Assembly: GCF_011604685.1 (NCBI RefSeq)
Contig: NZ_CP050063.1
Span: forward strand, 310,001-374,000
Length of the DNA: 64,000 nucleotides
Direction of reading: 5' to 3'
Source: Spirosoma aureum
GTDB lineage: Bacteria > Bacteroidota > Bacteroidia > Cytophagales > Spirosomataceae
Below the pieces are notes generated by a model. The model worked only from the letters and a program-made list of their open reading frames with translations, was not told the DNA's origin and ran no database searches. This document shows positions 1-64,000 of this stretch, one piece after another; position 1 is the stretch's first letter, and every line of letters starts with the position of its first letter. A program made the translations under genes and the position numbers.

Positions 1-215
1 GAACATGGCTTTCCAAGCACGTTTCCGTTAAAACCGTATTCATGCTTTTCGGGATCTTTCGGATAAAATGCCAGCGTGTTTTCAGCCCGAGGCCAGTAGG
101 ATTTAACGGGCAAAACTGCCATCGATGACGGGAATGAACAGCCCACAATCTGTAATGTCCTCACGTAGTCGCGAAGGGCAGGACTGGGGAGTCGGTAGTC
201 GAAAATGGCGTCCAT
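1..215 (-). CDS. AraC-family regulator, N-terminal part only (cut by window edge)
   Basis: Reading leftward from an ATG at 215, an open frame of 71 codons runs off the window. The peptide begins MDAIFDYRLPSPALRDYV and continues with PRAENTLAFYPKDPEKH. This resembles the N-terminal ligand or dimerisation domain (DUF6597 type) that precedes the AraC DNA-binding domain in many Bacteroidota regulators. The helix-turn-helix part lies outside the window, so the assignment rests on the N-terminal pattern alone. It lies 78 bases downstream of the cupin gene on the same strand, so the two may be co-transcribed. No Shine-Dalgarno sequence is visible, as is usual in this phylum. Confidence 0.55.
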   Translation of the reverse strand, partial: MDAIFDYRLPSPALRDYVRTLQIVGCSFPSSMAVLPVKSYWPRAENTLAFYPKDPEKHEYGFNGNVLGKPC

Positions 216-293
216 TCCAGTAGGCAATATGGCTAATAAATGGCAAAAAAATATTGATTATCAGATACTTAACGCCTTACATTTTACATCATT

Positions 294-890
294 TTATTTC
301 AACGCCAGCGGTGGACCCACAACGGCCATTCCATGCGACTGATGTATTTTCTGAATCAATTCCTCTGTAGGTGGTCCTTTTAATTCGGTGAATTTCAGAA
401 AAAAATCTTCCAACTGACCCGCAGGTTGTACCATATAGATCTGCTTGCCATGATCTGACAATTGAATCCAGGTGTGCGGTATGCCGCGTGGAGCAAATAC
501 AGTATCACCCGCTTTTACCGTAAATTTCTCATCACCAACCTGAAAGAGGTACTCTCCTTCGATAATGGAAAATAGTTCATCCTGGTCATGATGGACGTGC
601 AGTACAGGCCCAATCTTTTCTTTACCAATGTACTCAAAAACAGCCAATTGACCGTTTGTATCTTTACCTGATATTTTCACATCGTTGACATTTATGCCTC
701 GATAAGGCGTATGTACTCCAAAGCGGGCATCGCCTGTTTTCACCACGAAAGGCTTCGGAGTATCAGTGATGGTGCCCAATTCAGGCGGAGCAGCCAGGGC
801 CGAAGCCGACAAAGAGGATGCGGCCACCGTGGATGCGGCCACCGTGGATGCGGCCGTCATGGCATGGGTTAAAAACTTCCTACGTTGCAT
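294..890 (-). CDS. Tat-exported cupin-domain protein
   Basis: This 198-residue protein starts MQRRKF followed by a small-residue hydrophobic stretch ending near ALA at 31-33, which fits a twin-arginine signal and export as a folded protein. The rest is one cupin barrel. Motif 1 has His98, His100 or His101 and Glu105 in HVHHDQDELF. Motif 2 has His139 in GIPHTW. These would bind one divalent metal, as in quercetin-dioxygenase-like cupins; the substrate cannot be told. The signal region contains a tandem 15-bp DNA repeat giving the run STVAASTVAASS. The closely linked AraC-type gene could regulate it, but no operator was found. Confidence 0.8.
   Translation of the reverse strand: MQRRKFLTHAMTAASTVAASTVAASSLSASALAAPPELGTITDTPKPFVVKTGDARFGVHTPYRGINVNDVKISGKDTNGQLAVFEYIGKEKIGPVLHVHHDQDELFSIIEGEYLFQVGDEKFTVKAGDTVFAPRGIPHTWIQLSDHGKQIYMVQPAGQLEDFFLKFTELKGPPTEELIQKIHQSHGMAVVGPPLALK
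817..855. repeat. 15-bp tandem repeat inside the cupin signal peptide
   Basis: The unit gatgcggccaccgtg occurs at 817-831 and 832-846, followed by the first nine bases of a third copy at 847-855. It is in frame and encodes repeats of ASTVA in the signal peptide, so gain or loss of a unit changes signal length by five residues without a frameshift. Confidence 0.9.
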
Positions 891-1055
891 AACTCATTCT
901 GTTTAAAATCGTCATGCAAAGTTTTAGTGCGGATCAGATTGTTTGGTGGTAAAAATCGGCCATTTTCAGAATGCATATTTGGTGTATGATGAGCAACTAA
1001 AACAGATTAAGCAAGAGCTGAAGCGGAATAAGTCGGCTAAAAAGATTGCAGATAT

Positions 1056-1107
1056 GGAGTAGGATTAGCCATTGAGACAAGTATGTCTCAATGGCTAATC
1101 CTACTCC
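1056..1107. repeat. Perfect 24-bp inverted repeat with 4-base loop
   Basis: Arms at 1056-1079 and 1084-1107 are exact reverse complements, separated only by agta. No T-run follows on either strand, so it is not a classic intrinsic terminator. It starts at the end of a short plus-strand frame (about 930-1062, ending KSAKKIADME then stop) that looks like the tail of a lost gene. It may be a hairpin that ends or protects a transcript, or a scar of a mobile element. Confidence 0.85.
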
Positions 1108-1620
1108 ACAACATGTTGAAGACAGTTTACTTCCAACTATTGACTCTCCTTTCCAAATGCCTACTAAATGATAATGTTTCTTACCTAAAAGCTCAAGAAA
1201 AAATGGTTACGACTATTGGAATAGCTCAACATAGTCGATTTAATCTGCAAAATACTATGAAAGCTAGATTGAGTTAATGAGAGAAGGGATGAGGACCCTC
1301 AAGCCGAAGTTAGTCCCTGATGAAAGATTACCATCAGAAACAGTCATAGAACGTAACGAAAATTTAAAAACTCAATTAGTTTTCATGCCCGAATGACAGA
1401 AGAGCATGTAAGCTTGATAACTAAATTAAGTGAACCTTCAAATGAATGGAAGAACGTTCGCACGAGGAAAAGACTTACCTACTTATTTTTTTTAGCTACT
1501 GATCGCAGCACTAGATGCCCTTCATACTATATTAAGAACCTGTTTGGGAATGGAGAAAGGTGGAGAATCGTGCCAACTTGTAGTCGCCAAACTACAGAGT
1601 CATGACCGCCCGGCGGCCCG
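1083..1620 (+). other. Decayed coding region, short overlapping frames
   Basis: Several short plus-strand frames follow one another here. One begins at 1091 (MANPTPQHVEDS), one lies about 1290-1396 (ending KTQLVFMPE), and one starts at 1393 (MTEEHVSLITKLSEPSNEW). The last two overlap at an ATGA and read as if one protein had been frameshifted. None is long or recognisable. I read the stretch as the remains of one or more genes, not as functional small proteins. Composition is AT-richer than the flanking genes, which would fit foreign DNA. Confidence 0.3.
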
Positions 1621-1646
1621 GCAAACACTGGTAGCCACGGACCGAC

Positions 1647-1760
1647 CCGCAATGGATCGCAACTTCTCATTTTTTCAATCTTAAACGAAAACATGATCTG
1701 CGGCAAATGCTTAATATCCTGCTGTGGCTGTTACGAACCGGTTGTCAATTTGGTCTGTCG
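1647..1760 (+). pseudogene. IS5-family transposase N-terminal scrap
   Basis: One plus-strand frame reads QWIATSHFFNLKRKHD and then LRQMLNILLWLLRTGCQF. The second part matches the pattern KRKH-L-x-NAILxLLRTGCQW near the N-terminus of IS5/IS1031-type transposases. The usual WR that follows is lost and the frame degenerates after about 1790. Upstream there is no start codon in frame. Only about 38 residues of similarity survive, so this is a transposase relic with no catalytic residues left. Confidence 0.6.
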
Positions 1761-2640
1761 TTGCGGTATCATCTTCGGTTAACTGGCTTTATTTAGCCAC
1801 CATTCAGATCATGCTACAATGGCATTAACTCGTTCATCAAACATAACTCCCAAACGTGTTCCAAGGGTAAAAACAATAAAGCGGCTTGATAGTATCAGAC
1901 CGCTTTATAACCCTAAAACCTATTCCTGAACTTATGAAGAAACTAGGAATACTATAAAGATAGAATCTTACTCGCCTAGCATTATTCATAATAGACCGTT
2001 GCTTCTTCAACATAGATGAAACCCCCATTCTAATCGATGAATAGTTTTCAATAGATCTGTAATAGCTCCTGGAAAGATAAAAATAGGTTATTGTTAGCGT
2101 AGAAAGCGAGTTATTGAACCGTGAGTCAATATTGGTGAGCCGTGTGTTTTTGCCTGCCAACCTTTGAGATAGCCAGCTTGATCAATAGTAGGCTATTAGC
2201 ATTATGCAACAGTTACGGCCGACTTTAAATAGTAGTAGCATAGGCAAGCAAGAAATCGGCGAGCCAATACCACTACGAATCAATGGCTCAGTAGGAAACT
2301 ACCGAGTCGATATAACTTTATTATTCTTTTACTGTGGGAAGTGCTCGCTGAACTGTGTCAGCAGGGTTTTACTCGAAGCGATGGGATTTGATGCGTTCCT
2401 CAAAGATAATACTGAACTGATTAATGATCTCTTTCCAGTTATAAGTGGGAGACGACCACTTAATCTGCAAGCTCTGGATGGTCAGATAGCCCAGCTTTGG
2501 ATTCATAAGTTATCATTTACTAAAAGGCCAGATAACATCATTAACTGAACTTGTCGTAATCAGCTATCAAAACCGTTCAGTTAAACCTCCAATTGATATT
2601 TAGGGCAAGACATAATTCTTGAATCTTTCTCAGTTAAAAA
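1761..2640. other. AT-rich stretch with no convincing gene
   Basis: Apart from two unrecognised open frames (minus 1837-2160, plus 2204-2548) I see nothing functional. The minus frame has low-complexity, Ser/Tyr/Arg-rich composition typical of chance frames. The stretch separates the IS5 scrap from the terminator of the PQQ dehydrogenase gene and is probably part of the same decayed island. Confidence 0.4.
2204..2548 (+). CDS. Hypothetical protein, unrecognised
   Basis: A 114-codon frame begins MQQLRPTLNSSSIG and contains a possible Cys motif (FFYCGKCSLNC) in its middle. It matches nothing I know, has no signal peptide or membrane segment, and lies in decayed DNA. It is kept only because it is the longest open frame in the stretch. 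A chance frame is at least as likely. Confidence 0.2.
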   Translation: MQQLRPTLNSSSIGKQEIGEPIPLRINGSVGNYRVDITLLFFYCGKCSLNCVSRVLLEAMGFDAFLKDNTELINDLFPVISGRRPLNLQALDGQIAQLWIHKLSFTKRPDNIIN

Positions 2641-2645
2641 TAAAA

Positions 2646-2690
2646 CTCCCGGCAGACATCCCACCGGGGCTTTATGAACCATCCTTAATC
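2646..2690 (-). terminator. Intrinsic terminator of the PQQ dehydrogenase gene
   Basis: Arms cccgg (2648-2652) and ccggg (2664-2668) form a GC-rich hairpin. Read on the minus strand it is followed by GTTTTATTTTTAA, a good U-tract. It lies about 90 bases past the stop codon at 2756. Confidence 0.6.
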
Positions 2691-2755
2691 CTAAGATAAA
2701 AAGCTCTTTCTTATTTGAATTTGTTTAAGTAAAATCGATAGCAGGGCAATTCATT

Positions 2756-4891
2756 TCAGGGCAACGCAAAGGCAATGTAACTATCCCCTTTGGGGGTGCC
2801 TAGCTTGGTACCTCCGCAGGCAACCACGACATATTGTTTCCCATTCACTTCGTAAGTGCTGGGCGTGGCAAAGCCAGCCGCTGGCAGTTGGGTTTGCCAT
2901 ATCAATTGACCAGTTTTCTTATCATAGGCCCGAAACATCCCATCTTTGGTAGCCGCAATAAATAGTAAACCTCCCTTTGTAATGACAGGACCACCGTAGT
3001 TTTCGGTGCCTGTTGGCAGAATACCCTGTTTAGTCAGTTCGGGAAACTCGCCCAGCGTCTTTTGCCAAATCTGATGACCTGTATTGAGGTTGATAGCGGT
3101 TAATGTACCCCAGGGTGGCTTGATGGCAGGGTAACCTTTACTATCTAAAAATTTCGTGTATCCATTGAAACGATAAGGAACGTAGGGACCAGGTTTAGCG
3201 GCCATACCAGAGGTCGTAGCTACTGTTTCCACTTTCTCATCGTTAAATAAAAACGCAAGTAGTTCCTGCTTTTGTGCGGTCGTTATCACTGAAAAGCCGG
3301 GCATCATTCCTTTACCGCTGGTAATCAGTTTTGCAACATACTCCCGGTCGCGCCGTTGACCGATGTTCACTAAGGATGGATAACCACTTGACGGATTCCC
3401 TTTTCGGTCCGACCCATGACAGGCCACACAATAGGTTGTATAGAGTCGATTACCGGGACTTAAATGAGCCAGTTCGTCCACTTTAGGCGTAGCACTAAGG
3501 CTGAACATCCAGGCCATCTCGTTGGCATTGACATACAGAATGCCCTCGGGATCAACGGCAGCACCGCCCCATTCCGGCCCACCGTCGGCACCAGGCAAGA
3601 GTAGCGTAGGCGTTTTACTTAACGGCTGGAACGGTCCTTTTTTTGCCCGTCGATACTGCGCTATCAGCGAATCACGATTGGTAGCATAGGGACTTAACTC
3701 CGTTTCGGCAATGGTTTGCCGGGCAAAAGGGGCTGGCAAAGTTGGAATGGGTTGCGTTGGCCAGGCCATTTCATCAGGCAAGGACGATTTAGGAACGGGC
3801 ATCTCCCGAATCGGGAAAAGTGGTTTTCCCGTTACGCGATCAAAAATAAAGACATGGGCACTCTTGGTTACCTGTGCTACAGCATCAATTGCTTTTCCAT
3901 GCTGGTGAAGGGTAATCAGGTTGGGCGGAGCTGGTAAATCGCGATCCCAGATGTCATGATGAACCAGTTGATAATGCCAGATTCGTTTGCCAGTCCGGGC
4001 GTCCAGTGCCAGTAAGCAATTGGCGAACAGGTTCTGGCCTTTGCGATTTCCGCCATAAAAATCAAACCCAGCCGAACCCGTCGGTACGTACAAAATTCCG
4101 CGCTTACGATCGACCGCCATGCCTGCCCAGTTATTGGCAGCTCCCACTTCGGTATTTTTATAAACTTCTTTAGGCCAGGTTTCATACCCATATTCGCCTG
4201 GATGCGGAATGGTATGAAAGACCCAGACCAATTTTCCCGTCCGGACATTAAACGCCTGAATCGAACCAGGGACCGCATCCGCTCCTTCCGAAACGCGTAG
4301 CGGCATGACTAATAGATCCTCAAAGAGTGTACCCGGCGTATTCGAAATCACAAATTTATCCTTCGCCGATTCCCCTAATCCGACTTTAAGACTAACCCGG
4401 CCATTCTCGCCAAAGCCGGGAATCGGTTGTCCAGTCTGGGCATTGATCGCATAGAGCCAGGAGCCATAGGCATACAAAAGTCGTGCGGGTTCGGTGTCTC
4501 CGCTGTTAGTACTTTTCCAATACGTAACGCCCCGGTTGGTATTGAACGTTTTGGCATCTGGTTCTACATAACGCCACTTCTGCTGACCCGTAGCGGCATC
4601 GAGCGCAAAAATCTGATTCGATGCCGTTACACCAAAGAGCGTACCATCTACAATAATCGGGTTGCACTGTACCTGTCCCGAGTCTCGGGAATGATACTCC
4701 CAGGCAACCTTAAGCTGACGAACGTTATCTGTATTGAGCTGAGTTAGCGTTGAATAATGATTCCGGTCTGCCCCTCCCAGATACTCCGGCCAGTCGGTAG
4801 CTGACTCGGGTTCACCAGGTATATAGGTCAGTTGGGCAGCCGTTAAGATAATGGCGAATAAAAAAAGAACAGGAAGAATACTACGTTTCAT
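2756..4891 (-). CDS. PQQ-dependent dehydrogenase with haem c domain
   Basis: This is a 711-residue periplasmic quinoprotein of the membrane glucose-dehydrogenase class. It would oxidise a sugar or alcohol with pyrroloquinoline quinone and pass electrons on through haem. Residues 1-20 are a hydrophobic signal or anchor. Beta-propeller repeats follow (DAATGQQKW near 98, DARTGKRIWHYQ near 297). GADGGPEWGG (434-443) is the family motif near the cofactor. CVACH (488-492) is a haem c site in an inserted cytochrome domain, with Met in the GMMPGF segment as possible axial ligand. The C-terminus has the family ending around GYIAFALP-like DSYIAFALP. It is the last gene after SusC/SusD on the same strand, so it may act on what that system imports or captures. 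The true substrate is unknown. Confidence 0.85.
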   Translation of the reverse strand: MKRSILPVLFLFAIILTAAQLTYIPGEPESATDWPEYLGGADRNHYSTLTQLNTDNVRQLKVAWEYHSRDSGQVQCNPIIVDGTLFGVTASNQIFALDAATGQQKWRYVEPDAKTFNTNRGVTYWKSTNSGDTEPARLLYAYGSWLYAINAQTGQPIPGFGENGRVSLKVGLGESAKDKFVISNTPGTLFEDLLVMPLRVSEGADAVPGSIQAFNVRTGKLVWVFHTIPHPGEYGYETWPKEVYKNTEVGAANNWAGMAVDRKRGILYVPTGSAGFDFYGGNRKGQNLFANCLLALDARTGKRIWHYQLVHHDIWDRDLPAPPNLITLHQHGKAIDAVAQVTKSAHVFIFDRVTGKPLFPIREMPVPKSSLPDEMAWPTQPIPTLPAPFARQTIAETELSPYATNRDSLIAQYRRAKKGPFQPLSKTPTLLLPGADGGPEWGGAAVDPEGILYVNANEMAWMFSLSATPKVDELAHLSPGNRLYTTYCVACHGSDRKGNPSSGYPSLVNIGQRRDREYVAKLITSGKGMMPGFSVITTAQKQELLAFLFNDEKVETVATTSGMAAKPGPYVPYRFNGYTKFLDSKGYPAIKPPWGTLTAINLNTGHQIWQKTLGEFPELTKQGILPTGTENYGGPVITKGGLLFIAATKDGMFRAYDKKTGQLIWQTQLPAAGFATPSTYEVNGKQYVVVACGGTKLGTPKGDSYIAFALP

Positions 4892-4928
4892 TACGCTGAT
4901 AAACTAGTGAATTCTGGAAGAACCTATT

Positions 4929-4962
4929 GGTAAGGGTAGCTCAGCAATAAACTACCCTTACC
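4929..4962. repeat. 11-bp perfect hairpin between susD and the PQQ gene
   Basis: Arms ggtaagggtag (4929-4939) and ctacccttacc (4952-4962) with a 12-base loop sit in the 95-base gap between the SusD stop and the dehydrogenase start. On the minus strand no T-run follows. It is more likely an RNA-stability or partial-termination element that sets the ratio of SusCD to dehydrogenase than a full terminator. Confidence 0.65.
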
Positions 4963-4986
4963 CATACGGTTTTGATACAAAGCGGC

Positions 4987-6761
4987 TCAATAACCAGGAT
5001 TTTGCTTCAGGGTCGGTTGGCCATTAACAAAGCTTTGCGTGATGGCATAATCTGGAATGGGCTGATATTCACTTTTGTTTTTTGTAAACTTAACCCCGCT
5101 GCCCAACGCCAGCGAACGACGCACGCTTTCCTTAGGTAAATACTCGCTGTTAATTACCTGATCGGCAATGCCCCAGCGAACCAGATCGAAGAAGCGGTGC
5201 CCCTCCATTCCTAACTCGATTCTTCGTTCAAAACGAACGGCTTTTCGGGCAACATCTTTGCTGGCCCAGGCCGTAGCATAGGGACTAATCACATACTTGG
5301 CGGCATTAGCAGTTCCGTCAAGCGTTTTGATGGGAGAAGCCGCAGCGCGGGCACGAACACGATTGACATATTCACGCGCTTTATCCAGGCTACCGACTTC
5401 TACTTCACATTCAGCCGCCATCAACAATACATCGGCAAACCGCATCAGATCATAATTCAAGGCGCTGGCAATGCCAAAACTAGCCCGAACGACCTGCCCC
5501 GAACTATACTCGACTGAGGAGAAAACGTGCTTCTTGCCTGTGAAGGGTCCACCATTGGTAATCGACTCGCCAGGAGGGGCCGTGAAAGCTACACCCGTCA
5601 TCATACCCCAATCCAGGTAGGGAATACCCCGGCGCCCAACGGTATGATCTAAACGAGGGTCAAGATTACCCGCATAGGGTGTGAACGGGCTGGCGTCCGG
5701 AACCGTCTCATTCGAGGTAACATCTACATCATTATACGTATCCAGCAGGGGTAGGCCATTTTCGTCGGTGCGGAACGCGTTGACCAGATTCTGCGATGGT
5801 CGATAAAACCAGGAGTTCGTGCCACCCGCAATACCGTTCGGGTAACAAAGGATCGCTTCCCGAAACCCGTTCGTATTGTCGCTGGCCCCATCACCAATGG
5901 CACTTTGTACCTCCAGCATCGACTCTTTACTGTTTTGCGTCGCGATGCGAAAATTCTCGCCAAAGCCCGTCGTTAAGTCCAGCTTTACGCCCTGACTGGT
6001 TTTGCCCTGGCCAATGATGATGTCAAATAACACCTTGGCCTCCGTAAATTTATTCTGATACAAATACGCCTTAGCCAGATACGCACCGGCGGTCCATTTG
6101 TTGACCCGGCCTTTTCCCGTTTTTACTTCGTCCAGATTATCGTAAGCGAATTTAAAATCGGTTTCCAGTTGGGGCCAGATGTTGACATAGTTACCACTCG
6201 CATCGGTATTCGGGATTTTGTAGTCGGTAGCTTTTTCATCCACGAAGGGAATGTTGCCGAAGATCTTCTTCCCCTCAAAATGATGGAAAGCACGGAGGAA
6301 ACGAGCCTCGCCCTCGATCTGTTTTTTCAGGACATCCGTCAGAGCGGGATCGGTTGCTTTGGCCAGTTCTTTCAAGACGATATTGGCCCGGCCAATACCG
6401 TCAAAAATACCATTCCAGCGGGCCAGTAATTGTGAGTTTGTGGTGGGAGTTGCATACTGCATCACCTGGTTAATTTCGCTTTGGTCGGTGAAATTAGTGC
6501 CCCCTTATACGCATCTCCCCCGGTTATACTTCCCCATATCCAGTTGTATGTTCCACTCAGACCCAGGAAATTGGCCGACAAGTTCCCATCCAGCGTAGCA
6601 TAAGCATCGATTAAAAAACCATCGATACCTTTTTTGCTGAGCAAATCACTTTCATTATAAACACCCTGGGGCCCCAGGTCAAGAAATTGCTGCTTGCAGG
6701 CCGAAAGTGTAGCCAGGGAAAGCAGTAAGGTGAGTGCCGTATAAGTTAGAATCGGTTTCAT
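4987..6761 (-). pseudogene. SusD/RagB-family lipoprotein, split by a -1 frameshift
   Basis: The first 99 codons (6761-6462) carry a lipoprotein signal (LATLSAC, acylated Cys22) and the SusD start FLDLGPQGVY, and continue to GGDAYKG. The rest of the SusD fold continues in another frame from about 6500 to 4987 (DQSEINQVMQYAT, then ARWNGIFDGI, LMAAECEVEVG and the C-terminal NPGY). One G is missing from a G run: five Gs on the minus strand at 6500-6504, where six would keep the frame. The joined product would be about 590 residues, normal for SusD. It would be the surface lipoprotein that caps SusC and binds the nutrient. Either a real inactivation or a sequencing or assembly error in the homopolymer explains it; the intact rest of the gene favours error or a very recent mutation. 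Confidence 0.85.
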
Positions 6762-6776
6762 AGCGGAATGGCGGAG

Positions 6777-9700
6777 TTAAAAGGATACGTTTAGGCCCAA
6801 TAAAAACTGACGCGGATTGGGATAGCCGGAGTAGTCAACGCCCAGATTCTGGTCGCTGCTGGCCGTTTGTTCAACTGATGCGCCCGATACGAGTCCTAAG
6901 TCGGGATCGGCTCCGGTGTATTTGGTAATGGTGAAGAAATTCTGCGCCTGCGCGTAGATACGAAGGTTACTCAGTTTGATGGTTTTCAGCAACGTTTTGG
7001 GAAAGCTGTAGCCCAACTGGATGGTTTTACCCCGCAGGTACGACCCATTTTCTACATAAAATGAACTCGAATTACCCGTCACGAAGGCCGTATAGCCATT
7101 GGTGGCTCCTACACCCAATTGGGGTGTCCTGGCGGTAGCGGCAGTTTCGGGTGTCCAGGCATCATGTAATTTCCCGGAAGCTACAGAACCGCCTAATACG
7201 CCCATATAGGTGAAATACTTGGTGTAATTATAAAGTTGATTTCCCTGGTTCCAGAACACAAAAGTGCTCAGATCAAAACCCTTCCAACTGAAGCCAAGGT
7301 TCAGTCCCATTTGAAAATTGGGATGAGGAGATCCGAGTACAGTTCGGTCGGCAGTAGTGATGTTACCATCTCCGTTCACGTCTTTGTATTTCCAGGAACC
7401 TACAACACCCGGCGCTCCATTGATTTTAGGACCAGCATTGACCTCCTCCTGATTATTATAAAAACCATCCAGTTGATACCCGTAAAAGGATGAGACAGCC
7501 TGCCCCTGTGTTGTAATCAGGGCATTGGTTATCCGGCTAGCGGCTACCAGCTGCGCGGTATTCTCGTCGTTGAGTTTGGTCAACTGGTTTTTGTAATGGG
7601 TAAATGTCAGGGTTGCATCATATTTCAACTCCGATGTAATACGTCCCTGATTCGTTATCTGCAGGTCGATACCCGTGTTACGCATGGTTCCCAAATTGAC
7701 CAATGGCTTGGTTACCAGTAATTCCAGTCCATTTCGCAGACTCGGCACCAGTAAGTCGCGCGTGTTTTTTGTATAGACGTCGACCGCGAAACTCCATTTG
7801 CCTTGCAGAATGTTGGCATCCAGACCAATATTGGTGGTTTCTGTGGTTTCCCACTTGGTTTGCAAATTACCCTGAGAACTAGCCCCGTAGCCCTGCGTTG
7901 AGCCGATGTTGGTGCCATTAATATCGTAGTAGTTACTACCCGGCGCAGCGCTGTAGGTTGAATACTGATTGAAGGCGGGTACGTTGGAAATACTGCCCAT
8001 CTGCCCCCAGCCAGCGCGTAGTTTTAATTCATTGAGCCAGCTAACCGATTTCAGGAATGCTTCGTCGGAAATGCGCCAGCCGACCCCAAGAGATGGGAAA
8101 TTGGCATAGCGCACAGCTGGGCCAAAGAGCGATGAACCATCCCGGCGAAAGGTAGCATTAAACAAATACTTATCTTTTAAGATATAATCGAGCCGACCGA
8201 AATAGGAAAAAAGCGAATTACTGAACAGTAGCGTATTCCGGTTAATATCAGCGTCATTAGCACTAACATCGCCCAGCGACTGCGGCAAACCCGTATTGAG
8301 CGAAAGGAAATTGTTGGATTCAAAATCATAGTTACTCTTGGCCCCAAACAAACCGCGACCCGTATTTTTAATGGCTTCGGTACCGAGCAAAACCTTTATG
8401 TCGTGCAACTGAGCAATCTTTTTCTGGTACGTCAGCGTGTTACTCCACGTCCAGCTCAGGTAATTATTCGAAGCCTCGGTCAACTGGGTCACTCGTCGTG
8501 ACTGGCTGGCCTCGTACTCTTTTAAAAAGGCCCGCTGAAGCGTTCCATTGCGCGCATCAATACCGATAGATGTTCGCAGGGCCAGGTCTTTGTTGATGTT
8601 CACCTGTGCAAAGACATTCCCGAATGCTCTTAGATTTTGGTTGGTCCAGTCTTTCCGACGCTCCAGATACGATACCGGATTATAGCCAACACCGGCAGTT
8701 CCACCCACCAGCGATCCTCCATAGCCACCCTTAATGTCATAAACAGGTATAAACGACGCACTTCGGAGCGCATACGCCCAGGCACTGGTTTCGCCAATTA
8801 CGGTAGCATCGCCCCGCCGGTTGTCGTACGATACCTGAAGGTTTTCGCCCACGGTTAAAAAAGATGTGGGGCTAAAGCTGGAATTAAGTCGTAGCGAATA
8901 GCGATCGTAGCCCGTGTTTTTAAAAGTGCCCTGCTGATTAAAATAATTCATGCCCAGCGAAAAGGTCGATTTATCGTTGCCACCGCTAGCCGTTAGCTGA
9001 TGACTCTGAATGATGCCCTTTTGTGACATGGCATCGAACCAGTTGGTGCCTGGACTGGTCTGAAAAATCTGGTAAGGATTCGTATAATCAGCGATTGTAT
9101 ATAGATCTGGATTCGCGCGGGGATCACTCGCCGAGACGCCCCCTTTAAATCCATTGCTAACGATGTAACGATCAGGAATGGCAAACGAGCCATGCTGGCC
9201 AAAAATTGGGTCCACAAACGTGGTTGCGGTCGTTTTATCCAGATACGTTAGTAATTCACTCGTGTTTAATAGCTTGGGAATTCGGTTGAGCGGGGTCGAC
9301 TGGACACCATAATAGGTATCGTAGGTAAGGGTCGTTTTGCCCATTTTTCCGCCTTTTGTCGTTATAATGATGACGCCATTGGCAGCTCTGGCCCCATAGA
9401 TCGATGCCGAGGACGCATCCTTCAGCACCTGAATCGATTCTACATCCTGCGGATTAATTCGCGAGGCATCGGTTGTTGGAACACCGTCGATTACGTAGAG
9501 TGGGTTGTTGTTTCCATAGGAGGCAAAGCCACGGATACGGATAGAGGCCGAGCTACCAGGATCGCCCGTACTGCTAACCGTAACCCCGGCGGCTCTCCCC
9601 TGTAATTGGGCGACCAGATTGGCAGATGGTGTAGCAGTTAGGTCGCTGGCTTTCACGACGGATACGGCCCCAATGATGTCTTTTTTCTGCTGGGTGGTAT

Positions 9701-10385
9701 AACCTGTGACGACTACTTCGGTGAGCTGATTATTACTCGCTTCCAGTTGAACATTGATTTCGGTTCGGTTACCAAGCGAAACCTCCTTTGTCGTATAGCC
9801 GACGAAGCTGACCAGTAAAATCGAGTTCGCATCGGGAACACTAATCCGGTAAACACCGTGCGCGTCAGTTGTTGTGCCCCGGGCAGTTCCTTTAACCACC
9901 ACCGTGACACCGGGTAGTGGTTCGCCTTTTTCATCTGTAACCGTCCCGGCAACAGTTATATCCGCCAGGGATTCGGTCGGGGAATCTGATTGATACTGCA
10001 TCCTTACTTCATCGGATTGCGTTGTTAAGGGCGATAAAATAATCTGATTCTTAATGACTTTGTATTTGATTTGTAAGGGGTGAAGTAGCCTATCAAGAAC
10101 CTGCCCTAAGGATTCATTGACGACCGTGAGCGTCATCCGTTGGGTGGCCATCACGAGTTTTGGTCGGTAGGTAAACTTTACATCCGCCTGCTTCTCAATA
10201 CTGCTCAGGACACTGATAAAGTCCTGGTTAGTGATCCGTATGTTTATTTTTCGATCCAAGAGTTCCTGGGCTGTAACTTCCCGAGCCAAAGACACCCCTG
10301 CGAACATGATCGCTATCGAAATATGCAGGAGCGATAGTTTCATGAGGTGAATCAGTTTTTTTTTGATTCGTACTGTTTTTTTCAT
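6777..10385 (-). CDS. SusC/RagA TonB-linked outer-membrane transporter with STN domain
   Basis: This is a transport protein of about 1200 residues. I place the start at the ATG at 10385 (MKKTVRIKKK), giving a standard signal peptide; an ATG at 10433 would add 16 unusual residues. After cleavage near VTAQ comes an STN domain (about 40-120) that contacts FecR in the periplasm. A carboxypeptidase-like domain follows (VAGTVTDEKGEPLPGV), then the plug with LYVIDGVPTTDA and SIYGARAANGVIIITTKGG, then a barrel ending FLLGLNVSF. The STN domain plus the FecR and sigma genes just upstream mark it as a self-signalling transducer: substrate binding should switch on its own locus. Only 15 bases separate it from SusD. 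The imported substrate is unknown. Confidence 0.93.
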   Translation of the reverse strand: MKKTVRIKKKLIHLMKLSLLHISIAIMFAGVSLAREVTAQELLDRKINIRITNQDFISVLSSIEKQADVKFTYRPKLVMATQRMTLTVVNESLGQVLDRLLHPLQIKYKVIKNQIILSPLTTQSDEVRMQYQSDSPTESLADITVAGTVTDEKGEPLPGVTVVVKGTARGTTTDAHGVYRISVPDANSILLVSFVGYTTKEVSLGNRTEINVQLEASNNQLTEVVVTGYTTQQKKDIIGAVSVVKASDLTATPSANLVAQLQGRAAGVTVSSTGDPGSSASIRIRGFASYGNNNPLYVIDGVPTTDASRINPQDVESIQVLKDASSASIYGARAANGVIIITTKGGKMGKTTLTYDTYYGVQSTPLNRIPKLLNTSELLTYLDKTTATTFVDPIFGQHGSFAIPDRYIVSNGFKGGVSASDPRANPDLYTIADYTNPYQIFQTSPGTNWFDAMSQKGIIQSHQLTASGGNDKSTFSLGMNYFNQQGTFKNTGYDRYSLRLNSSFSPTSFLTVGENLQVSYDNRRGDATVIGETSAWAYALRSASFIPVYDIKGGYGGSLVGGTAGVGYNPVSYLERRKDWTNQNLRAFGNVFAQVNINKDLALRTSIGIDARNGTLQRAFLKEYEASQSRRVTQLTEASNNYLSWTWSNTLTYQKKIAQLHDIKVLLGTEAIKNTGRGLFGAKSNYDFESNNFLSLNTGLPQSLGDVSANDADINRNTLLFSNSLFSYFGRLDYILKDKYLFNATFRRDGSSLFGPAVRYANFPSLGVGWRISDEAFLKSVSWLNELKLRAGWGQMGSISNVPAFNQYSTYSAAPGSNYYDINGTNIGSTQGYGASSQGNLQTKWETTETTNIGLDANILQGKWSFAVDVYTKNTRDLLVPSLRNGLELLVTKPLVNLGTMRNTGIDLQITNQGRITSELKYDATLTFTHYKNQLTKLNDENTAQLVAASRITNALITTQGQAVSSFYGYQLDGFYNNQEEVNAGPKINGAPGVVGSWKYKDVNGDGNITTADRTVLGSPHPNFQMGLNLGFSWKGFDLSTFVFWNQGNQLYNYTKYFTYMGVLGGSVASGKLHDAWTPETAATARTPQLGVGATNGYTAFVTGNSSSFYVENGSYLRGKTIQLGYSFPKTLLKTIKLSNLRIYAQAQNFFTITKYTGADPDLGLVSGASVEQTASSDQNLGVDYSGYPNPRQFLLGLNVSF

Positions 10386-10484
10386 TGATTTGACAGGTTT
10401 TTGTAAGTGAAAGACACAAAAACGAACCTTCACACCCGCTGGAACGGGATACTGCTTGTGTTAGTAGAGAAGGTCATTTAGAAG

Positions 10485-10516
10485 CCGGTAACGCTGGAAC
10501 CGTTACCGGTTTTTTT
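10485..10516 (+). terminator. Orphan plus-strand terminator between fecR and susC
   Basis: Arms ccggtaacg (10485-10493) and cgttaccgg (10501-10509), a 7-base loop and seven Ts make a textbook intrinsic terminator on the plus strand. All neighbouring genes are on the minus strand. It could stop antisense RNA coming out of susC, or act as a hairpin in the susC leader. Confidence 0.7.
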
Positions 10517-10581
10517 AATGCATAAACTAATTGAGCTATAGTGCCATAGGCAGGTGGTTTTTACATGCGTTCATAATTGGA

Positions 10582-11655
10582 TTAGTCACAGCCTTTACTG
10601 TTGATAATAATTTGGGCATCTACTAGTTTATAAGTGGCTCCAATCGCTTCGCAGAGTATATCCATTTTTTCAAATAGGTTTTCGTTTTCGAGCGAGGTTG
10701 TCAGTCGGCAATTGCTCAACTGTTGTTCGTCGAAGATGAGCTCTACCCCATACGTTTTTTCAATGGCCTGAAAAATCTCAGGCAGGCGTGCATTCCGAAA
10801 TGAGAACTGCAGCAACTCGGTTTGCGGAATAATCGGGATTGGTTTGTCGATGAGCGAGCGGGTAAAATGAGCGTCCGTCTTCGTAAAATCGGCTTGCTGA
10901 TTAGGAGTCAGAATGAGTCCGTCCTGTTCAGGGTCAGGATGTTTTTGGCTTTGGGTCGGGAAAACAGATACTCGCCCCGTTTTCACCATCACCTTGATTT
11001 GCTGATCCTGTTCATAGGCGCTCACGCGAAAACTGGTGCCCAATACTTTTGTCGTAATTGCATTCGCACGAACCAGAAAGGGTTTATCGGGATTTTTTTG
11101 TACCTCAAAAAAAGCTTCTCCAACCAGGAAAACCTCTCTGATGGTATCGGCAAATGCTTTTCGATACTGAAGTTGTGAACGGGGTTCCAGTGACGCCTGG
11201 CTTCCATCAGGCAAGTTGACTATCTGAACGGTGGCAGACGTATTAATGACCTGTTCAAACAGCCTGGAATCAAGCGGCCTTGATGCATCAAAATAGGCGA
11301 TTCGGGGGGTATTTTTCTGCATAAACCACCAGCCACCTATAGCAATCAGTAGACCAACGGAGGCAGCTACCCACCAACCCGACCATCGATGTAACGGTCG
11401 AACAGGCGTTTCCTGGCTATTTTCTAAAATTTGTTTGTAGATCGAATCAACTTGCTGTTCCGATGGGAAATCGGCCTCGGCCTGGTCGTGTAAAGTAAGT
11501 AGAAATTCCCGTGCCTGCCGAATAGTAACCCGTTGATGGGGAAAGTTTAGCAATACGTCCGCCCAGAAAGCATCGTCACTGGGCGTTCCCTGCAGCACCC
11601 ACTTACGAAAAGCAGGATCCTGCAAAAAATCATCAGTCGAAAAATTCTGGTACAT
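10582..11655 (-). CDS. FecR-family anti-sigma factor
   Basis: This 357-residue inner-membrane protein would hold and regulate the sigma factor encoded next to it. An N-terminal cytoplasmic part of about 92 residues is followed by one membrane segment (94-112, WWVAASVGLLIAIGGWW). The periplasmic FecR domain has LPDGSQASLEPRSQLQY and VLGTSFRVSAY. A C-terminal DUF4974 domain (FRNARLPEIFQAIEKTYGV) is the part expected to meet the STN domain of SusC. It lies between the sigma gene (81-base gap) and susC (about 200 bases), the usual order for these loci in Bacteroidota. Confidence 0.92.
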   Translation of the reverse strand: MYQNFSTDDFLQDPAFRKWVLQGTPSDDAFWADVLLNFPHQRVTIRQAREFLLTLHDQAEADFPSEQQVDSIYKQILENSQETPVRPLHRWSGWWVAASVGLLIAIGGWWFMQKNTPRIAYFDASRPLDSRLFEQVINTSATVQIVNLPDGSQASLEPRSQLQYRKAFADTIREVFLVGEAFFEVQKNPDKPFLVRANAITTKVLGTSFRVSAYEQDQQIKVMVKTGRVSVFPTQSQKHPDPEQDGLILTPNQQADFTKTDAHFTRSLIDKPIPIIPQTELLQFSFRNARLPEIFQAIEKTYGVELIFDEQQLSNCRLTTSLENENLFEKMDILCEAIGATYKLVDAQIIINSKGCD

Positions 11656-11736
11656 TAAAACAGTTCTTTTTAGCGAGATTATTGTATTATTTCAACCCAC
11701 TAAGAAAGAGACTGCTTTAACTCGTTTTAAACCTAT

Positions 11737-12348
11737 TTAACTAAAAAAAAATTTAAGCCCCCAGCTAATCCCTAAAAGGCAAACCATGAGTGCTAGTCGT
11801 CGCAGGGTATGCAATGATTTTTGGATCATATTACGAGCTCCCTGTTCGCTAATATTCATGATGGCAGCTATCTCGGCATAACTAAAATCCTGGTAATAGC
11901 GTAGAAGTAGAGCCTCATATTGGCGAGCAGGTAAACAGGTCAGCCAGGATTTAAGCTGAGCGGTTTGTATCTCAATTTCTTCCTCGGAAATTATATCTGC
12001 TTCAACCGAGGCTAGCGCAGGTTGCCTATAGTCGGTTTCTGGATTAAATGGCTGGGTGAATTCCTCTTCGGGACGGAGCGATCGATGAATTTTACGTCGC
12101 AATGAACGGAATAAGTAAAATCGAACGGACTTGGCTTCAGCCAGTTGAGAACGGGTACGCCATAGATCAGTAAACATATCCTGGATGGCATCTTCAACCA
12201 CGGTCGAATCGCGGTTAATTTTCATGCCATAACTATACAACACGCGAACATAGCGTTGATAGATCCAGGCGAAAGCGACCTCCTCACCATTCCTGAAACG
12301 ATTCCAATAGAGTCGATCTTCCTGATCAGATGCTCCAATATCTTTCAC
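11737..12348 (-). CDS. ECF sigma-70 factor, FecI/SusC-locus type
   Basis: This 203-residue protein has sigma region 2 (YQRYVRVLYSYGMKI, then AIQDMFTDLWRTR) and region 4 (LPARQYEALLLRYYQ, then YAEIAAIMNISEQGARNMI), the helix-turn-helix for the -35 element. It should transcribe the FecR/SusC/SusD locus when FecR releases it. After region 4 comes a hydrophobic tail (LALMVCLLGISWGLKFFF), which could touch the membrane; similar tails occur in other Bacteroidota sigma factors of this group. It is the first gene of the locus. Upstream lies only IS-derived DNA, so its own promoter must be within about 70 bases or be supplied by the IS island. Confidence 0.92.
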   Translation of the reverse strand: MKDIGASDQEDRLYWNRFRNGEEVAFAWIYQRYVRVLYSYGMKINRDSTVVEDAIQDMFTDLWRTRSQLAEAKSVRFYLFRSLRRKIHRSLRPEEEFTQPFNPETDYRQPALASVEADIISEEEIEIQTAQLKSWLTCLPARQYEALLLRYYQDFSYAEIAAIMNISEQGARNMIQKSLHTLRRLALMVCLLGISWGLKFFFS

Positions 12349-12420
12349 GCCACAAAATAATGCGATTTTTCCCTAATATACTTCTAATGCATCGGAGCAA
12401 TACGAAAACAGTTTACTAAC

Positions 12421-12686
12421 CTCCACTATTGACTTGTCCTGAAATCGCTCGATTGTGCGGGTACCATTGAATACCCAGGACAACTGGAGTAGGCAGCTTG
12501 ATGCTTTTTACTTACCTTGTTTTGACTTCAGAACCAAGCTCATCAACCTATAAATGGTACGTATCAGTCCTTCCTGAAATCTGGGCTGGAATGGATAATG
12601 CCTCCTAAAGAGGTACTTGTTGAATTCACTGGTGATCTCTCAGCGAGAATCCCGTATAGTAAAATCTTGATTCACTCATCCATTCC
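12421..12686 (+). ncRNA. Structured leader of IS110 element 2, possible bridge RNA
   Basis: This stretch precedes the start of the second IS110 transposase (ATG 12722) and folds in two blocks. In block one, ctcca (12421-12425) pairs with tggag (12485-12489), ttgtcctg (12434-12441) with caggacaa (12476-12483), and inside these gggta (12459-12463) with taccc (12472-12476, sharing one base). In block two, ggaatggat (12588-12596) pairs with atccattcc (12678-12686) and encloses a small cctc/gagg hairpin and an open region of about 50 bases. IS110-family elements make a guide RNA from a non-coding end, so this is a reasonable candidate. Boundaries and function are inferred. Confidence 0.4.
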
Positions 12687-12721
12687 CTGAAGTCAGTTTG
12701 TGCTTTTAATCAGCCAAAACC

Positions 12722-12778
12722 ATGGGAAAGCCAACTGTAGACTTGCCAATCGTCAATCCTCATGCTGCCGGAATTGAT
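12722..12778 (+). pseudogene. IS110 element 2 transposase, 5' fragment
   Basis: Starting at ATG 12722 the plus strand reads MGKPTVDLPIVNPHAAGID, the typical start of a long IS110-family transposase, including the first catalytic Asp of the DEDD site (Asp19). At 12779 the similarity stops and the sequence becomes the end of element 1. The protein resumes as IGSRNHWVAVDQNKENVQSF from 14037. Nineteen codons are stranded here. This fragment is why the downstream piece has no proper start codon. Confidence 0.75.
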
Positions 12779-12796
12779 CGCACCGATTTCTATGGG

Positions 12797-13803
12797 TTAA
12801 GCAAGGGCTGGTGCATAATTTTTGTCATATTTTTCACCCCGGCGCACAACAGCACAAACGCGGTGAATCAACTTGTTACGGGCGGCATTAATGACTAGCA
12901 TCGGCGGCTTGCCTTCATTGATCTTGCGAACGTAGTAGTCTTGAAGGTCTCCCGCTATCTGAATCGCCGACATAGTACCCAAGTGGACCAAGGCTTTCAG
13001 CCGTTTACGAGCCTGATGACTCACCTTTGTGCGGCCTCGGATGCTACTGCCGGAGCGATACTCAAAAGGAGCTACACCCGCATGACAAGCCAATTTTTTG
13101 GGATCATTGATCGCCTGCATTTCGTTGGTGGCCAACAGTAATTCAGTAGCAATGACGGGGCCAACGCCGGGTACAGAGACCATCAAATCAAACAACTCTT
13201 TCAGGTGAGCATCCGCTTGGATCAGGTTATGAATCTGCACCTCAATCGCTTTTTGTTCTTCCTTGAGAGCGGATAAAGACTTTTTAACATTGCCTTTAAG
13301 GGTCTTCTGGAGCGACTTGCTGATGAACGTTTCCTGCTCGGTAACTGGAACTGCCAGTAAGTTGTAAGCCTGATTAAGTCGTTGACGAGTTGCGCTTAAA
13401 AAGGCCAATTTCTGCAGCACCTGGCGAGGTGGCGTCCACAGTCGGACCTGATCACGGAAGCGATAGGCATATTGAGCGATTCGCTGAGCGTCGACTTTAT
13501 CCGTTTTGCCCCGTTGCATCCCACCCGCCTGCTTGATTTGAAGAGATGACTCCAACCAGATAGATAGCTTCAAGTCATTGAGCAGCTCTAACAGATGAGC
13601 ATTATAAATTCCGGTATGCTCCATACAAAACACGGCCTGGGCTGAGTTCCAGCCTGGTAGTGCTTTTAACTGAGCTAGAGCCTCCTTGATGCCTTTGAGT
13701 TGTCAGTGTGGTCGCTCAGCACGATGCCGTGTTGCTGAGTAAACACGGCCCAATCCAGTGTGTCCTTGGCAATGTCAATACCAATGAAATAGCGAAAGTC
13801 CAT
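12797..13803 (-). pseudogene. IS110 element 1 transposase with a one-base frameshift
   Basis: From ATG 13803 the frame reads FIGIDIAKDTLDWAVF (Asp10 is the first DEDD acid) and runs to a stop 43 codons in. Adding one G at 13692-13693 restores SKGIKEALAQLKALPGW and joins the long frame to 12797, a 335-residue product of normal family length. The RuvC-like part has MEHTGIY and KTDKVDAQRIA. The C-terminal domain (Transposase_20) has VSVPGVGPVIATELL and HAGVAPFEYRSGSSIRG, which holds the catalytic serine region. As written the gene is broken, or the base was lost in sequencing. An internal ATG at 13633 would give 278 residues lacking the first catalytic acid. Confidence 0.88.
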
Positions 13804-13823
13804 GTTGCTGTTTAGTTTTGGTG

Positions 13824-13980
13824 AGTAATCAACAAATTGCTTTTACTCGAACCCTTTCGTGGGCCGCGAACCCTATTTTCTATTCGAGTCTTAGGCAATT
13901 AAAACAGAGTGGGGACTGAATCGGTGCATAGGTCTGGTTCCTTGGCGGCCCGTTAGCGTACCCCACTCTGGTTGATTACT
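13824..13980 (-). ncRNA. Candidate bridge RNA of IS110 element 1
   Basis: Lying 20 bases upstream of the transposase start, this 157-base stretch is closed by agtaatcaa (13824-13832) pairing with ttgattact (13972-13980). Inside, read 5' to 3' on the minus strand, come two arms. Arm A pairs cagagtgggg (13905-13914) with ccccactctg (13961-13970) around a 46-base loop. Arm B pairs aattgc (13835-13840) with gcaatt (13895-13900) and actcgaa (13845-13851) with ttcgagt (13883-13889) around a 31-base loop. Two loop-bearing arms just upstream of the recombinase are the layout of IS110 bridge RNAs, with target loop first and donor loop second. Loop A contains a 9-mer complementary to the element's far end (12780-12788). 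All pairings are perfect Watson-Crick; the function is inferred. Confidence 0.6.
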
Positions 13981-14036
13981 GGCAAAAGACCAAATCTTGG
14001 AATTTTACCAGCTCACAAACCTAAAGGGCGCCCCGG

Positions 14037-15344
14037 ATCGGCTCCCGTAACCATTGGGTAGCCGTCGATCAGAATAAGGAAAACGTCCAGTCATTTGGGG
14101 TTTACACGTGTGACCACCAACTTCTCATCGATCATCTACGGCAGTATGGTATTACGACGGTGGCCATGGAAAGCACGGGTAGTTACTGGCAAACCCTGTT
14201 CAATGCTTTACAGCAAGCAGGCTTTGCCGTGCTACTAGTAGGCGGTAGCCAAACGAAGAATGTACAGGGCCGCAAAACAGACGTGATTGATTGTCTGTGG
14301 ATTCAGCGGCTCCATTCGTTGGGATTATTGTCAGGTTGTTTTTTGCTGAGCGATACGCTCCAGGAACTGCGCACCTACTACTATCATCGCCAGCACTTAA
14401 TCGAACAATTAGCCACCTATACCCGTAAAATGCAGAAAGCACTCCGATTGATGAATGTTCGCCTGGACATAGCCATTCGGGACATCACTGGTAAATCCGG
14501 CTTGGCCATCATCGAAGCGATTCTGAATGGCAATCGCGATCCGCATGAATTAGCCTCCTTGGTGGACATTCGCATGAAAAAAACTAAAGAGGAGATCGCC
14601 CAATCGCTACAGGGTTGGTGGCGAGCGGAACAGTTGTTTGAATTGAAGGCGGCTTTAGAATTTTATAAACTCTACCAGAAAGCGCTGCTAGAGTGTGACG
14701 GAGTCATTGAAAAGGCTTTACGTCGTTCGGTGAAGGAGTCTATTTCAACATCAGCCGAACCTGGCCAAGTCGCCACTCGAAAGAAAACCAACAAGAACAC
14801 GCCTGCCTTTGATGTCTCCCAGATTGCGCTGAGTTATTTTCAAACCGACTTGTTTGCCATCCCTGGCATGGGACATAGTACCGTTCTGTGCTTATTAACC
14901 ACGTTAGGAAATGATATTCATAAGTTTGCCACCGCCAAAAGCTTCGCCAGTTGGCTAAGGTTAGTACCCAATAATAAAATCAGTGGTGGTCGCATCCTTT
15001 CTCATCGTACGCCCTCGGGCAAATCTCCTATCGCTATTGCCTTACGGCAGGCGGCCAACTCGATTGGCAATCAGGCCAATCACCAGTTAAGCGGCTTCTT
15101 CAAGCGAATTGCCTACAAGAAAGGTCGAGTCGCTGCCATTACGGCCACCGCCCGCAAGCTGGCGGTGATTATTTGGAACATGATTACCAAGATGGAGCCT
15201 TATAAGAAAGCTCAGGTTATAGACACGGCTCAAAAAGCCAAGGAAGCCGGTTTACGACAAGTGCAACGGCGTTTGAAGGCACTTGATTTGAGTCAAGATG
15301 AGTTAATTAGACTATTTGCAAGTCATTCTACGTCAGCCATTTAA
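14037..15344 (+). pseudogene. IS110 element 2 transposase, main part (5' end displaced)
   Basis: The frame is open from 14025 and protein similarity begins at 14037 (IGSRNHWVAVDQNKENVQ). The first ATG is 14160, within the motif AMESTGSYWQ, so translation from there loses the first DEDD acid. Other landmarks are the KTDVIDCLWIQRL segment, a helical linker (about 90-215 from 14160) and the C-terminal serine domain LFAIPGMGHSTVLCLL with ISGGRILSHRTPSGKSP. The full protein with its stranded 19 codons would be about 455 residues. A truncated 394-residue product could be made from 14160 but should be inactive. Confidence 0.88.
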
Positions 15345-15411
15345 TTGATTGTTGTATAGAAAAACATTGACCATAAATAACCAATTTATGGGCAGACTGG
15401 TTAGACTACAC

Positions 15412-15975
15412 ATGAAACAGTCTAAACCTGTCATGCGCCAGATCGTGGCCGCCGTGCCCCGCCCGTTACCAGGCCATCCGGTTTATGCTGAGCAACTACG
15501 GCAGGATTATCTGCCTATTGGAGGACGAAAGCAATACAGTATGCTGGTAAACAAGCCCTTGGAAAGGGAAATGAGGACGGGACGGGATGCCCTCTTTAAG
15601 CCAAAAACAGCTAAAATACTATCAATCAGATGGATAACTAGGCAATAAAGCCTACCTTTCAGATCATCATTGCCGTAAAATATCCTAACCTGATCGAAGA
15701 GTTAATAGTGAAAAGACCCGAGCAGTTGTGGGTATCGCACATCATCTGTTGGTTTACCCAGTGCGAATGTCTGTACATCCCGTTGGTGACCGATGCTTGA
15801 TCAAGCTGTTTTCCTTTACAACTATAAGCCACCACATCAAACGGTCTGTCGTCGCGGTTGCGCTATACTGGTACCGGATCAGGCACACAACGAAAAAAAA
15901 GCTAAAGTGGAGATGGGAACTTACTATCCACCAAAGCAGGTATCTAGTCTGGTGAATGCTGAAAATAGAGTTTAA
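15412..15975 (+). pseudogene. IS3-family transposase (OrfB) relic
   Basis: Three plus-strand pieces in different frames line up with an IS3-type DDE transposase. Near 15480-15600 it reads LRQDYLPIGGRKQYSML and REMRTGRDALF. At about 15678-15798 it reads KYPNLIEELIVKRPEQLWVS, with HI in place of the catalytic DI, then IPLVTDA and a stop. At 15800-15975 it reads AVFLYNYKPPHQTV, the C-terminal YNxxRPH segment. The central DDE core between the second and third piece is deleted. The element is dead. It closes the IS island before the thiamin genes. Confidence 0.7.
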
Positions 15976-16037
15976 ATTACTGGTTAATAAAAAGATGGAT
16001 AGCCAATAAACGATCAACACAATTTAGGACGAGTCAC

Positions 16038-16688
16038 TCAAACAAGCCACCGATTCTGAGTATAAGCATCATTCCAGAAGTACCATTCCAGCCGACTCGA
16101 TAAGCGAAAAGCCTCCCGCATAGCAACCAGTTCCGATGGGCTCGCTAATTCGGCAAACTGATCGGTTAAGGCAAGCATTTGTGTGACCGACTGATCGAAT
16201 GCATCACCGGCATAGGTGTCGATCCAGGCCCGGTATGGATTTTCCTGAATGGCGCGCTGGTAGATGAATTTGCCCACCTGCCGATAAATCCAGAAGCAGG
16301 GCAGAACGGCAGCCGCTCCTACTGCAAGGGACTGGAGCGAGGTGGTTGCCAGCAGGTAGTTCGTATAGGCAAAGCAGGATGGCATTTTTTTCGTTTCTGG
16401 CTGAATAGCATACAACACAAAATACGTCTCATGCAAAGCCCGTTCAACCAGAATGGCATTCTGAGCAAACTGTGTGAATTGCAACATATCGTCCGGCCTG
16501 ACCGAACGCGCAGCCAATTGATTTAGCGCTCGACTGAAATCGGCCAGGTAGAGCGCATCCTGTTGAATATAATACTGAAATGTGGCGGCCGGCAAGTTAC
16601 CTGCCATCAGTTCTGCTACAAAGCCATGTTGAAGTATGGCATCATAAACAGGCTTAATATCCTCCCAAAGCTGTTCCGTAAATTTCAT
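16038..16688 (-). CDS. tenA: TenA-family aminopyrimidine aminohydrolase (thiaminase II)
   Basis: This 216-residue helical protein hydrolyses 4-amino-5-aminomethyl-2-methylpyrimidine (a thiamin breakdown product) to HMP, and can cleave thiamin. The residues expected for activity are visible: Asp44 in YIQQDALYL, the catalytic Cys131 in VLPCFWIY, and Glu201 in RLEWYFWNDAY. It is the last gene of the thiM-thiE-thiD-tenA run, six bases after thiD, and feeds HMP to ThiD. It is therefore part of a salvage pathway; no thiC or thiG is in the window. The TPP riboswitch at 18996-19084 should control it with the others. Confidence 0.93.
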   Translation of the reverse strand: MKFTEQLWEDIKPVYDAILQHGFVAELMAGNLPAATFQYYIQQDALYLADFSRALNQLAARSVRPDDMLQFTQFAQNAILVERALHETYFVLYAIQPETKKMPSCFAYTNYLLATTSLQSLAVGAAAVLPCFWIYRQVGKFIYQRAIQENPYRAWIDTYAGDAFDQSVTQMLALTDQFAELASPSELVAMREAFRLSSRLEWYFWNDAYTQNRWLV

Positions 16689-16694
16689 TCGCGT

Positions 16695-17501
16695 CTATTG
16701 CCAAACGTTAAAAAAATGATGAACGGGCCCGTGTCCATGTCCCAGACGATAAACGGCTCCAGCCTGAAGTGCCTGCGTCAGATATACTTTGGCGGCAGCT
16801 ACTGCTTCTACGATAGACAATCCTTTGGCTAATCCGGCAGCAATGGCCGACGAAAGTGTGCAGCCTGTTCCGTGCGAATTTTCTGTTTTTATCCGCTCTG
16901 TTGGAAACCAATGCTGTTCTTCGGCAGAAATATAAAGCAAGTCTGTACTCTCAGCGGTATTCAAATGGCCGCCTTTTACCAGAATGGCTCCTGTACATAG
17001 CTTTGCCAGCTCAACAGCGGCCGGTAGCATATCTGCTGCTGTTTCTACTGGTCTACCCAATAGTACACTGGCTTCAGGTAGATTGGGGGTAATCACCATC
17101 GCCATAGGCAGAAGGTAAGTTTTCAGGGCATCGATAGCTTCATCCTGCAAGAGTTTATCGCCACTTTTGGCTACCATTACGGGATCGAGCACAATAGTTG
17201 TTACGCCAAATTCCGTTAACGTTCTGGCGACCTGCTCAATAACTTCCGGTGAGTGAAGCATCCCGATTTTAACGGCATCGGTACCAATATCATTCAAAAC
17301 AGCTTTCAATTGCTCGGCGATAAAGGCGGGCGGAACGGATAGTATTTCCGTTACCGCTTTTGTATTCTGAGCGGTGAGCGCTGTTAGCACCGACATACCG
17401 TAGCAGCCGAGTGCCGAAAACGTTTTAAGGTCGGCCTGAATGCCAGCTCCTCCCCCACTGTCAGAACCGGCAATCGTTAAAGCCCTGATGTATCTTTTCA
17501 T
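16695..17501 (-). CDS. thiD: Hydroxymethylpyrimidine/phosphomethylpyrimidine kinase
   Basis: This 268-residue ribokinase-fold enzyme phosphorylates HMP twice to HMP diphosphate. It begins with IAGSDSGGGAGIQADLKTFS, the standard ThiD start and substrate loop, continues with VLDPVMVAKSGD, and ends with NSHGTGCTLSSAIAAGL, the anion-hole and catalytic Cys motif. The length is normal. It lies 12 bases after thiE and 6 before tenA, so all are surely one transcript. It takes HMP from TenA and supplies ThiE. Confidence 0.96.
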   Translation of the reverse strand: MKRYIRALTIAGSDSGGGAGIQADLKTFSALGCYGMSVLTALTAQNTKAVTEILSVPPAFIAEQLKAVLNDIGTDAVKIGMLHSPEVIEQVARTLTEFGVTTIVLDPVMVAKSGDKLLQDEAIDALKTYLLPMAMVITPNLPEASVLLGRPVETAADMLPAAVELAKLCTGAILVKGGHLNTAESTDLLYISAEEQHWFPTERIKTENSHGTGCTLSSAIAAGLAKGLSIVEAVAAAKVYLTQALQAGAVYRLGHGHGPVHHFFNVWQ

Positions 17502-17513
17502 TTTTACAAAACT

Positions 17514-18134
17514 CTAAATACTAATAAGTTGGATCAGTTCGCGGGTGGCTTCGTACGGTGACGGATGGCCACAAATAGCTGATACAACTGCTACTCCCGA
17601 TGCACCGGCCCGAATGACGTCCTGAATGTTGCTGGCTTTTATACCACCTATTGCGAATGTTAGCAAATTTGTCTGGGTGCAAATTTGCCGAAGCCCCTCC
17701 AATCCAAGTAAACTGGAGGTATCCTGCTTGGTTCCGGTTGGAAATATGGTTGCAATGCCGAAATAGTCTACATCTGCACCAGCCGCAGCCTGTAATTCAA
17801 TTAAACTATTGATAGACAGCCCAATGATTTTATCAGGGCCAATCAGCGATCGGACCAGTTGATACGGTATATCGTCCTGACCGACGTGAACGCCGTCGGC
17901 ATCAATGGCTAGCGCAACATCGGCCCGATCATTGACGATCAGCCGGGCACCGTGAGCCTGAGTAATGCGTTTCAACTTAACGCCAAGTGCAATAAAAGTG
18001 CGGGTGGATAACGCCTTTTCGCGTAGTTGCACCCACTTCACTCCTGCCCGGCAGGCTTCTTCAACCACAAAAGGCAATGTATGACCTGCTGCCTGGGCGA
18101 CTTCGCTATCAGTCACTAAATAGAGTCCGCTCAC
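17514..18134 (-). CDS. thiE: Thiamin phosphate synthase
   Basis: This 206-residue TIM-barrel enzyme joins HMP diphosphate and hydroxyethylthiazole phosphate into thiamin phosphate. Family motifs are in order: VQLREKALS (about 36-44), LIVNDRADVALAIDADGVHV with the Mg and pyrophosphate ligands, DYFGIATIFPTGTK, and FAIGGI. Its start overlaps the thiM stop by four bases (ATGA), a sign of translational coupling. Confidence 0.96.
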   Translation of the reverse strand: MSGLYLVTDSEVAQAAGHTLPFVVEEACRAGVKWVQLREKALSTRTFIALGVKLKRITQAHGARLIVNDRADVALAIDADGVHVGQDDIPYQLVRSLIGPDKIIGLSINSLIELQAAAGADVDYFGIATIFPTGTKQDTSSLLGLEGLRQICTQTNLLTFAIGGIKASNIQDVIRAGASGVAVVSAICGHPSPYEATRELIQLISI

Positions 18135-18937
18135 GATTGCGTTAGCTGAAGCCGATTTGTTATAGCCGCTTCTAATAATTCATAAAGCGAATTAAGAAAG
18201 TTGACCTGTAGGCTACCAGGAGCCGGATCCTTTTCAACGGCAATTTCACCAGCAATACCCATAACAGCCATAGCATGCGTAGCTGCCTGGAAATAATCGG
18301 CATTTATGGCTGAAAACGCGCCGGTCAAAGCGGTGGCGGTGCAGCCCATGCCCGTTACTTTCGTCATAAGTGGATGCCCATTTTTGATAGTAGCAACCCG
18401 TTCACCCAGAATTACATAATCGGTAGCCCCACTAATGACCACCACCGAGCCCCATACCAAACTTAGCCGCTGGGCAGCCTCAACGGCAGCCTCTGAGCCA
18501 TAAAGACTATCAACACCTTTGGTTTGTGCGTTCAGGCCAGCGAGTGCCATAATTTCAGAAGCATTTCCCCGAATGATTGTAGGAGCGGCTAACTCCAATA
18601 ACTCTTCGCTAACCCTGTTCCGATAGGCCGTTGCGCCAACCCCGACCGGATCGAACACGATGGGTTTACCTAATGCTTTCGCCCGATGCATGGCGAGCTT
18701 CATTCCTGCCACAAACGTAGCATCGAGTGTACCGATATTAACGACCAGAGCGTTTGAAATAGACACAAAATCCTCTACTTCTTCCGGCGCATGAACCATA
18801 GCGGGCGATGCCCCCAACGCCAGCAGTGCATTGGCAGTATTATTCATCACTACGAAGTTGGTAATATTGTGGACAAGCGGAGCCTGAGCGCGAATTTGCT
18901 CGACGTCGGTCCAGATCAGTTGGGCTTCCTGAGACAT
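18131..18937 (-). CDS. thiM: Hydroxyethylthiazole kinase
   Basis: This 268-residue enzyme phosphorylates the thiazole alcohol of broken thiamin for reuse by ThiE. It shows PLVHNITNFVVMNNTANALL at the start, PIVFDPVGVGAT in the middle and KVTGMGCTATALTGAF, with the catalytic Cys, near residue 200. It is the first gene of the operon. Its ATG at 18937 directly follows a 7-bp hairpin (18938-18944 with 18961-18967) that forms the output end of the TPP switch. Having thiM and tenA together with thiD and thiE marks the operon as salvage. Confidence 0.96.
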   Translation of the reverse strand: MSQEAQLIWTDVEQIRAQAPLVHNITNFVVMNNTANALLALGASPAMVHAPEEVEDFVSISNALVVNIGTLDATFVAGMKLAMHRAKALGKPIVFDPVGVGATAYRNRVSEELLELAAPTIIRGNASEIMALAGLNAQTKGVDSLYGSEAAVEAAQRLSLVWGSVVVISGATDYVILGERVATIKNGHPLMTKVTGMGCTATALTGAFSAINADYFQAATHAMAVMGIAGEIAVEKDPAPGSLQVNFLNSLYELLEAAITNRLQLTQS

Positions 18938-18972
18938 GTTGCTGTTAATAAGGTAATAATCAGCAACTTTAG
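18938..18972 (-). promoter_or_regulatory. Start-site hairpin / switch arm of the TPP riboswitch
   Basis: On the minus strand GTTGCTG (18967-18961) pairs with CAGCAAC (18944-18938), which directly abuts the thiM ATG. The overlapping CTAAAGTTG (18972-18964) is a perfect 9-base complement of the first strand of riboswitch helix P1 (19084-19076). The same bases can thus either join the hairpin or bind P1, which is the logic of a translational switch. Confidence 0.7.
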
Positions 18973-18995
18973 AGGAGAGCGAACGACTAGACGCT

Positions 18996-19084
18996 AACTT
19001 TTCCCTACGGCAGTATAAACGGCATCAGGTAATGAGGGTATTCTCTCAGTCTATCCTGTTTCGGGACAGACACCCCTAAAGTTG
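18996..19084 (-). ncRNA. TPP riboswitch (THI element)
   Basis: On the minus strand the conserved thi-box parts appear in order: AGGGGTGTC, then a P3-like extension, CTGAGA followed by gaATACCC, ACCTGAT, and GCCGTAGGGAA. Helix P1 is AACTTT (19083-19078) with AAAGTT (19001-18996). Binding of thiamin diphosphate should close P1 and shut off the thiMEDtenA operon. The motifs are unambiguous; the exact ends are set by P1. Confidence 0.95.
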
Positions 19085-19089
19085 TCTGG

Positions 19090-19125
19090 CAAAGGTATAC
19101 CATTCCTCCTTTACAATATGAGCTA
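19090..19125 (-). promoter_or_regulatory. Promoter of the thiamin operon
   Basis: The minus strand carries TACCTTTG (19097-19090), a full match to the Bacteroidota -7 box TAnnTTTG, with a TTG about 16 bases upstream. A start some 6-7 bases downstream would place the first nucleotide at the beginning of riboswitch helix P1. Confidence 0.65.
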
Positions 19126-19290
19126 GTTGATTAGTTTTTACTGTGACAATTTCAAGATGTCTTCAATTCGGCAAAACTATAAGTTAATCGATACCGGCAT
19201 TTTAGGTATTTTCTAATTTATCACTGTGAGATTGAGCCGCTTATTCAAACAAAATTCATTTTATATTGAACGCCAACATAAAACGAATTA

Positions 19291-19329
19291 GGGGTTAGCA
19301 ATGGCCTGACTGAAACCAACGCTAACCCC
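19291..19329. repeat. 9-bp hairpin downstream of the ScyD/E-like gene
   Basis: Arms ggggttagc (19291-19299) and gctaacccc (19321-19329) with a 21-base loop lie about 30 bases past the stop at 19360. There is no clear U-tract on the minus strand. It may end or protect the transcript. The rest of 19098-19290 shows nothing apart from the thiamin promoter. Confidence 0.5.
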
Positions 19330-19359
19330 GAATGCCGGAAACCGGTAAAAGCTACATTT

Positions 19360-20379
19360 TTAGAACGTAATTTTCAACAGCGCTCCATCACCCATGCTTG
19401 TTATGTAAGCGGTATGGGTATTGCTTATTTTCAGATCTGTCGGCATGTTCAGTTTATCGAGTAAAACCGTACTGCTCGTTCCATTTGCCCGTAACAATCG
19501 GCCTGTATTTGGCGTAAAGCCCATTGGTCCAAATAGAGCGAACTCAAGCACCAGCGGTTTGCCATTGCCATCGTTCTCTACATCGACCAGGCTGTTGAAC
19601 GTTTGCTGATAAATTGTGAGTTTTCCAGAAAGGTCCATTTGATAAACGATTGACCGCCCAGCCGGGAAAGGGAAGCCCAGCAATGTAGTGATCAGAAACT
19701 GGCGACCATCGTGCGTAATGCTGGTTGGTACAGCCTGAATGAAGGGTGGGCCTGGAGGTGGGCCCGCCGGATTTGGATTTACAATGCCCGGAACTTCAGT
19801 AACTACACTCAATTCGCCGGTTTTTGATCGGCGGATGATGGCATTGGCTGCTGCGTCGGTAATGTACAGGGCACCATCAGGACCTTGGGTCAAATTGTAT
19901 AGGTGTGACTCACCGGTGTCGTTCGTAAAATTATAGGCGAGCACAAATTTGCGAATGTCTTCAGGGATCAGACTGGAAGCCATAATGGGCGATGCGCCTG
20001 TTTTGTAAGTGGAGAGATCAAACTTATAAAGCCCCTTCGGATTCAAAAAATAAAGCGTTCCCTCAACGACCAGCAAATGATCGACGGCATCAAGATCCCC
20101 CTCCGTGTTGGTTACCGAATAAATGTTGGTAATAATTGGATGCCGTACACCATCTTGTGTGATCTCGGATACACTACCGTCATTATGACCAGTGCCCTGC
20201 TCAGCCACAAAAACTCGTCCGCTGGCATCCGTCTCAACACTAATTGGAGCAACCAGATTGGTGGCTAATGTTCGGGGTGTTAACGCGGGAGCGGGGGGAG
20301 CGGGAATAATGTGATCCTGACAACTCATAACGAGAAAAAGTGCCAGTATACAAATTGAGCGAGTAATGTTGTAAATCAT
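19360..20379 (-). CDS. ScyD/ScyE-like six-bladed-propeller lipoprotein
   Basis: The ATG at 20379 gives a clean lipoprotein signal (LALFLVMSC, acylated Cys) and a product of 339 residues; the ATG at 20433 would add 18 residues with no role. Repeated blades such as ISVETDASGRVFVAEQGTG, LTQGPDGALYITDAAANAI and TPNTGRLLRANG resemble the NHL-like ScyD/ScyE family. Members near scytonemin genes gave the name, but the family is broad and no enzymatic function is implied. It is probably anchored in the envelope facing the periplasm or the outside. It stands alone. Confidence 0.75.
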   Translation of the reverse strand: MIYNITRSICILALFLVMSCQDHIIPAPPAPALTPRTLATNLVAPISVETDASGRVFVAEQGTGHNDGSVSEITQDGVRHPIITNIYSVTNTEGDLDAVDHLLVVEGTLYFLNPKGLYKFDLSTYKTGASPIMASSLIPEDIRKFVLAYNFTNDTGESHLYNLTQGPDGALYITDAAANAIIRRSKTGELSVVTEVPGIVNPNPAGPPPGPPFIQAVPTSITHDGRQFLITTLLGFPFPAGRSIVYQMDLSGKLTIYQQTFNSLVDVENDGNGKPLVLEFALFGPMGFTPNTGRLLRANGTSSTVLLDKLNMPTDLKISNTHTAYITSMGDGALLKITF

Positions 20380-20433
20380 TTGACAGGAATAGTTAAAGGT
20401 GAACAAGGAATATTTAAGTCTATTTTCTGGCAA

Positions 20434-21052
20434 TAATGGTTGTATCCTGATAAGTTAATACTGCATACTACGCACTGTCTGACGAATGAATCATTGATTA
20501 AGGCAAGGCTTATTCAGCTCAACGTCAGTAATTATTTAAATCGATCAATGGCCTCCATAGTTGATCGTGACGATCAACTGCCGATTAATCAGGCACTTAT
20601 TGTTTATCAGAAAGTTATAAACTGTAATTAATGTAAACGAACATATTGAGTAAAGGGTAATTTAATCCCTAAAAATCTTACTCTGCATTTCTTTGATAAA
20701 TCAAACTCTAAGAATCATTTCCCAAACAGCGCTCATGGGCGTTGAGCTAGAAAAAAAGGGCATACAAACCAGTTTGTGAATGTAATAAGTTCTTATTTAT
20801 ATAGAATCAACGGCTTAGCCAACGGTGATTTCCGATAATCAATTACTTGAATAATATCTTTATTTCGCCAGAAATTCGAAAGCCGAAATTTAGTAAATGG
20901 TGAAAGCAGGACCCTGTTTCTGAATCGGTTCTATGCGTTTTATGGCATTCTAATTTACTCGGCCGGGCACCTGAAATCAAAAAAGTCGTCAGCCAACGAT
21001 ACCCGATTAAAGCACCGTTCGCCAACGACTATCGATTATTTCTCCTGTTTGA
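20434..21052. other. 619-base intergenic stretch with a 21-bp palindrome
   Basis: No convincing gene is seen; short frames at 20440-20631 and 20843-21025 have no recognisable features. The stretch holds a palindrome at 20559-20579 (agttgatcg, tga, cgatcaact) of the size of a repressor site. In the 3' flank of the M16 gene there are two imperfect 18-bp direct repeats, 20992-21009 and 21021-21038. Neither adjoins a gene start. Confidence 0.5.
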
Positions 21053-23887
21053 TTACTGCTTCTTTTCCGGCAAAAGCACTAACCGAATAAAGTTCGGCCC
21101 GAAGCATAGATTGGCTGCGGCTTTGGTACTTTCGACGGTTACTTTATCCAGTTGTTCATTTTCATGCAATACCTCATCCGGAGCGTCGCCATTGTAGTAT
21201 TGGTTTTGGAGATAGCCAAGCCAGAACTGGTTATCTTTCAACTGCACTTCGGTTTCACGGCGGGTTTCGGCCTTAAATTTGGCAATATCGGCGGGCAATG
21301 CCCCTTTCTCCTTCAGATCATTGATCAACTCCTGCGTTTTAGCAATGAGCTTTTCGACGTTTTGCGGTGCGCAACCGAAGCTAATCCGGAACGTATACCG
21401 CGATACTGGGTATTTACTGTAGGCCGCACTGGCCCCAACACCATAAACACCGCTTTCCTCTTCCCGTAATTTTTCGATGAGTTTGATTTCGAGTACTTCG
21501 GCCAGCGCGTCCAATTGCGTTGTCGTTTCCGACGACCAGTTTAAATCGCCACTATATACCAGTTGAACGGAAGCTTTCGGATCGACTCCCCGATAAACAG
21601 TCTTGCTGATCTGCCCCGATGGAATACGAATACCCAGGTCTTTAAATTTCTCGGTTGCTTCGGTCGCTGGCAAACCCCCGAGGTACTTCTCAACCAACGG
21701 CTTTAGCTGATCTTCTTTAAAATTACCGACAAAATAGAATATAAAATCGCCCCCATTGGCAAACCGCTCCTGATAGATTTTCACCGCTCTGTCCAGATCT
21801 ATTTTGTCAAGATCTTCGGGTTTAAGCGGTTGCCGCCGGGGGTTGTTGGCCCCTAGCGTTACCTGTACCGTGTCCTGAAATACACGTGCTGGCGTTGGCG
21901 TATTGATCTGGTTCTGCAAAGCGCTTCGCTGGTTCGACAGGAACCCTTTTACGACATCAACATCCTTCCGAGGCTGGGTAAAATAGCTATAAAGCAGTTG
22001 AAGTGCGGTTTCCAGATCTTTGGGAGCTGCGCTACCATTAATGCCTTCGCTCAATTCGCCCACAAATGGAAAAACGCTTACCTGTTTGCCTGACAGAAAC
22101 TTGCCCAACTGAATCTGGTTATAGTCGCCAGTCCCGCCCATAGCCACGAGCGTAGACGAAAACCGGGCCGACATGAAATCAGTCAGATCATAGAGCGACG
22201 TGCCACCGAAACTACTACCCGAAAACAGAATCTGGTCGTTTTTAAAATTGGTCGGCTTCAGTACTACCCGAACTCCGTTTTTAAGTCGCCACTCAGTCAC
22301 GCCAATATCCTTGATTTGTTTTTCGTTCACCACCGGCGAACCAGTTGGCAGCTTTGCTAACAAGGGGCTGTCAAGTGTTTTGTCTTCATAAGCGGTCAGG
22401 CCCTTACCCGCATTGTCTACGTAGCCCAGGATCTGCTCAACGGTAGGCAATTTTGCTTTGTCTTTTTCAGGAGCCAGAACAATAACCGCCCGGTTATCAT
22501 TATGAATAAATTGGTCGACCAGTGTATTCACTTCGGCCAATTTGATACCATCCTGTTCTTTCTTGAGAAAATTGTAATAAAACTCAATACTCGTGTATGG
22601 TTCTTTGTCCGTAAAATTCTGAACGTATTCATTAACATAATTGGCCGATCGGGTTTTGTCGCGTTCACTGTAGGCCTGTTCCACATTTGTCATGAACTCC
22701 CGCTTGGCCCGATCCAATTCGGTCGATGTAAAGCCAAACTGTTTTACGCGGGCATTCTCGTCGAGCACGGCCCGAATGGCCTTTTCTACGTTTCCTTCTT
22801 TGGCAACGGCAATGGACGTAAATGCGTCCAGATTCCCCAGAAAATCGCTGTAATTACTGTATCCACCCAGAAATGGTGGGTCGGCACGCTGAGTCAGCTC
22901 CTGAATCCGGTTGCCAAGCATGGTATTGAACAAACCACGCTTGATGCTTTCCCGCAGATCATTCAGAGTTTTTTCTTTGATTTCAGGTCGTTTGTAAATA
23001 ACCTGTACCACCGTGTTCGGTTGTTCGGGGTCCGTCAGAATGACAACTTTCGTGTCTTTGTGGGGAGGAATTTCGTATTCTGTACGAGGTTTGGGCGTTT
23101 TAACCGCCGGAATTCGCCCGAACTTCTCGCGAATGATCCCTTCTACTTCTTTCGTATCGAAATCGCCAACGGCAATGACTGCCATCAGATCGGGCCGATA
23201 CCAATCCTGATAAAACTGCCGCAGCGTTTCGGTCTTAAACGTAGTCAGCACCTGCTCGGTGCCAATTGGCAATCGCCTGGCATACTGCGAGTTATTGAGC
23301 AGTATCGGAAAGTATTGATCGCGCAGTCGCTGACCTGCCCCGCGCCCGAGTCGTCGTTCTTCCAGAATAACACCGCGCTCCTTGTCTACTTCAGTTGGGT
23401 CGATGGTGGCATTATGAGCCCAGTCTTCCAGAATCTGGAATGCTTGCCGAAATACCTTGACCGAATCAGTCGGAACGGGTAACTGATAGACCGTTTCGTC
23501 GAAGCCCGTATAGGCATTTAAATCGGCTCCAAAACGAACGCCGGCAGATTGCAGGAAATTAACCAGCTCGTTTTTCGGGAAATTCTTTGTGCCGTTAAAC
23601 TCCATATGTTCCATGAAGTGCGCCAGCCCCTGTTGATTGTCATTTTCCAGTACCGAACCCGCCCGGATAACCAGCCGCAGTTCAGCCCTATTTTTCGGTT
23701 CGGCATTTTTCCGGATATAATACGTCAGGCCGTTGGGCAATTTACCCACTTTTACTGCCGGATCAGTCGGAATTAGACTACTAAGCGTTGTAGTAGCCAC
23801 TTTAACTGCTGATGATTTGGGCGCAGATTGCGCCAGCACCAGCGTAACACTGAACAATGCGCTCAGTGTGAGCGAAAAACGTACCAT
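21053..23887 (-). CDS. M16-family zinc protease (pitrilysin type), secreted
   Basis: This 944-residue protein has a signal peptide (cleavage likely after VLAQ, residue 20) and two M16 halves. The first half carries the inverted zinc motif HFMEH (90-94) with the third ligand Glu170 in DKERGVILEE. The second half (from about 520) lacks the motif and serves as the clam-shell lid. Two tandem halves in one chain are typical of the roughly 900-residue bacterial insulinase or PqqL-like proteins. It would degrade peptides in the periplasm or at the surface. It stands alone, with no PQQ genes nearby, so the name pqqL is not implied. Confidence 0.9.
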   Translation of the reverse strand: MVRFSLTLSALFSVTLVLAQSAPKSSAVKVATTTLSSLIPTDPAVKVGKLPNGLTYYIRKNAEPKNRAELRLVIRAGSVLENDNQQGLAHFMEHMEFNGTKNFPKNELVNFLQSAGVRFGADLNAYTGFDETVYQLPVPTDSVKVFRQAFQILEDWAHNATIDPTEVDKERGVILEERRLGRGAGQRLRDQYFPILLNNSQYARRLPIGTEQVLTTFKTETLRQFYQDWYRPDLMAVIAVGDFDTKEVEGIIREKFGRIPAVKTPKPRTEYEIPPHKDTKVVILTDPEQPNTVVQVIYKRPEIKEKTLNDLRESIKRGLFNTMLGNRIQELTQRADPPFLGGYSNYSDFLGNLDAFTSIAVAKEGNVEKAIRAVLDENARVKQFGFTSTELDRAKREFMTNVEQAYSERDKTRSANYVNEYVQNFTDKEPYTSIEFYYNFLKKEQDGIKLAEVNTLVDQFIHNDNRAVIVLAPEKDKAKLPTVEQILGYVDNAGKGLTAYEDKTLDSPLLAKLPTGSPVVNEKQIKDIGVTEWRLKNGVRVVLKPTNFKNDQILFSGSSFGGTSLYDLTDFMSARFSSTLVAMGGTGDYNQIQLGKFLSGKQVSVFPFVGELSEGINGSAAPKDLETALQLLYSYFTQPRKDVDVVKGFLSNQRSALQNQINTPTPARVFQDTVQVTLGANNPRRQPLKPEDLDKIDLDRAVKIYQERFANGGDFIFYFVGNFKEDQLKPLVEKYLGGLPATEATEKFKDLGIRIPSGQISKTVYRGVDPKASVQLVYSGDLNWSSETTTQLDALAEVLEIKLIEKLREEESGVYGVGASAAYSKYPVSRYTFRISFGCAPQNVEKLIAKTQELINDLKEKGALPADIAKFKAETRRETEVQLKDNQFWLGYLQNQYYNGDAPDEVLHENEQLDKVTVESTKAAANLCFGPNFIRLVLLPEKKQ

Positions 23888-23960
23888 TCGGTCGTTTGGG
23901 TTGGGTTAATAGATCTGAAACTGAATTATGGGATAATAACGCTGAGGAGAGTTGAAACGT

Positions 23961-24356
23961 CTATCGCTTCCATACTAACAAAATTGCCACTGCTATTGAC
24001 ACGATAACAGAAAACCAGCAAATAATAATTACCCATCGCATCGGGATTTCCCACATCGGCGGATGCGTCAGTTGGGTTTCTTCATCAACTTCAACGACAC
24101 CATAAAAATTACGGACACAAAAGTCATCCCAATCGATGTAATCAACAAAACGGGCGAGCGTATCCAGCAAGTCAGGTGATTTTATAGCAGAGGTTCGCCA
24201 GAATGCCTCTAAATGCTGCGCATCTACTTGTCGCTGCGTATAGGTAAACACATGCTCACTCAAGCGTACAAAATCCTGCGATCGCCAGTGCGACGATGGC
24301 TCCCACAGCAGAATGCGTTCAATTTGATATTTAAGATCAGTAGTGTGCTGATTCAC
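23961..24356 (-). CDS. Small protein with C-terminal membrane anchor
   Basis: This 131-residue protein has a soluble, acidic, Trp-rich N-terminal domain (about 1-100) and a single membrane helix near the C-terminus (WVIIICWFSVIVSIAVAILLV) ending in WKR. The orientation is probably N-in. I do not recognise the family. Its start overlaps the end of the acyltransferase-like gene by four bases (ATGA), so the two are translated together and may form a pair. Confidence 0.65.
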   Translation of the reverse strand: MNQHTTDLKYQIERILLWEPSSHWRSQDFVRLSEHVFTYTQRQVDAQHLEAFWRTSAIKSPDLLDTLARFVDYIDWDDFCVRNFYGVVEVDEETQLTHPPMWEIPMRWVIIICWFSVIVSIAVAILLVWKR

Positions 24357-25510
24357 ACCTTAATAATAACATTTTTTCGATACATCCACCACAAAATCCC
24401 AAACCAGATCAGCACGAACGTCAGAGCACCCGCCAGCGACGCATTGACAGGATTGCCAAAAAGAGGGACAATGAATGATCGATAGAGGTATTCTTTCAGC
24501 CCCACTTCGGTACCATCAGCCTGAGCAACATGAATCATGTTCATGATCCGCGGAATCAGCCCTGACAGGAAGAATACAGTGATCGCATTCACCCCAAACG
24601 CCACAAAAGGGAGCACACCCCGCCGATAGCCTTTAACATCGATCAGCCAATAACTTAGCGCCAACCCGAGCATGGCCAAACCACCTGCCACCAGCACGAA
24701 CGAACTGGTCCATAGGGCTTTGTTAATTGGAAAAAATCCATTCCAGATCAACCCAGCTAGCGTGCTTAGACAGCCGGCGGTAAAAAGCCAGGCTATTTTC
24801 TCCGCAGCCGAACGATTGGAACGTAGCCAGGTCCCGGTCAGCAAGCCCAGTAAACCCGTACCAATAGCAGGTAACGTACTCAGCAGCCCTTCCGGATCCC
24901 AGACTTTAGCGGGTTTGTAAACGTGAGCCGGCGTAATAAACGTCCGATCGAACCAGGCCGCCAGATTTGTTTCGGGCTCAAGGTTGGCATACCCAACACC
25001 CGGAACCGGAATGACTGTAAGCAAAAGACAATATCCTATGAGGAGTATAACGAGAAGTGTGATTTGCTGCCGTGGCGTTGTTTTCAGGAAAATAAGTGAA
25101 CAGGCCAGATACACCAGAGCAATGCGCTGCAATACGCCGGGAATTCGTACGATCGAGATGTCAAACCTGGGGAAAAAATTCAAAAACAGGCCCAGCAGAA
25201 AAAGCGTTGCACTTCGCTTTACGATCTTAATGATCACTCCTTCCCTGGCCCCATCGGGCCGCCCCAGGGCAAACGTTATCGATACACCAACAATAAACAG
25301 GAAGAACGGAAAAATAAGGTCGGTGGGTGTCCAGCCATGCCAGGGCGCATGTTCCAACGGGGCATAGATGTGGCCCCAGTCGCCAGGATTGTTGACCAGA
25401 ATCATGGCTGCGACAGTCAGGCCCCGAAAGAAATCGAGCGAGAGCAACCGTCCGGATGCAACCGGAATACTCTGGAACTTAGCCGTACTTGTTGAGACAA
25501 ATGATTGCAT
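24353..25510 (-). CDS. DUF5009/NagX-like multi-pass membrane acyltransferase
   Basis: From ATG 25510 (MQSFVSTSTAK) the product is 385 residues; an ATG at 25561 adds 17. It has about ten membrane segments. The N-terminal pattern RLLSLDFFRGLTVAAMILVN, followed by TPTDLIFPFFLFIVGVSITFA, is that of the heparan-alpha-glucosaminide acetyltransferase/DUF5009 family, often called NagX in sugar-use clusters. A conserved His in the early loop (HAPWHGW) may be catalytic. It would acetylate or transport an amino sugar across the inner membrane. The NagB/PIG-L gene lies about 2 kb away on the same strand, in line with an amino-sugar role, but other genes lie between. Confidence 0.8.
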   Translation of the reverse strand: MQSFVSTSTAKFQSIPVASGRLLSLDFFRGLTVAAMILVNNPGDWGHIYAPLEHAPWHGWTPTDLIFPFFLFIVGVSITFALGRPDGAREGVIIKIVKRSATLFLLGLFLNFFPRFDISIVRIPGVLQRIALVYLACSLIFLKTTPRQQITLLVILLIGYCLLLTVIPVPGVGYANLEPETNLAAWFDRTFITPAHVYKPAKVWDPEGLLSTLPAIGTGLLGLLTGTWLRSNRSAAEKIAWLFTAGCLSTLAGLIWNGFFPINKALWTSSFVLVAGGLAMLGLALSYWLIDVKGYRRGVLPFVAFGVNAITVFFLSGLIPRIMNMIHVAQADGTEVGLKEYLYRSFIVPLFGNPVNASLAGALTFVLIWFGILWWMYRKNVIIKV

Positions 25511-25575
25511 AAAAAGCCGGGGCGGATCGCCGAAGCGAAGGGTTTCCCGAAGATACAACAAGTAGGGCTAAAAGT

Positions 25576-26349
25576 TTAACGGAATACTTTCGCCAGCTTT
25601 TTTTCTAAATCCGTCTCTAATTTCAATAAACCTTCAGCATTGGGTAGATAGGTCAATGCCCGATGATGACGTAAATCGAACGGAATGTCGCCGACGGATT
25701 GTGTAATAGGAATCACAATCTTACCAAGTGTGTGCGCGACTCCCGTTTCGTAAAAGACGTTCGGATTTCGATCCGTAAAATCGGTGATAACAGCTTTTGA
25801 GGTATAAATTAAGTCGAATACATCCTGAATTAAAATGCTGTTATCCCAAATGTCGTCAGCTCGTTTACACTCGATACCAAGTTTAGCACACACGGTGCGA
25901 ATAGCCGCGTAGGTTCCGGCAAATCTGCCCTCGAACGGCATCATCACAGAAAGCACATTCGACTCAACGACTTTATCCGGAATACGAAAAACATCCGGCG
26001 CAAACGTAATAACGCGTTCGGGAGCAACGGCCTGAACGGTAGAAATAAAATCAGGTGCTTCCCGGATCGATCGATTCATCGTTGCTTTTTTTGTTTCGAC
26101 GAAGCGCTCAATTTCATACAGATTGCTGCTGCTTTCGCTGATTAATTTTGATAAAACCTGAAGGCTATTTCCCTCATAATCATCATCTTTAAAATCCAGA
26201 CTGCGCAACAATCGGGGATGATCTTCGATCAGTTCAAGGCTGTCGGTCAGGTAGGCTACTTTGATCCAGTCAGACTTCGTGAAGTGATCCTGAATAAACT
26301 CATGGAGTGCAAATAGTCGGAGCGTTCTCTGCTTATTTTGTCGCGTCAT
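25576..26349 (-). CDS. Possible effector: helical domain plus TIR/deoxyribosyltransferase-like fold
   Basis: The ATG at 26349 (MTRQNKQRTL) gives 257 residues; an ATG at 26379 adds ten. The N-terminal 80-100 residues are predicted helical (LFALHEFIQDHFTKSDWIKV). The C-terminal part (about 130-240) has LSVMMPFEGRFAGTYAAIR, then IQDVFDLIYTSKAVITDFT, then DRNPNVFYETGVAHTLGK. This is the pattern of nucleoside-2-deoxyribosyltransferase-like proteins, which are structurally akin to TIR domains. Such two-part proteins often act in nucleotide or NAD metabolism or in anti-phage defence, but nothing around it confirms this. It lies 14 bases downstream-adjacent to the acyltransferase frame without obvious functional link. 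Confidence 0.6.
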   Translation of the reverse strand: MTRQNKQRTLRLFALHEFIQDHFTKSDWIKVAYLTDSLELIEDHPRLLRSLDFKDDDYEGNSLQVLSKLISESSSNLYEIERFVETKKATMNRSIREAPDFISTVQAVAPERVITFAPDVFRIPDKVVESNVLSVMMPFEGRFAGTYAAIRTVCAKLGIECKRADDIWDNSILIQDVFDLIYTSKAVITDFTDRNPNVFYETGVAHTLGKIVIPITQSVGDIPFDLRHHRALTYLPNAEGLLKLETDLEKKLAKVFR

Positions 26350-26574
26350 CTTGTTGACAAAGGGCCAATTATAATACAACTATTATATATCAGTGCAATT
26401 ATATCTAAAATCTATATTACAATAAACAATTATTTGACATTTTAATGACTATGGACCAATTCCCGAAGCAAAATCAAATTTGCCACACAGGTATTTCGTC
26501 GGCTTTAGCCGGAAGTCTATACAGCATTTTTCGTGCTTCATCAGATTCTGCGCTGACTCCGGCTTTAGCGTAAC

Positions 26575-26582
26575 TACTTTTG
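26575..26582 (+). promoter_or_regulatory. -7 box for the 26620 membrane-protein gene
   Basis: TACTTTTG matches TAnnTTTG and lies 37 bases before the ATG. The preceding 200 bases are AT-rich and hold only a 40-codon frame (26451-26573, MDQFPKQNQ...) that I do not consider a gene. Confidence 0.45.
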
Positions 26583-26619
26583 GCTCATCCTCTTAATAAC
26601 CACTATCAACCTTCTAATC

Positions 26620-27207
26620 ATGGATTTCGATCAGGCACTTACGAATCAGAAACGGAATTATTTTGTGGATGCCAATGCAGGGCTCTCGTTACCTGTAGCC
26701 GGCACTATTTACTGGGCTATTCTGGGTATAGCGGGCTTTTATTTAAAACCCGGTTACTGGATGCTGCTGGCTTTTTGCACAAGTGGTTTATTGTTTCCGC
26801 TGGGGATGGCTCTACAAAAGCCGTTCAAATCAAACCTGATGGTGAAAACGCCTTTATCAAGTCTTATACCCTATGCACTTTTTTCGATGATGCTGAGCTG
26901 GGCCATTACCGTTCCGGCCAGTAGTCTCGATAAATCATTGGCACCGCTTTGCCTCGCCATCGGGATGAGCATCCACTGGCCCATCATTGGCTGGATTTAT
27001 GATAGTAAAGTATGCCAGTTGCACGCCTTAATCCGGGCTTTACTCGTAGTTGCCTGCTGGTATCTACTTCCTAATTATCGCTTTACAGTCTTGCCTCTAG
27101 TTGTTTCCGGCGTTTACACCCTAACGGTTCTGGGGCTACAGTGGGAGGTCACCAAAGTTCGGGAACAACGTGTTCTCCGCTCGGAATCAACGCTGGTGAA
27201 CGCCTGA
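26620..27207 (+). CDS. Conserved multi-pass membrane protein (DUF7010-like)
   Basis: This 195-residue protein has a short N-terminal soluble piece (MDFDQALTNQKRNYFVDA) and five or six membrane segments (for example VAGTIYWAILGIAGFYL, YWMLLAFCTSGLLFPLGMAL, LCLAIGMSIHWPIIGWIYD). I take it for a DUF7010-type protein from the general pattern; no function is known. It is transcribed from its own promoter (TAnnTTTG at 26575) and ends at a strong two-way terminator. Confidence 0.7.
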   Translation: MDFDQALTNQKRNYFVDANAGLSLPVAGTIYWAILGIAGFYLKPGYWMLLAFCTSGLLFPLGMALQKPFKSNLMVKTPLSSLIPYALFSMMLSWAITVPASSLDKSLAPLCLAIGMSIHWPIIGWIYDSKVCQLHALIRALLVVACWYLLPNYRFTVLPLVVSGVYTLTVLGLQWEVTKVREQRVLRSESTLVNA

Positions 27208-27219
27208 AGCGCTGACTAC

Positions 27220-27256
27220 AAAAAAGCCCTGCAAGAGTAACATACAGGGCTTTTTT
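27220..27256. terminator. Two-way intrinsic terminator
   Basis: aaaaaagccctg (27220-27231) and cagggctttttt (27245-27256) are perfect complements with a 13-base loop and T-runs in both directions. It lies between convergent genes ending at 27207 and 27272 and should end both. Confidence 0.92.
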
Positions 27257-27271
27257 AGTAACAACTATTTT

Positions 27272-29275
27272 TTAGAACCGCCAGCGCACAAACGCTTCCA
27301 TGGCTTCATATTCGGCTAAACCTAATCGGTTATAGAGTTCAGCTGTTCCCCGGTTACGCTCTTCGGCACGCTGCCAGAACTCCCGTGAATCGGTGCCCTG
27401 ATAGACCACGCCGTCTTTCTGAGACTGGTGCTTAAAGATACCTAATCTCTTTTTCGTCACCTGATCGGGTGACATTGGTACGGCCATCTCTATTTCGTGA
27501 ATATCCCACTCAGCCCAGGCACCACGATAAAGCCATATCCAGCAGTCTTTCATAAAGTCGGCCTGTTTCAACCGACGAACGGCTTCCAGAACAGCATCTA
27601 AACAGACTTTATGCGTACCATGCGGATCGGCAAGGTCACCAGCCGCATAGATCTGATGTGGCTTAACTTCTTCGATCAGGGACATTGTAATCCTGATATC
27701 TTCTTCGCTCAGGGGCTTTTTAGCTACTTTCCCTGTTTCGTAGAAGGGCATATTCATGAAATGAGCATTCGAAACCGGAATACCGACAAAGCGGCAGGTC
27801 GATTTGGCTTCACCCATCCGAATCAGCCCCTTCACATACCGTACTTCAACGGTGTCCATTTCACTATCCTTCTTCTCTCGCAACGAAGCGGCAGCGTCCT
27901 GGAAAATCCGGGTAGCTTCGGGGCTGTCAATACCAAACTTCGTATTGAAATCAACTACGTAATCGGCAAAGCGTAATGCTTCATCATCAGCCACGGCAAT
28001 ATTGCCAGAGGTTTGATACCCTATGTGTACTTCATGGCCCTGATCGACAAGACGCTGGAATGTACCACCCATCGAAATTATGTCGTCGTCGGGATGGGGG
28101 CTAAAGATCAGGCAGCGTTTTTTAGCCGGTTGAGCACGCTCAGGCCGGTTGGTATCGTCAGCATTCGGTTTGCCGCCTGGCCAGCCCGTAATGGTGTGCT
28201 GAAGCTGGTTGAAAACGTCAATATTGATGTCATACGACTGTCCGTATTGAGCCAGCAGATCGCTCATACCGTTGTCATTATAATCACGGTCAGTCAATTT
28301 CAGAATTGGCTTGCCAAGTGCTACCGACAGGTAGGTGACCGCCTTCTTCTTCATATTGTTGTCCCATATGACTGAATCTACCAGCCAGGGTGTTTTTATA
28401 CGGGTCAACTCCGAAGCAGCTGCCTGGTCAATTACAAACAACGCGTTTGGATGCGTTTGTAAATACGACGCCGGATTAAGCTCAGTAACAAGGCCTTCGA
28501 CCGCACCACGAATAACAGGCGCTTTCCGCTCACCCCAGGCCAGCAGAACGACACGACGGGCTCCTAAAATACTGGAAACGCCCATAGTGATGGCCTTACG
28601 CGGAGTTTTAGGAAGCCCACCGAAATCGGCAGCAGCAGCAGCCCGAGTCGAGTTATCGAGCATCATCAGCCGGGTATGCGAGTTGATCAGTGAGCCCGGT
28701 TCGTTAAATCCGATATGGCCGTTACCACCAATACCAAGCAACTGAAAATCAAGGCCGCCAGCGGCTTCAATGGCGGCTTCGTACTGCTTCGTAAATTCGG
28801 CAACTTTATCGACTGACAGCGTTCCGTCGGGAACATGGTAATTTCCCTGAGGAATGTCGACATGGTCGAACAGTTGCTCCCGCATGAATCGCCAATAACT
28901 TTGCAGCGAATCAGGCTCCATTGGGTAGTATTCGTCCAGGTTGAACGAAATAACATTGTGGAAACTCAGGCCTTCTTCGCGGTGCATCCGAATCAGTTCG
29001 GCATAAACCGTTTTAGGCGATGAGCCAGTTGCCAGCCCTAATACGCAAGGTTTGCCCTCACGTTGTTTCTGCCGAATCAGCTCGGCGATTTCCTGTGCTA
29101 CCGCCCTAGACGCATCTTTTGCGTCAGCGTAGATGTGCGTAGGAATTTTTTCATAAGTGATGGCCGACTGGATCGGACCACCGGTGGCGGATAGGCCGAG
29201 CGTAGATTCGCCCAGCGTGGGCTCGCCTGGCAATTGCCCGTCTGGATTGTCGAATAGTTGTGACTCCGAGATCAT
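27272..29275 (-). CDS. nagB: Glucosamine-6-phosphate deaminase fused to a PIG-L/LmbE domain
   Basis: This 667-residue two-domain protein starts with a flexible Gly/Pro-rich stretch of about 40 residues. A NagB domain follows (about 45-310): GLATGSSPKTVY (80-91), FNLDEYYPM with the catalytic Asp and Glu region (111-119), and GIGGNGHIGFNEPGS (181-195). It converts glucosamine 6-phosphate to fructose 6-phosphate and ammonia. After a linker comes a PIG-L zinc deacetylase-like domain (about 386-650) with FSPHPDDDIISMGG (391-404). This fusion is common in Bacteroidota. The second domain could deacetylate GlcNAc compounds, so the fusion might do two consecutive steps, though that is inference. Confidence 0.93.
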   Translation of the reverse strand: MISESQLFDNPDGQLPGEPTLGESTLGLSATGGPIQSAITYEKIPTHIYADAKDASRAVAQEIAELIRQKQREGKPCVLGLATGSSPKTVYAELIRMHREEGLSFHNVISFNLDEYYPMEPDSLQSYWRFMREQLFDHVDIPQGNYHVPDGTLSVDKVAEFTKQYEAAIEAAGGLDFQLLGIGGNGHIGFNEPGSLINSHTRLMMLDNSTRAAAAADFGGLPKTPRKAITMGVSSILGARRVVLLAWGERKAPVIRGAVEGLVTELNPASYLQTHPNALFVIDQAAASELTRIKTPWLVDSVIWDNNMKKKAVTYLSVALGKPILKLTDRDYNDNGMSDLLAQYGQSYDINIDVFNQLQHTITGWPGGKPNADDTNRPERAQPAKKRCLIFSPHPDDDIISMGGTFQRLVDQGHEVHIGYQTSGNIAVADDEALRFADYVVDFNTKFGIDSPEATRIFQDAAASLREKKDSEMDTVEVRYVKGLIRMGEAKSTCRFVGIPVSNAHFMNMPFYETGKVAKKPLSEEDIRITMSLIEEVKPHQIYAAGDLADPHGTHKVCLDAVLEAVRRLKQADFMKDCWIWLYRGAWAEWDIHEIEMAVPMSPDQVTKKRLGIFKHQSQKDGVVYQGTDSREFWQRAEERNRGTAELYNRLGLAEYEAMEAFVRWRF

Positions 29276-29408
29276 GCGCTATGCGAAGGGATTAGTAAGA
29301 CTCCGCAAATGTCGCAAAAAATCAGGGAGTTCGCATGCTATGTGCCGTTCAGTTGGCCATATTTTTAAATTTTTTTATAAATATGCAAACGTGTGCACAG
29401 GAATGCGA

Positions 29409-30572
29409 TTACTGCCGGGCTAACTGATCGGCATCAGCGGCTGTTTGCAGCGATTGTAATCCATTTTCCTCCCGGATGATCCGGTGTTTATCCGGGTAGT
29501 GAATAGCGCCAGCCTGATCCCGAAACATGAGCCGGAGCAATTCACTGTAGAGGTGCTGCTTTTCAGTCTCAAAACCGAATCGTATCTCGATTTGCTGATA
29601 AGCCTCAAATTCTTTGTGACGTCCGCGTAAAGGCTGATCCTTACCGCCAATGTTGGCAGTCACGTTTAGCTGGGCACCCGGGAAAAGGTCCATCAGGGCA
29701 CGGGTTGTTTCTTCATCGGCAACACATCGTAAAACCATCCGGGTAGGTACCCATTCAAAAAGGGTAACGTCACCGCGTTCAAAAAGCAACCGCATTTCCT
29801 GGCGATCCATCCGGCCGGTTTGTGTGAAACCATGATAAAAATTGACCAGCTTTCGGCCCGTAACATCATCGCCATACTCAACAGTTGCCTGCACCTGATC
29901 CTCAATATCATTGCTATCTGGCCGCTTCACTATCTGGGCGGCTTTAACTGTTCCTTCACCAAGCCAGCCTGCGAACATATCGAAGAAGTGAACCCCGTGT
30001 TCAATGAAAATACCTCCGCTTTTACTACGATCCCAGAACCAGTGTTCGGGCGAGAGCCCTTCATCGCCAGCGTAGTTTTCAAAATAGCCGTGCAGAAATT
30101 CACCGAGCAGTTTTTTATCGATCAGGTGTTTGATTCGGGCAAACATGGGGTTGTACCGCTGCATCAGGTTCGTAACCATCAGCAAGCCCTTTTGCCGGGC
30201 GGTCTCGATCATCTCCCGGCCTTGTTCGGGATTCATTGCCAGTGGCTTTTCGCAGATAACGTGTTTACCGGCATTCAGCGCCAGCATGGCCTGCTCATAG
30301 TGCAGAAAGGGCGGTGTAGCGATGTAGACGACATCGACATCCGGATGATTGACTAACTCCTCAAGACTGGCTAATTGCTCAGCACCGAAGCGTTTGGCCG
30401 TCCGAATAGCTTCTTCGCGTTTCGACCCGGCAATAGCTACCAGTCTAGTGTGTGGTGTCTGTACAAATTGCTGAACGGCAAACAGGCCAAAACCACCCAT
30501 TCCAATGACTCCGATCCCGATTTCGCGTTCTTTTGGCGCGGTTGTTTCCATAGTATTGCGAGTTGTATCCAT
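29409..30572 (-). CDS. Gfo/Idh/MocA-family oxidoreductase
   Basis: This 387-residue NAD(P)-dependent sugar or inositol oxidoreductase has a Rossmann fold starting IGIGVIGMGGFGLFAVQQF (about 18-36), the cofactor-site EKPLAMNPEQG (about 108-118), and a C-terminal alpha/beta domain with HWFWDRSKSGGIFIEHGVHF, which contains the catalytic His region. No Tat signal is present, so it acts in the cytoplasm. An ATG eight codons in (METTAPKERE) is an equally good start. It lies 133 bases upstream of nagB on the same strand and may be co-expressed; the substrate is unknown. Confidence 0.88.
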   Translation of the reverse strand: MDTTRNTMETTAPKEREIGIGVIGMGGFGLFAVQQFVQTPHTRLVAIAGSKREEAIRTAKRFGAEQLASLEELVNHPDVDVVYIATPPFLHYEQAMLALNAGKHVICEKPLAMNPEQGREMIETARQKGLLMVTNLMQRYNPMFARIKHLIDKKLLGEFLHGYFENYAGDEGLSPEHWFWDRSKSGGIFIEHGVHFFDMFAGWLGEGTVKAAQIVKRPDSNDIEDQVQATVEYGDDVTGRKLVNFYHGFTQTGRMDRQEMRLLFERGDVTLFEWVPTRMVLRCVADEETTRALMDLFPGAQLNVTANIGGKDQPLRGRHKEFEAYQQIEIRFGFETEKQHLYSELLRLMFRDQAGAIHYPDKHRIIREENGLQSLQTAADADQLARQ

Positions 30573-30630
30573 AGAGACAACCGCTGGAACAGCCTTTATG
30601 TTGGCATAAAACTGGATTGCTGAATAATGA

Positions 30631-31116
30631 TCACCTGTTGGCCAACCATTCTTTTACGGCTTTTCCTGTACCAAAAGGCCAAGGTTGAAGCTCGCTGATG
30701 GATACGATTTTATAGGCCTGTAACTCATCTTCATCCATCCTGATTTCGCCCGTTGCCCGAACGTGGTACGTTATAATGAGTTCATTTCGCTGATGAAATG
30801 TATAAATTCCTACCCGGTCAATCACCTGCCCGTCCAATTCTAACTCTTCTTTCAACTCCCTCAGTATGGCTTCATCGGGTTCTTCATCTTTTTCGAGAAA
30901 TCCCGTTACCAGTCCGAACCATTCGGCAGGCCAGCCTTTATTCTGAATAAGGATAACGGTATCATTATCATATTCAACAATAGCGCCAACAACAGGCAGT
31001 GGATTGTTCCAGTGTACGTAACCACAAGGTTTGGAGCAGATAAGGCGTTCTCGCCCGCCAGCCATTCCCGAAACTAAGGGGCTGGCACACTGAGGGCAAT
31101 AATTCATTTGAGCCAT
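30631..31116 (-). CDS. Nudix hydrolase with N-terminal zinc ribbon
   Basis: This 161-residue protein has a four-Cys ribbon (Cys7, Cys10, Cys27, Cys31), then a Nudix domain whose box GFLEKDEEPDEAILRELKEE matches GX5EX7REUXEE fully. The ribbon followed by a Nudix domain recalls NudC-type NADH pyrophosphatases, though the protein is shorter and lacks their N-terminal domain. It would hydrolyse a nucleoside diphosphate derivative. It lies 41 bases from the NrtR-type regulator on the same strand, which often controls NAD or sugar-linked genes; this supports but does not prove a nucleotide role. Confidence 0.88.
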   Translation of the reverse strand: MAQMNYCPQCASPLVSGMAGGRERLICSKPCGYVHWNNPLPVVGAIVEYDNDTVILIQNKGWPAEWFGLVTGFLEKDEEPDEAILRELKEELELDGQVIDRVGIYTFHQRNELIITYHVRATGEIRMDEDELQAYKIVSISELQPWPFGTGKAVKEWLANR

Positions 31117-31157
31117 GATGAGGAGATCAGGTATCCGGAGGCTTATTAAGTAGCCGG

Positions 31158-31925
31158 CTAAACAAAGCTCAAATTACCACTGATAAGGGCTTTCTGGTAA
31201 TTTTCCCGATCAAACTGGTATAGATAGGGCGATTTATGCGCTTTACCGGTTCGGCGTTCATCTAATCGGGTTAGTATATGTAGCCCCATGATTTTTTTGT
31301 GAAAATTTCGGGCATCCAGCAATCTTCCCAGTACAGCTTCATAGAGCCGTTGCAATTCAGGAATCGTAAATTTTTCTGGCATCAGGTTCAGGCCAATTGG
31401 CTGCCAGCTAAGCTGTAGCCGAAGCGTTTGCAATGCTACTTCCACAATATGCTGGTGATCATAGAGCAGGGAAGGCAAATCGCTTACTTCCCACCAACGG
31501 CATTCATCCGTCATAAAATCAGCCGTTGGCATCACCTTTGTCTGATCGACCACTGCATAATAACCAATTGATAGTGTACGCTCGGGCCATCCACCACTCT
31601 CAAAAGGCATTGGCATTTTCTGCCTTTGCCAGGTATCCTCCCGGTTATATCGGACAGCATCACCAAACAGATGAAATTGTTGTAAAAACAACTGATCTAA
31701 ACCGGTCCGCTCACGTAACACTCGTTCGGCCGCCACATCGACGGATTCTGTTTTATAAATGAAGCCGCCGGGCAAACACCATTCCTGAGTGTTTTTCCAT
31801 CGTAAGAGCAGCACTTTCAGGCGTGTATCATGAAAACCAAAGATTACGCAGTCGAGCGATACACCCTGTACGCATTCATCGGACACCATTTTATAAAAGG
31901 CATTCAGCTGTTCAGAATAGGTCAT
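31158..31925 (-). CDS. NrtR-type regulator (Nudix fold plus winged helix)
   Basis: From ATG 31925 (MTYSEQLNAFYKMV) the product is 255 residues. The first 150 form a Nudix-like domain (LKVLLLRWKNTQEWCLPGGF) whose box is degenerate (GGFIYKTESVDVAAERVLRE), as in regulators that sense rather than cleave. The C-terminal part (about 165-240) is a winged helix (FTIPELQRLYEAVLGRLLDARNFHKK), the NrtR/AraR DNA-binding module. The upstream ATG at 31976 would put the palindrome at 31951-31967 inside the gene, so I prefer the internal start. It is divergent from the esterase gene and probably controls itself and that gene, and perhaps the downstream Nudix gene. Confidence 0.88.
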   Translation of the reverse strand: MTYSEQLNAFYKMVSDECVQGVSLDCVIFGFHDTRLKVLLLRWKNTQEWCLPGGFIYKTESVDVAAERVLRERTGLDQLFLQQFHLFGDAVRYNREDTWQRQKMPMPFESGGWPERTLSIGYYAVVDQTKVMPTADFMTDECRWWEVSDLPSLLYDHQHIVEVALQTLRLQLSWQPIGLNLMPEKFTIPELQRLYEAVLGRLLDARNFHKKIMGLHILTRLDERRTGKAHKSPYLYQFDRENYQKALISGNLSFV

Positions 31926-31950
31926 GTAAAAATATAAATTTCCCTTTATG

Positions 31951-31967
31951 TTATTATGACATAATAA
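31951..31967. promoter_or_regulatory. 17-bp perfect palindrome, likely operator
   Basis: ttattatg a cataataa has 8-bp arms around one base. It lies in the 143-base gap between the NrtR-type gene (start 31925) and the divergent esterase gene (start 32069). NrtR-family regulators bind AT-rich palindromes of this size in their own promoters. The pairing is seen; binding is inferred. Confidence 0.6.
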
Positions 31968-32068
31968 GACAATCATGTATAATTACCTGTAATTTCTGGT
32001 TTAATCAATAGAAATCAGCTATTCTCCTTGTACCCTTTGCAATTGTTTTCTCCTAAATCGCCTTCCTA

Positions 32069-33763
32069 ATGCCATTCATTCGGTCTTTGACAATGCTCTC
32101 GCTGGCAGCTACATTGGCTTTACCACGAACGTCCTACAGCCAAAAACTGCCCGCTGGCCCTCAGGTAGTAACCTTCTTTTCGGATGTTGATGATACTGAA
32201 CAGCCTTATGGATTATATGTCCCCAAGAATTATAACCCCAGGAAAAAATACCCGCTTGTTATCATGCTCCACGGTGCAGGCTCGAATCATCGGCTGTCGC
32301 TCCGGCGCGTATTTGGCAAGAGTAACGCACAGGGCGAAACCGATATCGAAGCCACCCGCTATTTCCCGGAATGGGCCGACGTGAATTATATTGTTGCCTC
32401 CCCTTTTGCGCGTGGCACCGCTGGCTATCAGGGAATTCCCGAAAAAGATGTTTATGACGTCGTAGCGGATGTCAAAAAACGCTTTAACATCGATGAAGAC
32501 CGCACCTACCTAACTGGCCTGTCGATGGGCGGGGGCGGTACGCTCTGGATTGGGCTAAGTCGTCCTGATATTTGGGCGGCTATTGCGCCGGTTTGCCCGG
32601 CCCCTCCCAGAGGCACCGACGACCTGGCAGCGAATGCAACCAATTTCCCGGTGCATCTATTTCAGGGGGATGCCGATCCGGCGGTGAAACCAGAAGGCAC
32701 CCGGCAATGGGTGAAACGTTTCCAGGATTTAGGCGTCAACGTAACCTATAAAGAATATCCCGGCGTTAAACACGACAGTTGGGTACAGGCCTATGAGAAC
32801 GAGTTTATCTTCGGCTGGTTCAATCAGTTTAAGCGGAACCGTTTTCCTGAGCGAGTACGCTTTACGACCCGGCAATACAAATATCCATCAGCTTATTGGG
32901 TTCGAATTGACCAGCTAACACCTGGTATGCTAGCCAATGTCGACGCAAAATTTTCTGGAGCCAACCACATCGATATCACGACGACAAATCTGGGGGCATT
33001 AACACTTAAGCTGACAGGGCATCCTAGCTTCAAAGCGAAACGGCCAGTCGATGTCGTTATTGATGGTAAAGCTATAAGTGCTCAGGTAAGTGACTCGCTT
33101 ACCCTCGTCAAACGTGAAGGAGGCTGGGAAGCGGGTATTTACCAACCCACGCCTACAGCTAAACACGCAGGGGCAGAAGGGCCTATCAGTGCCGCAATTG
33201 CCGGTCGGCATCTGTATGTTTATGGCACAGCCGATAACCCATCGGCCGATGTACTGAAAACACGACAGGAAATTGCGACTCAGGCGGCCAACTGGGCTAC
33301 CTATCGAGGGGAGTTTCTAGGGCGTATTATGGTATTTCCGCATGTTGTGGCCGATAAAGATGTTCGGCCAAGCGATCTGGAAAGTTCAAATCTGATTCTA
33401 TTTGGCACCAAAGAAACCAACAAGCTGGTGAACCAATACAGCGATCGATTGCCCATGCAGCTATCGTCAGCGGCCAGTGATTACGGCTTATTTTACATCT
33501 TCCCGATGAATAATCACTATGTAGCCATCAGTTCCGGACAACCGTGGTGGGCAGGCACTGAAACCCCAAATTATTTCACCAATCGGGCTCTTGATGCAAT
33601 CAATGGCTTCAAAGACTTCGTTTTGTTTAAAGAATCCAGTAAAACGCCGATTGTATCCGGCTATTTTGATCATTCATGGCATGTGCCCGATGCCGAGGCC
33701 AAAGCACTCACCGAAACTGGCGTTGTAACGGTAAATGCTGGCCCCATCGTATCAACTAAGTAA
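32069..33763 (+). CDS. Secreted alpha/beta-hydrolase esterase
   Basis: This 564-residue protein has a signal peptide (residues 1-24, ending SYSQ). The hydrolase domain (about 30-275) has VIMLHGAGSNH at the oxyanion region, the nucleophile Ser152 in GLSMGGGG, Asp in LFQGDADPAV, and His in GVKHDSW, a complete Ser-Asp-His triad like that of feruloyl/PHB-type esterases. The remaining 290 residues have a beta-rich part (AYWVRIDQLTPGML) and a C-terminal part with NLILFGTKETNKL, a pattern seen in carbohydrate-linked peptidase/esterase proteins. It would hydrolyse esters outside the inner membrane. The palindrome upstream suggests NrtR control. Confidence 0.88.
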   Translation: MPFIRSLTMLSLAATLALPRTSYSQKLPAGPQVVTFFSDVDDTEQPYGLYVPKNYNPRKKYPLVIMLHGAGSNHRLSLRRVFGKSNAQGETDIEATRYFPEWADVNYIVASPFARGTAGYQGIPEKDVYDVVADVKKRFNIDEDRTYLTGLSMGGGGTLWIGLSRPDIWAAIAPVCPAPPRGTDDLAANATNFPVHLFQGDADPAVKPEGTRQWVKRFQDLGVNVTYKEYPGVKHDSWVQAYENEFIFGWFNQFKRNRFPERVRFTTRQYKYPSAYWVRIDQLTPGMLANVDAKFSGANHIDITTTNLGALTLKLTGHPSFKAKRPVDVVIDGKAISAQVSDSLTLVKREGGWEAGIYQPTPTAKHAGAEGPISAAIAGRHLYVYGTADNPSADVLKTRQEIATQAANWATYRGEFLGRIMVFPHVVADKDVRPSDLESSNLILFGTKETNKLVNQYSDRLPMQLSSAASDYGLFYIFPMNNHYVAISSGQPWWAGTETPNYFTNRALDAINGFKDFVLFKESSKTPIVSGYFDHSWHVPDAEAKALTETGVVTVNAGPIVSTK

Positions 33764-33876
33764 TTAAGAAGCAAGGTGGTTCTTCGGGCTTAATTGCTTA
33801 ACTTTCGTTGCGTTTTTTTGCCCGTCAGCGCAACATAGCGGGCAGAAATCGCTCTTTATCCTATTCTGTTTAGGTT

Positions 33877-34383
33877 ATGTCTTCTGTAAAATTGACCATC
33901 AATAATCAGCCCCATACTCTGGATGTCGATGCCGACATGCCCCTGTTATGGGCCATCCGCGATGTGGTCGGGTTAACCGGCACTAAATTCGGCTGCGGTA
34001 TAGCGCAGTGTGGTGCCTGTACCGTTCATCTGGATGGTAGCCCCACTCGCTCCTGTAGTTTACCCGTTTCGGCAGCGGTAGGTCATAAGATAACAACCAT
34101 CGAAGGCATCTCTAAAAATGGCGACCATCCTATTCAGAAAGCCTGGATTGAGCATCAGGTACCACAGTGCGGCTATTGTCAGTCAGGACAGATCATGTCG
34201 GCGGTTGCCTTGTTGAAACATACGCCCAAACCCACCGACGACGATATCGACGCGGCTATGCAGGGTAACATTTGCCGTTGTGGTACCTATAATCGCATCA
34301 GGCAGGCTATTCACACCGCTTCTGCCGATATGGCGTCGGCCCCGAAAGTACCTAAGTCAACTCCTAAAATCGGCAAACGATGA
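33877..34383 (+). CDS. 2Fe-2S subunit of a molybdenum hydroxylase (IorA-like)
   Basis: This 168-residue protein carries two 2Fe-2S centres. The plant-type cluster uses Cys40, Cys45, Cys48 and Cys60 ([16 protein letters not shown]). The second uses Cys98, Cys101, Cys133 and Cys135 (QCGYCQSGQ and NICRCGTY). It passes electrons from the Mo subunit. Two-subunit enzymes of this kind (isoquinoline 1-oxidoreductase and related aldehyde oxidoreductases) have no FAD subunit. It overlaps the Mo subunit by four bases (ATGA). Without a Tat signal of its own it probably rides out with its partner. Confidence 0.94.
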
Positions 34384-36599
34384 GCGCGAAACCAACTCAA
34401 ACAGCCATTGACCGCCGGGGCTTTCTGAAAGCAGTCGGTTTGACGGGTACGGCCTTTGCCTTAGGGCTCTCATCAACTGAAGCCACTGCAGGTCCTGTAT
34501 TGAATCTTAGCGCCCGGCCAGGATTGGCCCAGCCTGGAGTAACCCTGCTTGAATCGGTCGAACTGACTCCGTTTATCATTATCGAAAAATCGGGGCGAAT
34601 TACGTTCATGAATCCCCGACCCGAAATTGGTCAGGGAACATTCCAGTCGGTTCCAGCGCTCATTGCCGAAGAACTGGAAGTTTCGCTGGATAAGGTTGTG
34701 ATCAAACAAACTGGTGGCGAAAGCAAATTCGGTGGTTTATGGTCGCAGGCAGTGGGTGGTAGCGGTTCCATCCGGGGCGGCTATACGCAGATGCGTAAAG
34801 TAGGGGCCTCGGCCCGCGAAATGCTTATTAAAGCCGCTAGTCAGCAATGGAATGTACCGATCGAGGAATGCTACGCGGAAGACGCGAAAATCATCCATCG
34901 ACCATCGGGCAAAAAAACGTCGTATGGCGAATTGGCGGAAATAGCGTCAAAACTCGACGTTCCGAAAACACCGGCGTTAAAAGATCCAAAGGATTTTAAA
35001 ATTCTGGGCAAATCGGCACCGCGCCCTGATACACCTCTCAAAGTTACGGGACAGGCACAGTTTGGTATCGATGCTAAAACGCCGGGAATGGTATATGCAT
35101 CGATCGAACGTTGCCCGGTGCTTGGCAGCAAACTGGTTAGCTTTGATGCCACTCAGGCATTGAAAGTCAAAGGCGTGCAGCAAGCCGTGAAGGTGGAAAG
35201 GGTCGTTGGCAAAAACCGATATGAAGGCGTAGCTGTTATTGCCACAAATTACTGGGCTGCCTTAAAAGGAAGAAAAGCACTTAAAGTTAAGTGGGATCAT
35301 CAAGGACACGACACATTCAATTCAACTGATTTTGACAATTCGCTCCGTGAACTAGCCAAAACCGATGGTGTTGTCGGCCATAGTCTGGGCGACTTCGATA
35401 AAGCCTACTCCGAGGCTCCGGTTAAGCTGGAAGCACTCTATGAAACACCCATTGTCAGTCATTCGACAATGGAGCCAATGAATGCTCTGGCCCATTATCA
35501 GCCCGGCGACAAGGTTGAGCTATGGGTTTCATCGCAGGGTGGTGACCTGGTTATCGACGAAGTTGCCAGGGTGCTTAAGGTGCCCGCCAGTAACGTAAAA
35601 GTGCACGTGCTGTTCAATGGCGGAGGCTTTGGCCGGCGGCTAACCCAGGACTTTGCCAGCGAAGCAGCTTTGCTTTCCAAAACAATTGGGAAGCCGGTTA
35701 AGGTCGTTTGGACGCGTGAAGATGATACAACGCTCGGTCCTTTTCGCCCGATGACCTATTCGGCTTTGCGCGGAGCATTGTCGAGTGATGGGCAGGCGGT
35801 GGCTCTTCAACATAAGGTCATTTCGCCCTCCATTGATGCAACGATGGGCGAAACGGGCAAATATGATAAAGCCAAGCCCGATGGCACCATGCTTGAAGGT
35901 ACGAACGAGCAGAAATACGAGATTCCGAATGTGAACACACGTTATGTGCATGCTGAGGTTCACATTCCGCTCACCTACTGGCGTTCGGTGACGAGTTCGA
36001 CGCTGGCCTTCTCGCACGAGTGTTTTCTGGACGAAATGGCTCATAAAGCAGGCCAGGACCCGATAGCGTTCCGGCTGGCCATGTTAACGAAAGAATCAGA
36101 CACCAAGCGGGTATTGACCAAACTAAAAGAATTCTCGGGCTGGGATAAACCGCTGCCCGCCGGAAAAGGTCGGGGAGTGGCACAATGGGAGTTCTTTGCC
36201 GGTTTAGCGGGTCAGGTGGTCGAAGTTTCCAAAACAGAAAATGGTGGCGTAAAAGTCGACAAAGTCTATTGTGTCATTGACCTTGGTACGGTTGTTAATC
36301 CAGACACGGTCAAAGCGCAGGTTGAAGGCGCTATTGCCATGGCCCTAACAGCTGCGACTAAAGATGGAATTACATTTGAACAAGGTCGTGCAGTTCAGGC
36401 TAATTTCGACAAAAACCGGATGCTTCGAATTAACGAGATGCCTGAAGTCGAAGTGCTTATTTTAGCCGAAGGAGGACCCAAGATCAAAGGTGTTGGTGAG
36501 CCCGGATTACCGCCTTTGGCTCCGGCTTTAGCCAACGCAGTTTTTGCCGCTACAGGCAAACGCATCCGACGACTACCCTTTGATTTAGCGAAAGTATAA
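34380..36599 (+). CDS. Mo-cofactor subunit of a xanthine-dehydrogenase-family enzyme (IorB-like)
   Basis: This 739-residue protein has a Tat signal ([19 protein letters not shown], residues 11-29), so the complex is exported folded. The Mo domains contain the motifs [26 protein letters not shown], and near the C-terminus GVGEPGLPP with the catalytic Glu at about 707. A signal plus two-subunit make-up fits periplasmic aldehyde oxidoreductases or isoquinoline-like dehydrogenases using a cytochrome acceptor, not xanthine dehydrogenase. The XdhC gene downstream supplies the sulfido-cofactor. The substrate is unknown. Confidence 0.93.
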
Positions 36600-36717
36600 A
36601 CAGCGGCCACGGTTTATGGTTTAAACTATTTGATTGGGCTGTTCAGCACGGAACGGCTCCTGAACGAGTTTATAGGACCGAATCCCGAAAACCACGAGGC
36701 CGTATATCGATTATAGC

Positions 36718-37887
36718 ATGAAAGAAATAGCCCGCATCGTTGAGGTTTTTGAGCAAATTGACTTCTCACAGCGCAAGGTAGCTCTGGCAACTGTGGTGTG
36801 GGTTGAAGGCTCGTCGTATCGTCGGCCAGGAGCACGGATGCTCATCACTGATGATGGCCGCTGGGAAGGGGCCATCAGCGGTGGCTGCCTGGAAGGCGAT
36901 GCACTCCGAAAAGCCCGGCAGGTCATGCTCGATGGCGTACCGATCGTTGTTACATACGACACAATGGACGATGGAGCCAATAGCTTCGGCGTAGGATTAG
37001 GCTGCAACGGTATCATTGACATTCTGATCGAACCAATTGATCCGGCCGATCCAAAGAATCCTGTGGCCTTATTACATGAGTTTATCCAGAAACGGGATGT
37101 ACGTGTATTGGCTACGATTCTGAAAAGCGACGAGGCAACAGGTTTTATTCCGGGCAATCGGTTTGTTCTGACCGATCAATCAGCAAGTCTTTTGCCCGAC
37201 TGGTTGCAGGATGACATGCAGCTTACGTTCAAAACCGGCAAGCCACTCACGCAGACCTATTTTGTCGAATCAGGAAGTGCCGAGGTGTTTATTGAGCGAA
37301 TTGATCCTGGTATTGAGTTAGTTATTTTCGGAGCTGGGTATGATGTCATTCCGGTGGCCAAACTTGCCCGTGATCTTGGCTGGCAGGTTACCGTTACCGA
37401 CGATTGCATTGCGCATTTGTCGCCAAAGCGTTTTCCGATCGCGACCTGCGTTCTTTATGCCGACCGTCAGGCCGTTCTTGATCAGATCACCATTACGAGC
37501 CGAACAGCAGCCGTCCTGATGTCCCATAATTTCAATTACGACCGAGCTGTTTTACAGGCTTTGTTGGCGACCGATGTGCCCTATATTGGTATTTTAGGGC
37601 CACGCAAACGATTTGATAAAATGCAGGCTGAATTTGAGAAAGATGGTTTGAATTTCTCAGAAGTAGCTCTCAATAGGGTCCATGCGCCTATCGGCCTCGA
37701 TCTGGGCGCAGAGACTCCCGATGAGATTGCCTTGTCAATTATGGCCGAAATAAAGGCCTTTTTCACGAAAGGCTCGGGCGGTTTCCTTAAAGATAAATCT
37801 GGACCAATTCATGAGCGCCTAACCAACATCCAGACAAGTGCCAGCCAACCGACAACGTTTGCCAACTCTACAATTGAATCCGTTTAA
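36718..37887 (+). CDS. xdhC: XdhC/CoxI-family molybdenum-cofactor maturation protein
   Basis: This 389-residue cytoplasmic protein has an N-terminal XdhC_CoxI domain (about 15-80, VEGSSYRRPGARMLI and GAISGGCLEGDA) and a C-terminal Rossmann-like domain (about 200-350, LVIFGAGYDVIPVAKLARDL, then GILGPRKRF). In known systems it binds Mo cofactor, helps add the terminal sulfur and delivers it to the hydroxylase. It follows the Mo subunit by 118 bases and is surely dedicated to it. A 23-bp hairpin ends the unit. Confidence 0.93.
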   Translation: MKEIARIVEVFEQIDFSQRKVALATVVWVEGSSYRRPGARMLITDDGRWEGAISGGCLEGDALRKARQVMLDGVPIVVTYDTMDDGANSFGVGLGCNGIIDILIEPIDPADPKNPVALLHEFIQKRDVRVLATILKSDEATGFIPGNRFVLTDQSASLLPDWLQDDMQLTFKTGKPLTQTYFVESGSAEVFIERIDPGIELVIFGAGYDVIPVAKLARDLGWQVTVTDDCIAHLSPKRFPIATCVLYADRQAVLDQITITSRTAAVLMSHNFNYDRAVLQALLATDVPYIGILGPRKRFDKMQAEFEKDGLNFSEVALNRVHAPIGLDLGAETPDEIALSIMAEIKAFFTKGSGGFLKDKSGPIHERLTNIQTSASQPTTFANSTIESV

Positions 37888-37912
37888 GACTGGTTTATAA
37901 ACTTCTCAAAGC

Positions 37913-37976
37913 TACCCTCAGACGATAGCGTCGGGCCGGATTCAGGAATCCAACCCGACGCTATCGTCTGAGGGTA
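37913..37976 (+). terminator. 23-bp perfect hairpin ending the Mo-hydroxylase unit
   Basis: Arms 37913-37935 and 37954-37976 are exact complements; the 18-base loop holds another 6-bp stem (ggattc/gaatcc). It lies 26 bases after the XdhC stop and is followed by tttgttt. Such a long stem is unusual for an intrinsic terminator and could equally block exonucleases. Confidence 0.75.
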
Positions 37977-38086
37977 TTTGTTTATTCTACCTCGTATTTC
38001 GGTCTCCAAAGCAGCTATCAATCGATTCGGGGCAGACCGTAATTCCGTTTACACCACAAAAAGACGCCAAACTGTTCTCAATGTTA

Positions 38087-38094
38087 TACCTTTG
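38087..38094 (+). promoter_or_regulatory. -7 box of ruvX, predicting a nearly leaderless mRNA
   Basis: TACCTTTG matches TAnnTTTG exactly and ends eight bases before the ruvX ATG at 38103. A start about seven bases downstream would fall at or next to the ATG. Confidence 0.55.
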
Positions 38095-38102
38095 TATCTG
38101 AT

Positions 38103-38516
38103 ATGGCACGACTCCTGGCAATCGATTATGGCGCAAAACGAACCGGCATTGCCGTAACCGATCCGTTGCAAATCATTGCTTCGGCGCTGGAAACGGTACC
38201 CTCTCATGAGCTGTTAAAATACCTCAGAGCGTATGTTCAACGAGAACCCGTAGACGCTTTTGTTGTTGGGCTACCTAAACGATTAGACGGAACCGATACG
38301 GATAATACACCCCGTGTCCGCAAGTTCGTCACGCATTTGCAGAACGCTTTGCCCGAGATTCCGGTTTATTGGCATGATGAACGCTTTACATCCGCCATGG
38401 CCCTGCAAGCCATGATTGCCAGCGGAAGCAGTAAAAAAGATCGACGCGAGAAGGGCAACATCGACAAAGTCAGTGCGGCTATCATTCTCCAATCATATAT
38501 GGAAAGCAAAAAATAG
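38103..38516 (+). CDS. ruvX: Putative pre-16S rRNA nuclease / Holliday junction resolvase homologue
   Basis: This 137-residue RNase-H-fold protein (YqgF) has the acidic residues in LAIDYGAKRTGIAVTD (Asp near 8), VVGLPKRLDGTDTD and HDERFTSAMA. In E. coli the family member trims the 5' end of 16S rRNA; a resolvase role was proposed earlier. The length is normal. Next come def and an amidohydrolase on the same strand, spacing 70 bases, so they may form an operon of housekeeping genes. Confidence 0.94.
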   Translation: MARLLAIDYGAKRTGIAVTDPLQIIASALETVPSHELLKYLRAYVQREPVDAFVVGLPKRLDGTDTDNTPRVRKFVTHLQNALPEIPVYWHDERFTSAMALQAMIASGSSKKDRREKGNIDKVSAAIILQSYMESKK

Positions 38517-38586
38517 TATCGAGTATATAGTTTTCTGCCTTCAGTTGTTGAGCAGAAATTACGTACTGGATACTGGAAACTGAATT

Positions 38587-39159
38587 ATGATTCTCCCAAT
38601 AATTGCCTACGGCGACCCAGTGCTGCGAAAAAGGGCTAAGAACATTGAGCCCGGTAGCCTTGACGTCAAGACGTTGAGTGAAAATATGTTCGAAACCATG
38701 TATGCGGCCTCGGGTGTCGGATTGGCGGCACCACAGATTGGCCAGAGCATTCGCATGTTTGTAGTGGATGGTGAACCGTTGAACGAAGACGAGCCAGAGG
38801 AAGACATCGATCAAAGTCTGGTTGGTTTCAAGAAAGTCTTTATCAATCCCGAAATCATTGAAGAGGCTGGTGATGACTGGGGTTTTGAGGAAGGTTGCCT
38901 GAGCATTCCCGGCATTCGGGGCGAAGTCTTCCGGCCAGAGATCATTGTAATCCGTTATTTCGACACCGACTGGAACGAGCACGAAGAAGAGTATGAAGGC
39001 ATGGCCGCTCGTATTATTCAACACGAATACGATCACCTGGAAGGAAAACTCTTTACGGACTATTTACCTACGTTGCGCCGTCAGCTTATCAAGAAAAAGC
39101 TGGCCGACATTACCAAAGGCAAGACAGACGCAGAGTATCGAATGAAGTTTCCCAAGTAA
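38587..39159 (+). CDS. def: Peptide deformylase
   Basis: This 190-residue metalloenzyme removes the formyl group from new proteins. All three motifs are present: GVGLAAPQI (43-51), EEGCLSIPG with metal ligand Cys104, and HEYDH (146-150) with two His ligands and the catalytic Glu. An insertion of acidic residues (about 62-77) is usual for Bacteroidota forms. It lies 70 bases after ruvX. Confidence 0.97.
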   Translation: MILPIIAYGDPVLRKRAKNIEPGSLDVKTLSENMFETMYAASGVGLAAPQIGQSIRMFVVDGEPLNEDEPEEDIDQSLVGFKKVFINPEIIEEAGDDWGFEEGCLSIPGIRGEVFRPEIIVIRYFDTDWNEHEEEYEGMAARIIQHEYDHLEGKLFTDYLPTLRRQLIKKKLADITKGKTDAEYRMKFPK

Positions 39160-39230
39160 TGAGGACTGTAGAATGAATAAGTAATAGTTCATGTCATTCT
39201 GCATTGTTCATTCCATATTATTCATCTCCT

Positions 39231-40016
39231 GTGCACATCACCCTCCTCCAACCTAATTTGTACTGGCATGATCCTGTGGCTAATCGGGCTATGCTGGAGG
39301 AGCGTATTTTTTCTCTGCCAGAATCGACGGATCTCATCGTTCTGCCCGAAATGTTCACCACTGGCTTTACGATGGATGCACGTGCTGTAGCGGAGCCAAT
39401 GAACCTCACCACCTTTCGGTGGCTGAAGCAGATGGCGGCCCAAACCGGGGCCGTTGTTACGGGGAGTTATGTCATTCAGGAAAAGGGTAATTATTTCAAT
39501 CGGCTCATCTGGATGCAACCCGATGGACAGTTTGATACCTATGACAAACGCCATCTCTTCCGTATGGCGGGCGAAGATGGTGTTTACACCGCCGGAACCC
39601 GGCGAATTATCAAAGAATGGAAAGGCTGGCGAATTTGTCCGCTTATCTGCTATGACCTTCGTTTCCCGGTCTGGAGCCGCAATCGTAGCCTGGTATCGAC
39701 CGATTTTGACTACGATCTGTTACTCTACGTTGCCAACTGGCCAGCTCCCCGGCGTAATGCCTGGAATACACTCCTCCAGGCACGGGCGATCGAAAATCTA
39801 AGTTATGTGATTGGCGTCAATCGGGTTGGTAACGACGGCAATCAGCATCCCTACTCCGGCGACTCGGCTGTTATTGATTTTAAAGGTGACGTTCTATTCC
39901 GGCAGGCAGACACAGAAATCAGTCATCAGCAGCATTTATCATTAGATGACCTGCGCGCCTTTCGCGAAAAGTTTCCGGCCAATCTGGATGCCGATGATTT
40001 TACGCTATCTCTCTAG
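39231..40016 (+). CDS. Carbon-nitrogen hydrolase, omega-amidase (YafV-like)
   Basis: This nitrilase-superfamily enzyme has the triad Glu in LIVLPEMFTTGF, Lys in YDKRHLFRMA and Cys in RICPLICYDLRFPVW. The family hydrolyses alpha-ketoglutaramate or ketosuccinamate, clearing by-products of transamination. No ATG precedes the domain: a GTG at 39231 gives the expected start VHITLLQPNLYW (261 residues), while a TTG at 39204 would add nine. The 3' end overlaps the convergent HAD gene by 17 bases. Confidence 0.9.
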   Translation: MHITLLQPNLYWHDPVANRAMLEERIFSLPESTDLIVLPEMFTTGFTMDARAVAEPMNLTTFRWLKQMAAQTGAVVTGSYVIQEKGNYFNRLIWMQPDGQFDTYDKRHLFRMAGEDGVYTAGTRRIIKEWKGWRICPLICYDLRFPVWSRNRSLVSTDFDYDLLLYVANWPAPRRNAWNTLLQARAIENLSYVIGVNRVGNDGNQHPYSGDSAVIDFKGDVLFRQADTEISHQQHLSLDDLRAFREKFPANLDADDFTLSL

Positions 40017-40707
40017 TTTTAGCTTTCTCTAATAAACCTACAAGTTCGCGGGCGTTGTCGACCGTTGTAAAGGATTTCCCTTCCAGATGCTCCTCTCCTA
40101 CCCGTTCATGCTCCCACGTAATGGCATAGGGGATGTGTATCGCTCGTGCACCAATATGCACCACAGGAAGTATATCTGATTTCAGTGAATTACCGATCAT
40201 GATAAACTCGCTGGGTTGAAGATTGTATTTTTTGAGTATTCCCAGATAGGCCTGCTCGTTCTTTTCGCTGACAATTTCGACGTGCTTAAAATAATGTCCT
40301 AAGCCGGAGCGGGCAATTTTACTCTCCTGATCGAACAGATCCCCTTTTGTCAACACCATTAAATCGAACTGTTGGGAAAGCGTTTCCAGCACTTCATGAA
40401 TCCCGTCGAACACTTCAATTGGAAATTCCACTAACTCTCTTCCAACGTCAATGATTTGCTGAATTTCTGATCCGGTAATGGCTCCGTTGGTCAACTCAAT
40501 GGCAGTCTCAATCATGGAAAGAATAAAGCTCTTGGCTCCATAACCAAACACCCGAAGGTTACGCATTTGTGCGTCATAAAACCGCTGCGACAGTGTTGTT
40601 TGATCAATATGATGCGACAGCAGTTCGCATAGTTTTTCCTTAACATTGACATAGTTGGGCTCATTTACCCAAAGTGTGTCGTCCGCATCGAAAGCTATCA
40701 GTTTCAT
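40000..40707 (-). CDS. HAD-superfamily phosphatase
   Basis: This 235-residue hydrolase has FDADDTLW (Asp7 nucleophile, Asp9 acid) at the N-terminus, LTKGDLF as motif II, and IGNSLKSDI as motif III/IV. A helical cap of about 90 residues sits between motifs I and II (type C1). The substrate is a small phosphate ester, unknown. A -7 box TACCTTTG lies 23 bases upstream (40737-40730, minus). It overlaps the preceding convergent gene by 17 bases, so the two mRNAs share complementary 3' ends. Confidence 0.9.
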   Translation of the reverse strand: MKLIAFDADDTLWVNEPNYVNVKEKLCELLSHHIDQTTLSQRFYDAQMRNLRVFGYGAKSFILSMIETAIELTNGAITGSEIQQIIDVGRELVEFPIEVFDGIHEVLETLSQQFDLMVLTKGDLFDQESKIARSGLGHYFKHVEIVSEKNEQAYLGILKKYNLQPSEFIMIGNSLKSDILPVVHIGARAIHIPYAITWEHERVGEEHLEGKSFTTVDNARELVGLLEKAKTREIA

Positions 40708-40729
40708 AGTTGTAGCATAAGTTTGGGAA

Positions 40730-40737
40730 CAAAGGTA
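40730..40737 (-). promoter_or_regulatory. -7 box of the HAD gene
   Basis: TACCTTTG on the minus strand, the same 8-mer as at the thiamin operon and ruvX, lies 23 bases before the ATG at 40707. Confidence 0.5.
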
Positions 40738-40814
40738 ACTGGCTAATTAAAAAAATGTCTCTTTACTAAATTTCCGATTTGATAACTGACCTCAATTTCA
40801 GGTTTACTTAATTG

Positions 40815-40832
40815 GCCAATTACTAAATTGGC
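40815..40832. promoter_or_regulatory. Dyad gccaatt-acta-aattggc upstream of the DUF4301 gene
   Basis: Seven-base arms (40815-40821 and 40826-40832) form a dyad of operator size 86 bases before the DUF4301 start. A third half-site gccaatt occurs at 40874-40880. No regulator is known for it. Confidence 0.35.
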
Positions 40833-40917
40833 AGACTTCCTTAAAATTTGATTTGCGTCACATTGTCGAAATAGCCAATTTGCCGCCCGTTCCTAACGCT
40901 ATTATTTCCATTACCTT

Positions 40918-42435
40918 ATGCAATTTTCCAAGCAAGATCACGACCAGATTCTGGCGCAGGGCGTTACCCCTGAGCAGATCGACAAGCAGATACAGTACTT
41001 TGTAAATGGTTTTCCCTACCTCAACGTCATCAAAGCGGCTACAATAGGCGATGGCATTGTACGGATTAATGAAGATCAGTTGCCGGATTACATTCATCGT
41101 TTCGATGCTGCGGCTCACGAACGCGATCTGGTTAAATTCGTACCCGCTTCCGGAGCCGCTACGCGTATGTTCAAGTCGCTGTTTGCAGCACTTGATGGGA
41201 AATCCGATAAATCAACGGATGAAGTATTTGCCCGATTGACCGACTTCGCCTTTTATGAAGATCTGAAAGCGGCCATGGCTGCCAAAGGTCAGGATCTGGA
41301 TAAAGCCGTGGCCGCCAATGAACGGCAAACAGTGTTGCGATTTCTACTGACGGAAGAAGGGCTGGAATACGGCAGTCTGCCCAAAGGTCTATTGAAATTT
41401 CACCGCTATATGGATGGCCCACGGACTCCCGTTGAAGAGCATCTCGTTGAAGGAGCCGCATATGCGAATTCGGATGGGCTGGTTAAGATACACTTTACGG
41501 TTTCGCCCGAACACCGCGACCGTTTTGAGAAACTGATCGAAGAACAAAAAGCGGACTATGAAGCCTGGCTTGGGGTAACGTTCGATATTAGCTTTTCGGA
41601 GCAGAAAAAATCGACGGACACCATCTCCGTCAATCCTGACAATTCACCGTTCCGTAATGCCGATGGTTCACTGCTTTTCCGGCCAGCGGGTCATGGTGCC
41701 TTGATTGAGAATCTTAACGACATTGATGCCGATATCGTTTTCATTAAGAATATCGACAATGTTGTTCCGGATGATATTAAAGAACAGACGATTACCTATA
41801 AGAAAGTATTGGCTGCTGTCCTTCTCGACGCCCAGCAACAGATTGCCCGTTTGCAGGGTCTATTGGAAAGCCAGTCCAGCGATGTGAGCGAAGGCTATCT
41901 GGCCGAAGCCGACGAACTGTTCCGCCGGACGTTATTCACACTCCCGCCCGATGGCTTCGACAGTCTCTCGAAAGAGGGAAAACTGGCTTACTTCCGGAAG
42001 AAATTAGATCGTCCGGTACGGGTTTGCGGTATGGTCAAGAATGTAGGTGAACCCGGTGGAGGACCTTTCTGGGCCAAAAACCAGGATGGTTCCGTATCCC
42101 TGCAAGTGGTAGAATCAGCTCAAATCGATTTGGCCGATGGTGATCAGAAAGCCATCTTCGACGAAGCAACGCATTTTAATCCAGTAGATTTAATTTGCGG
42201 CCTGAAAGACCATCATGGCCGGAAGTATGATCTGACAAATTATCGCGATCCTCTCACCGGATTTATTACGGCGAAATCGAAAGATGGGAAAGACCTCAAA
42301 GCTCAGGAGTTGCCCGGCCTTTGGAACGGTGCAATGGCCGACTGGAATACTATTTTTGTGGAGGTCCCGTTGATAACGTTCAACCCGGTCAAAACGGTAA
42401 ACGATCTGCTCCGTAAAGAACACCAGCCGAGCTAA
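40918..42435 (+). CDS. DUF4301-family protein
   Basis: This 505-residue soluble protein belongs to DUF4301, which is nearly restricted to Bacteroidota. The family start (QFSKQDHDQILAQGVTPEQIDKQI is split here as QFSKQDHDQILAQG and TPEQIDKQIQ) and the conserved KFVPASGAATRMFK motif are clear; the latter resembles a phosphate or nucleotide loop. C-terminal landmarks are KNVGEPGGGPFWAKN and LPGLWNGAMADWNTIFVEVP. The function is unknown; sugar-nucleotide-like folds have been suggested for related sequences. It stands alone and ends at a strong terminator. Confidence 0.9.
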   Translation: MQFSKQDHDQILAQGVTPEQIDKQIQYFVNGFPYLNVIKAATIGDGIVRINEDQLPDYIHRFDAAAHERDLVKFVPASGAATRMFKSLFAALDGKSDKSTDEVFARLTDFAFYEDLKAAMAAKGQDLDKAVAANERQTVLRFLLTEEGLEYGSLPKGLLKFHRYMDGPRTPVEEHLVEGAAYANSDGLVKIHFTVSPEHRDRFEKLIEEQKADYEAWLGVTFDISFSEQKKSTDTISVNPDNSPFRNADGSLLFRPAGHGALIENLNDIDADIVFIKNIDNVVPDDIKEQTITYKKVLAAVLLDAQQQIARLQGLLESQSSDVSEGYLAEADELFRRTLFTLPPDGFDSLSKEGKLAYFRKKLDRPVRVCGMVKNVGEPGGGPFWAKNQDGSVSLQVVESAQIDLADGDQKAIFDEATHFNPVDLICGLKDHHGRKYDLTNYRDPLTGFITAKSKDGKDLKAQELPGLWNGAMADWNTIFVEVPLITFNPVKTVNDLLRKEHQPS

Positions 42436-42442
42436 AGGTATT

Positions 42443-42508
42443 AAAACTTATCGGGTTATATATGGATAAAGAGGCCAGATCTTTACCCTTATATAACCCG
42501 ACGGTTTT
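42443..42508. terminator. Two-way terminator between DUF4301 and Rrf2 genes
   Basis: tcgggttatata (42451-42462) pairs with tatataacccga (42490-42501), flanked by aaaac (42443-42447) and gtttt (42504-42508). The centre adds a partial stem (taaag/cttta). It lies between convergent stops at 42435 and 42523. Confidence 0.85.
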
Positions 42509-42522
42509 ATAGAACAATAATA

Positions 42523-43017
42523 TTAAGCAGAGATCCGGTTACCCGACACTTCAGCGAGCTCACCATTTTCTGCGCCAATGGAAATTTCTTTTGTTGGATT
42601 TGACTCTGTTTTCTGGAACGTCAGCAACGTTGTATTTTCATAAACGTCCAGGTTTGCATCCCGAACCCGTTCCATAATTGGCTTTAGCGCACAAGTTACT
42701 TCATCGTTACAATCATCGCATTTCACGTAGAAATTAAATGATACACAAGGCGTTGGCGCAATCGGTCCATCAATAACCCGCAAGACCTGGGCCAGATTAA
42801 CCCGGCTTGGATCAATACGCAATAGATACCCTCCTCCTTTGCCTTTCTGACTCTGAAGAATTCCATGGTTACGGAGTTCAAGCAGGATAGCTTCCAGAAA
42901 TTTCTTAGGTATATTCTCTTTAGCAGAAACATAGGAGATCAGCACAGGGCCTTTCCCATACTCTTCGGTTAAAACCTTAAGGGCTTTAATAGCGTACTTA
43001 GCTTTTTTTGAAATCAT
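42523..43017 (-). CDS. Rrf2-family transcriptional regulator
   Basis: This 164-residue protein has a winged helix at the N-terminus (SKKAKYAIKALKVLTEE, KKFLEAILLELRNHGIL) followed by QKGKGGGYLL, the Rrf2 wing. Cys91, Cys100, Cys103 and Cys109 lie in the region where IscR and NsrR hold an Fe-S cluster, so redox, NO or Fe-S sensing is plausible. The C-terminal 30 residues are an extra tail. No obvious target gene is adjacent; Rrf2 proteins often also regulate themselves. Confidence 0.92.
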   Translation of the reverse strand: MISKKAKYAIKALKVLTEEYGKGPVLISYVSAKENIPKKFLEAILLELRNHGILQSQKGKGGGYLLRIDPSRVNLAQVLRVIDGPIAPTPCVSFNFYVKCDDCNDEVTCALKPIMERVRDANLDVYENTTLLTFQKTESNPTKEISIGAENGELAEVSGNRISA

Positions 43018-43600
43018 CTGTTACGGTGACTTTAGGGTTTGACAATGTTACCTGGATAACTGTATGACCTTTACTAGATTAATACAACTTGGTAAGCGCT
43101 AAAGGTTTGGCGTTTTCAGTGCTCGATACCAAAATTGCGTCAATCTACTTTACCATCAACTATCCTGTAGGTGATCAACTGATTACTCAATCGCTTAACT
43201 ACTCTGTCTCAGAGTTCAATAGGATTAATTGGCTGTTAGACGAGTATTGAGTTTCCAAGTAACACAATAAATGGCTTATTTATATACTATCTATCCTATT
43301 TTGATGGATAATAGTAAGTAATTCATGCAAACGTACGAACTTTTGGGTATGTTATACAATGAATCAGATCAATTCTCCGAATAAAATTCGTTATTATCTA
43401 TCATAGATCAGGCATGCAACAGTCTAAAAGTCAGTGTATTCATTTTTATAGAAGTCACTCATCAGATGAAATACCCTTAACCTGTGTAGTTGTTTACGTC
43501 CTTACGTATTACTATATACGGCTTCATCTGGCACCTTTGGCTGTACTTTGTCTTTTTATCCAATAGTAGAATCAGCGTTGAAGAATTCGATACGGTTATA
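43018..43600. other. Non-coding stretch upstream of Rrf2
   Basis: Nearly 600 AT-rich bases show no recognisable gene. A 50-codon frame at 43414-43566 (MQQSKSQCIHFYRSHSSDE) has no family resemblance. The end adjoining the Rrf2 start should hold its promoter, but I see no TAnnTTTG box there. Confidence 0.4.
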
Positions 43601-43605
43601 ACAAG

Positions 43606-43630
43606 AAAAAAGCCGGTGCAAAGCCCCGGC
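43606..43630 (-). terminator. Terminator of the TonB receptor/lipoprotein operon
   Basis: On the minus strand GCCGG and CCGGC (43630-43626 with 43616-43612) form a stem followed by TTTTTT (43611-43606). It lies 40 bases past the stop at 43670. Confidence 0.85.
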
Positions 43631-43669
43631 CCTTTCGTGCGACACCAATATGAAAATTAACTTAACTGC

Positions 43670-45346
43670 TTAGTTATAAGACGTGGTCTGGGGGTTCCAA
43701 TTAGCCCAGCCTTGCGTCCAATCTGTGGTACCAAAGGCACCAATGAAGGTTTCTTTCGTGAATAAAGCATCAGCTCCTTTACCATCCCAGATGGCGCCCG
43801 TTAGCAACGGTGATCCTGTCTGTGGTAAGAAGTTTGGCGTACCGCTCAGGTTGAACGTTTGAGCGTTCAACAATAGAGTAGCCAGGCTAGCGCTAGGAAT
43901 GATCTGATTCTTATAAGCGGCTGTATTGAAGAACGTTGTCGCCTGAGCGTCGGTGATAGCTTGTGCTCCGCGAACGGGAGTCGTTGAATTAGCAATTACA
44001 ACACCATGCAATTGTAATGCGCCACTCGTTGCATTATCCAGCGTATTGGTCGTTCCTGTCTGAGCATCTAAACGCAGACCTTCTGGATAACCAACCATGA
44101 CCGAATTGAAAATGCTAATGCTCGTATTCCGACGTAGGTGCATCGCCGACTGGTAAGGACCACTACCGCCCGATGTATTTCCGGTTGGTGGTGTGCCACT
44201 CGTCAGGAAGTTACTCATGTTTGCAAAGACTGCAGCCGTTAATGGCAGACCAGCATTAGGACCCGTAGCGGGTGCGCCGGGGTTAAAATTATCCGACTCG
44301 AAACCGTTCGAACCTGACTGGTCAGCTACGTTCGGATCACGGAGTGACAAACCATATTGTACTTTTCCTGAAAAACCCCAGTCAGTATCCCAATCGTCAT
44401 CGAAACCACGGTAAGCAATTAGATATTTAGCATTTACCGTACCACCAAACCATTCGTATGAATCGTCGCCAGAGTAGGAAACCTGAATATGATCCAATGT
44501 GGTACCCGATCCTACGCCATAGAGCGATATACCGTTAATTTCACTGTTAGCCAGCAGAGCGATACCACCGAACTCAACCCGTACATACTGCATCGTACCT
44601 GAATTGTCGGCGGCATCACTAAACGTACCAACCGTTCCTGGAAGACCACCTTCAAATGTGGTTGCACTCGGCTGGTTGATCGGTGCTTTACCGAAGATGG
44701 CAATACCACCCCAGTCACCATAATTGCGTGAACCAGCGGGTTGATTCGATGTGAAAACGATTGGCGCCGAGGCCGTACCTACGGCATTGATTTTAGAGCC
44801 TGGGCGAATGATAAGCGTAGCTCCGCGCTGTTGCCCAGACGGATCATCCGCTTTACCAGCCCCTTTGATGATGGTTCCGGCCTGGATGTTCAGCGTTGAG
44901 TTGTTATCGACAATCACAAAGCCTTTCAACAAATAAATATTATCAGAGGTCCAATTTGTGTTTGCAGTAAGGCTGCCTGTTACAGTCACTACCGTACGGG
45001 CGCTCAGCGAAAATGCCTGCGAACTGGTTGCGGTCTGGCCACCCGTTGTAACCGTAATCGTTCCGTTTTGTGCGCCGGCTGGAACCGTTACTACTAATTG
45101 GGTTGGTGTTGCCGAAACAACTGTAGCCACTGCATTACCCGTGAAGGTTACAGTATTGCTGGCTGGTGTTGAGTTGAACAGTGTTCCTGTAATGGTAATA
45201 GTGCTACTAACTGGAGCCGACGTTGGATTAATGCCTGTGACACTCAACACGGCCGCTGGCTCATCGTCGTTTTTACACGCGGTGAACGTTACTGTAAGCC
45301 CTAACAAAAGCAGCAATGAATACTGCCAGTTTTTGAGAAATTTCAT
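43670..45346 (-). CDS. Surface lipoprotein with IPT/TIG domain and beta-helix
   Basis: This 558-residue protein has a lipoprotein signal (LTVTFTAC, acylated Cys24). An IPT/TIG domain follows (about 35-115, LSVTGINPTSAPVSSTITITG). The remainder is rich in Gly/Asn/Thr, with repeated short strands (GGIAIFGKAPINQPS, VRVEFGGIALL, HIQVSYSGDDSYEWFGG), in keeping with a right-handed parallel beta-helix. No catalytic motif is visible. It lies 47 bases after the TonB receptor, so it is probably the partner that captures the receptor's ligand at the cell surface. Confidence 0.82.
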   Translation of the reverse strand: MKFLKNWQYSLLLLLGLTVTFTACKNDDEPAAVLSVTGINPTSAPVSSTITITGTLFNSTPASNTVTFTGNAVATVVSATPTQLVVTVPAGAQNGTITVTTGGQTATSSQAFSLSARTVVTVTGSLTANTNWTSDNIYLLKGFVIVDNNSTLNIQAGTIIKGAGKADDPSGQQRGATLIIRPGSKINAVGTASAPIVFTSNQPAGSRNYGDWGGIAIFGKAPINQPSATTFEGGLPGTVGTFSDAADNSGTMQYVRVEFGGIALLANSEINGISLYGVGSGTTLDHIQVSYSGDDSYEWFGGTVNAKYLIAYRGFDDDWDTDWGFSGKVQYGLSLRDPNVADQSGSNGFESDNFNPGAPATGPNAGLPLTAAVFANMSNFLTSGTPPTGNTSGGSGPYQSAMHLRRNTSISIFNSVMVGYPEGLRLDAQTGTTNTLDNATSGALQLHGVVIANSTTPVRGAQAITDAQATTFFNTAAYKNQIIPSASLATLLLNAQTFNLSGTPNFLPQTGSPLLTGAIWDGKGADALFTKETFIGAFGTTDWTQGWANWNPQTTSYN

Positions 45347-45393
45347 AATTGATTGGGTTAATTAACTCGTTGATTGTTGGTGATTCGTGTTGG

Positions 45394-48261
45394 TTAAGGG
45401 ATTATTGTTCGACGACCAAATGTGTAAACAGCAGTGAGCGTGTAGTAGCTACCTCGTTTAAACCGACGGATATTCTGATCGGCATTAGCAGTTTGTGAGG
45501 TTACGTCACTACCAATTTTACCGTCACGATTGAAATCCTGAGCAAAACGAACGGGTTGATTTAAGATATCCTGAATACCCAATCGCAATTCGATTTTCTT
45601 GCCAACTTGCTTCGTTACGTTTATGTCAACCACATGGCGTGGCATCTCATAAATCGTCGGATTCTGAATGTTACCAACTGTAAAAATTCGCTGGCCAAAT
45701 ACGTTATACAGAATGTTGCCCTGCCAGCCCGAGTTTGGAGCAGTATAGTAGGCCCCCAGGTTGATCAGGTAAGGCGACTGACCAGCCAGGGGGCGCTCAG
45801 AATCAGTAGCATTTCTGTAGGGATTAATCTGTCCGCTCAAGTCGGGAGCAGTAATAACGTCCCCAACAGTGACCTTACTTTTGATGAGCGATAGATTACC
45901 AACAACCGACAGGTTTTGCAGGAAGAGGCTGGACGAATTTGTGAATCCTTTGCGTACTTCAATTTCGACACCGTAGTTCTGAGCCGACTGGCTATTGAAG
46001 TAGGTATAGGCCAGCGTATTGGTTTGAACCAGCAATAACGCTTCAATCGGATTTTTGAAATGCTTATAGAAACCCGTAACCGAGATCAGTTCATTGGGCG
46101 ATGGGTAAAACTCCCATTTCGCATCGATATTCTGGATTTTTGCGGTCGTTAGTGTGGTATTTCCCTGAATATCGGCCAGCAGATTAAAGTCGTAGTAACG
46201 GAAAGGGGCTAACTCTCTAATTTCCGGACGGTTAACCGACGATGAGTAAGCAAGACGAAGATTTGTCCGTTCGCTTAGCTTGTACGTGAAATTAACGGAA
46301 GGTAGCGGGCTAAAAATTTTGTTCGATGCTAACAGTTTATCGACGCCCTGAACGGTTGCCCGTATACTCTGGTCGTTATACTCACCCCGAAAGCCAACCG
46401 TTAGGTTCGCCTTTGGGCCGAAATAGACATCACCACTGACATAACCCGCTGCATAACTATTGATGCCCCGGTACGAATCCAGATCTCTTGTTCCATCCAG
46501 AATGGTAAAACCACCATTCTCCCCACCCTGGCCATTCACATATTCAGGCGAAAAAGCCGTACCGACACTCCGCTGCCGGGCAGTTAAGGAAGGGGATAAA
46601 TAGCCATAAAAACGAGCGGCATAATCCCGATTTTTGCGTTCGCCATAGACCCCGAACCGAATACGATTGGGTTCACGATCCGTTGGATTACCAAATGTAT
46701 GCTCACCATTAGCAACGGCCGACACGACGTATTCATGTAATTTTGAATAGAAGCGACCTACCTCACTTGGCGTTGGGTCATTGGGAGCTACGATTGTGTA
46801 TGGCCCGGTTGAAGCCAATTGTCGTGTGTAACGAGCCCGTTTCCAGTCTGGCTCCCAACGTCCGGTATACCCGAAGCTACCAACCCAGTTAATCTTAGTC
46901 AGCTCACTGATGGTATGCTCGCCGGCTAACTGTGTCGTTAATATGCTCCGGTTTTCAAACCGCTCCGAGAAACTCTGTACATCGTTGTTGTTGGCGATAT
47001 CCTGCCCCGTACGAATAACGGTTTCGGTTGTACTAAGTTGATTAAAGAGTGTTTTCCACTCTAAATTGAAACCTGGCGAAAAACGAGCTGACCAGTTGTG
47101 TAGGATACCCAAACGAGTGCCACGTGCATAGTTAGCATCATTGTATTGCGATGCGACCGAGTTGGCAACTGTACCATTATCATACAGTTTGAAATCAATG
47201 TTGGCAAACTGGTTTGTAACGGCATAGTTAATGCTGGTCAGGTTACTGACGCGTACATTGCCAATGTCGAACCGGCGCCCGGTATTGAGCGCAAACCGAA
47301 TATCGGGCATTACCGAAACAGTATTCAAACCCCACGTATTCGGTAGTAGTCGCGCATAAGCTGCCCGTTGAGCCGGGTTTAATGCATCAAAGGTCCCAGC
47401 ACTTTTAGGAAAGCTACTTGGGAGCTGCTGGTCGGCACTCCAGAAACCTAATGCATTTAAACCGCCCCGAGAATGAGACTGAACGCCTTGAAAGGTCGTG
47501 TTTGGACGATAACCGACCGTTAAGGCCACATCCGTAAAATTCTGTTCGGGCCTGCGCTTTGTATATATTTTAACGATACCTCCCGCGAAGTCGCCGGGAA
47601 GGTCAGCTGAACCGGATTTAAAGACAATCATCCGGTCGATGATGTTACTAGGCACCAGATCAAACGAGAACGACCGCGTATCTACTTCGGTCGATGGTGT
47701 GATCACATCGTTGATTAACACCGAATTATACCGGGCGGCCAGACCGCGAATCAGTACGAAGCGGTTATCGACAATACTTACACCCGGAACCCGGCGAATG
47801 GCCGCTGCCGCATCGCGATCCTGCGATTTCACGATCTGTTGAGCTGAAATACCAACGGCTATCGGTTTCAGCTGTTTGATTTCGGTGATAACCGCTACTT
47901 CAGTGTTGGTTGCCCGGTTGGCCCGAACCACAACCTCCTGTAAAGATTTACCTTCTTCGTCCAGTTCGGTTTCAATGGCCGTGGTGTTCCCCGACTCAAT
48001 CCGAACATTTGGAATTTCTTTCGTTTGATACGAAATGTAGGAGATAACAACTTTCTGCGTACCAGCGGGAACATTTGCAATGGAAAAACTTCCTTCAACA
48101 TCAGTAGTACCGCCAAGTTGGGTACCGTCAATTCGCACGGTACAGCCGATAAGGGCTTCTTTTGTCTTACTGTCTTTAATGATACCTCTAACGGTACCAG
48201 TCTGCGCCAGAACAGCGGTCGAGAAGAGTGAGAAGAGAATAAGTAATACGTTTCGGTTCAT
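45394..48261 (-). CDS. TonB-dependent receptor
   Basis: This 955-residue outer-membrane protein has a signal peptide ending VLAQ (residue 20). A carboxypeptidase-like domain follows (about 22-108, GTVRGIIKDSKTKEALIGC), then the plug (RRVPGVSIVDNRFVLIRGLAARYN and GDFAGGIVKIYTKRR), then a barrel ending TAVYTFGRRTIIP. It lacks an STN domain, so it is not a FecR-type signaller. It forms an operon with the surface lipoprotein. The promoter has a -7 box (48300-48293) and three 11-bp repeats just upstream that suggest control by a response regulator. The ligand is unknown. Confidence 0.92.
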   Translation of the reverse strand: MNRNVLLILFSLFSTAVLAQTGTVRGIIKDSKTKEALIGCTVRIDGTQLGGTTDVEGSFSIANVPAGTQKVVISYISYQTKEIPNVRIESGNTTAIETELDEEGKSLQEVVVRANRATNTEVAVITEIKQLKPIAVGISAQQIVKSQDRDAAAAIRRVPGVSIVDNRFVLIRGLAARYNSVLINDVITPSTEVDTRSFSFDLVPSNIIDRMIVFKSGSADLPGDFAGGIVKIYTKRRPEQNFTDVALTVGYRPNTTFQGVQSHSRGGLNALGFWSADQQLPSSFPKSAGTFDALNPAQRAAYARLLPNTWGLNTVSVMPDIRFALNTGRRFDIGNVRVSNLTSINYAVTNQFANIDFKLYDNGTVANSVASQYNDANYARGTRLGILHNWSARFSPGFNLEWKTLFNQLSTTETVIRTGQDIANNNDVQSFSERFENRSILTTQLAGEHTISELTKINWVGSFGYTGRWEPDWKRARYTRQLASTGPYTIVAPNDPTPSEVGRFYSKLHEYVVSAVANGEHTFGNPTDREPNRIRFGVYGERKNRDYAARFYGYLSPSLTARQRSVGTAFSPEYVNGQGGENGGFTILDGTRDLDSYRGINSYAAGYVSGDVYFGPKANLTVGFRGEYNDQSIRATVQGVDKLLASNKIFSPLPSVNFTYKLSERTNLRLAYSSSVNRPEIRELAPFRYYDFNLLADIQGNTTLTTAKIQNIDAKWEFYPSPNELISVTGFYKHFKNPIEALLLVQTNTLAYTYFNSQSAQNYGVEIEVRKGFTNSSSLFLQNLSVVGNLSLIKSKVTVGDVITAPDLSGQINPYRNATDSERPLAGQSPYLINLGAYYTAPNSGWQGNILYNVFGQRIFTVGNIQNPTIYEMPRHVVDINVTKQVGKKIELRLGIQDILNQPVRFAQDFNRDGKIGSDVTSQTANADQNIRRFKRGSYYTLTAVYTFGRRTIIP

Positions 48262-48292
48262 ATTGGTAGATTGGAGTCGCTTTTAAGCGTCG

Positions 48293-48300
48293 CAAAGCTA
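48293..48300 (-). promoter_or_regulatory. -7 box of the TonB receptor operon
   Basis: TAGCTTTG on the minus strand matches TAnnTTTG; a TTG at 48321-48319 lies 18-19 bases upstream, inside the 11-bp repeat array. Confidence 0.6.
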
Positions 48301-48305
48301 CCAGT

Positions 48306-48338
48306 CCAATATTACGCCAACGTTACCCCAATGTTACG
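48306..48338 (-). promoter_or_regulatory. Three head-to-tail 11-bp repeats at the receptor promoter
   Basis: On the plus strand ccaatattacg, ccaacgttacc and ccaatgttacg occupy 48306-48316, 48317-48327 and 48328-48338 with no gaps. On the minus strand the consensus is CGTAAyrTTGG. An 11-bp spacing puts each copy on the same face of the helix, as in PhoB/OmpR-type binding arrays. The array overlaps the -33 region. Confidence 0.65.
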
Positions 48339-48474
48339 CTTGGATTATATTTGCCAAAATCCATAACTTACTAAAAATCAATATTTTACAAAACATCATT
48401 AGAACTGATTTTAATTCTGTTCCAACCCTGAAAGAGTCTATACAATTTGGTTAAAATCAGCATCCTAATCGAAC

Positions 48475-49905
48475 TTATTCGGCTACGCCATTAAACATCT
48501 TTCCCTGCCTTCTGGCGTTATCAGGAGTGAACTCCCAAAATCCATTCACAAAATAGTACAAAATTTCGTTGTCTTTCATCAACAGGAACGTTGGAATCTG
48601 ATCGACCTGTAACGGCTGTGCAGGCAAATCACCGGCATATAGGATATGAACCGGCTGATCATGAAAGCTATTTTCAGGCAACTGACGCACCTTAAACGCA
48701 ACGATACCCTGATTCCGCAGCGCGGGTAAATCTAATTGAGCGATTCCATCAACCGAGTCAAGCGTATCCGTGTAAATATGAGCAGGGGTCAACGTTAAAC
48801 CGGTCGCATCGATTTCCTCCAATCCATAAAAAATAGAAAGGTCACCGATATCATCGATCACACTTTTATAGCGAAACCCTCCATCCTCTGAATTGACCTC
48901 AATTTGCCTGATGCCTACATCGATCGTTATAGAATGGCCTTCGCGAATAACCGTTGCATTCCGTATCAGTACATCGAAAAGTAGAGGGCCATTTTCGGGA
49001 ATAGCCTGATAATCGGCCGGATTGTCTCGTTTATACGACCCATCGGCAATAGCTACCAGTGCCGTTAGAATGGCAACAAAGTTCAGGCGCCGGATTGTCA
49101 TTTTCTCTACGTCGCCTTTGAAGCCCCCCGACTCAATCAAAACCAAGGTTGTCCCCCACTTCTGTATATTGTCGCCAAACGCCCTCGGCTCAAACTCGTC
49201 GTCGAAACGTCCGACCTGTTCCGGGATAAATTGCTGCAAAACCCGGTTCATGCCTACGATGAGTTGCATTGATCGTTCGCGTACCTCATTAATGTTCCGG
49301 TCTTCATCGTAAGCGGTTGCCAGAAAGGACATTACGGCCTGCTTTCCGGTATTGCCCACGCTATAGCGCGGATTTTGGTCGTGGAGATTGAAGCCAACCA
49401 ACGGCTGCAATGTCTGTTGTAACTTTTTGAGCAGCGCACCCTCCGGCGTTTGGAGCCGTAGCGCATCCCGATTCATGTCAATGTCTGTTGCGGTTCGGCG
49501 CTGAAATCGTTCGGCCCCATCCGGATTGAGCATCGGCACAAAATACAGCGTTGTGTGGGTAAGAATCGACTGCCGGAGCGCATCAAATTCATCGTTACTA
49601 GCTTTCAGGAAGTTAAAAATATCGAACAGCGCCATAGTCGCCGTGGCTTCGTCGCCGTGCATTTGCGACCAGAACAGAATCTTGTTTGGCCCTGTTCCGG
49701 CCTTAACCTGATAAATTGCCCGTTTCTCAAGCGATTCGCCGATCTGACTGACTTCGAAGGGGTTCTGCCGATCCAGCGCATTTACTAACGGGACAATATC
49801 TTTGTGCTTGAATCGACGTACAGTGAAGGTCTTTTCTTTATACGTCTCGTGCGCGTCATGGAGCCGACGCGCGACATTCTGAGCTTGTGAATCAGTTGAA
49901 ATCAT
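48475..49905 (-). CDS. M14-family zinc carboxypeptidase
   Basis: This 476-residue protein has the zinc ligands His83 and Glu86 in QMHGDEAT, His175 in FNLHDQN, the DMNRD substrate-binding segment (about 143-147) and the catalytic Glu258 in LIESGGF. No signal peptide is visible at either end, so it is probably cytoplasmic. The last 150 residues are a separate beta-rich domain of unknown role. Peptide or modified-peptide tails are the likely substrate. Confidence 0.88.
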   Translation of the reverse strand: MISTDSQAQNVARRLHDAHETYKEKTFTVRRFKHKDIVPLVNALDRQNPFEVSQIGESLEKRAIYQVKAGTGPNKILFWSQMHGDEATATMALFDIFNFLKASNDEFDALRQSILTHTTLYFVPMLNPDGAERFQRRTATDIDMNRDALRLQTPEGALLKKLQQTLQPLVGFNLHDQNPRYSVGNTGKQAVMSFLATAYDEDRNINEVRERSMQLIVGMNRVLQQFIPEQVGRFDDEFEPRAFGDNIQKWGTTLVLIESGGFKGDVEKMTIRRLNFVAILTALVAIADGSYKRDNPADYQAIPENGPLLFDVLIRNATVIREGHSITIDVGIRQIEVNSEDGGFRYKSVIDDIGDLSIFYGLEEIDATGLTLTPAHIYTDTLDSVDGIAQLDLPALRNQGIVAFKVRQLPENSFHDQPVHILYAGDLPAQPLQVDQIPTFLLMKDNEILYYFVNGFWEFTPDNARRQGKMFNGVAE

Positions 49906-50005
49906 CCGCAGTAATACTAGAAATGCAGATGCAGTAAGCTGAATAGCTAGTTAACCGATACGGCTAAAAGCCTATTCATATCAATACATCCGTATTTCAG
50001 GCAAT

Positions 50006-50395
50006 TTATAGTTTCTGTCCAATCAATAAACCTCCCATCGACGCCAGGAGACATAGAATTACATTTAACATAATGTTGAGTAAAGCGACACCCGTCCGGC
50101 CATTTTGCAACAAAACGACAGTATCGAAACTAAAACTTGAAAACGTACTAAGGCCTCCGCAAAAACCGACCCCAATAAGCAGGCGAGCCTCTTCGCCGGT
50201 TGTCCTCACCAATCCCCAACCAACCACTGCGCCCAGAATAGCGCTAGCCACAATGTTTACGATCAGAATAGCGGTTGGAAACGGGAAGCCCAATAAGGTG
50301 GAGGCAATAAATCGCCCGGCAAGATAGCGAGCCAGACTTCCTGCGCCACCACCCGCGAAGACCAGCACATAAGGGTGAGTCAGCAAGGTTCTCAT
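50006..50395 (-). CDS. crcB: Fluoride ion channel
   Basis: This 129-residue protein has four membrane helices. GGGAGSLARYLAG, NIVASAILGAV and GFCGGLSTFSSFSFD are the CrcB/Fluc signature; the last holds the Phe box and the central Na site. It works as a dual-topology dimer to expel fluoride. I found no fluoride riboswitch in the short upstream gap. A -7 box TAAGTTTG at 50408-50401 (minus) ends five bases before the ATG, suggesting a leaderless message. Confidence 0.95.
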   Translation of the reverse strand: MRTLLTHPYVLVFAGGGAGSLARYLAGRFIASTLLGFPFPTAILIVNIVASAILGAVVGWGLVRTTGEEARLLIGVGFCGGLSTFSSFSFDTVVLLQNGRTGVALLNIMLNVILCLLASMGGLLIGQKL

Positions 50396-50400
50396 GTGGA

Positions 50401-50408
50401 CAAACTTA
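50401..50408 (-). promoter_or_regulatory. -7 box of crcB
   Basis: TAAGTTTG on the minus strand matches TAnnTTTG; a TTTG lies 23 bases upstream. It is five bases from the ATG, so either the message is leaderless or this is chance. Confidence 0.4.
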
Positions 50409-50544
50409 CGAAAAAACGCCTATGCGATCAGGCCAAACTCGTGCGAGCAGCCCCAATAAGCCTTTTTTTTGCTATCATTGTAAGATAACCCACTCCAGCA
50501 CGGTCTGCCGTTGCAGACCCAGCACCTCGTTGCTCCGCCTTCCT

Positions 50545-51849
50545 ATGGCTCAGAACCAACTTAAAAAACTCTTAGGCGTCGGCTTCGGCGTGGCCGTAAC
50601 CATCGGCGGTACGGTTGGCACCGGCATTTTACGCAAACCCGGCCCGATTGCGCAGGATATTGGTAACCCTACGCTTATTATTGTCGTTTGGCTGGCGGTT
50701 GGCTTATACGCCCTGATTGGATCACTGTCTGTCATGGAGCTGGGAACCATGCTCCCTAAAGCCGGCGCCTGGTACGTATACGCCCGACGAGCCTTTGGCA
50801 ACTACGCCGGTTTCATTATCGGCATAAGTAGCTGGCTCGGCAGTGTGTCGGCTATGGCTTTCGGCGCTGCTGTTATGAGTGAATATACGGGATTGCTCTC
50901 ACCTTCGCTCGTTCCCTATCAGAAAGCCATAGCCATTGGCATTTTGGTTGCCTTTGTGGCCTTTCATTCGATCGGCGTTCGATTGGCCAGTCGCGCGCAG
51001 GAGGTCATGAGTGTCTTGAAAGCGGTTGGACTTCTGGCTTTTGTGGTAGTTTGCTTTGTTATAACCCCTGACAAACCCGTAGCCATTTCAGCCGATGCAA
51101 TCCGGCCGGTGGCCGAGGGTGGCGTTTGGCTCGGTATTCTGGCCGCTTTGCAATCTGTCTTCTATACGTATGACGGGTGGCACACAGCCGCTTACTTCAC
51201 CGAAGAAGACGTAGACCCAAGCCGTAACCTGCCGCGTTCCATGATTAGTGGTGTCTTGCTGATCATTGGCATTTATATTCTGGTCAATCTGGCACTGCTG
51301 TATATTCTGCCCGTATCGGCGCTGGCAGGGTCGAAGCTCCCGGCTGCCGATGCCGTTCAGGTGCTGTTTGGGCCAGGCAGCGCACAGGTCGTTACGTTCC
51401 TGCTGATGATTTCAATTATGGGTATTATCAACGCCCAGATTATGTTTAACCCGCGGGTTATTTTTGCGATGGGCCGCGATGGATTATTTTTCCCTTTTGT
51501 TACGCAAGTCAATGAGGGAGGTACGCCCCTCAACGCGACAATCCTGACCGCAGTAACCTCTATTATACTGATTCTAACCAACACGTATAGTAAACTGTCG
51601 GATATCGCTACGTTTTTCTTCGTGTTATGTTATGCGTCGAGTTTTGCCGCACTGATCCGTTTGCGGAAAACAGAGCCGGAACTTCCCCGACCCGTGCGGG
51701 CCTGGGGCTATCCCTTCACTACCTGGTCACTCCTTGTTGCTTCGCTGGCTTTTCTGGCAGGCGTTGTCATCGGTGATTTTTCCAGTAGCCTGTATGCCAT
51801 TGGTTTCATTGCGGTTAGTTACCCGGCTTATTTGTTGATAAAGAAATAA
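50545..51849 (+). CDS. APC-superfamily amino-acid permease
   Basis: The ATG at 50545 (MAQNQLKKLLGVGFGVAV) gives 434 residues and about twelve membrane helices; an upstream ATG at 50422 would add 41 Cys/Arg-rich residues that fit no transporter. The first helix has GGTVGTGILRKPG, the broken-helix substrate site of the APC fold. Other features are GWHTAAYFTEEDVDPSRNLPR and the C-terminal YPFTTWSLL. It carries amino acids or polyamines with a proton or by exchange. It is divergent from crcB and stands alone. Confidence 0.9.
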   Translation: MAQNQLKKLLGVGFGVAVTIGGTVGTGILRKPGPIAQDIGNPTLIIVVWLAVGLYALIGSLSVMELGTMLPKAGAWYVYARRAFGNYAGFIIGISSWLGSVSAMAFGAAVMSEYTGLLSPSLVPYQKAIAIGILVAFVAFHSIGVRLASRAQEVMSVLKAVGLLAFVVVCFVITPDKPVAISADAIRPVAEGGVWLGILAALQSVFYTYDGWHTAAYFTEEDVDPSRNLPRSMISGVLLIIGIYILVNLALLYILPVSALAGSKLPAADAVQVLFGPGSAQVVTFLLMISIMGIINAQIMFNPRVIFAMGRDGLFFPFVTQVNEGGTPLNATILTAVTSIILILTNTYSKLSDIATFFFVLCYASSFAALIRLRKTEPELPRPVRAWGYPFTTWSLLVASLAFLAGVVIGDFSSSLYAIGFIAVSYPAYLLIKK

Positions 51850-51897
51850 CATCCTGAAAATCAACCAACAAGGCATTAACACGCTCCTGATTAGATT

Positions 51898-53181
51898 TTA
51901 AAAATTTTGGTGAATCTCTTTTACTAATTCTGCCGTCCGCCGACGCATTTCACTAACGGGCTGTGTGAAATTGTTATGCATGATGCTAAAATAAAGCACC
52001 TTATTACGCTTCGTCAACACATAACCGCTCAGGTTATAGACCCCGCTCATGGAACCCGATTTGGCAAAAATATAGGGTTTATCGGCAGAAGGAATTGAAC
52101 GCAATGTACCCGACTGACCCGCTGCTGGCAACAGCGCGAATAATCGCTTCTGCGGTACTTTCTGGGCAATTTTTTTCAGTAGGTCGATGAGCACATTGGG
52201 TGTAAAAAGATTATACCGTGATAAACCAGAACCGTCGACCCATTTGGCCGAAGCAGCTGGATAACGTAGGCTATCGGCCGTGCGTTGTAGCTCGGTAATT
52301 GGCTCAAGCATAGCCACAGTTCGTTCGGCAGAAGCCATAAACAGCACTTGCTCAGCAAACTGATTATCGCTCACCTGAAGCATCCGTTTGTAAAGCGAAT
52401 CGGTTGGCGTGCCGCGCACCAGCCGGGCATCTGCTGTTACGGGCAGATGTACGATTCCTACCGGACGATGCAATGTATCGGCCAATAATTGGGCGACCAG
52501 TTCCGGCACCCATCGAAATGGCACATCCTGTCGTGTAGGCCGATCGCTATCCGGGCGCACAAACTGATTGTTGAATTCATTTCGACGTAAGCCCGGTCTG
52601 GCATTATTGACAACCCGAATACTATCAGCAAACCGGCGGGGGCTAACCTTTTTATTGGCCGACCGAACAACATTACCGTAAATGGGTAGTGGGGCCAATT
52701 CGGGTGAATAATCATCGTTATAATCGTCCCAGGACCAGCCCGATCCGAAACGCGGACCCGTGTAGTTTGCCGGTGAGAAATATAATCGCTCCGGACGATT
52801 GCGTAAAAAGGCCAGTAGGGTTGTGTCTGACAAATCGGGATGGAGAAGCAGGGGATTACCCGTTCCCCAAAAAATCAGCGAATCGCCCTGAGCAGCATTA
52901 GGCCGAATGGTGTAGCGAAACGCCGGTAATGAATCACGCAACGAAAGTAATCCAGCATAAAAACTAAACAACTTGGTGTTCGACGCGGGCGTGAATGGTT
53001 TATCGGCGTTGTACTGAATCAACGTCCGTTGTCGTATCGGGTCGTAGAGGGCAACGCCGGTAAAATGATCGATATACGTCGATTTTTTTTGCAGATCGCG
53101 GGTGATGCGATGAGCTGGGGAGCAAGCGACTTGCAGTCCAACGATAAGCAGAAACAGGGCTATTGTCTTCAGTATGTTCAT
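51898..53181 (-). CDS. dacB: PBP4-class D-Ala-D-Ala carboxypeptidase/endopeptidase, lipoprotein
   Basis: This 427-residue serine peptidase (S13) has a lipobox (GLQVAC, Cys20). The three active-site motifs are SNTK (Ser67), SDN in LQVSDNQFAEQ, and KSGS in IFAKSGSMSG. It trims or opens peptidoglycan cross-links in the periplasm. It is somewhat shorter than E. coli PBP4 because the inserted domain between motifs I and II is reduced, as in other Bacteroidota forms. Confidence 0.9.
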   Translation of the reverse strand: MNILKTIALFLLIVGLQVACSPAHRITRDLQKKSTYIDHFTGVALYDPIRQRTLIQYNADKPFTPASNTKLFSFYAGLLSLRDSLPAFRYTIRPNAAQGDSLIFWGTGNPLLLHPDLSDTTLLAFLRNRPERLYFSPANYTGPRFGSGWSWDDYNDDYSPELAPLPIYGNVVRSANKKVSPRRFADSIRVVNNARPGLRRNEFNNQFVRPDSDRPTRQDVPFRWVPELVAQLLADTLHRPVGIVHLPVTADARLVRGTPTDSLYKRMLQVSDNQFAEQVLFMASAERTVAMLEPITELQRTADSLRYPAASAKWVDGSGLSRYNLFTPNVLIDLLKKIAQKVPQKRLFALLPAAGQSGTLRSIPSADKPYIFAKSGSMSGVYNLSGYVLTKRNKVLYFSIMHNNFTQPVSEMRRRTAELVKEIHQNF

Positions 53182-53248
53182 TGATTTACAGTATCCGGGC
53201 CATAAGTTAGGTGATACAACCCAAGACCGAATACTGTAAACCTACAAA

Positions 53249-55951
53249 CTAACGGGCAATAATAACTTTCTGAGTCAGTATGGAATCGCCCGCCTTAAGC
53301 TGTAGGAAGTATAAACCAGTAGGTAACTGACTTAGATCAACCTGTTCGCTTATCTTCCGCCCTCCTACTTTTAGCGTTAGCTGCCGATGTAGCTGGCCAG
53401 CCGTTCCCACGATGGAAAGGCCTGCTTCGGCGACGGATCGGGTCAGTTCAGCTTCAATCTTGATCGTACCACTACTGACGGGGTTTGGGTAGACCGAAAA
53501 CGTTCCGGCACTAATTGGCTCATTGGCCAGAACCGGCGGAGGGGGTGGCACCTGAATCTGTAAATTATCGATGGCCCAACCCCAGCCATGCGCCAACTGA
53601 TCGGCAAACAACCGGAAGCGAATCAGGATCTGGTCACCGGCTTTAAATGCGCCGTTTCCCACTAACGAAATTTCATGACGTTTAAACAGCGCAGGCGACC
53701 CTACGGCCGCTGAATTTTTCTCATCTGCGGTTGAACCTGCTACAAGATTATTTGTATAAGCCGCATACCAATCATACTGACTATTCGAATTATAACCGGT
53801 TACCAGAGGTTTCCAGGTTTGCCCATTATCGCTCGACCCTTCAACCACGGCGTAATCATAGAAACCCGAACTGCCGAACCCACTACCCGCTTCACTTGGC
53901 TCGACCAGCACAATCTCGTCAAAGCGCATCACCGCACTATCCGGATTGGCTTTAATCTTAATGGGCGATAACAGCACATATTCAGAATTGCTCTGGGATT
54001 TGAAATCCGATCCGTTCTGGTAGGGATGTTCAGAATGAATAGCGGGATCGGCAAAACCCGATGGCGTTGCCAGTCCAAACCGAAAACCGGCAAAATCGCT
54101 GGCAGTAGCGGCATTAGTAAATGTGTTGGTATACCGATCAACAGCCGCTTTAGGCGTTACGACCGTTAATTCATAAAAACCCGTTTGAGGGCTAATGGTC
54201 TGATTTTTCGCCTTCGACGCATCTCGGGCAACAATTCGGTAGCTAATCTTGTCGCCAGCTTTTAGCGAATTGGCCGGAATTGTAATCCGGTTGCTATAGA
54301 TGCTGTCGTACTGAACACCATTAACCGTTAGCGAACCAGGTCGTAACATCAGTTTTGGCTGAGCAACACCATTTATCTGATAATCAACATAAGCCGAATC
54401 GATATTGGCACTCACAAAAGCCACACTCCGATCGTCTGATATCCGGGCATAAATGGGAAGGCTATCGACTAGGGCTGGGTTGTAAATAAAATTTTTGGCC
54501 GGACTAAACGAAATGGTTGGGGGTAATCGATCAGCACCAAACCGGACCGTATGAAGCAACTGTGTGTTACTGGTCGTACGACCGGGGTTTGTAAACGTTC
54601 GTCCCGATGCGTCCTGTGCCCTAAAGTAATACCAGATATCTCCTTTTGCTACGCTCGCAGGCATCGTATAGGCATATACAGAGGTGCTCCCGGCCATGAG
54701 CGTGGGCGTAACCATTGTAAAGGTCGTATCAGTACCCGTCGGTGCACTTTTCCGGTAATACAGCCGAACAGACCCAGGCGTTACGGTTGTGTCACTGACC
54801 AGTTTTACCTGAAAAACTACGTCTTTTTCGTCTTCGCTATTGACTGGTTTCTGGTGTAGCAAAGAGGTCGTTTTCCATTCAATATCGTACAGAAAATTCA
54901 TCACCAGTGGACCAGGCGAATGAATCGCTTCAGCATTGCCGACCCTGGGCGTCATGAGTGAATTGGTATCTTTCTGCGGATAGGTGTTCTCGTCGAGATG
55001 GTAGAGACTAGATCCTAAGTCGAATGATGACGGAACATACAGCTTGGCACGTTTTCCTACTTTTCGCTGCATAATTGGGCCGTTTAAAAACAGATTATTA
55101 CCGGTCAATTGCTGGAATAATTTGTTCGTATTGACCGGAAAAGTCGTGGTTTCAATGGCTGGCTTCTGGCCCTGTCCGTTCTCAATAAAGTGGTCGTAAA
55201 CAGCAAGATACGGGTCTGTGCGATATATGCCTTCAGGACCATTCGTCGCAAAATAGCCGATAAAGCCAAGCCCGTGCGCAATTTCATGCAAAACAACGGT
55301 TACCAGATCAGTCTGTCCGGCGGGGGTTTTCTGATCTGTACCGTAATACCAGTTATTATTTCGGTTAAAATCGGCCGTAATATCCGGATCGGTAGGGCTA
55401 TTAATTTCGTGCCGGGCTATTTTTTCGGCTAAAGCAATAGGATAAAGTGCATATGCTTTTTGCGCTCCACCCGAATCCAATTCGGCCCCTAACCGGATTT
55501 CGGCCGGACCAGCCGCGCCCAGAACACCCGGACTCTGGGTAATCCAGTTTGCTCTGATCCGAATCGGAACAGGTGACGAAATCAGGCTCGCCCAGATGTC
55601 GACTGCATACTGAAATGCTTTTTGCGCTTCGGGTGTGAAGTTGTTGTACGAAACGATAAAGCTGGAGGTAGCGGTCTTCCGCAGGTTGGGGTTCTGGCGC
55701 GCTTTCAGAAAAGCTTCGGGTGCAGCTATTCGTGTAAAGAAATCCTGATCCGACTTATAGCAAATGGTTTTAGGAGCAGGTAAGTTGGTTCGAATTCGTT
55801 GCACAAATTGACCATAAGCCGTTGATGAAGCTGTATTTTTTTGCGCAATTACTGAATTGGCCAGCAACGAACCAGCCAATGCTATACCAGCCGCGAGGAC
55901 GCGTACTGACGATTTCCGTAAACGCATGCGAACAATAGAATTACAAGTCAA
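53249..55951 (-). CDS. T9SS-sorted metalloprotease-like surface protein
   Basis: This 900-residue protein has an N-terminal signal (ATG 55951, or 55927 which starts MRLRKSSV). It has a zinc-protease motif HEIAHGLGF (222-230) in a domain of about 200 residues, then beta-sandwich domains with DRSVAFVSANIDS and IRFRLFADQLAHGWGWAIDNLQI. The C-terminal 75 residues (SVYPNPVSSGTIKIE, GLYFLQLKAGD, QKVIIAR) are a type-A sorting domain for the type IX secretion system. It is probably secreted or attached to the cell surface. The substrate is unknown. No other T9SS genes are in the window. Confidence 0.87.
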   Translation of the reverse strand: MTCNSIVRMRLRKSSVRVLAAGIALAGSLLANSVIAQKNTASSTAYGQFVQRIRTNLPAPKTICYKSDQDFFTRIAAPEAFLKARQNPNLRKTATSSFIVSYNNFTPEAQKAFQYAVDIWASLISSPVPIRIRANWITQSPGVLGAAGPAEIRLGAELDSGGAQKAYALYPIALAEKIARHEINSPTDPDITADFNRNNNWYYGTDQKTPAGQTDLVTVVLHEIAHGLGFIGYFATNGPEGIYRTDPYLAVYDHFIENGQGQKPAIETTTFPVNTNKLFQQLTGNNLFLNGPIMQRKVGKRAKLYVPSSFDLGSSLYHLDENTYPQKDTNSLMTPRVGNAEAIHSPGPLVMNFLYDIEWKTTSLLHQKPVNSEDEKDVVFQVKLVSDTTVTPGSVRLYYRKSAPTGTDTTFTMVTPTLMAGSTSVYAYTMPASVAKGDIWYYFRAQDASGRTFTNPGRTTSNTQLLHTVRFGADRLPPTISFSPAKNFIYNPALVDSLPIYARISDDRSVAFVSANIDSAYVDYQINGVAQPKLMLRPGSLTVNGVQYDSIYSNRITIPANSLKAGDKISYRIVARDASKAKNQTISPQTGFYELTVVTPKAAVDRYTNTFTNAATASDFAGFRFGLATPSGFADPAIHSEHPYQNGSDFKSQSNSEYVLLSPIKIKANPDSAVMRFDEIVLVEPSEAGSGFGSSGFYDYAVVEGSSDNGQTWKPLVTGYNSNSQYDWYAAYTNNLVAGSTADEKNSAAVGSPALFKRHEISLVGNGAFKAGDQILIRFRLFADQLAHGWGWAIDNLQIQVPPPPPVLANEPISAGTFSVYPNPVSSGTIKIEAELTRSVAEAGLSIVGTAGQLHRQLTLKVGGRKISEQVDLSQLPTGLYFLQLKAGDSILTQKVIIAR

Positions 55952-55969
55952 TTAGTTGCATTTAATAGT

Positions 55970-56010
55970 CCGTATTCTGTCAGCAAATGGCACTTGCCGA
56001 CAGAATACGG
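55970..56010. repeat. 12-bp perfect hairpin downstream of msrB
   Basis: ccgtattctgtc (55970-55981) pairs with gacagaatacgg (55999-56010), with an inner gcaa/ttgc pair. It lies 90 bases past the msrB stop and 18 bases before the next gene's start, and has only a weak A/T stretch after it on the minus strand. It is probably the msrB terminator or an RNA-end protector. Confidence 0.6.
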
Positions 56011-56099
56011 CTGGCTGAACACTATCTTTTTCTTCCAGCGACCAAAGTAGCCATCAGATCGCTAGAAAAAAAGTCCATCCTATCTACCGTTCGGTTTAC

Positions 56100-56507
56100 T
56101 TACTCTGTATCAGCCGTTCGTTTCAAGACCAGTGACACCGAATTAAGGCAGTAGCGCAGTCCCGTTGGTTGAGGTCCGTCATTAAAAACATGGCCCAGGT
56201 GAGCATCGCAGATGTTACACAAAACCTCAACCCGAAACATACCATAACTATAGTCTTTTTCGAGCCTAATGCGTTCTTCGTCAATAGGCTCCGTAAAACT
56301 TGGCCAGCCCGTTCCTGATTCAAATTTGGTTTTGGATTCAAATAATTCCGTTCCACAGCACACACAGGCATACAAACCAGGATCATGCGCTTCGCAGTAC
56401 TCTCCCGAAAAGGCACGCTCAGTCCCTTTCCCCCTCGCCACACGATATTGCTCCGGCGTCAGGATTTGACGCCATTCTTCGTCGGACTTAATAACCTTGT
56501 GAATCAT
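56100..56507 (-). CDS. msrB: Peptide-methionine (R)-S-oxide reductase
   Basis: This 135-residue enzyme repairs oxidised methionine (R form). The active Cys120 is in GLRYCLNSVSL. Two CxxC pairs (Cys48/Cys51, Cys97/Cys100) bind structural zinc. GTGWPSF and HLGHVFNDGP are the other family motifs. No signal peptide, so cytoplasmic. Length is normal. It stands alone, divergent from recQ. Confidence 0.97.
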   Translation of the reverse strand: MIHKVIKSDEEWRQILTPEQYRVARGKGTERAFSGEYCEAHDPGLYACVCCGTELFESKTKFESGTGWPSFTEPIDEERIRLEKDYSYGMFRVEVLCNICDAHLGHVFNDGPQPTGLRYCLNSVSLVLKRTADTE

Positions 56508-56689
56508 ACCTGTTTTTAGTTTTAGTTGAATACATAGCTATAAACGTAAAACATCATCTTATCCGATTTGTCTTTACTACACCGTAAATTCGCAACTGGA
56601 TTGAGGTTTTACGGCCTGTTGGTTTTGGTTTTCGGTGTATGAACCAAAGTCCAAATGCGGAAACCCATATGCTATAAACGATAAACTCA

Positions 56690-58621
56690 TTGACTGTCCG
56701 ACAGATTTTACAGCAATTTTGGGGCTATTCTACTTTCCGACCCATGCAGGAAGAGGTAGTTAATACCGTGCTGGATCGGCAGGACACGCTAGTGCTGATG
56801 CCAACGGGCGGAGGAAAATCAATCTGCTTTCAGGTGCCTGCTCTGGCAATGAAGGGTGTCTGTATCGTTGTTACACCCTTGATTGCGCTCATGAAAGATC
56901 AGGTCGAACAGCTGCGCAAACGAGGCATTCCGGCAACCGCCATCTATTCGGGGATGCATTATCGCGAGATTGATACGGCTCTCGATAATTGCATCTATGG
57001 GAATACTAAATTCCTGTATGTATCCCCGGAGCGGCTCCGGACCGAGATTGTCATTGAGCGTGCCAAACAAATGACGGTTTGCCTGCTAGCCGTTGACGAA
57101 GCGCACTGCATTTCGGCCTGGGGCTATGATTTTCGTCCACCTTATCTGCAAATTGCGGAGTTTCGGGAGCTCATTCCAGAAACGCCCATTATTGCCCTGA
57201 CAGCGTCGGCCACGCCAGATGTCCAGGCTGATATTCAGGAGAAACTGGCCCTGCGCGGCAGTAATGGCGGCCCGGTCCAGGTATTTCGGCAGACATTTGC
57301 CCGACCCAATCTGTCTTATTCAGCCGTTCTCGAAGAAAACAAAGAATCCCGGCTGTTTAAGGTATTGCAGAATGTACCCGGCAGTGCCATCGTGTATGTG
57401 CGCAGTCGTAAGCAAACGCAGCAGATAGCCCAATTGCTTTATAGACAAGGCATTTCGGCCGATTTCTATCATGCAGGCTTAACTACCCAACAGCGCGCCG
57501 ATAAGCAGGATGGATGGATTCAGAACCAAATTCGGGTCATGGTAGCAACCAACGCTTTTGGCATGGGGATCGATAAACCCGATGTACGGGTCGTCGTGCA
57601 TTTAGATGTACCCGATTCGCTCGAAGCCTACTATCAGGAAGCCGGACGGGCCGGGCGCGATGGTCAGAAAGCCTATGCGGTCATGCTCTATTCGAACAGT
57701 GATCTGGACAACCTGCGCTTCCGAACCGAGCAGCTCTACCAACCCGTCGACATGCTGCGCCGGGTCTATCAGGGACTGGCAAACTATACGGCCGTACCGG
57801 TTGGGGGTGGTTTATTCAATAGTTACGACTTCGACCTAAACGCATTTACCAATACGTTCAATCTTCCTGCCCAGGAAACGCATTATGCACTGAAACAACT
57901 TCAGTTAGAAGGGTTTATTCAGCTAAGCGAAAATTATTTTCACCCATCCCGATTACTGATGGTGCTGGATAACCGGCAGTTGTATGAGTTTCAGGTATTG
58001 AATCCGCGTTTTGATCCTTTTCTCAAATTGATTCTGCGCATGTATGGTGGTGAAGTATTCACCGATTTTATCACCATTTCCGAGTCGGCACTCGCCCGAA
58101 CGTTTCTGGTCAATCAGCGTGAAATTGTGGCACTGCTGGAACAACTCCACGAGCGAAATGTGGTTGTCTACGAAAAGCAGAAAGACAAACCGCAGCTAAC
58201 ATTCCTGACACCGCGCTTCGACGCGCCAACCCTGCCGATCAACGTACAGGAACTCAATCGTCGGAAAGAATTAGCCTTGCGAAAAGTGCAATCGGCCATT
58301 ATTTACACCGAACATCCGACCCAATGCCGCACCCGGCTTTTACAGTCCTATTTTGGGGAAAAACCCGGTGAAGCCTGCGGCATCTGCGATAACTGCATCA
58401 AAAAGAAAAAGAGCCAGGAAGTTGTTTCGTCGGTTGTGCGGGAACAGGTGCGCGAGTATGTTGCCTTAGCGAATGGTCCGGGCGTATCACCTAAACAGCT
58501 GGCTCATCATTTTTCGCAAACAGATGCCGATGCGCTTGCCCAAACCTTAAAACAGATGCTGGCGGAAGAAGAAATCCGGTACACAAAAAACGGGAATCTT
58601 ACGTTGAATAGCGGTGAATAG
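56690..58621 (+). CDS. recQ: RecQ-family ATP-dependent DNA helicase
   Basis: This 643-residue 3'-5' helicase has Walker A TGGGKS (39-44), the DEAH box in VDEAHCISAWGYDFRP, motif VI in YQEAGRAGRDGQ, and the RQC zinc cluster (QCRTRLLQSYFG, then CGICDNC). The end of the protein past the zinc cluster is short, so no full HRDC domain is present. No ATG precedes the domain; a TTG at 56690 fits the expected start (TVRQILQQFWGYSTFRPMQ). It acts in recombination repair and replication-fork restart. Confidence 0.95.
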   Translation: MTVRQILQQFWGYSTFRPMQEEVVNTVLDRQDTLVLMPTGGGKSICFQVPALAMKGVCIVVTPLIALMKDQVEQLRKRGIPATAIYSGMHYREIDTALDNCIYGNTKFLYVSPERLRTEIVIERAKQMTVCLLAVDEAHCISAWGYDFRPPYLQIAEFRELIPETPIIALTASATPDVQADIQEKLALRGSNGGPVQVFRQTFARPNLSYSAVLEENKESRLFKVLQNVPGSAIVYVRSRKQTQQIAQLLYRQGISADFYHAGLTTQQRADKQDGWIQNQIRVMVATNAFGMGIDKPDVRVVVHLDVPDSLEAYYQEAGRAGRDGQKAYAVMLYSNSDLDNLRFRTEQLYQPVDMLRRVYQGLANYTAVPVGGGLFNSYDFDLNAFTNTFNLPAQETHYALKQLQLEGFIQLSENYFHPSRLLMVLDNRQLYEFQVLNPRFDPFLKLILRMYGGEVFTDFITISESALARTFLVNQREIVALLEQLHERNVVVYEKQKDKPQLTFLTPRFDAPTLPINVQELNRRKELALRKVQSAIIYTEHPTQCRTRLLQSYFGEKPGEACGICDNCIKKKKSQEVVSSVVREQVREYVALANGPGVSPKQLAHHFSQTDADALAQTLKQMLAEEEIRYTKNGNLTLNSGE

Positions 58622-58741
58622 CTAGGTTGCTAACTGGGTATCAACTACCCCTCATTCGCTCCCAATTAGCCTATTCATTGCCATTTGTCCCAGATTCGTG
58701 CTGTACGTCCCTTCCAGTTGCAGGAGGCTTTCGAGAGTTAC

Positions 58742-58749
58742 TATGTTTG
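58742..58749 (+). promoter_or_regulatory. -7 box of the DUF2141 gene
   Basis: TATGTTTG matches TAnnTTTG; a TTG lies 21 bases upstream. The box ends 47 bases before the ATG, giving a leader of about 40 bases. Confidence 0.6.
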
Positions 58750-58796
58750 TTCTGTCAAACAACGACTCAGATACATAACGTCAAATCCTGCACACA

Positions 58797-59252
58797 ATGA
58801 AAACGACAATCGCTATCTTCGTTCTGGTTATCAGCATGGTTACAGGCATGTTCGCCAAGGGCATCACAGGTATCAACCCTACCGCCGACTCGGCAACCTA
58901 TAAACTGACGGTTGTCTTATCGGACGTCAACAATCGAAGCGGTAAATTATACATTGGTCTGGCAAACAATGAGGCTACCTTCAAAGGACAATCCATTAAG
59001 AATATAGCGATTGATGTGCCCGCTTCGGGCGAAATCACGGTAATCTTTGACGGTCTGACACCAGGCCGCTATGCCATCCGATTGTACCAGGATCTTAATA
59101 GTAACCAGAAACTGGACTTTTCTGGTCAGATGCCTGCCGAACCATTCGGCTTTTCGAACGTCACAAGACTAATGGGACCGCCCAGCTTCGATCAGTGCTC
59201 CTTTGAGCTTACTGAAAATAAAGCGATTCGAATAAGTATGATGGAAATGTAA
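58797..59252 (+). CDS. DUF2141 secreted protein
   Basis: This 151-residue exported protein has a signal peptide (TIAIFVLVISMVTGMFA). The body matches DUF2141: YKLTVVLSDVNNRSGKLYIGL, then FDGLTPGRYAIRLYQDLNSN, then DFSGQMPAEPFGFSNV. It is a beta-sandwich of unknown function, often next to TonB receptors. Here the outer-membrane barrel gene follows 76 bases on, with its own -7 box. Confidence 0.88.
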   Translation: MKTTIAIFVLVISMVTGMFAKGITGINPTADSATYKLTVVLSDVNNRSGKLYIGLANNEATFKGQSIKNIAIDVPASGEITVIFDGLTPGRYAIRLYQDLNSNQKLDFSGQMPAEPFGFSNVTRLMGPPSFDQCSFELTENKAIRISMMEM

Positions 59253-59301
59253 TTAAATTTATCTTACTGATAAATAGATGGATCGTGGCCTGTTCTGCCT
59301 A

Positions 59302-59309
59302 TAACTTTG
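59302..59309 (+). promoter_or_regulatory. -7 box of the outer-membrane barrel gene
   Basis: TAACTTTG matches TAnnTTTG and lies 19 bases before the ATG at 59329, predicting a leader of roughly 13 bases. Confidence 0.5.
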
Positions 59310-59328
59310 TGTTACAAATTCCGGCACC

Positions 59329-61731
59329 ATGTCAATCCATCGCATAATTAGTATTGTTTTCGTAAGCTTTGCATTCTTTCCCACTCTTCAGGCACAGACT
59401 ATTCCACTACGTATTCGCTTGCAGGAATCCCGTCAGCAACCCGTGGTGGGGGCTACGCTCCAGTTAACAGATCGCATCGATACCACACGACACTTATACG
59501 CATTAACCGACACCTTAGGCTCTGCCACGTTTCAGCTTTCCCTTACCCGGACGTATAGCTTGCTGGCAACATCGGTTGGTTTTAAGCCCATCCGCAAGCT
59601 GATCAAGCCAACCACCGGGCAATCCGTTTTGACCTTAACGGCCGAGCAGGACAACATTATGCTTCAGGGTGTATCGGTTACGGCAGCCAAACCTCTCCTG
59701 AAGCAGGAAGACGACAAGACTATTGTTGATCCTGAACCCATTGCCAACACCAGTACAAGTGCCTACGAAATTATGGAGAAAACACCGGGCATTTTTCTGG
59801 ACCCCGACGGCAATGTTTACTTAAGCAGTACGACTCCGGCTACGATTTATATCAACGGACGAGAGCAGAAAATGAGTGCTGCCGACATTGCTTCGATGCT
59901 CAAGAGTTTACCGCCCAACAGCATTGCCCGTATGGAAATCATGCGGACACCATCAGCCCGATACGATGCCAGCGGGAGTGGAGGTATTGTGAATATCATC
60001 CTGAAAAAAGGCGTGAAAATTGGGTTGACGGGCTCCATCAATGCAGGCTTCAACCAGGGGCGCTTTGGCAATCAGTTTGCCGGCATAAACATCAACAATA
60101 CACAAAACGGACGGTCGGCCTACTTAAATGTGAATTACACCAACCGGAACTCCTATGAGGAGGTTCAAAGCAATCGAAATTTCACCGCCGACTCTGTACT
60201 TCGGCAGGATGCTTATACAACCTATCCAGCTCAGGTCGTCTATGTCGGTTATGGCCTCAGTTATGAGCTTTCCCGTAAGTGGGATGTTAGTCTCGATGGT
60301 CGGTTTTCCTGGAATCAGGCCAATTCTCAGGCCAGTAATGACAACCTGATCAGCCAGATCAGCACCGGGCGATTGCTGACTGAGAACCTCAACCAGGTAA
60401 CCAACAAAAACCGCCTTTTGTCATTCAGCCAGGGACTTAACGTCAAGTACAAACTGGATACGCTTGGTTCTGAACTCATCACCGACATCTCGTACAATTT
60501 CAATGGTACGCGCGGCTTGCAGGACTTTTCGACGCAATACCTGCTTCCTGAACGGGCAGGCACGTCTGGCGATGGCAACTTCACCAGTCAACGCCATCAA
60601 CTGGCGGCTCAGGTTGATCTAAAGTATAAAATCCTTAAAGCGGTTACCCTCGAAACGGGCCTCAAGACTACCGGTCAATATTTCACCAGCGATGCAGCCT
60701 ATTTCAATCTTATCGGCAATAATCGTTTATCGGATCGCGCCCGAACTAATATGTTTGATTATCGGGAAAATATTAACGCGGCTTATGTTCAGGCGTCCAG
60801 AACATTTGGCCAGTTTTTGCTAAAAGGTGGTGTGCGGCTCGAAAACACGAATATGGATGGGCATCAGCGAATCCCGGCTGATACCTCATTCCGGATTAAT
60901 CGCACCGATTTCTTCCCGTACATATTCCTGAGTCGTAAAGTGGCCAAAATTGCCGGTTATGAATTAAGGAGTTACCTGATTTATCGCCGGTCCATAACCC
61001 GGCCTACCTACGATTACCTGAACCCGTTTGCCCGTTACGTCGATCAGTATCTTTATGAGGCTGGCAATCCGGCTCTGCGCCCCCAGTTTACCGAAAACTA
61101 CGAGTTGAATATTAGTGTGGAAGACCGGCCGATTTTTGCCATTGGCCGAAACCACACACAGGATATTTTCACGAATGTGGTGTATCAGGACCCACAAAAT
61201 CGACGCATCGCCTATCGAACGTACGACAATCTGGGGACAAACCGGGAGACTTATTTCCGGGTTCTGGGCGCAATTCCGCCGATCAATCGCTACTTTTTTG
61301 TTGTCGGGGCTCAATTCAATTACAATGAGTATAGCGGTGTTTATGAGAACGCTCCGCTGAATTTCAAGCGGGGCAGCTGGTCATTTTTCACGTTTCATTC
61401 CTTCAAAATCGACAAGCGCTCGACGGCAACACTGAACGGTTTTATCCGGACCCGTGGGCAGCTTCAGTTCTACGAACTAAGCAATTTTGGGGTGCTGAAT
61501 CTGAGCCTGAACCGAAAATTCATGCAGGACAAACTATTGGTAACGCTAACCGCCAACGATCTTTTCTTCACAAATTATTACCAATTTACGTTGCAACAGG
61601 GAAGCGTCGTTGCCAATGGCCTTCGTCGGAACGATACCCGGCGGTTTGGGGTAACCCTTCGCTACAATTTCGGCATTCGTAAACGGGAAGAAAAAGTAAA
61701 TATGTTTACTATTGAACCTCCCAATTCGTAG
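59329..61731 (+). CDS. Outer-membrane beta-barrel protein, TonB-receptor-like
   Basis: This 800-residue protein has a signal peptide ending LQAQ (residue 23). A carboxypeptidase-like domain follows (about 25-110), then a plug-like region (IMEKTPGIFLDPDGNVYLSS, then SARYDASGSGGIVNIILKKG) and a large barrel of the OMP_b-brl_3 type ending VTLRYNFGIRKREEK. The plug is short and no TonB box is clear, so active uptake is uncertain. It follows the DUF2141 gene and may share regulation. Confidence 0.88.
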   Translation: MSIHRIISIVFVSFAFFPTLQAQTIPLRIRLQESRQQPVVGATLQLTDRIDTTRHLYALTDTLGSATFQLSLTRTYSLLATSVGFKPIRKLIKPTTGQSVLTLTAEQDNIMLQGVSVTAAKPLLKQEDDKTIVDPEPIANTSTSAYEIMEKTPGIFLDPDGNVYLSSTTPATIYINGREQKMSAADIASMLKSLPPNSIARMEIMRTPSARYDASGSGGIVNIILKKGVKIGLTGSINAGFNQGRFGNQFAGININNTQNGRSAYLNVNYTNRNSYEEVQSNRNFTADSVLRQDAYTTYPAQVVYVGYGLSYELSRKWDVSLDGRFSWNQANSQASNDNLISQISTGRLLTENLNQVTNKNRLLSFSQGLNVKYKLDTLGSELITDISYNFNGTRGLQDFSTQYLLPERAGTSGDGNFTSQRHQLAAQVDLKYKILKAVTLETGLKTTGQYFTSDAAYFNLIGNNRLSDRARTNMFDYRENINAAYVQASRTFGQFLLKGGVRLENTNMDGHQRIPADTSFRINRTDFFPYIFLSRKVAKIAGYELRSYLIYRRSITRPTYDYLNPFARYVDQYLYEAGNPALRPQFTENYELNISVEDRPIFAIGRNHTQDIFTNVVYQDPQNRRIAYRTYDNLGTNRETYFRVLGAIPPINRYFFVVGAQFNYNEYSGVYENAPLNFKRGSWSFFTFHSFKIDKRSTATLNGFIRTRGQLQFYELSNFGVLNLSLNRKFMQDKLLVTLTANDLFFTNYYQFTLQQGSVVANGLRRNDTRRFGVTLRYNFGIRKREEKVNMFTIEPPNS

Positions 61732-61876
61732 TTCCCAGCCAGAACGCTTCATCGAGTTTGTTTGTCAGGAGTTGCCGGATCACCGAGCGACTCTTTTTTA
61801 TGCCATCAACAAAACGCAGGAACATCCGGTTACTCTACTACCAGCTTATATTGTCATTTACCTACTCAACATCACA

Positions 61877-62743
61877 ATGAACCAGGAAGAATTCCGACCC
61901 GCATCAAATGATATTCCCGGCCAGCAACTCCCCTACCCGGCCCGGCAGTCCGATATGAACCCGGCACCCGACAGCGATCTGTCAAACTATAAACCGGCGG
62001 GCAAACTCACCGATAAAGTAGCCATTATTACCGGAGCCGATTCGGGTATTGGTCGGGCGGTTGCCATTGCTTTTGCCATGGAAGGAGCCGATGTGGCCAT
62101 TGTTTACAATGAAAACACGGATGATGCCAAATACACGCAGCGAATCGTTGAGCGCAAAGGCCGATCGTGCCTGATCATCAAGGCCGACGTGCGTAATTCA
62201 GCCGCCTGTCAGGCAGCCGTACAGCAAACTGTCGATCAGTACGGCAAACTGAACATTCTGATCAACAACGCGGCCTACCAGATGGCGCAGGAAAACATTG
62301 AAGACATTACCGAAGAGCAGTTTCGCCGAACGTTCGAAACCAACATCTTCGGTTATTTTTTTATGGTTAAGGCGGCTCTCCCCCATCTGCACGACGGTGA
62401 TGCCATTGTCAACACAGGAAGTATTGTCGGTATTGTCGGCAATCCGATCCTGATCGATTACACCGCATCGAAAGGAGCGATCCATGCCTTTACCAAATCG
62501 CTGGCCATTCAGTTGGGGAAACGGAACATCCGCGTAAATTGCGTCGCGCCGGGCCCCGTCTGGACACCGAACATTCCGGGAACAATGCCTGAAGATGAAG
62601 TTAAAAACTTTGGACACGAGGTAGCTCTCGCCCGGCCCGGACAACCCGAAGAACTGGCTCCGGCCTACGTGCTACTAGCTTCCAGCGAAGGGAGTTTCAT
62701 AACCGGCAGCATCGTTGAGGTAACAGGGGGGAAACTGGGCTAA
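61877..62743 (+). CDS. Short-chain dehydrogenase/reductase (SDR)
   Basis: The ATG at 61877 (MNQEEFRPASNDI) gives 288 residues; the open frame extends 55 codons further up but that part overlaps the barrel gene and lacks family features. The NAD(P) site TGADSGIGRAVAIAFAMEG, NNAAYQ, the catalytic Ser in NTGSIVGIVG, and YTASKGA (Tyr and Lys) are all present. The N-terminal extension of about 40 residues, rich in Pro/Gln, is typical of the YhdG/YhxC-like general stress SDRs. The substrate is unknown. Confidence 0.92.
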   Translation: MNQEEFRPASNDIPGQQLPYPARQSDMNPAPDSDLSNYKPAGKLTDKVAIITGADSGIGRAVAIAFAMEGADVAIVYNENTDDAKYTQRIVERKGRSCLIIKADVRNSAACQAAVQQTVDQYGKLNILINNAAYQMAQENIEDITEEQFRRTFETNIFGYFFMVKAALPHLHDGDAIVNTGSIVGIVGNPILIDYTASKGAIHAFTKSLAIQLGKRNIRVNCVAPGPVWTPNIPGTMPEDEVKNFGHEVALARPGQPEELAPAYVLLASSEGSFITGSIVEVTGGKLG

Positions 62744-62831
62744 AAAAATTAACCTTATTCTGTCTATAGTAAACGGCTACCGATCTTTTTATCAGTAAGA
62801 TCACCCTACTTGCAGACTCTCTGAACCATAC

Positions 62832-63440
62832 ATGTCGAACGCTCACATGCTACCTCATTATCCTGAAGGCACCGTCCGTACCCTGCTTACGACCGACTTA
62901 GTCACTGAAGCCACGCGACAGGTTCTAACTGACCGGCTGAATGCACCTCTCCGACTGCCAACCTTCTTTTCGTCGGACGATTTCGCGTTACTGGATGCTG
63001 TTTGCAACCGGCTTATTCCTCAGGATGAGCCGAAAACACGTATTCCTGTTGCCGAAGGTATTGACGAGCGTTTGTCAAAAAATACGACCAATGGCTGGCG
63101 GTATGATAGCATGCCGAACGACGGGGATGCATTTAAACTAGGGCTGAAGGGAATAAATGAAAGCGCTTTGGCTATGTTCCAACAGCCGTTTCTTACTTTA
63201 TTGGGCGATCAACAGGATCAGATTTTGAGAGCTGTTCAGGTGATGGAAGCCCCCGGCGAGGTCTGGCAGAATCTGCCTGCGGATCGTTTTTTTGAAGAGC
63301 TATTGGCCGAAGCTGTCGAGAATTATTACAGTCATCCAGTAGCTCAGGAAGAAATCGGCTATGTTGGTATGGCCGACACGCCCGGCTGGAAACGCCTGGA
63401 TTTGAATCAGCTGGAAGATCGCGAACCACGATTAGAATAA
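62832..63440 (+). CDS. Gluconate 2-dehydrogenase subunit 3-family protein
   Basis: This 202-residue protein has FFSSDDFALLDAVCNRLIPQDEP near residue 36 (given here as FFSSDDFALLDAV and CNRLIPQDEP) and the C-terminal DTPGWKRLDLNQ. These are features of the small subunit that escorts GMC-type membrane dehydrogenases. A Tat signal is absent, unlike in the best known members, so its place in the cell is uncertain. The GMC subunit follows 71 bases on, which supports the pairing. A cytochrome subunit, if any, would lie past the window. Confidence 0.87.
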   Translation: MSNAHMLPHYPEGTVRTLLTTDLVTEATRQVLTDRLNAPLRLPTFFSSDDFALLDAVCNRLIPQDEPKTRIPVAEGIDERLSKNTTNGWRYDSMPNDGDAFKLGLKGINESALAMFQQPFLTLLGDQQDQILRAVQVMEAPGEVWQNLPADRFFEELLAEAVENYYSHPVAQEEIGYVGMADTPGWKRLDLNQLEDREPRLE

Positions 63441-63511
63441 GTTACATGAACGTTTGCCAGCACACCTAATCATACCCCTCCCACGATCTATTCTACATTA
63501 TTCATTACGCA

Positions 63512-64000
63512 ATGCCCTATAAATCCTCTGAAATCGTTGATGCCGTTGTGATCGGAACTGGTGCGGGTGGAGCCCCCCTGCTGGCACGTCTGGCCAAAGC
63601 AGGACTGAAAGTTGTTGCGCTTGAAGCGGGCAAACAATGGAATCCGGCTCATGATTTCCCAACCGATGAAAAAGCACAGGCTAAACTCTTCTGGAATGAT
63701 GAGCGGCTGAGCGCTGGAAATGATCCACTCCCATTCGGAAGTAATAATTCCGGAACAGGAGTCGGTGGTTCCACACTTCACTATACCGCTTACACGCCCC
63801 GCGCACAACCCGACGACCTCCGGATTCGAACGGAGTTTGGCGTGGGCGAAGACTGGCCGCTCGGCTTTGATCAGCTCGAACCGTACTACGACGAAGTCGA
63901 ACAGTTTCTGGGGGTTTCGGGACCATCACCTTACCCCTGGGGGCCAGCCCGTAAACAAGCCTATGCCTTAGGTCCATTGCCTGTCAATGGCGCAGGCCAG
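63512..64000 (+). CDS. GMC oxidoreductase, N-terminal part (cut by window edge)
   Basis: From ATG 63512 the frame runs to the window end (163 codons). VVIGTGAGGAPLLARLAKAG is the FAD Rossmann site, followed by VVALEAG, and then SGTGVGGSTLHYTAYTPR, the GMC signature region near the isoalloxazine. It is the catalytic subunit that pairs with the preceding subunit-3-like protein. Typically these oxidise gluconate, sorbitol or related polyols; the substrate here is not known. Confidence 0.88.
   Translation, partial: MPYKSSEIVDAVVIGTGAGGAPLLARLAKAGLKVVALEAGKQWNPAHDFPTDEKAQAKLFWNDERLSAGNDPLPFGSNNSGTGVGGSTLHYTAYTPRAQPDDLRIRTEFGVGEDWPLGFDQLEPYYDEVEQFLGVSGPSPYPWGPARKQAYALGPLPVNGAGQ

Follow-up and report, generated by a model that had tools for sequence, protein, structure and literature searches.

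The window, a 64,000-nucleotide stretch of the single 8.9 Mb contig of the Spirosoma aureum genome, contains two IS110-family elements, one lying inside the transposase gene of the other. The interrupted gene belongs to element 2, which is encoded on the plus strand; the first 19 codons of its transposase (MGKPTVDLPIVNPHAAGID) occupy positions 12722–12778, in the same order as in the homologues L052, L053, L055, L056 and L057, and from the sequence and the homologues the remainder of the gene runs from 14037 to 15344. Element 1 proper lies on the minus strand at 12786–14026, from its left end CTTTAGG to its right end ATAGAAAT, and its far end with the adjoining bases reads ATAGAAATCGGTGCG (12793–12779, minus).

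The transposase gene of element 1 (12797–13803, minus; ATG at 13803) encodes a DEDD transposase with a C-terminal Transposase_20 domain, as is characteristic of the IS110 group (Pfam DEDD_Tnp_IS110 and Transposase_20). The gene is frameshifted, with a 4-nt gap in the alignment to the open relative L002 (2696233–2697490 of the main contig of the same genome), and the listed open frame covers only 13633–12797. This open frame scored 119.1 against an NCBIfam cut-off of 140, and L002 scored 167. The closest solved relatives of L002 are IS621 (8wt6, E 3.4e-26) and then ISCro4 (9t56, E 4.2e-24). Because its own transposase is broken, this copy of element 1 is probably inactive by itself. The non-coding DNA of element 1 comprises approximately 220 nt upstream of the gene (14026–13804) and approximately 11 nt downstream (12796–12786), which is the long upstream and short downstream arrangement of the IS110 group. 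Element 1 lacks the long downstream non-coding region of IS1111-type elements, and inspection by eye alone revealed no IS1111-type subterminal inverted repeats (7–17 bp) in the ends CTTTAGG and ATAGAAAT.

The stretch between positions 12778 and 14037, read on the minus strand, starts with the left half of CCGGGGCGCCGGTGCG, continues with element 1 and closes with the right half. The two halves together form a GC-rich micro-hairpin of 16 bp, with a 4-bp stem, a 4-nt loop and a 4-nt tail. Its left half, CCGGGGCGCC (positions 1–10 of the target; 14027–14036, minus), is absent from eight uninterrupted homologues of element 2, and its right half, GGTGCG (positions 11–16), lies at 12779–12784 on the minus strand; a shared C, target position 10, is present at 12785 and again at 14027. 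The eight homologues (L052–L059) align across this place with neither hairpin nor insertion sequence, and five of the seven that were translated carry GIDIGS at the site, which was not picked up in the other two. A CG core with a target-site duplication was considered and rejected, since the homologues read GATATC or GACATC without duplication. As the hairpin halves flank element 1 inside element 2, insertion of the micro-hairpin must have preceded that of element 1. It is proposed that element 2 was present first, that the 16-bp micro-hairpin then entered its transposase gene and that element 1 subsequently entered the micro-hairpin; the element 1 transposase gene acquired its frameshift at some point.

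The leader of element 1 is strongly folded. The 196-nt strand has a minimum free energy of −71.3 kcal/mol, compared with −48.7 ± 4.0 in 200 dinucleotide shuffles (z = −5.63), none of which was as low. The core of the candidate bridge RNA (13824–13980, minus) is closed by an outer stem, AGTAATCAAC/GTTGATTACT, pairing 13980–13971 with 13833–13824; an initial, sequence-only reading of this DNA had given this stem 9 bp, and it has 10. Inside it lie two arms, both of the size and at the place which that reading had proposed. Loop A (13905–13970, minus) is a 46-base loop on a perfect 10-bp stem, CAGAGTGGGG/CCCCACTCTG (13970–13961 with 13914–13905), and loop B (13845–13889, minus) is a 31-base loop on an arm of 6 + 7 bp, with the stem at 13889–13883/13851–13845. 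The minimum free energy fold further contains a 5′ stem-loop at 13979–14014 (minus), which was missing from the initial description. In a search of the whole window at Rfam gathering thresholds, the only family found was the TPP riboswitch, and no family matched the leader RNA.

Relatives of element 1 were found by DNA search in 30 of 59 related genomes. A covariance model, R1, built from 12 leaders gave 119 matches in 30 of the 36 genus genomes, and across the order the leader covariance model matched 30 of 241 genomes and 19 of 103 genera. From the 119 R1 places 118 were taken, omitting a 51-nt partial match, and 117 leaders were examined; L030 was skipped, as its orientation was unrecorded. 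Both ends were parsed in 78 of the 117, to which the counts of ends and targets below refer; the remaining 39 lack a parsed end pair, some lying at contig ends and some having no right end within ~2.6 kb. The latter include four leaders of equal score in one genome (L129, L130, L132 and L133 in G023), which are possibly interrupted or short derivatives. Relatives were parsed with CTTTAG and GAAAT as end anchors, the 16-mer being composed of the 10 bases that precede CTTTAG and the 6 that follow ATAGAAATC, and with GATT and AAGG as anchors for the right target guide and the right donor guide, respectively. Because these motifs were used as search anchors, the constancy of CTTTAG, the end motifs, GATT and AAGG in relatives is no evidence. 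Six of the 78 were dropped before the later guide counts and kept in the figures of 51/73 and 65/78 given below: in L144 and L158 the leader and right end apparently belong to separate nested elements, the ends of L148, L205 and L212 have decayed, and L164 has a different leader and left end.

The structure with two internal loops is conserved among the leaders, as in the IS110 group. Across five helices in 14 aligned leaders, both sides had changed in 14 of 31 pairs (shuffled mean 7.0) and standard pairs filled 89.5% of cells (shuffled mean 83.2), values that no shuffle out of 500 reached; the compensatory changes that the sequence-only reading had called for in other copies are thus present. 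Sliding the partner columns by one lowered the paired cells to 43.6–45.1%. The loop B stem was paired in 97.6% of cells (six pairs tested) and the loop A stem in 92.9%, with changes on both sides in five of nine pairs. The outer stem ranks last among the five, with 76.6% of cells paired and changes on both sides in six of ten pairs.

The bases that flank these elements belong together. Joining the left and right flanks gave a 16-mer with a complete 4-bp Watson–Crick stem in 64 of the 78 parsed elements. Both stem pairs that are split by the insertion were Watson–Crick in 65 of 78 elements (permuted mean 31.4) and, after collapse to distinct 16-mers, in 29 of 40 (permuted mean 15.0); none of 10,000 permutations reached either value, the collapse being the means by which kinship among copies, otherwise ignored by the permutations, was taken into account. 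The target's own hairpin therefore covaries across a 1.2-kb insertion.

Loop A contains two stretches that follow the split hairpin. In element 1, the left target guide CGGGCCGCC (13944–13952, minus) copies target positions 2–10 with eight of nine matches, the one misfit being at position 6, and the right target guide GCACCG (13922–13927, minus) is complementary to positions 10–15 at all six; together the guides fit 14 of 15 positions. Among relatives, 51 of 73 have an exact right target guide (8.5 on average under permutation; 0/10,000 as high), and 15 different right-half target types occur with an exact guide, so that the loop bases track the flanks, which the initial reading had named as a test of its proposal. 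Without the six dropped elements, exact guides number 50 of 68, rising to 64 of 68 when wobble pairs are allowed; L201, L202, L203 and L208 are left as misfits. The left target guide matched on average 7.69 of 9 bases, compared with 5.95 under permutation and 6.29 in the highest of 200 permutations. Among distinct pairs with at least seven of nine matches, guide A stood against target C at position 10 in 13, and the other mismatches lay at positions 2, 3 and 5–7. One loop of the RNA covaries with the target, as in the IS110 group. Beside the right target guide, AUU (13919–13921, minus) is complementary to the donor AAT at the right end of the element and may serve as a handshake guide, a role suggested by IS621 (PMC11208158); GATT is invariant in the 14 aligned leaders.

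These assignments alter one element of the sequence-only reading. It had paired GCACCGATT (13927–13919, minus) with AATCGGTGC (12788–12780, minus) as the far end of the element; the positions hold, whereas AATCGGTGC is not a single element end, being composed of AAT from the element end, the shared base C and GGTGC, a piece of the right half of the 16-bp target. The poor match to element 2, which had been left unexplained, is accounted for because the guides fit the micro-hairpin lying in element 2 and not element 2's own sequence.

Loop B appears to read the element itself. The left donor guide ATAGAAAA (13876–13883, minus) matches the right end ATAGAAAT at seven of eight bases, and the ATAGAAA noticed earlier in this loop does start at 13883 on the minus strand; the right donor guide AAAGGG (13852–13857, minus) is complementary to CCCTTT at the left end. 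The left donor guide equals the right end in 64 of 72 relatives, with ATAGAAAT in both in 46 and ATGGAAAT in both in 18; as guide and end were searched with the same motif, the informative part is the joint A-to-G change, which is possibly one event. The right donor guide of relatives was located through the AAGG anchor, so its match is not independent. With loop A tracking the split target and loop B apparently the donor end in relatives, the two matches do abut in the manner of guides, as had been supposed. The shared C at target position 10 is the sole base common to both junctions, and is C in 77 of the 78 parsed elements; on the left, 76 of 78 have G or C at position 9, and the right-end motif used has T there. 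By analogy, these junctions would fit a two-base core with a fixed second base, as in IS621, whose second core base is described as almost invariant (PMC11208158).

Taken together, it is very probable (approximately 0.93) that the leader of element 1 is a bridge RNA of the IS110 group, in which loop A reads a 16-bp micro-hairpin as target and loop B reads the joined donor ends. In comparisons of sequence, this reading draws support from the fold energy (z = −5.63), relatives in 30 of 36 genus genomes, covarying stems, the element ends, guides that track a split target, and sites that are empty or hold the hairpin alone; the initial proposal of an IS110 bridge RNA is thereby supported. Such an RNA would be transcribed in the direction of the transposase gene and bound by protein. 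The left guide of loop A would copy target positions 2–10 and the right guide would pair with positions 10–15, while loop B would read the element's own joined ends, ATAGAAAT from the right end and CCTTT from the left, as donor. The recombinase would then join a circular form of the element to the micro-hairpin by strand exchange at position 10, leaving the hairpin split between both flanks. The fit of the guides to the hairpin would explain where element 1 inserted, and the hairpin itself apparently reached the adjacent element 2 before element 1 did.

Sites without the insertion sequence bear directly on the identity of the target. Homologous sites free of the element hold the reconstructed 16-mer in four cases, namely L108 for L126, L140 and L163 (16/16 each) and L157 for L188 (15/16). 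At the L140 site three states are seen: some homologues have neither insertion, L108 has only the hairpin, and L140 has both. Hairpin-free homologues without any other loss or gain of bases were also found for L146, L173, L195/L196 and L197. Alignments of empty sites were too loose for use at L103, L106, L116, L123, L155, L180, L184, L201 and L202; the sequence expected for the empty site of L123 was not found, and no repeat among the 28 listed for the genome is of the length that the flanks predict. In a rival reading, loop A would be the donor-binding loop, with guide polarity reversed relative to IS621 and with CCGGGGCGCC and GGTGCG as the true element ends, as bases of this type adjoin the element in parsed copies and track loop A. 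That reading is extremely improbable in view of hairpins that lack an insertion sequence: the IS-free sites just described contain both halves as a single continuous 16-mer, comparable 16-mers stand alone in many other insertions, and taking the halves as target gives the plain geometry of IS621.

The leader's strong fold and its position immediately ahead of the start codon would also suit a cis-acting control of the transposase mRNA, such as an attenuator or translation switch, with no guide function. This is very improbable, since in many copies the loop bases track DNA outside the element, for which mRNA control has no need; guide and control roles could coexist. The stems would be possible on either strand, and the RNA might accordingly be made from the opposite one. 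In favour of that strand, one pair of the loop A stem is A–C in 3 of 14 leaders, corresponding to G–U on the other strand, and one distinct left-guide mismatch (position 5, target G, guide A) is of a type that fits the other strand. Against it, one pair of the loop B stem is G–U in 8 of 14 leaders. Stem wobbles as a whole are mixed as to strand. All 14 elements whose right guide is rescued by wobble fit RNA on the transposase strand and none fits only the other, giving 64 of 68 for the former against 50 of 68 for the latter. These rescues represent few independent events because they comprise no more than three mismatch types: target T corresponds to a guide-complement C at position 13 (nine elements) or 15 (one), and in four elements target G corresponds to a guide-complement A at position 12. 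Eight distinct left-guide mismatches likewise fit the transposase strand and the remainder, bar the one mentioned, fit neither. Transcription from the opposite strand would, moreover, reverse the guide order relative to IS621, and is very improbable. A bridge RNA on the transposase strand remains the preferred reading.

Copies within one genome may share the same parsed guide bases and yet occupy hairpins that differ in their loop (L142/L143, L116/L117, L151–L153 and L175–L180). Such copies provide natural data on mismatch tolerance for RNA-guided recombinases, and the relatives as a whole form a natural data set on which bridge RNA guide bases follow which target bases. Two groups of copies, distinguished by their 16-mers, read opposite orientations of the hairpin, one with CCGGGCCGCCGGAGCG-like 16-mers and the other with the reverse complement CCGCTCCGGCGGCCCG, shifted by one base. 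In a separate observation, the base that follows the hairpin in L189, L190 and L208 differs from that of their homologues. A TCCG tail is followed by A in these three and in L165, L172, L174, L182, L184, L188 and L206, and the empty-site homologues of L189, L190 and L208 have T or C instead of A; perhaps a 17th base replaces one target base.

Micro-hairpins also occur in numbers without the insertion sequence. Alignments of 220 sequences (the fetched loci and the window) contained 275 gap events of 10–30 nt, of which 173 were exactly 16 nt. A perfect 4-4-4 hairpin lay within two bases of the gap in 204 of the 220 events of 15–17 nt, compared with a mean of 37.6 and a maximum of 54 in 200 rounds of shuffled inserts; these events were drawn from loci fetched for element 1-type insertion sequences, some of them overlapping, and hence lean towards transposase genes. 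Merging by locus or shared flanks reduced the 204 to 167 clusters, 79 in one orientation and 88 in the other, with 92 different 16-mers, whose tails include TGCG, TGCC, AGCG and ACCG. Of the 167 clusters, 142 have A or G immediately before the hairpin; after it, 112 have G as the first base and 140 have T or C as the second, so that the flanks are mostly (A/G)^G(T/C), with no target duplication seen. GC-rich 16-bp hairpin insertions are numerous in individual Spirosoma loci (for example L078 at ~2025–2697, L139 at 1728–2223 and L158 at 1303–2382), frequently within transposase genes, whose reading frame an insert of this length shifts. At the L140 site, where L108 has L140's hairpin alone, L106 has a different hairpin in the other orientation at the homologous place.

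The pattern NCGGNCCGCCGNWGCG had 1629 matches in the 36 genus genomes, compared with 58 for the reversed pattern, and 19 compared with 3 in the window's own genome. A census of micro-hairpins within the window showed no enrichment, with three candidates, where 40 simulated sequences had 1.8 on average and at most 5. In 23 other genomes the pattern matched in two, G047 (1, control 6) and G052 (56, control 7), the latter from another family of the order. Twenty regions, taken from one genome's 34 matches, contained 21 matches, and the free stem pair was also Watson–Crick in 15 of these; some matches interrupt a short tandem repeat (L261) and some lie in palindromes (L263 and L264).

Hairpin counts rise with the counts of leaders (rho 0.55), and six genomes without the insertion sequence still have 5–37 matches. 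A Y1 transposase (PF01797) was considered as carrier of the micro-hairpins. It was found in 29 of the 36 genus genomes and not in the window's own; hairpin counts correlate with its counts (rho 0.48, p 0.003), and this candidate was set aside, as seven genomes without a Y1 match still carry 5–92 matches. A proposal that stands evenly balanced is that the micro-hairpins constitute a kind of tiny mobile DNA not described before, which is spread in Spirosoma by machinery that is neither the element 1-type insertion sequence nor Y1, and that a lineage of bridge-RNA elements has specialised on them as landing sites, with groups of copies reading opposite orientations and guides following compensatory changes. 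The analysis in any case exposes an abundant 16-bp insertion, and an unusual target that deserves study of its own.

The IS621 bridge RNA is described as having a 5′ stem-loop followed by the target loop and then the donor loop, with a 5′ guide resembling the left half and a 3′ guide complementary to the right half (PMC11208160). The best solved-structure match of L002, IS621 shares with element 1 the upstream non-coding region, the 5′ stem-loop, loop order, guide polarity and possible handshake bases (PMC11208160, PMC11208158). Element 1 differs in its 16-bp micro-hairpin target, in having only C10 common to both ends where IS621 has a clean shared dinucleotide, and in the extra outer stem that closes both loops. 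The ISEc21 seekRNA (PMC11187229) is alike in its upstream non-coding region, in the IS110 order of a bottom-strand and then a top-strand match, in a target within the transposase gene of another insertion sequence and in the lack of duplication; ISEc21 reads the coding sequence itself, whereas element 1 reads a micro-hairpin inside it.

A bridge-RNA element that reads a palindrome is not new, because IS110 elements have been described as inserting into REP elements, and ISPa11, ISPpu9, ISPpu10 and others are reported to insert in REP sequences (PMC1525189). They resemble element 1 in a high preference for a short palindromic repeat, and differ in that the palindrome of element 1-type copies is 16 bp, lacks a GTAG/CGTC tag and often lies inside transposase genes. 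The GTAG- and CGTC-tagged REP families are described as 20–40 bp long, with stems of 8–9 bp in the CGTC families (PMC3733652). Like the micro-hairpins, they are short repeated hairpins with an unpaired tail, inside and outside genes, whereas the micro-hairpin has 16 bp and a 4-bp stem, and neither GTAG nor CGTC occurs among the 20 commonest micro-hairpin tails. Size and the missing tag set the micro-hairpin target apart from REP as there described. The titles and abstract openings searched contain no description of a 16-bp Spirosoma hairpin, and no paper on Spirosoma with IS110 was found in the literature searched.

Outside the genus, five leaders from other genera of the family were examined. 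Four of them (L220, L221, L222 and L224) lie in such hairpins and L223 has the left half only; L235 and L239 duplicate the L221 and L222 sites. In six relatives from the Flavobacteriaceae (L244, L245, L246, L248, L252 and L254), parsed on the right side only, CAT(A/G)GAAATC follows the gene. In records named Flavobacterium sp. SUN052, the proteins of two relatives, L228 and L236, are 89% and 85% identical to that of element 1. This may reflect recent transfer, or else misnaming or contamination of the record; the split target of L228 has three of four stem pairs, and the left half in L236 is CCGGTCCGCC. Elsewhere in the window, the TPP riboswitch (RF00059, 61.8 bits) lies at 18985–19087 on the minus strand, and downstream of it, at 16038–18937, are genes which we take to be thiamine genes.
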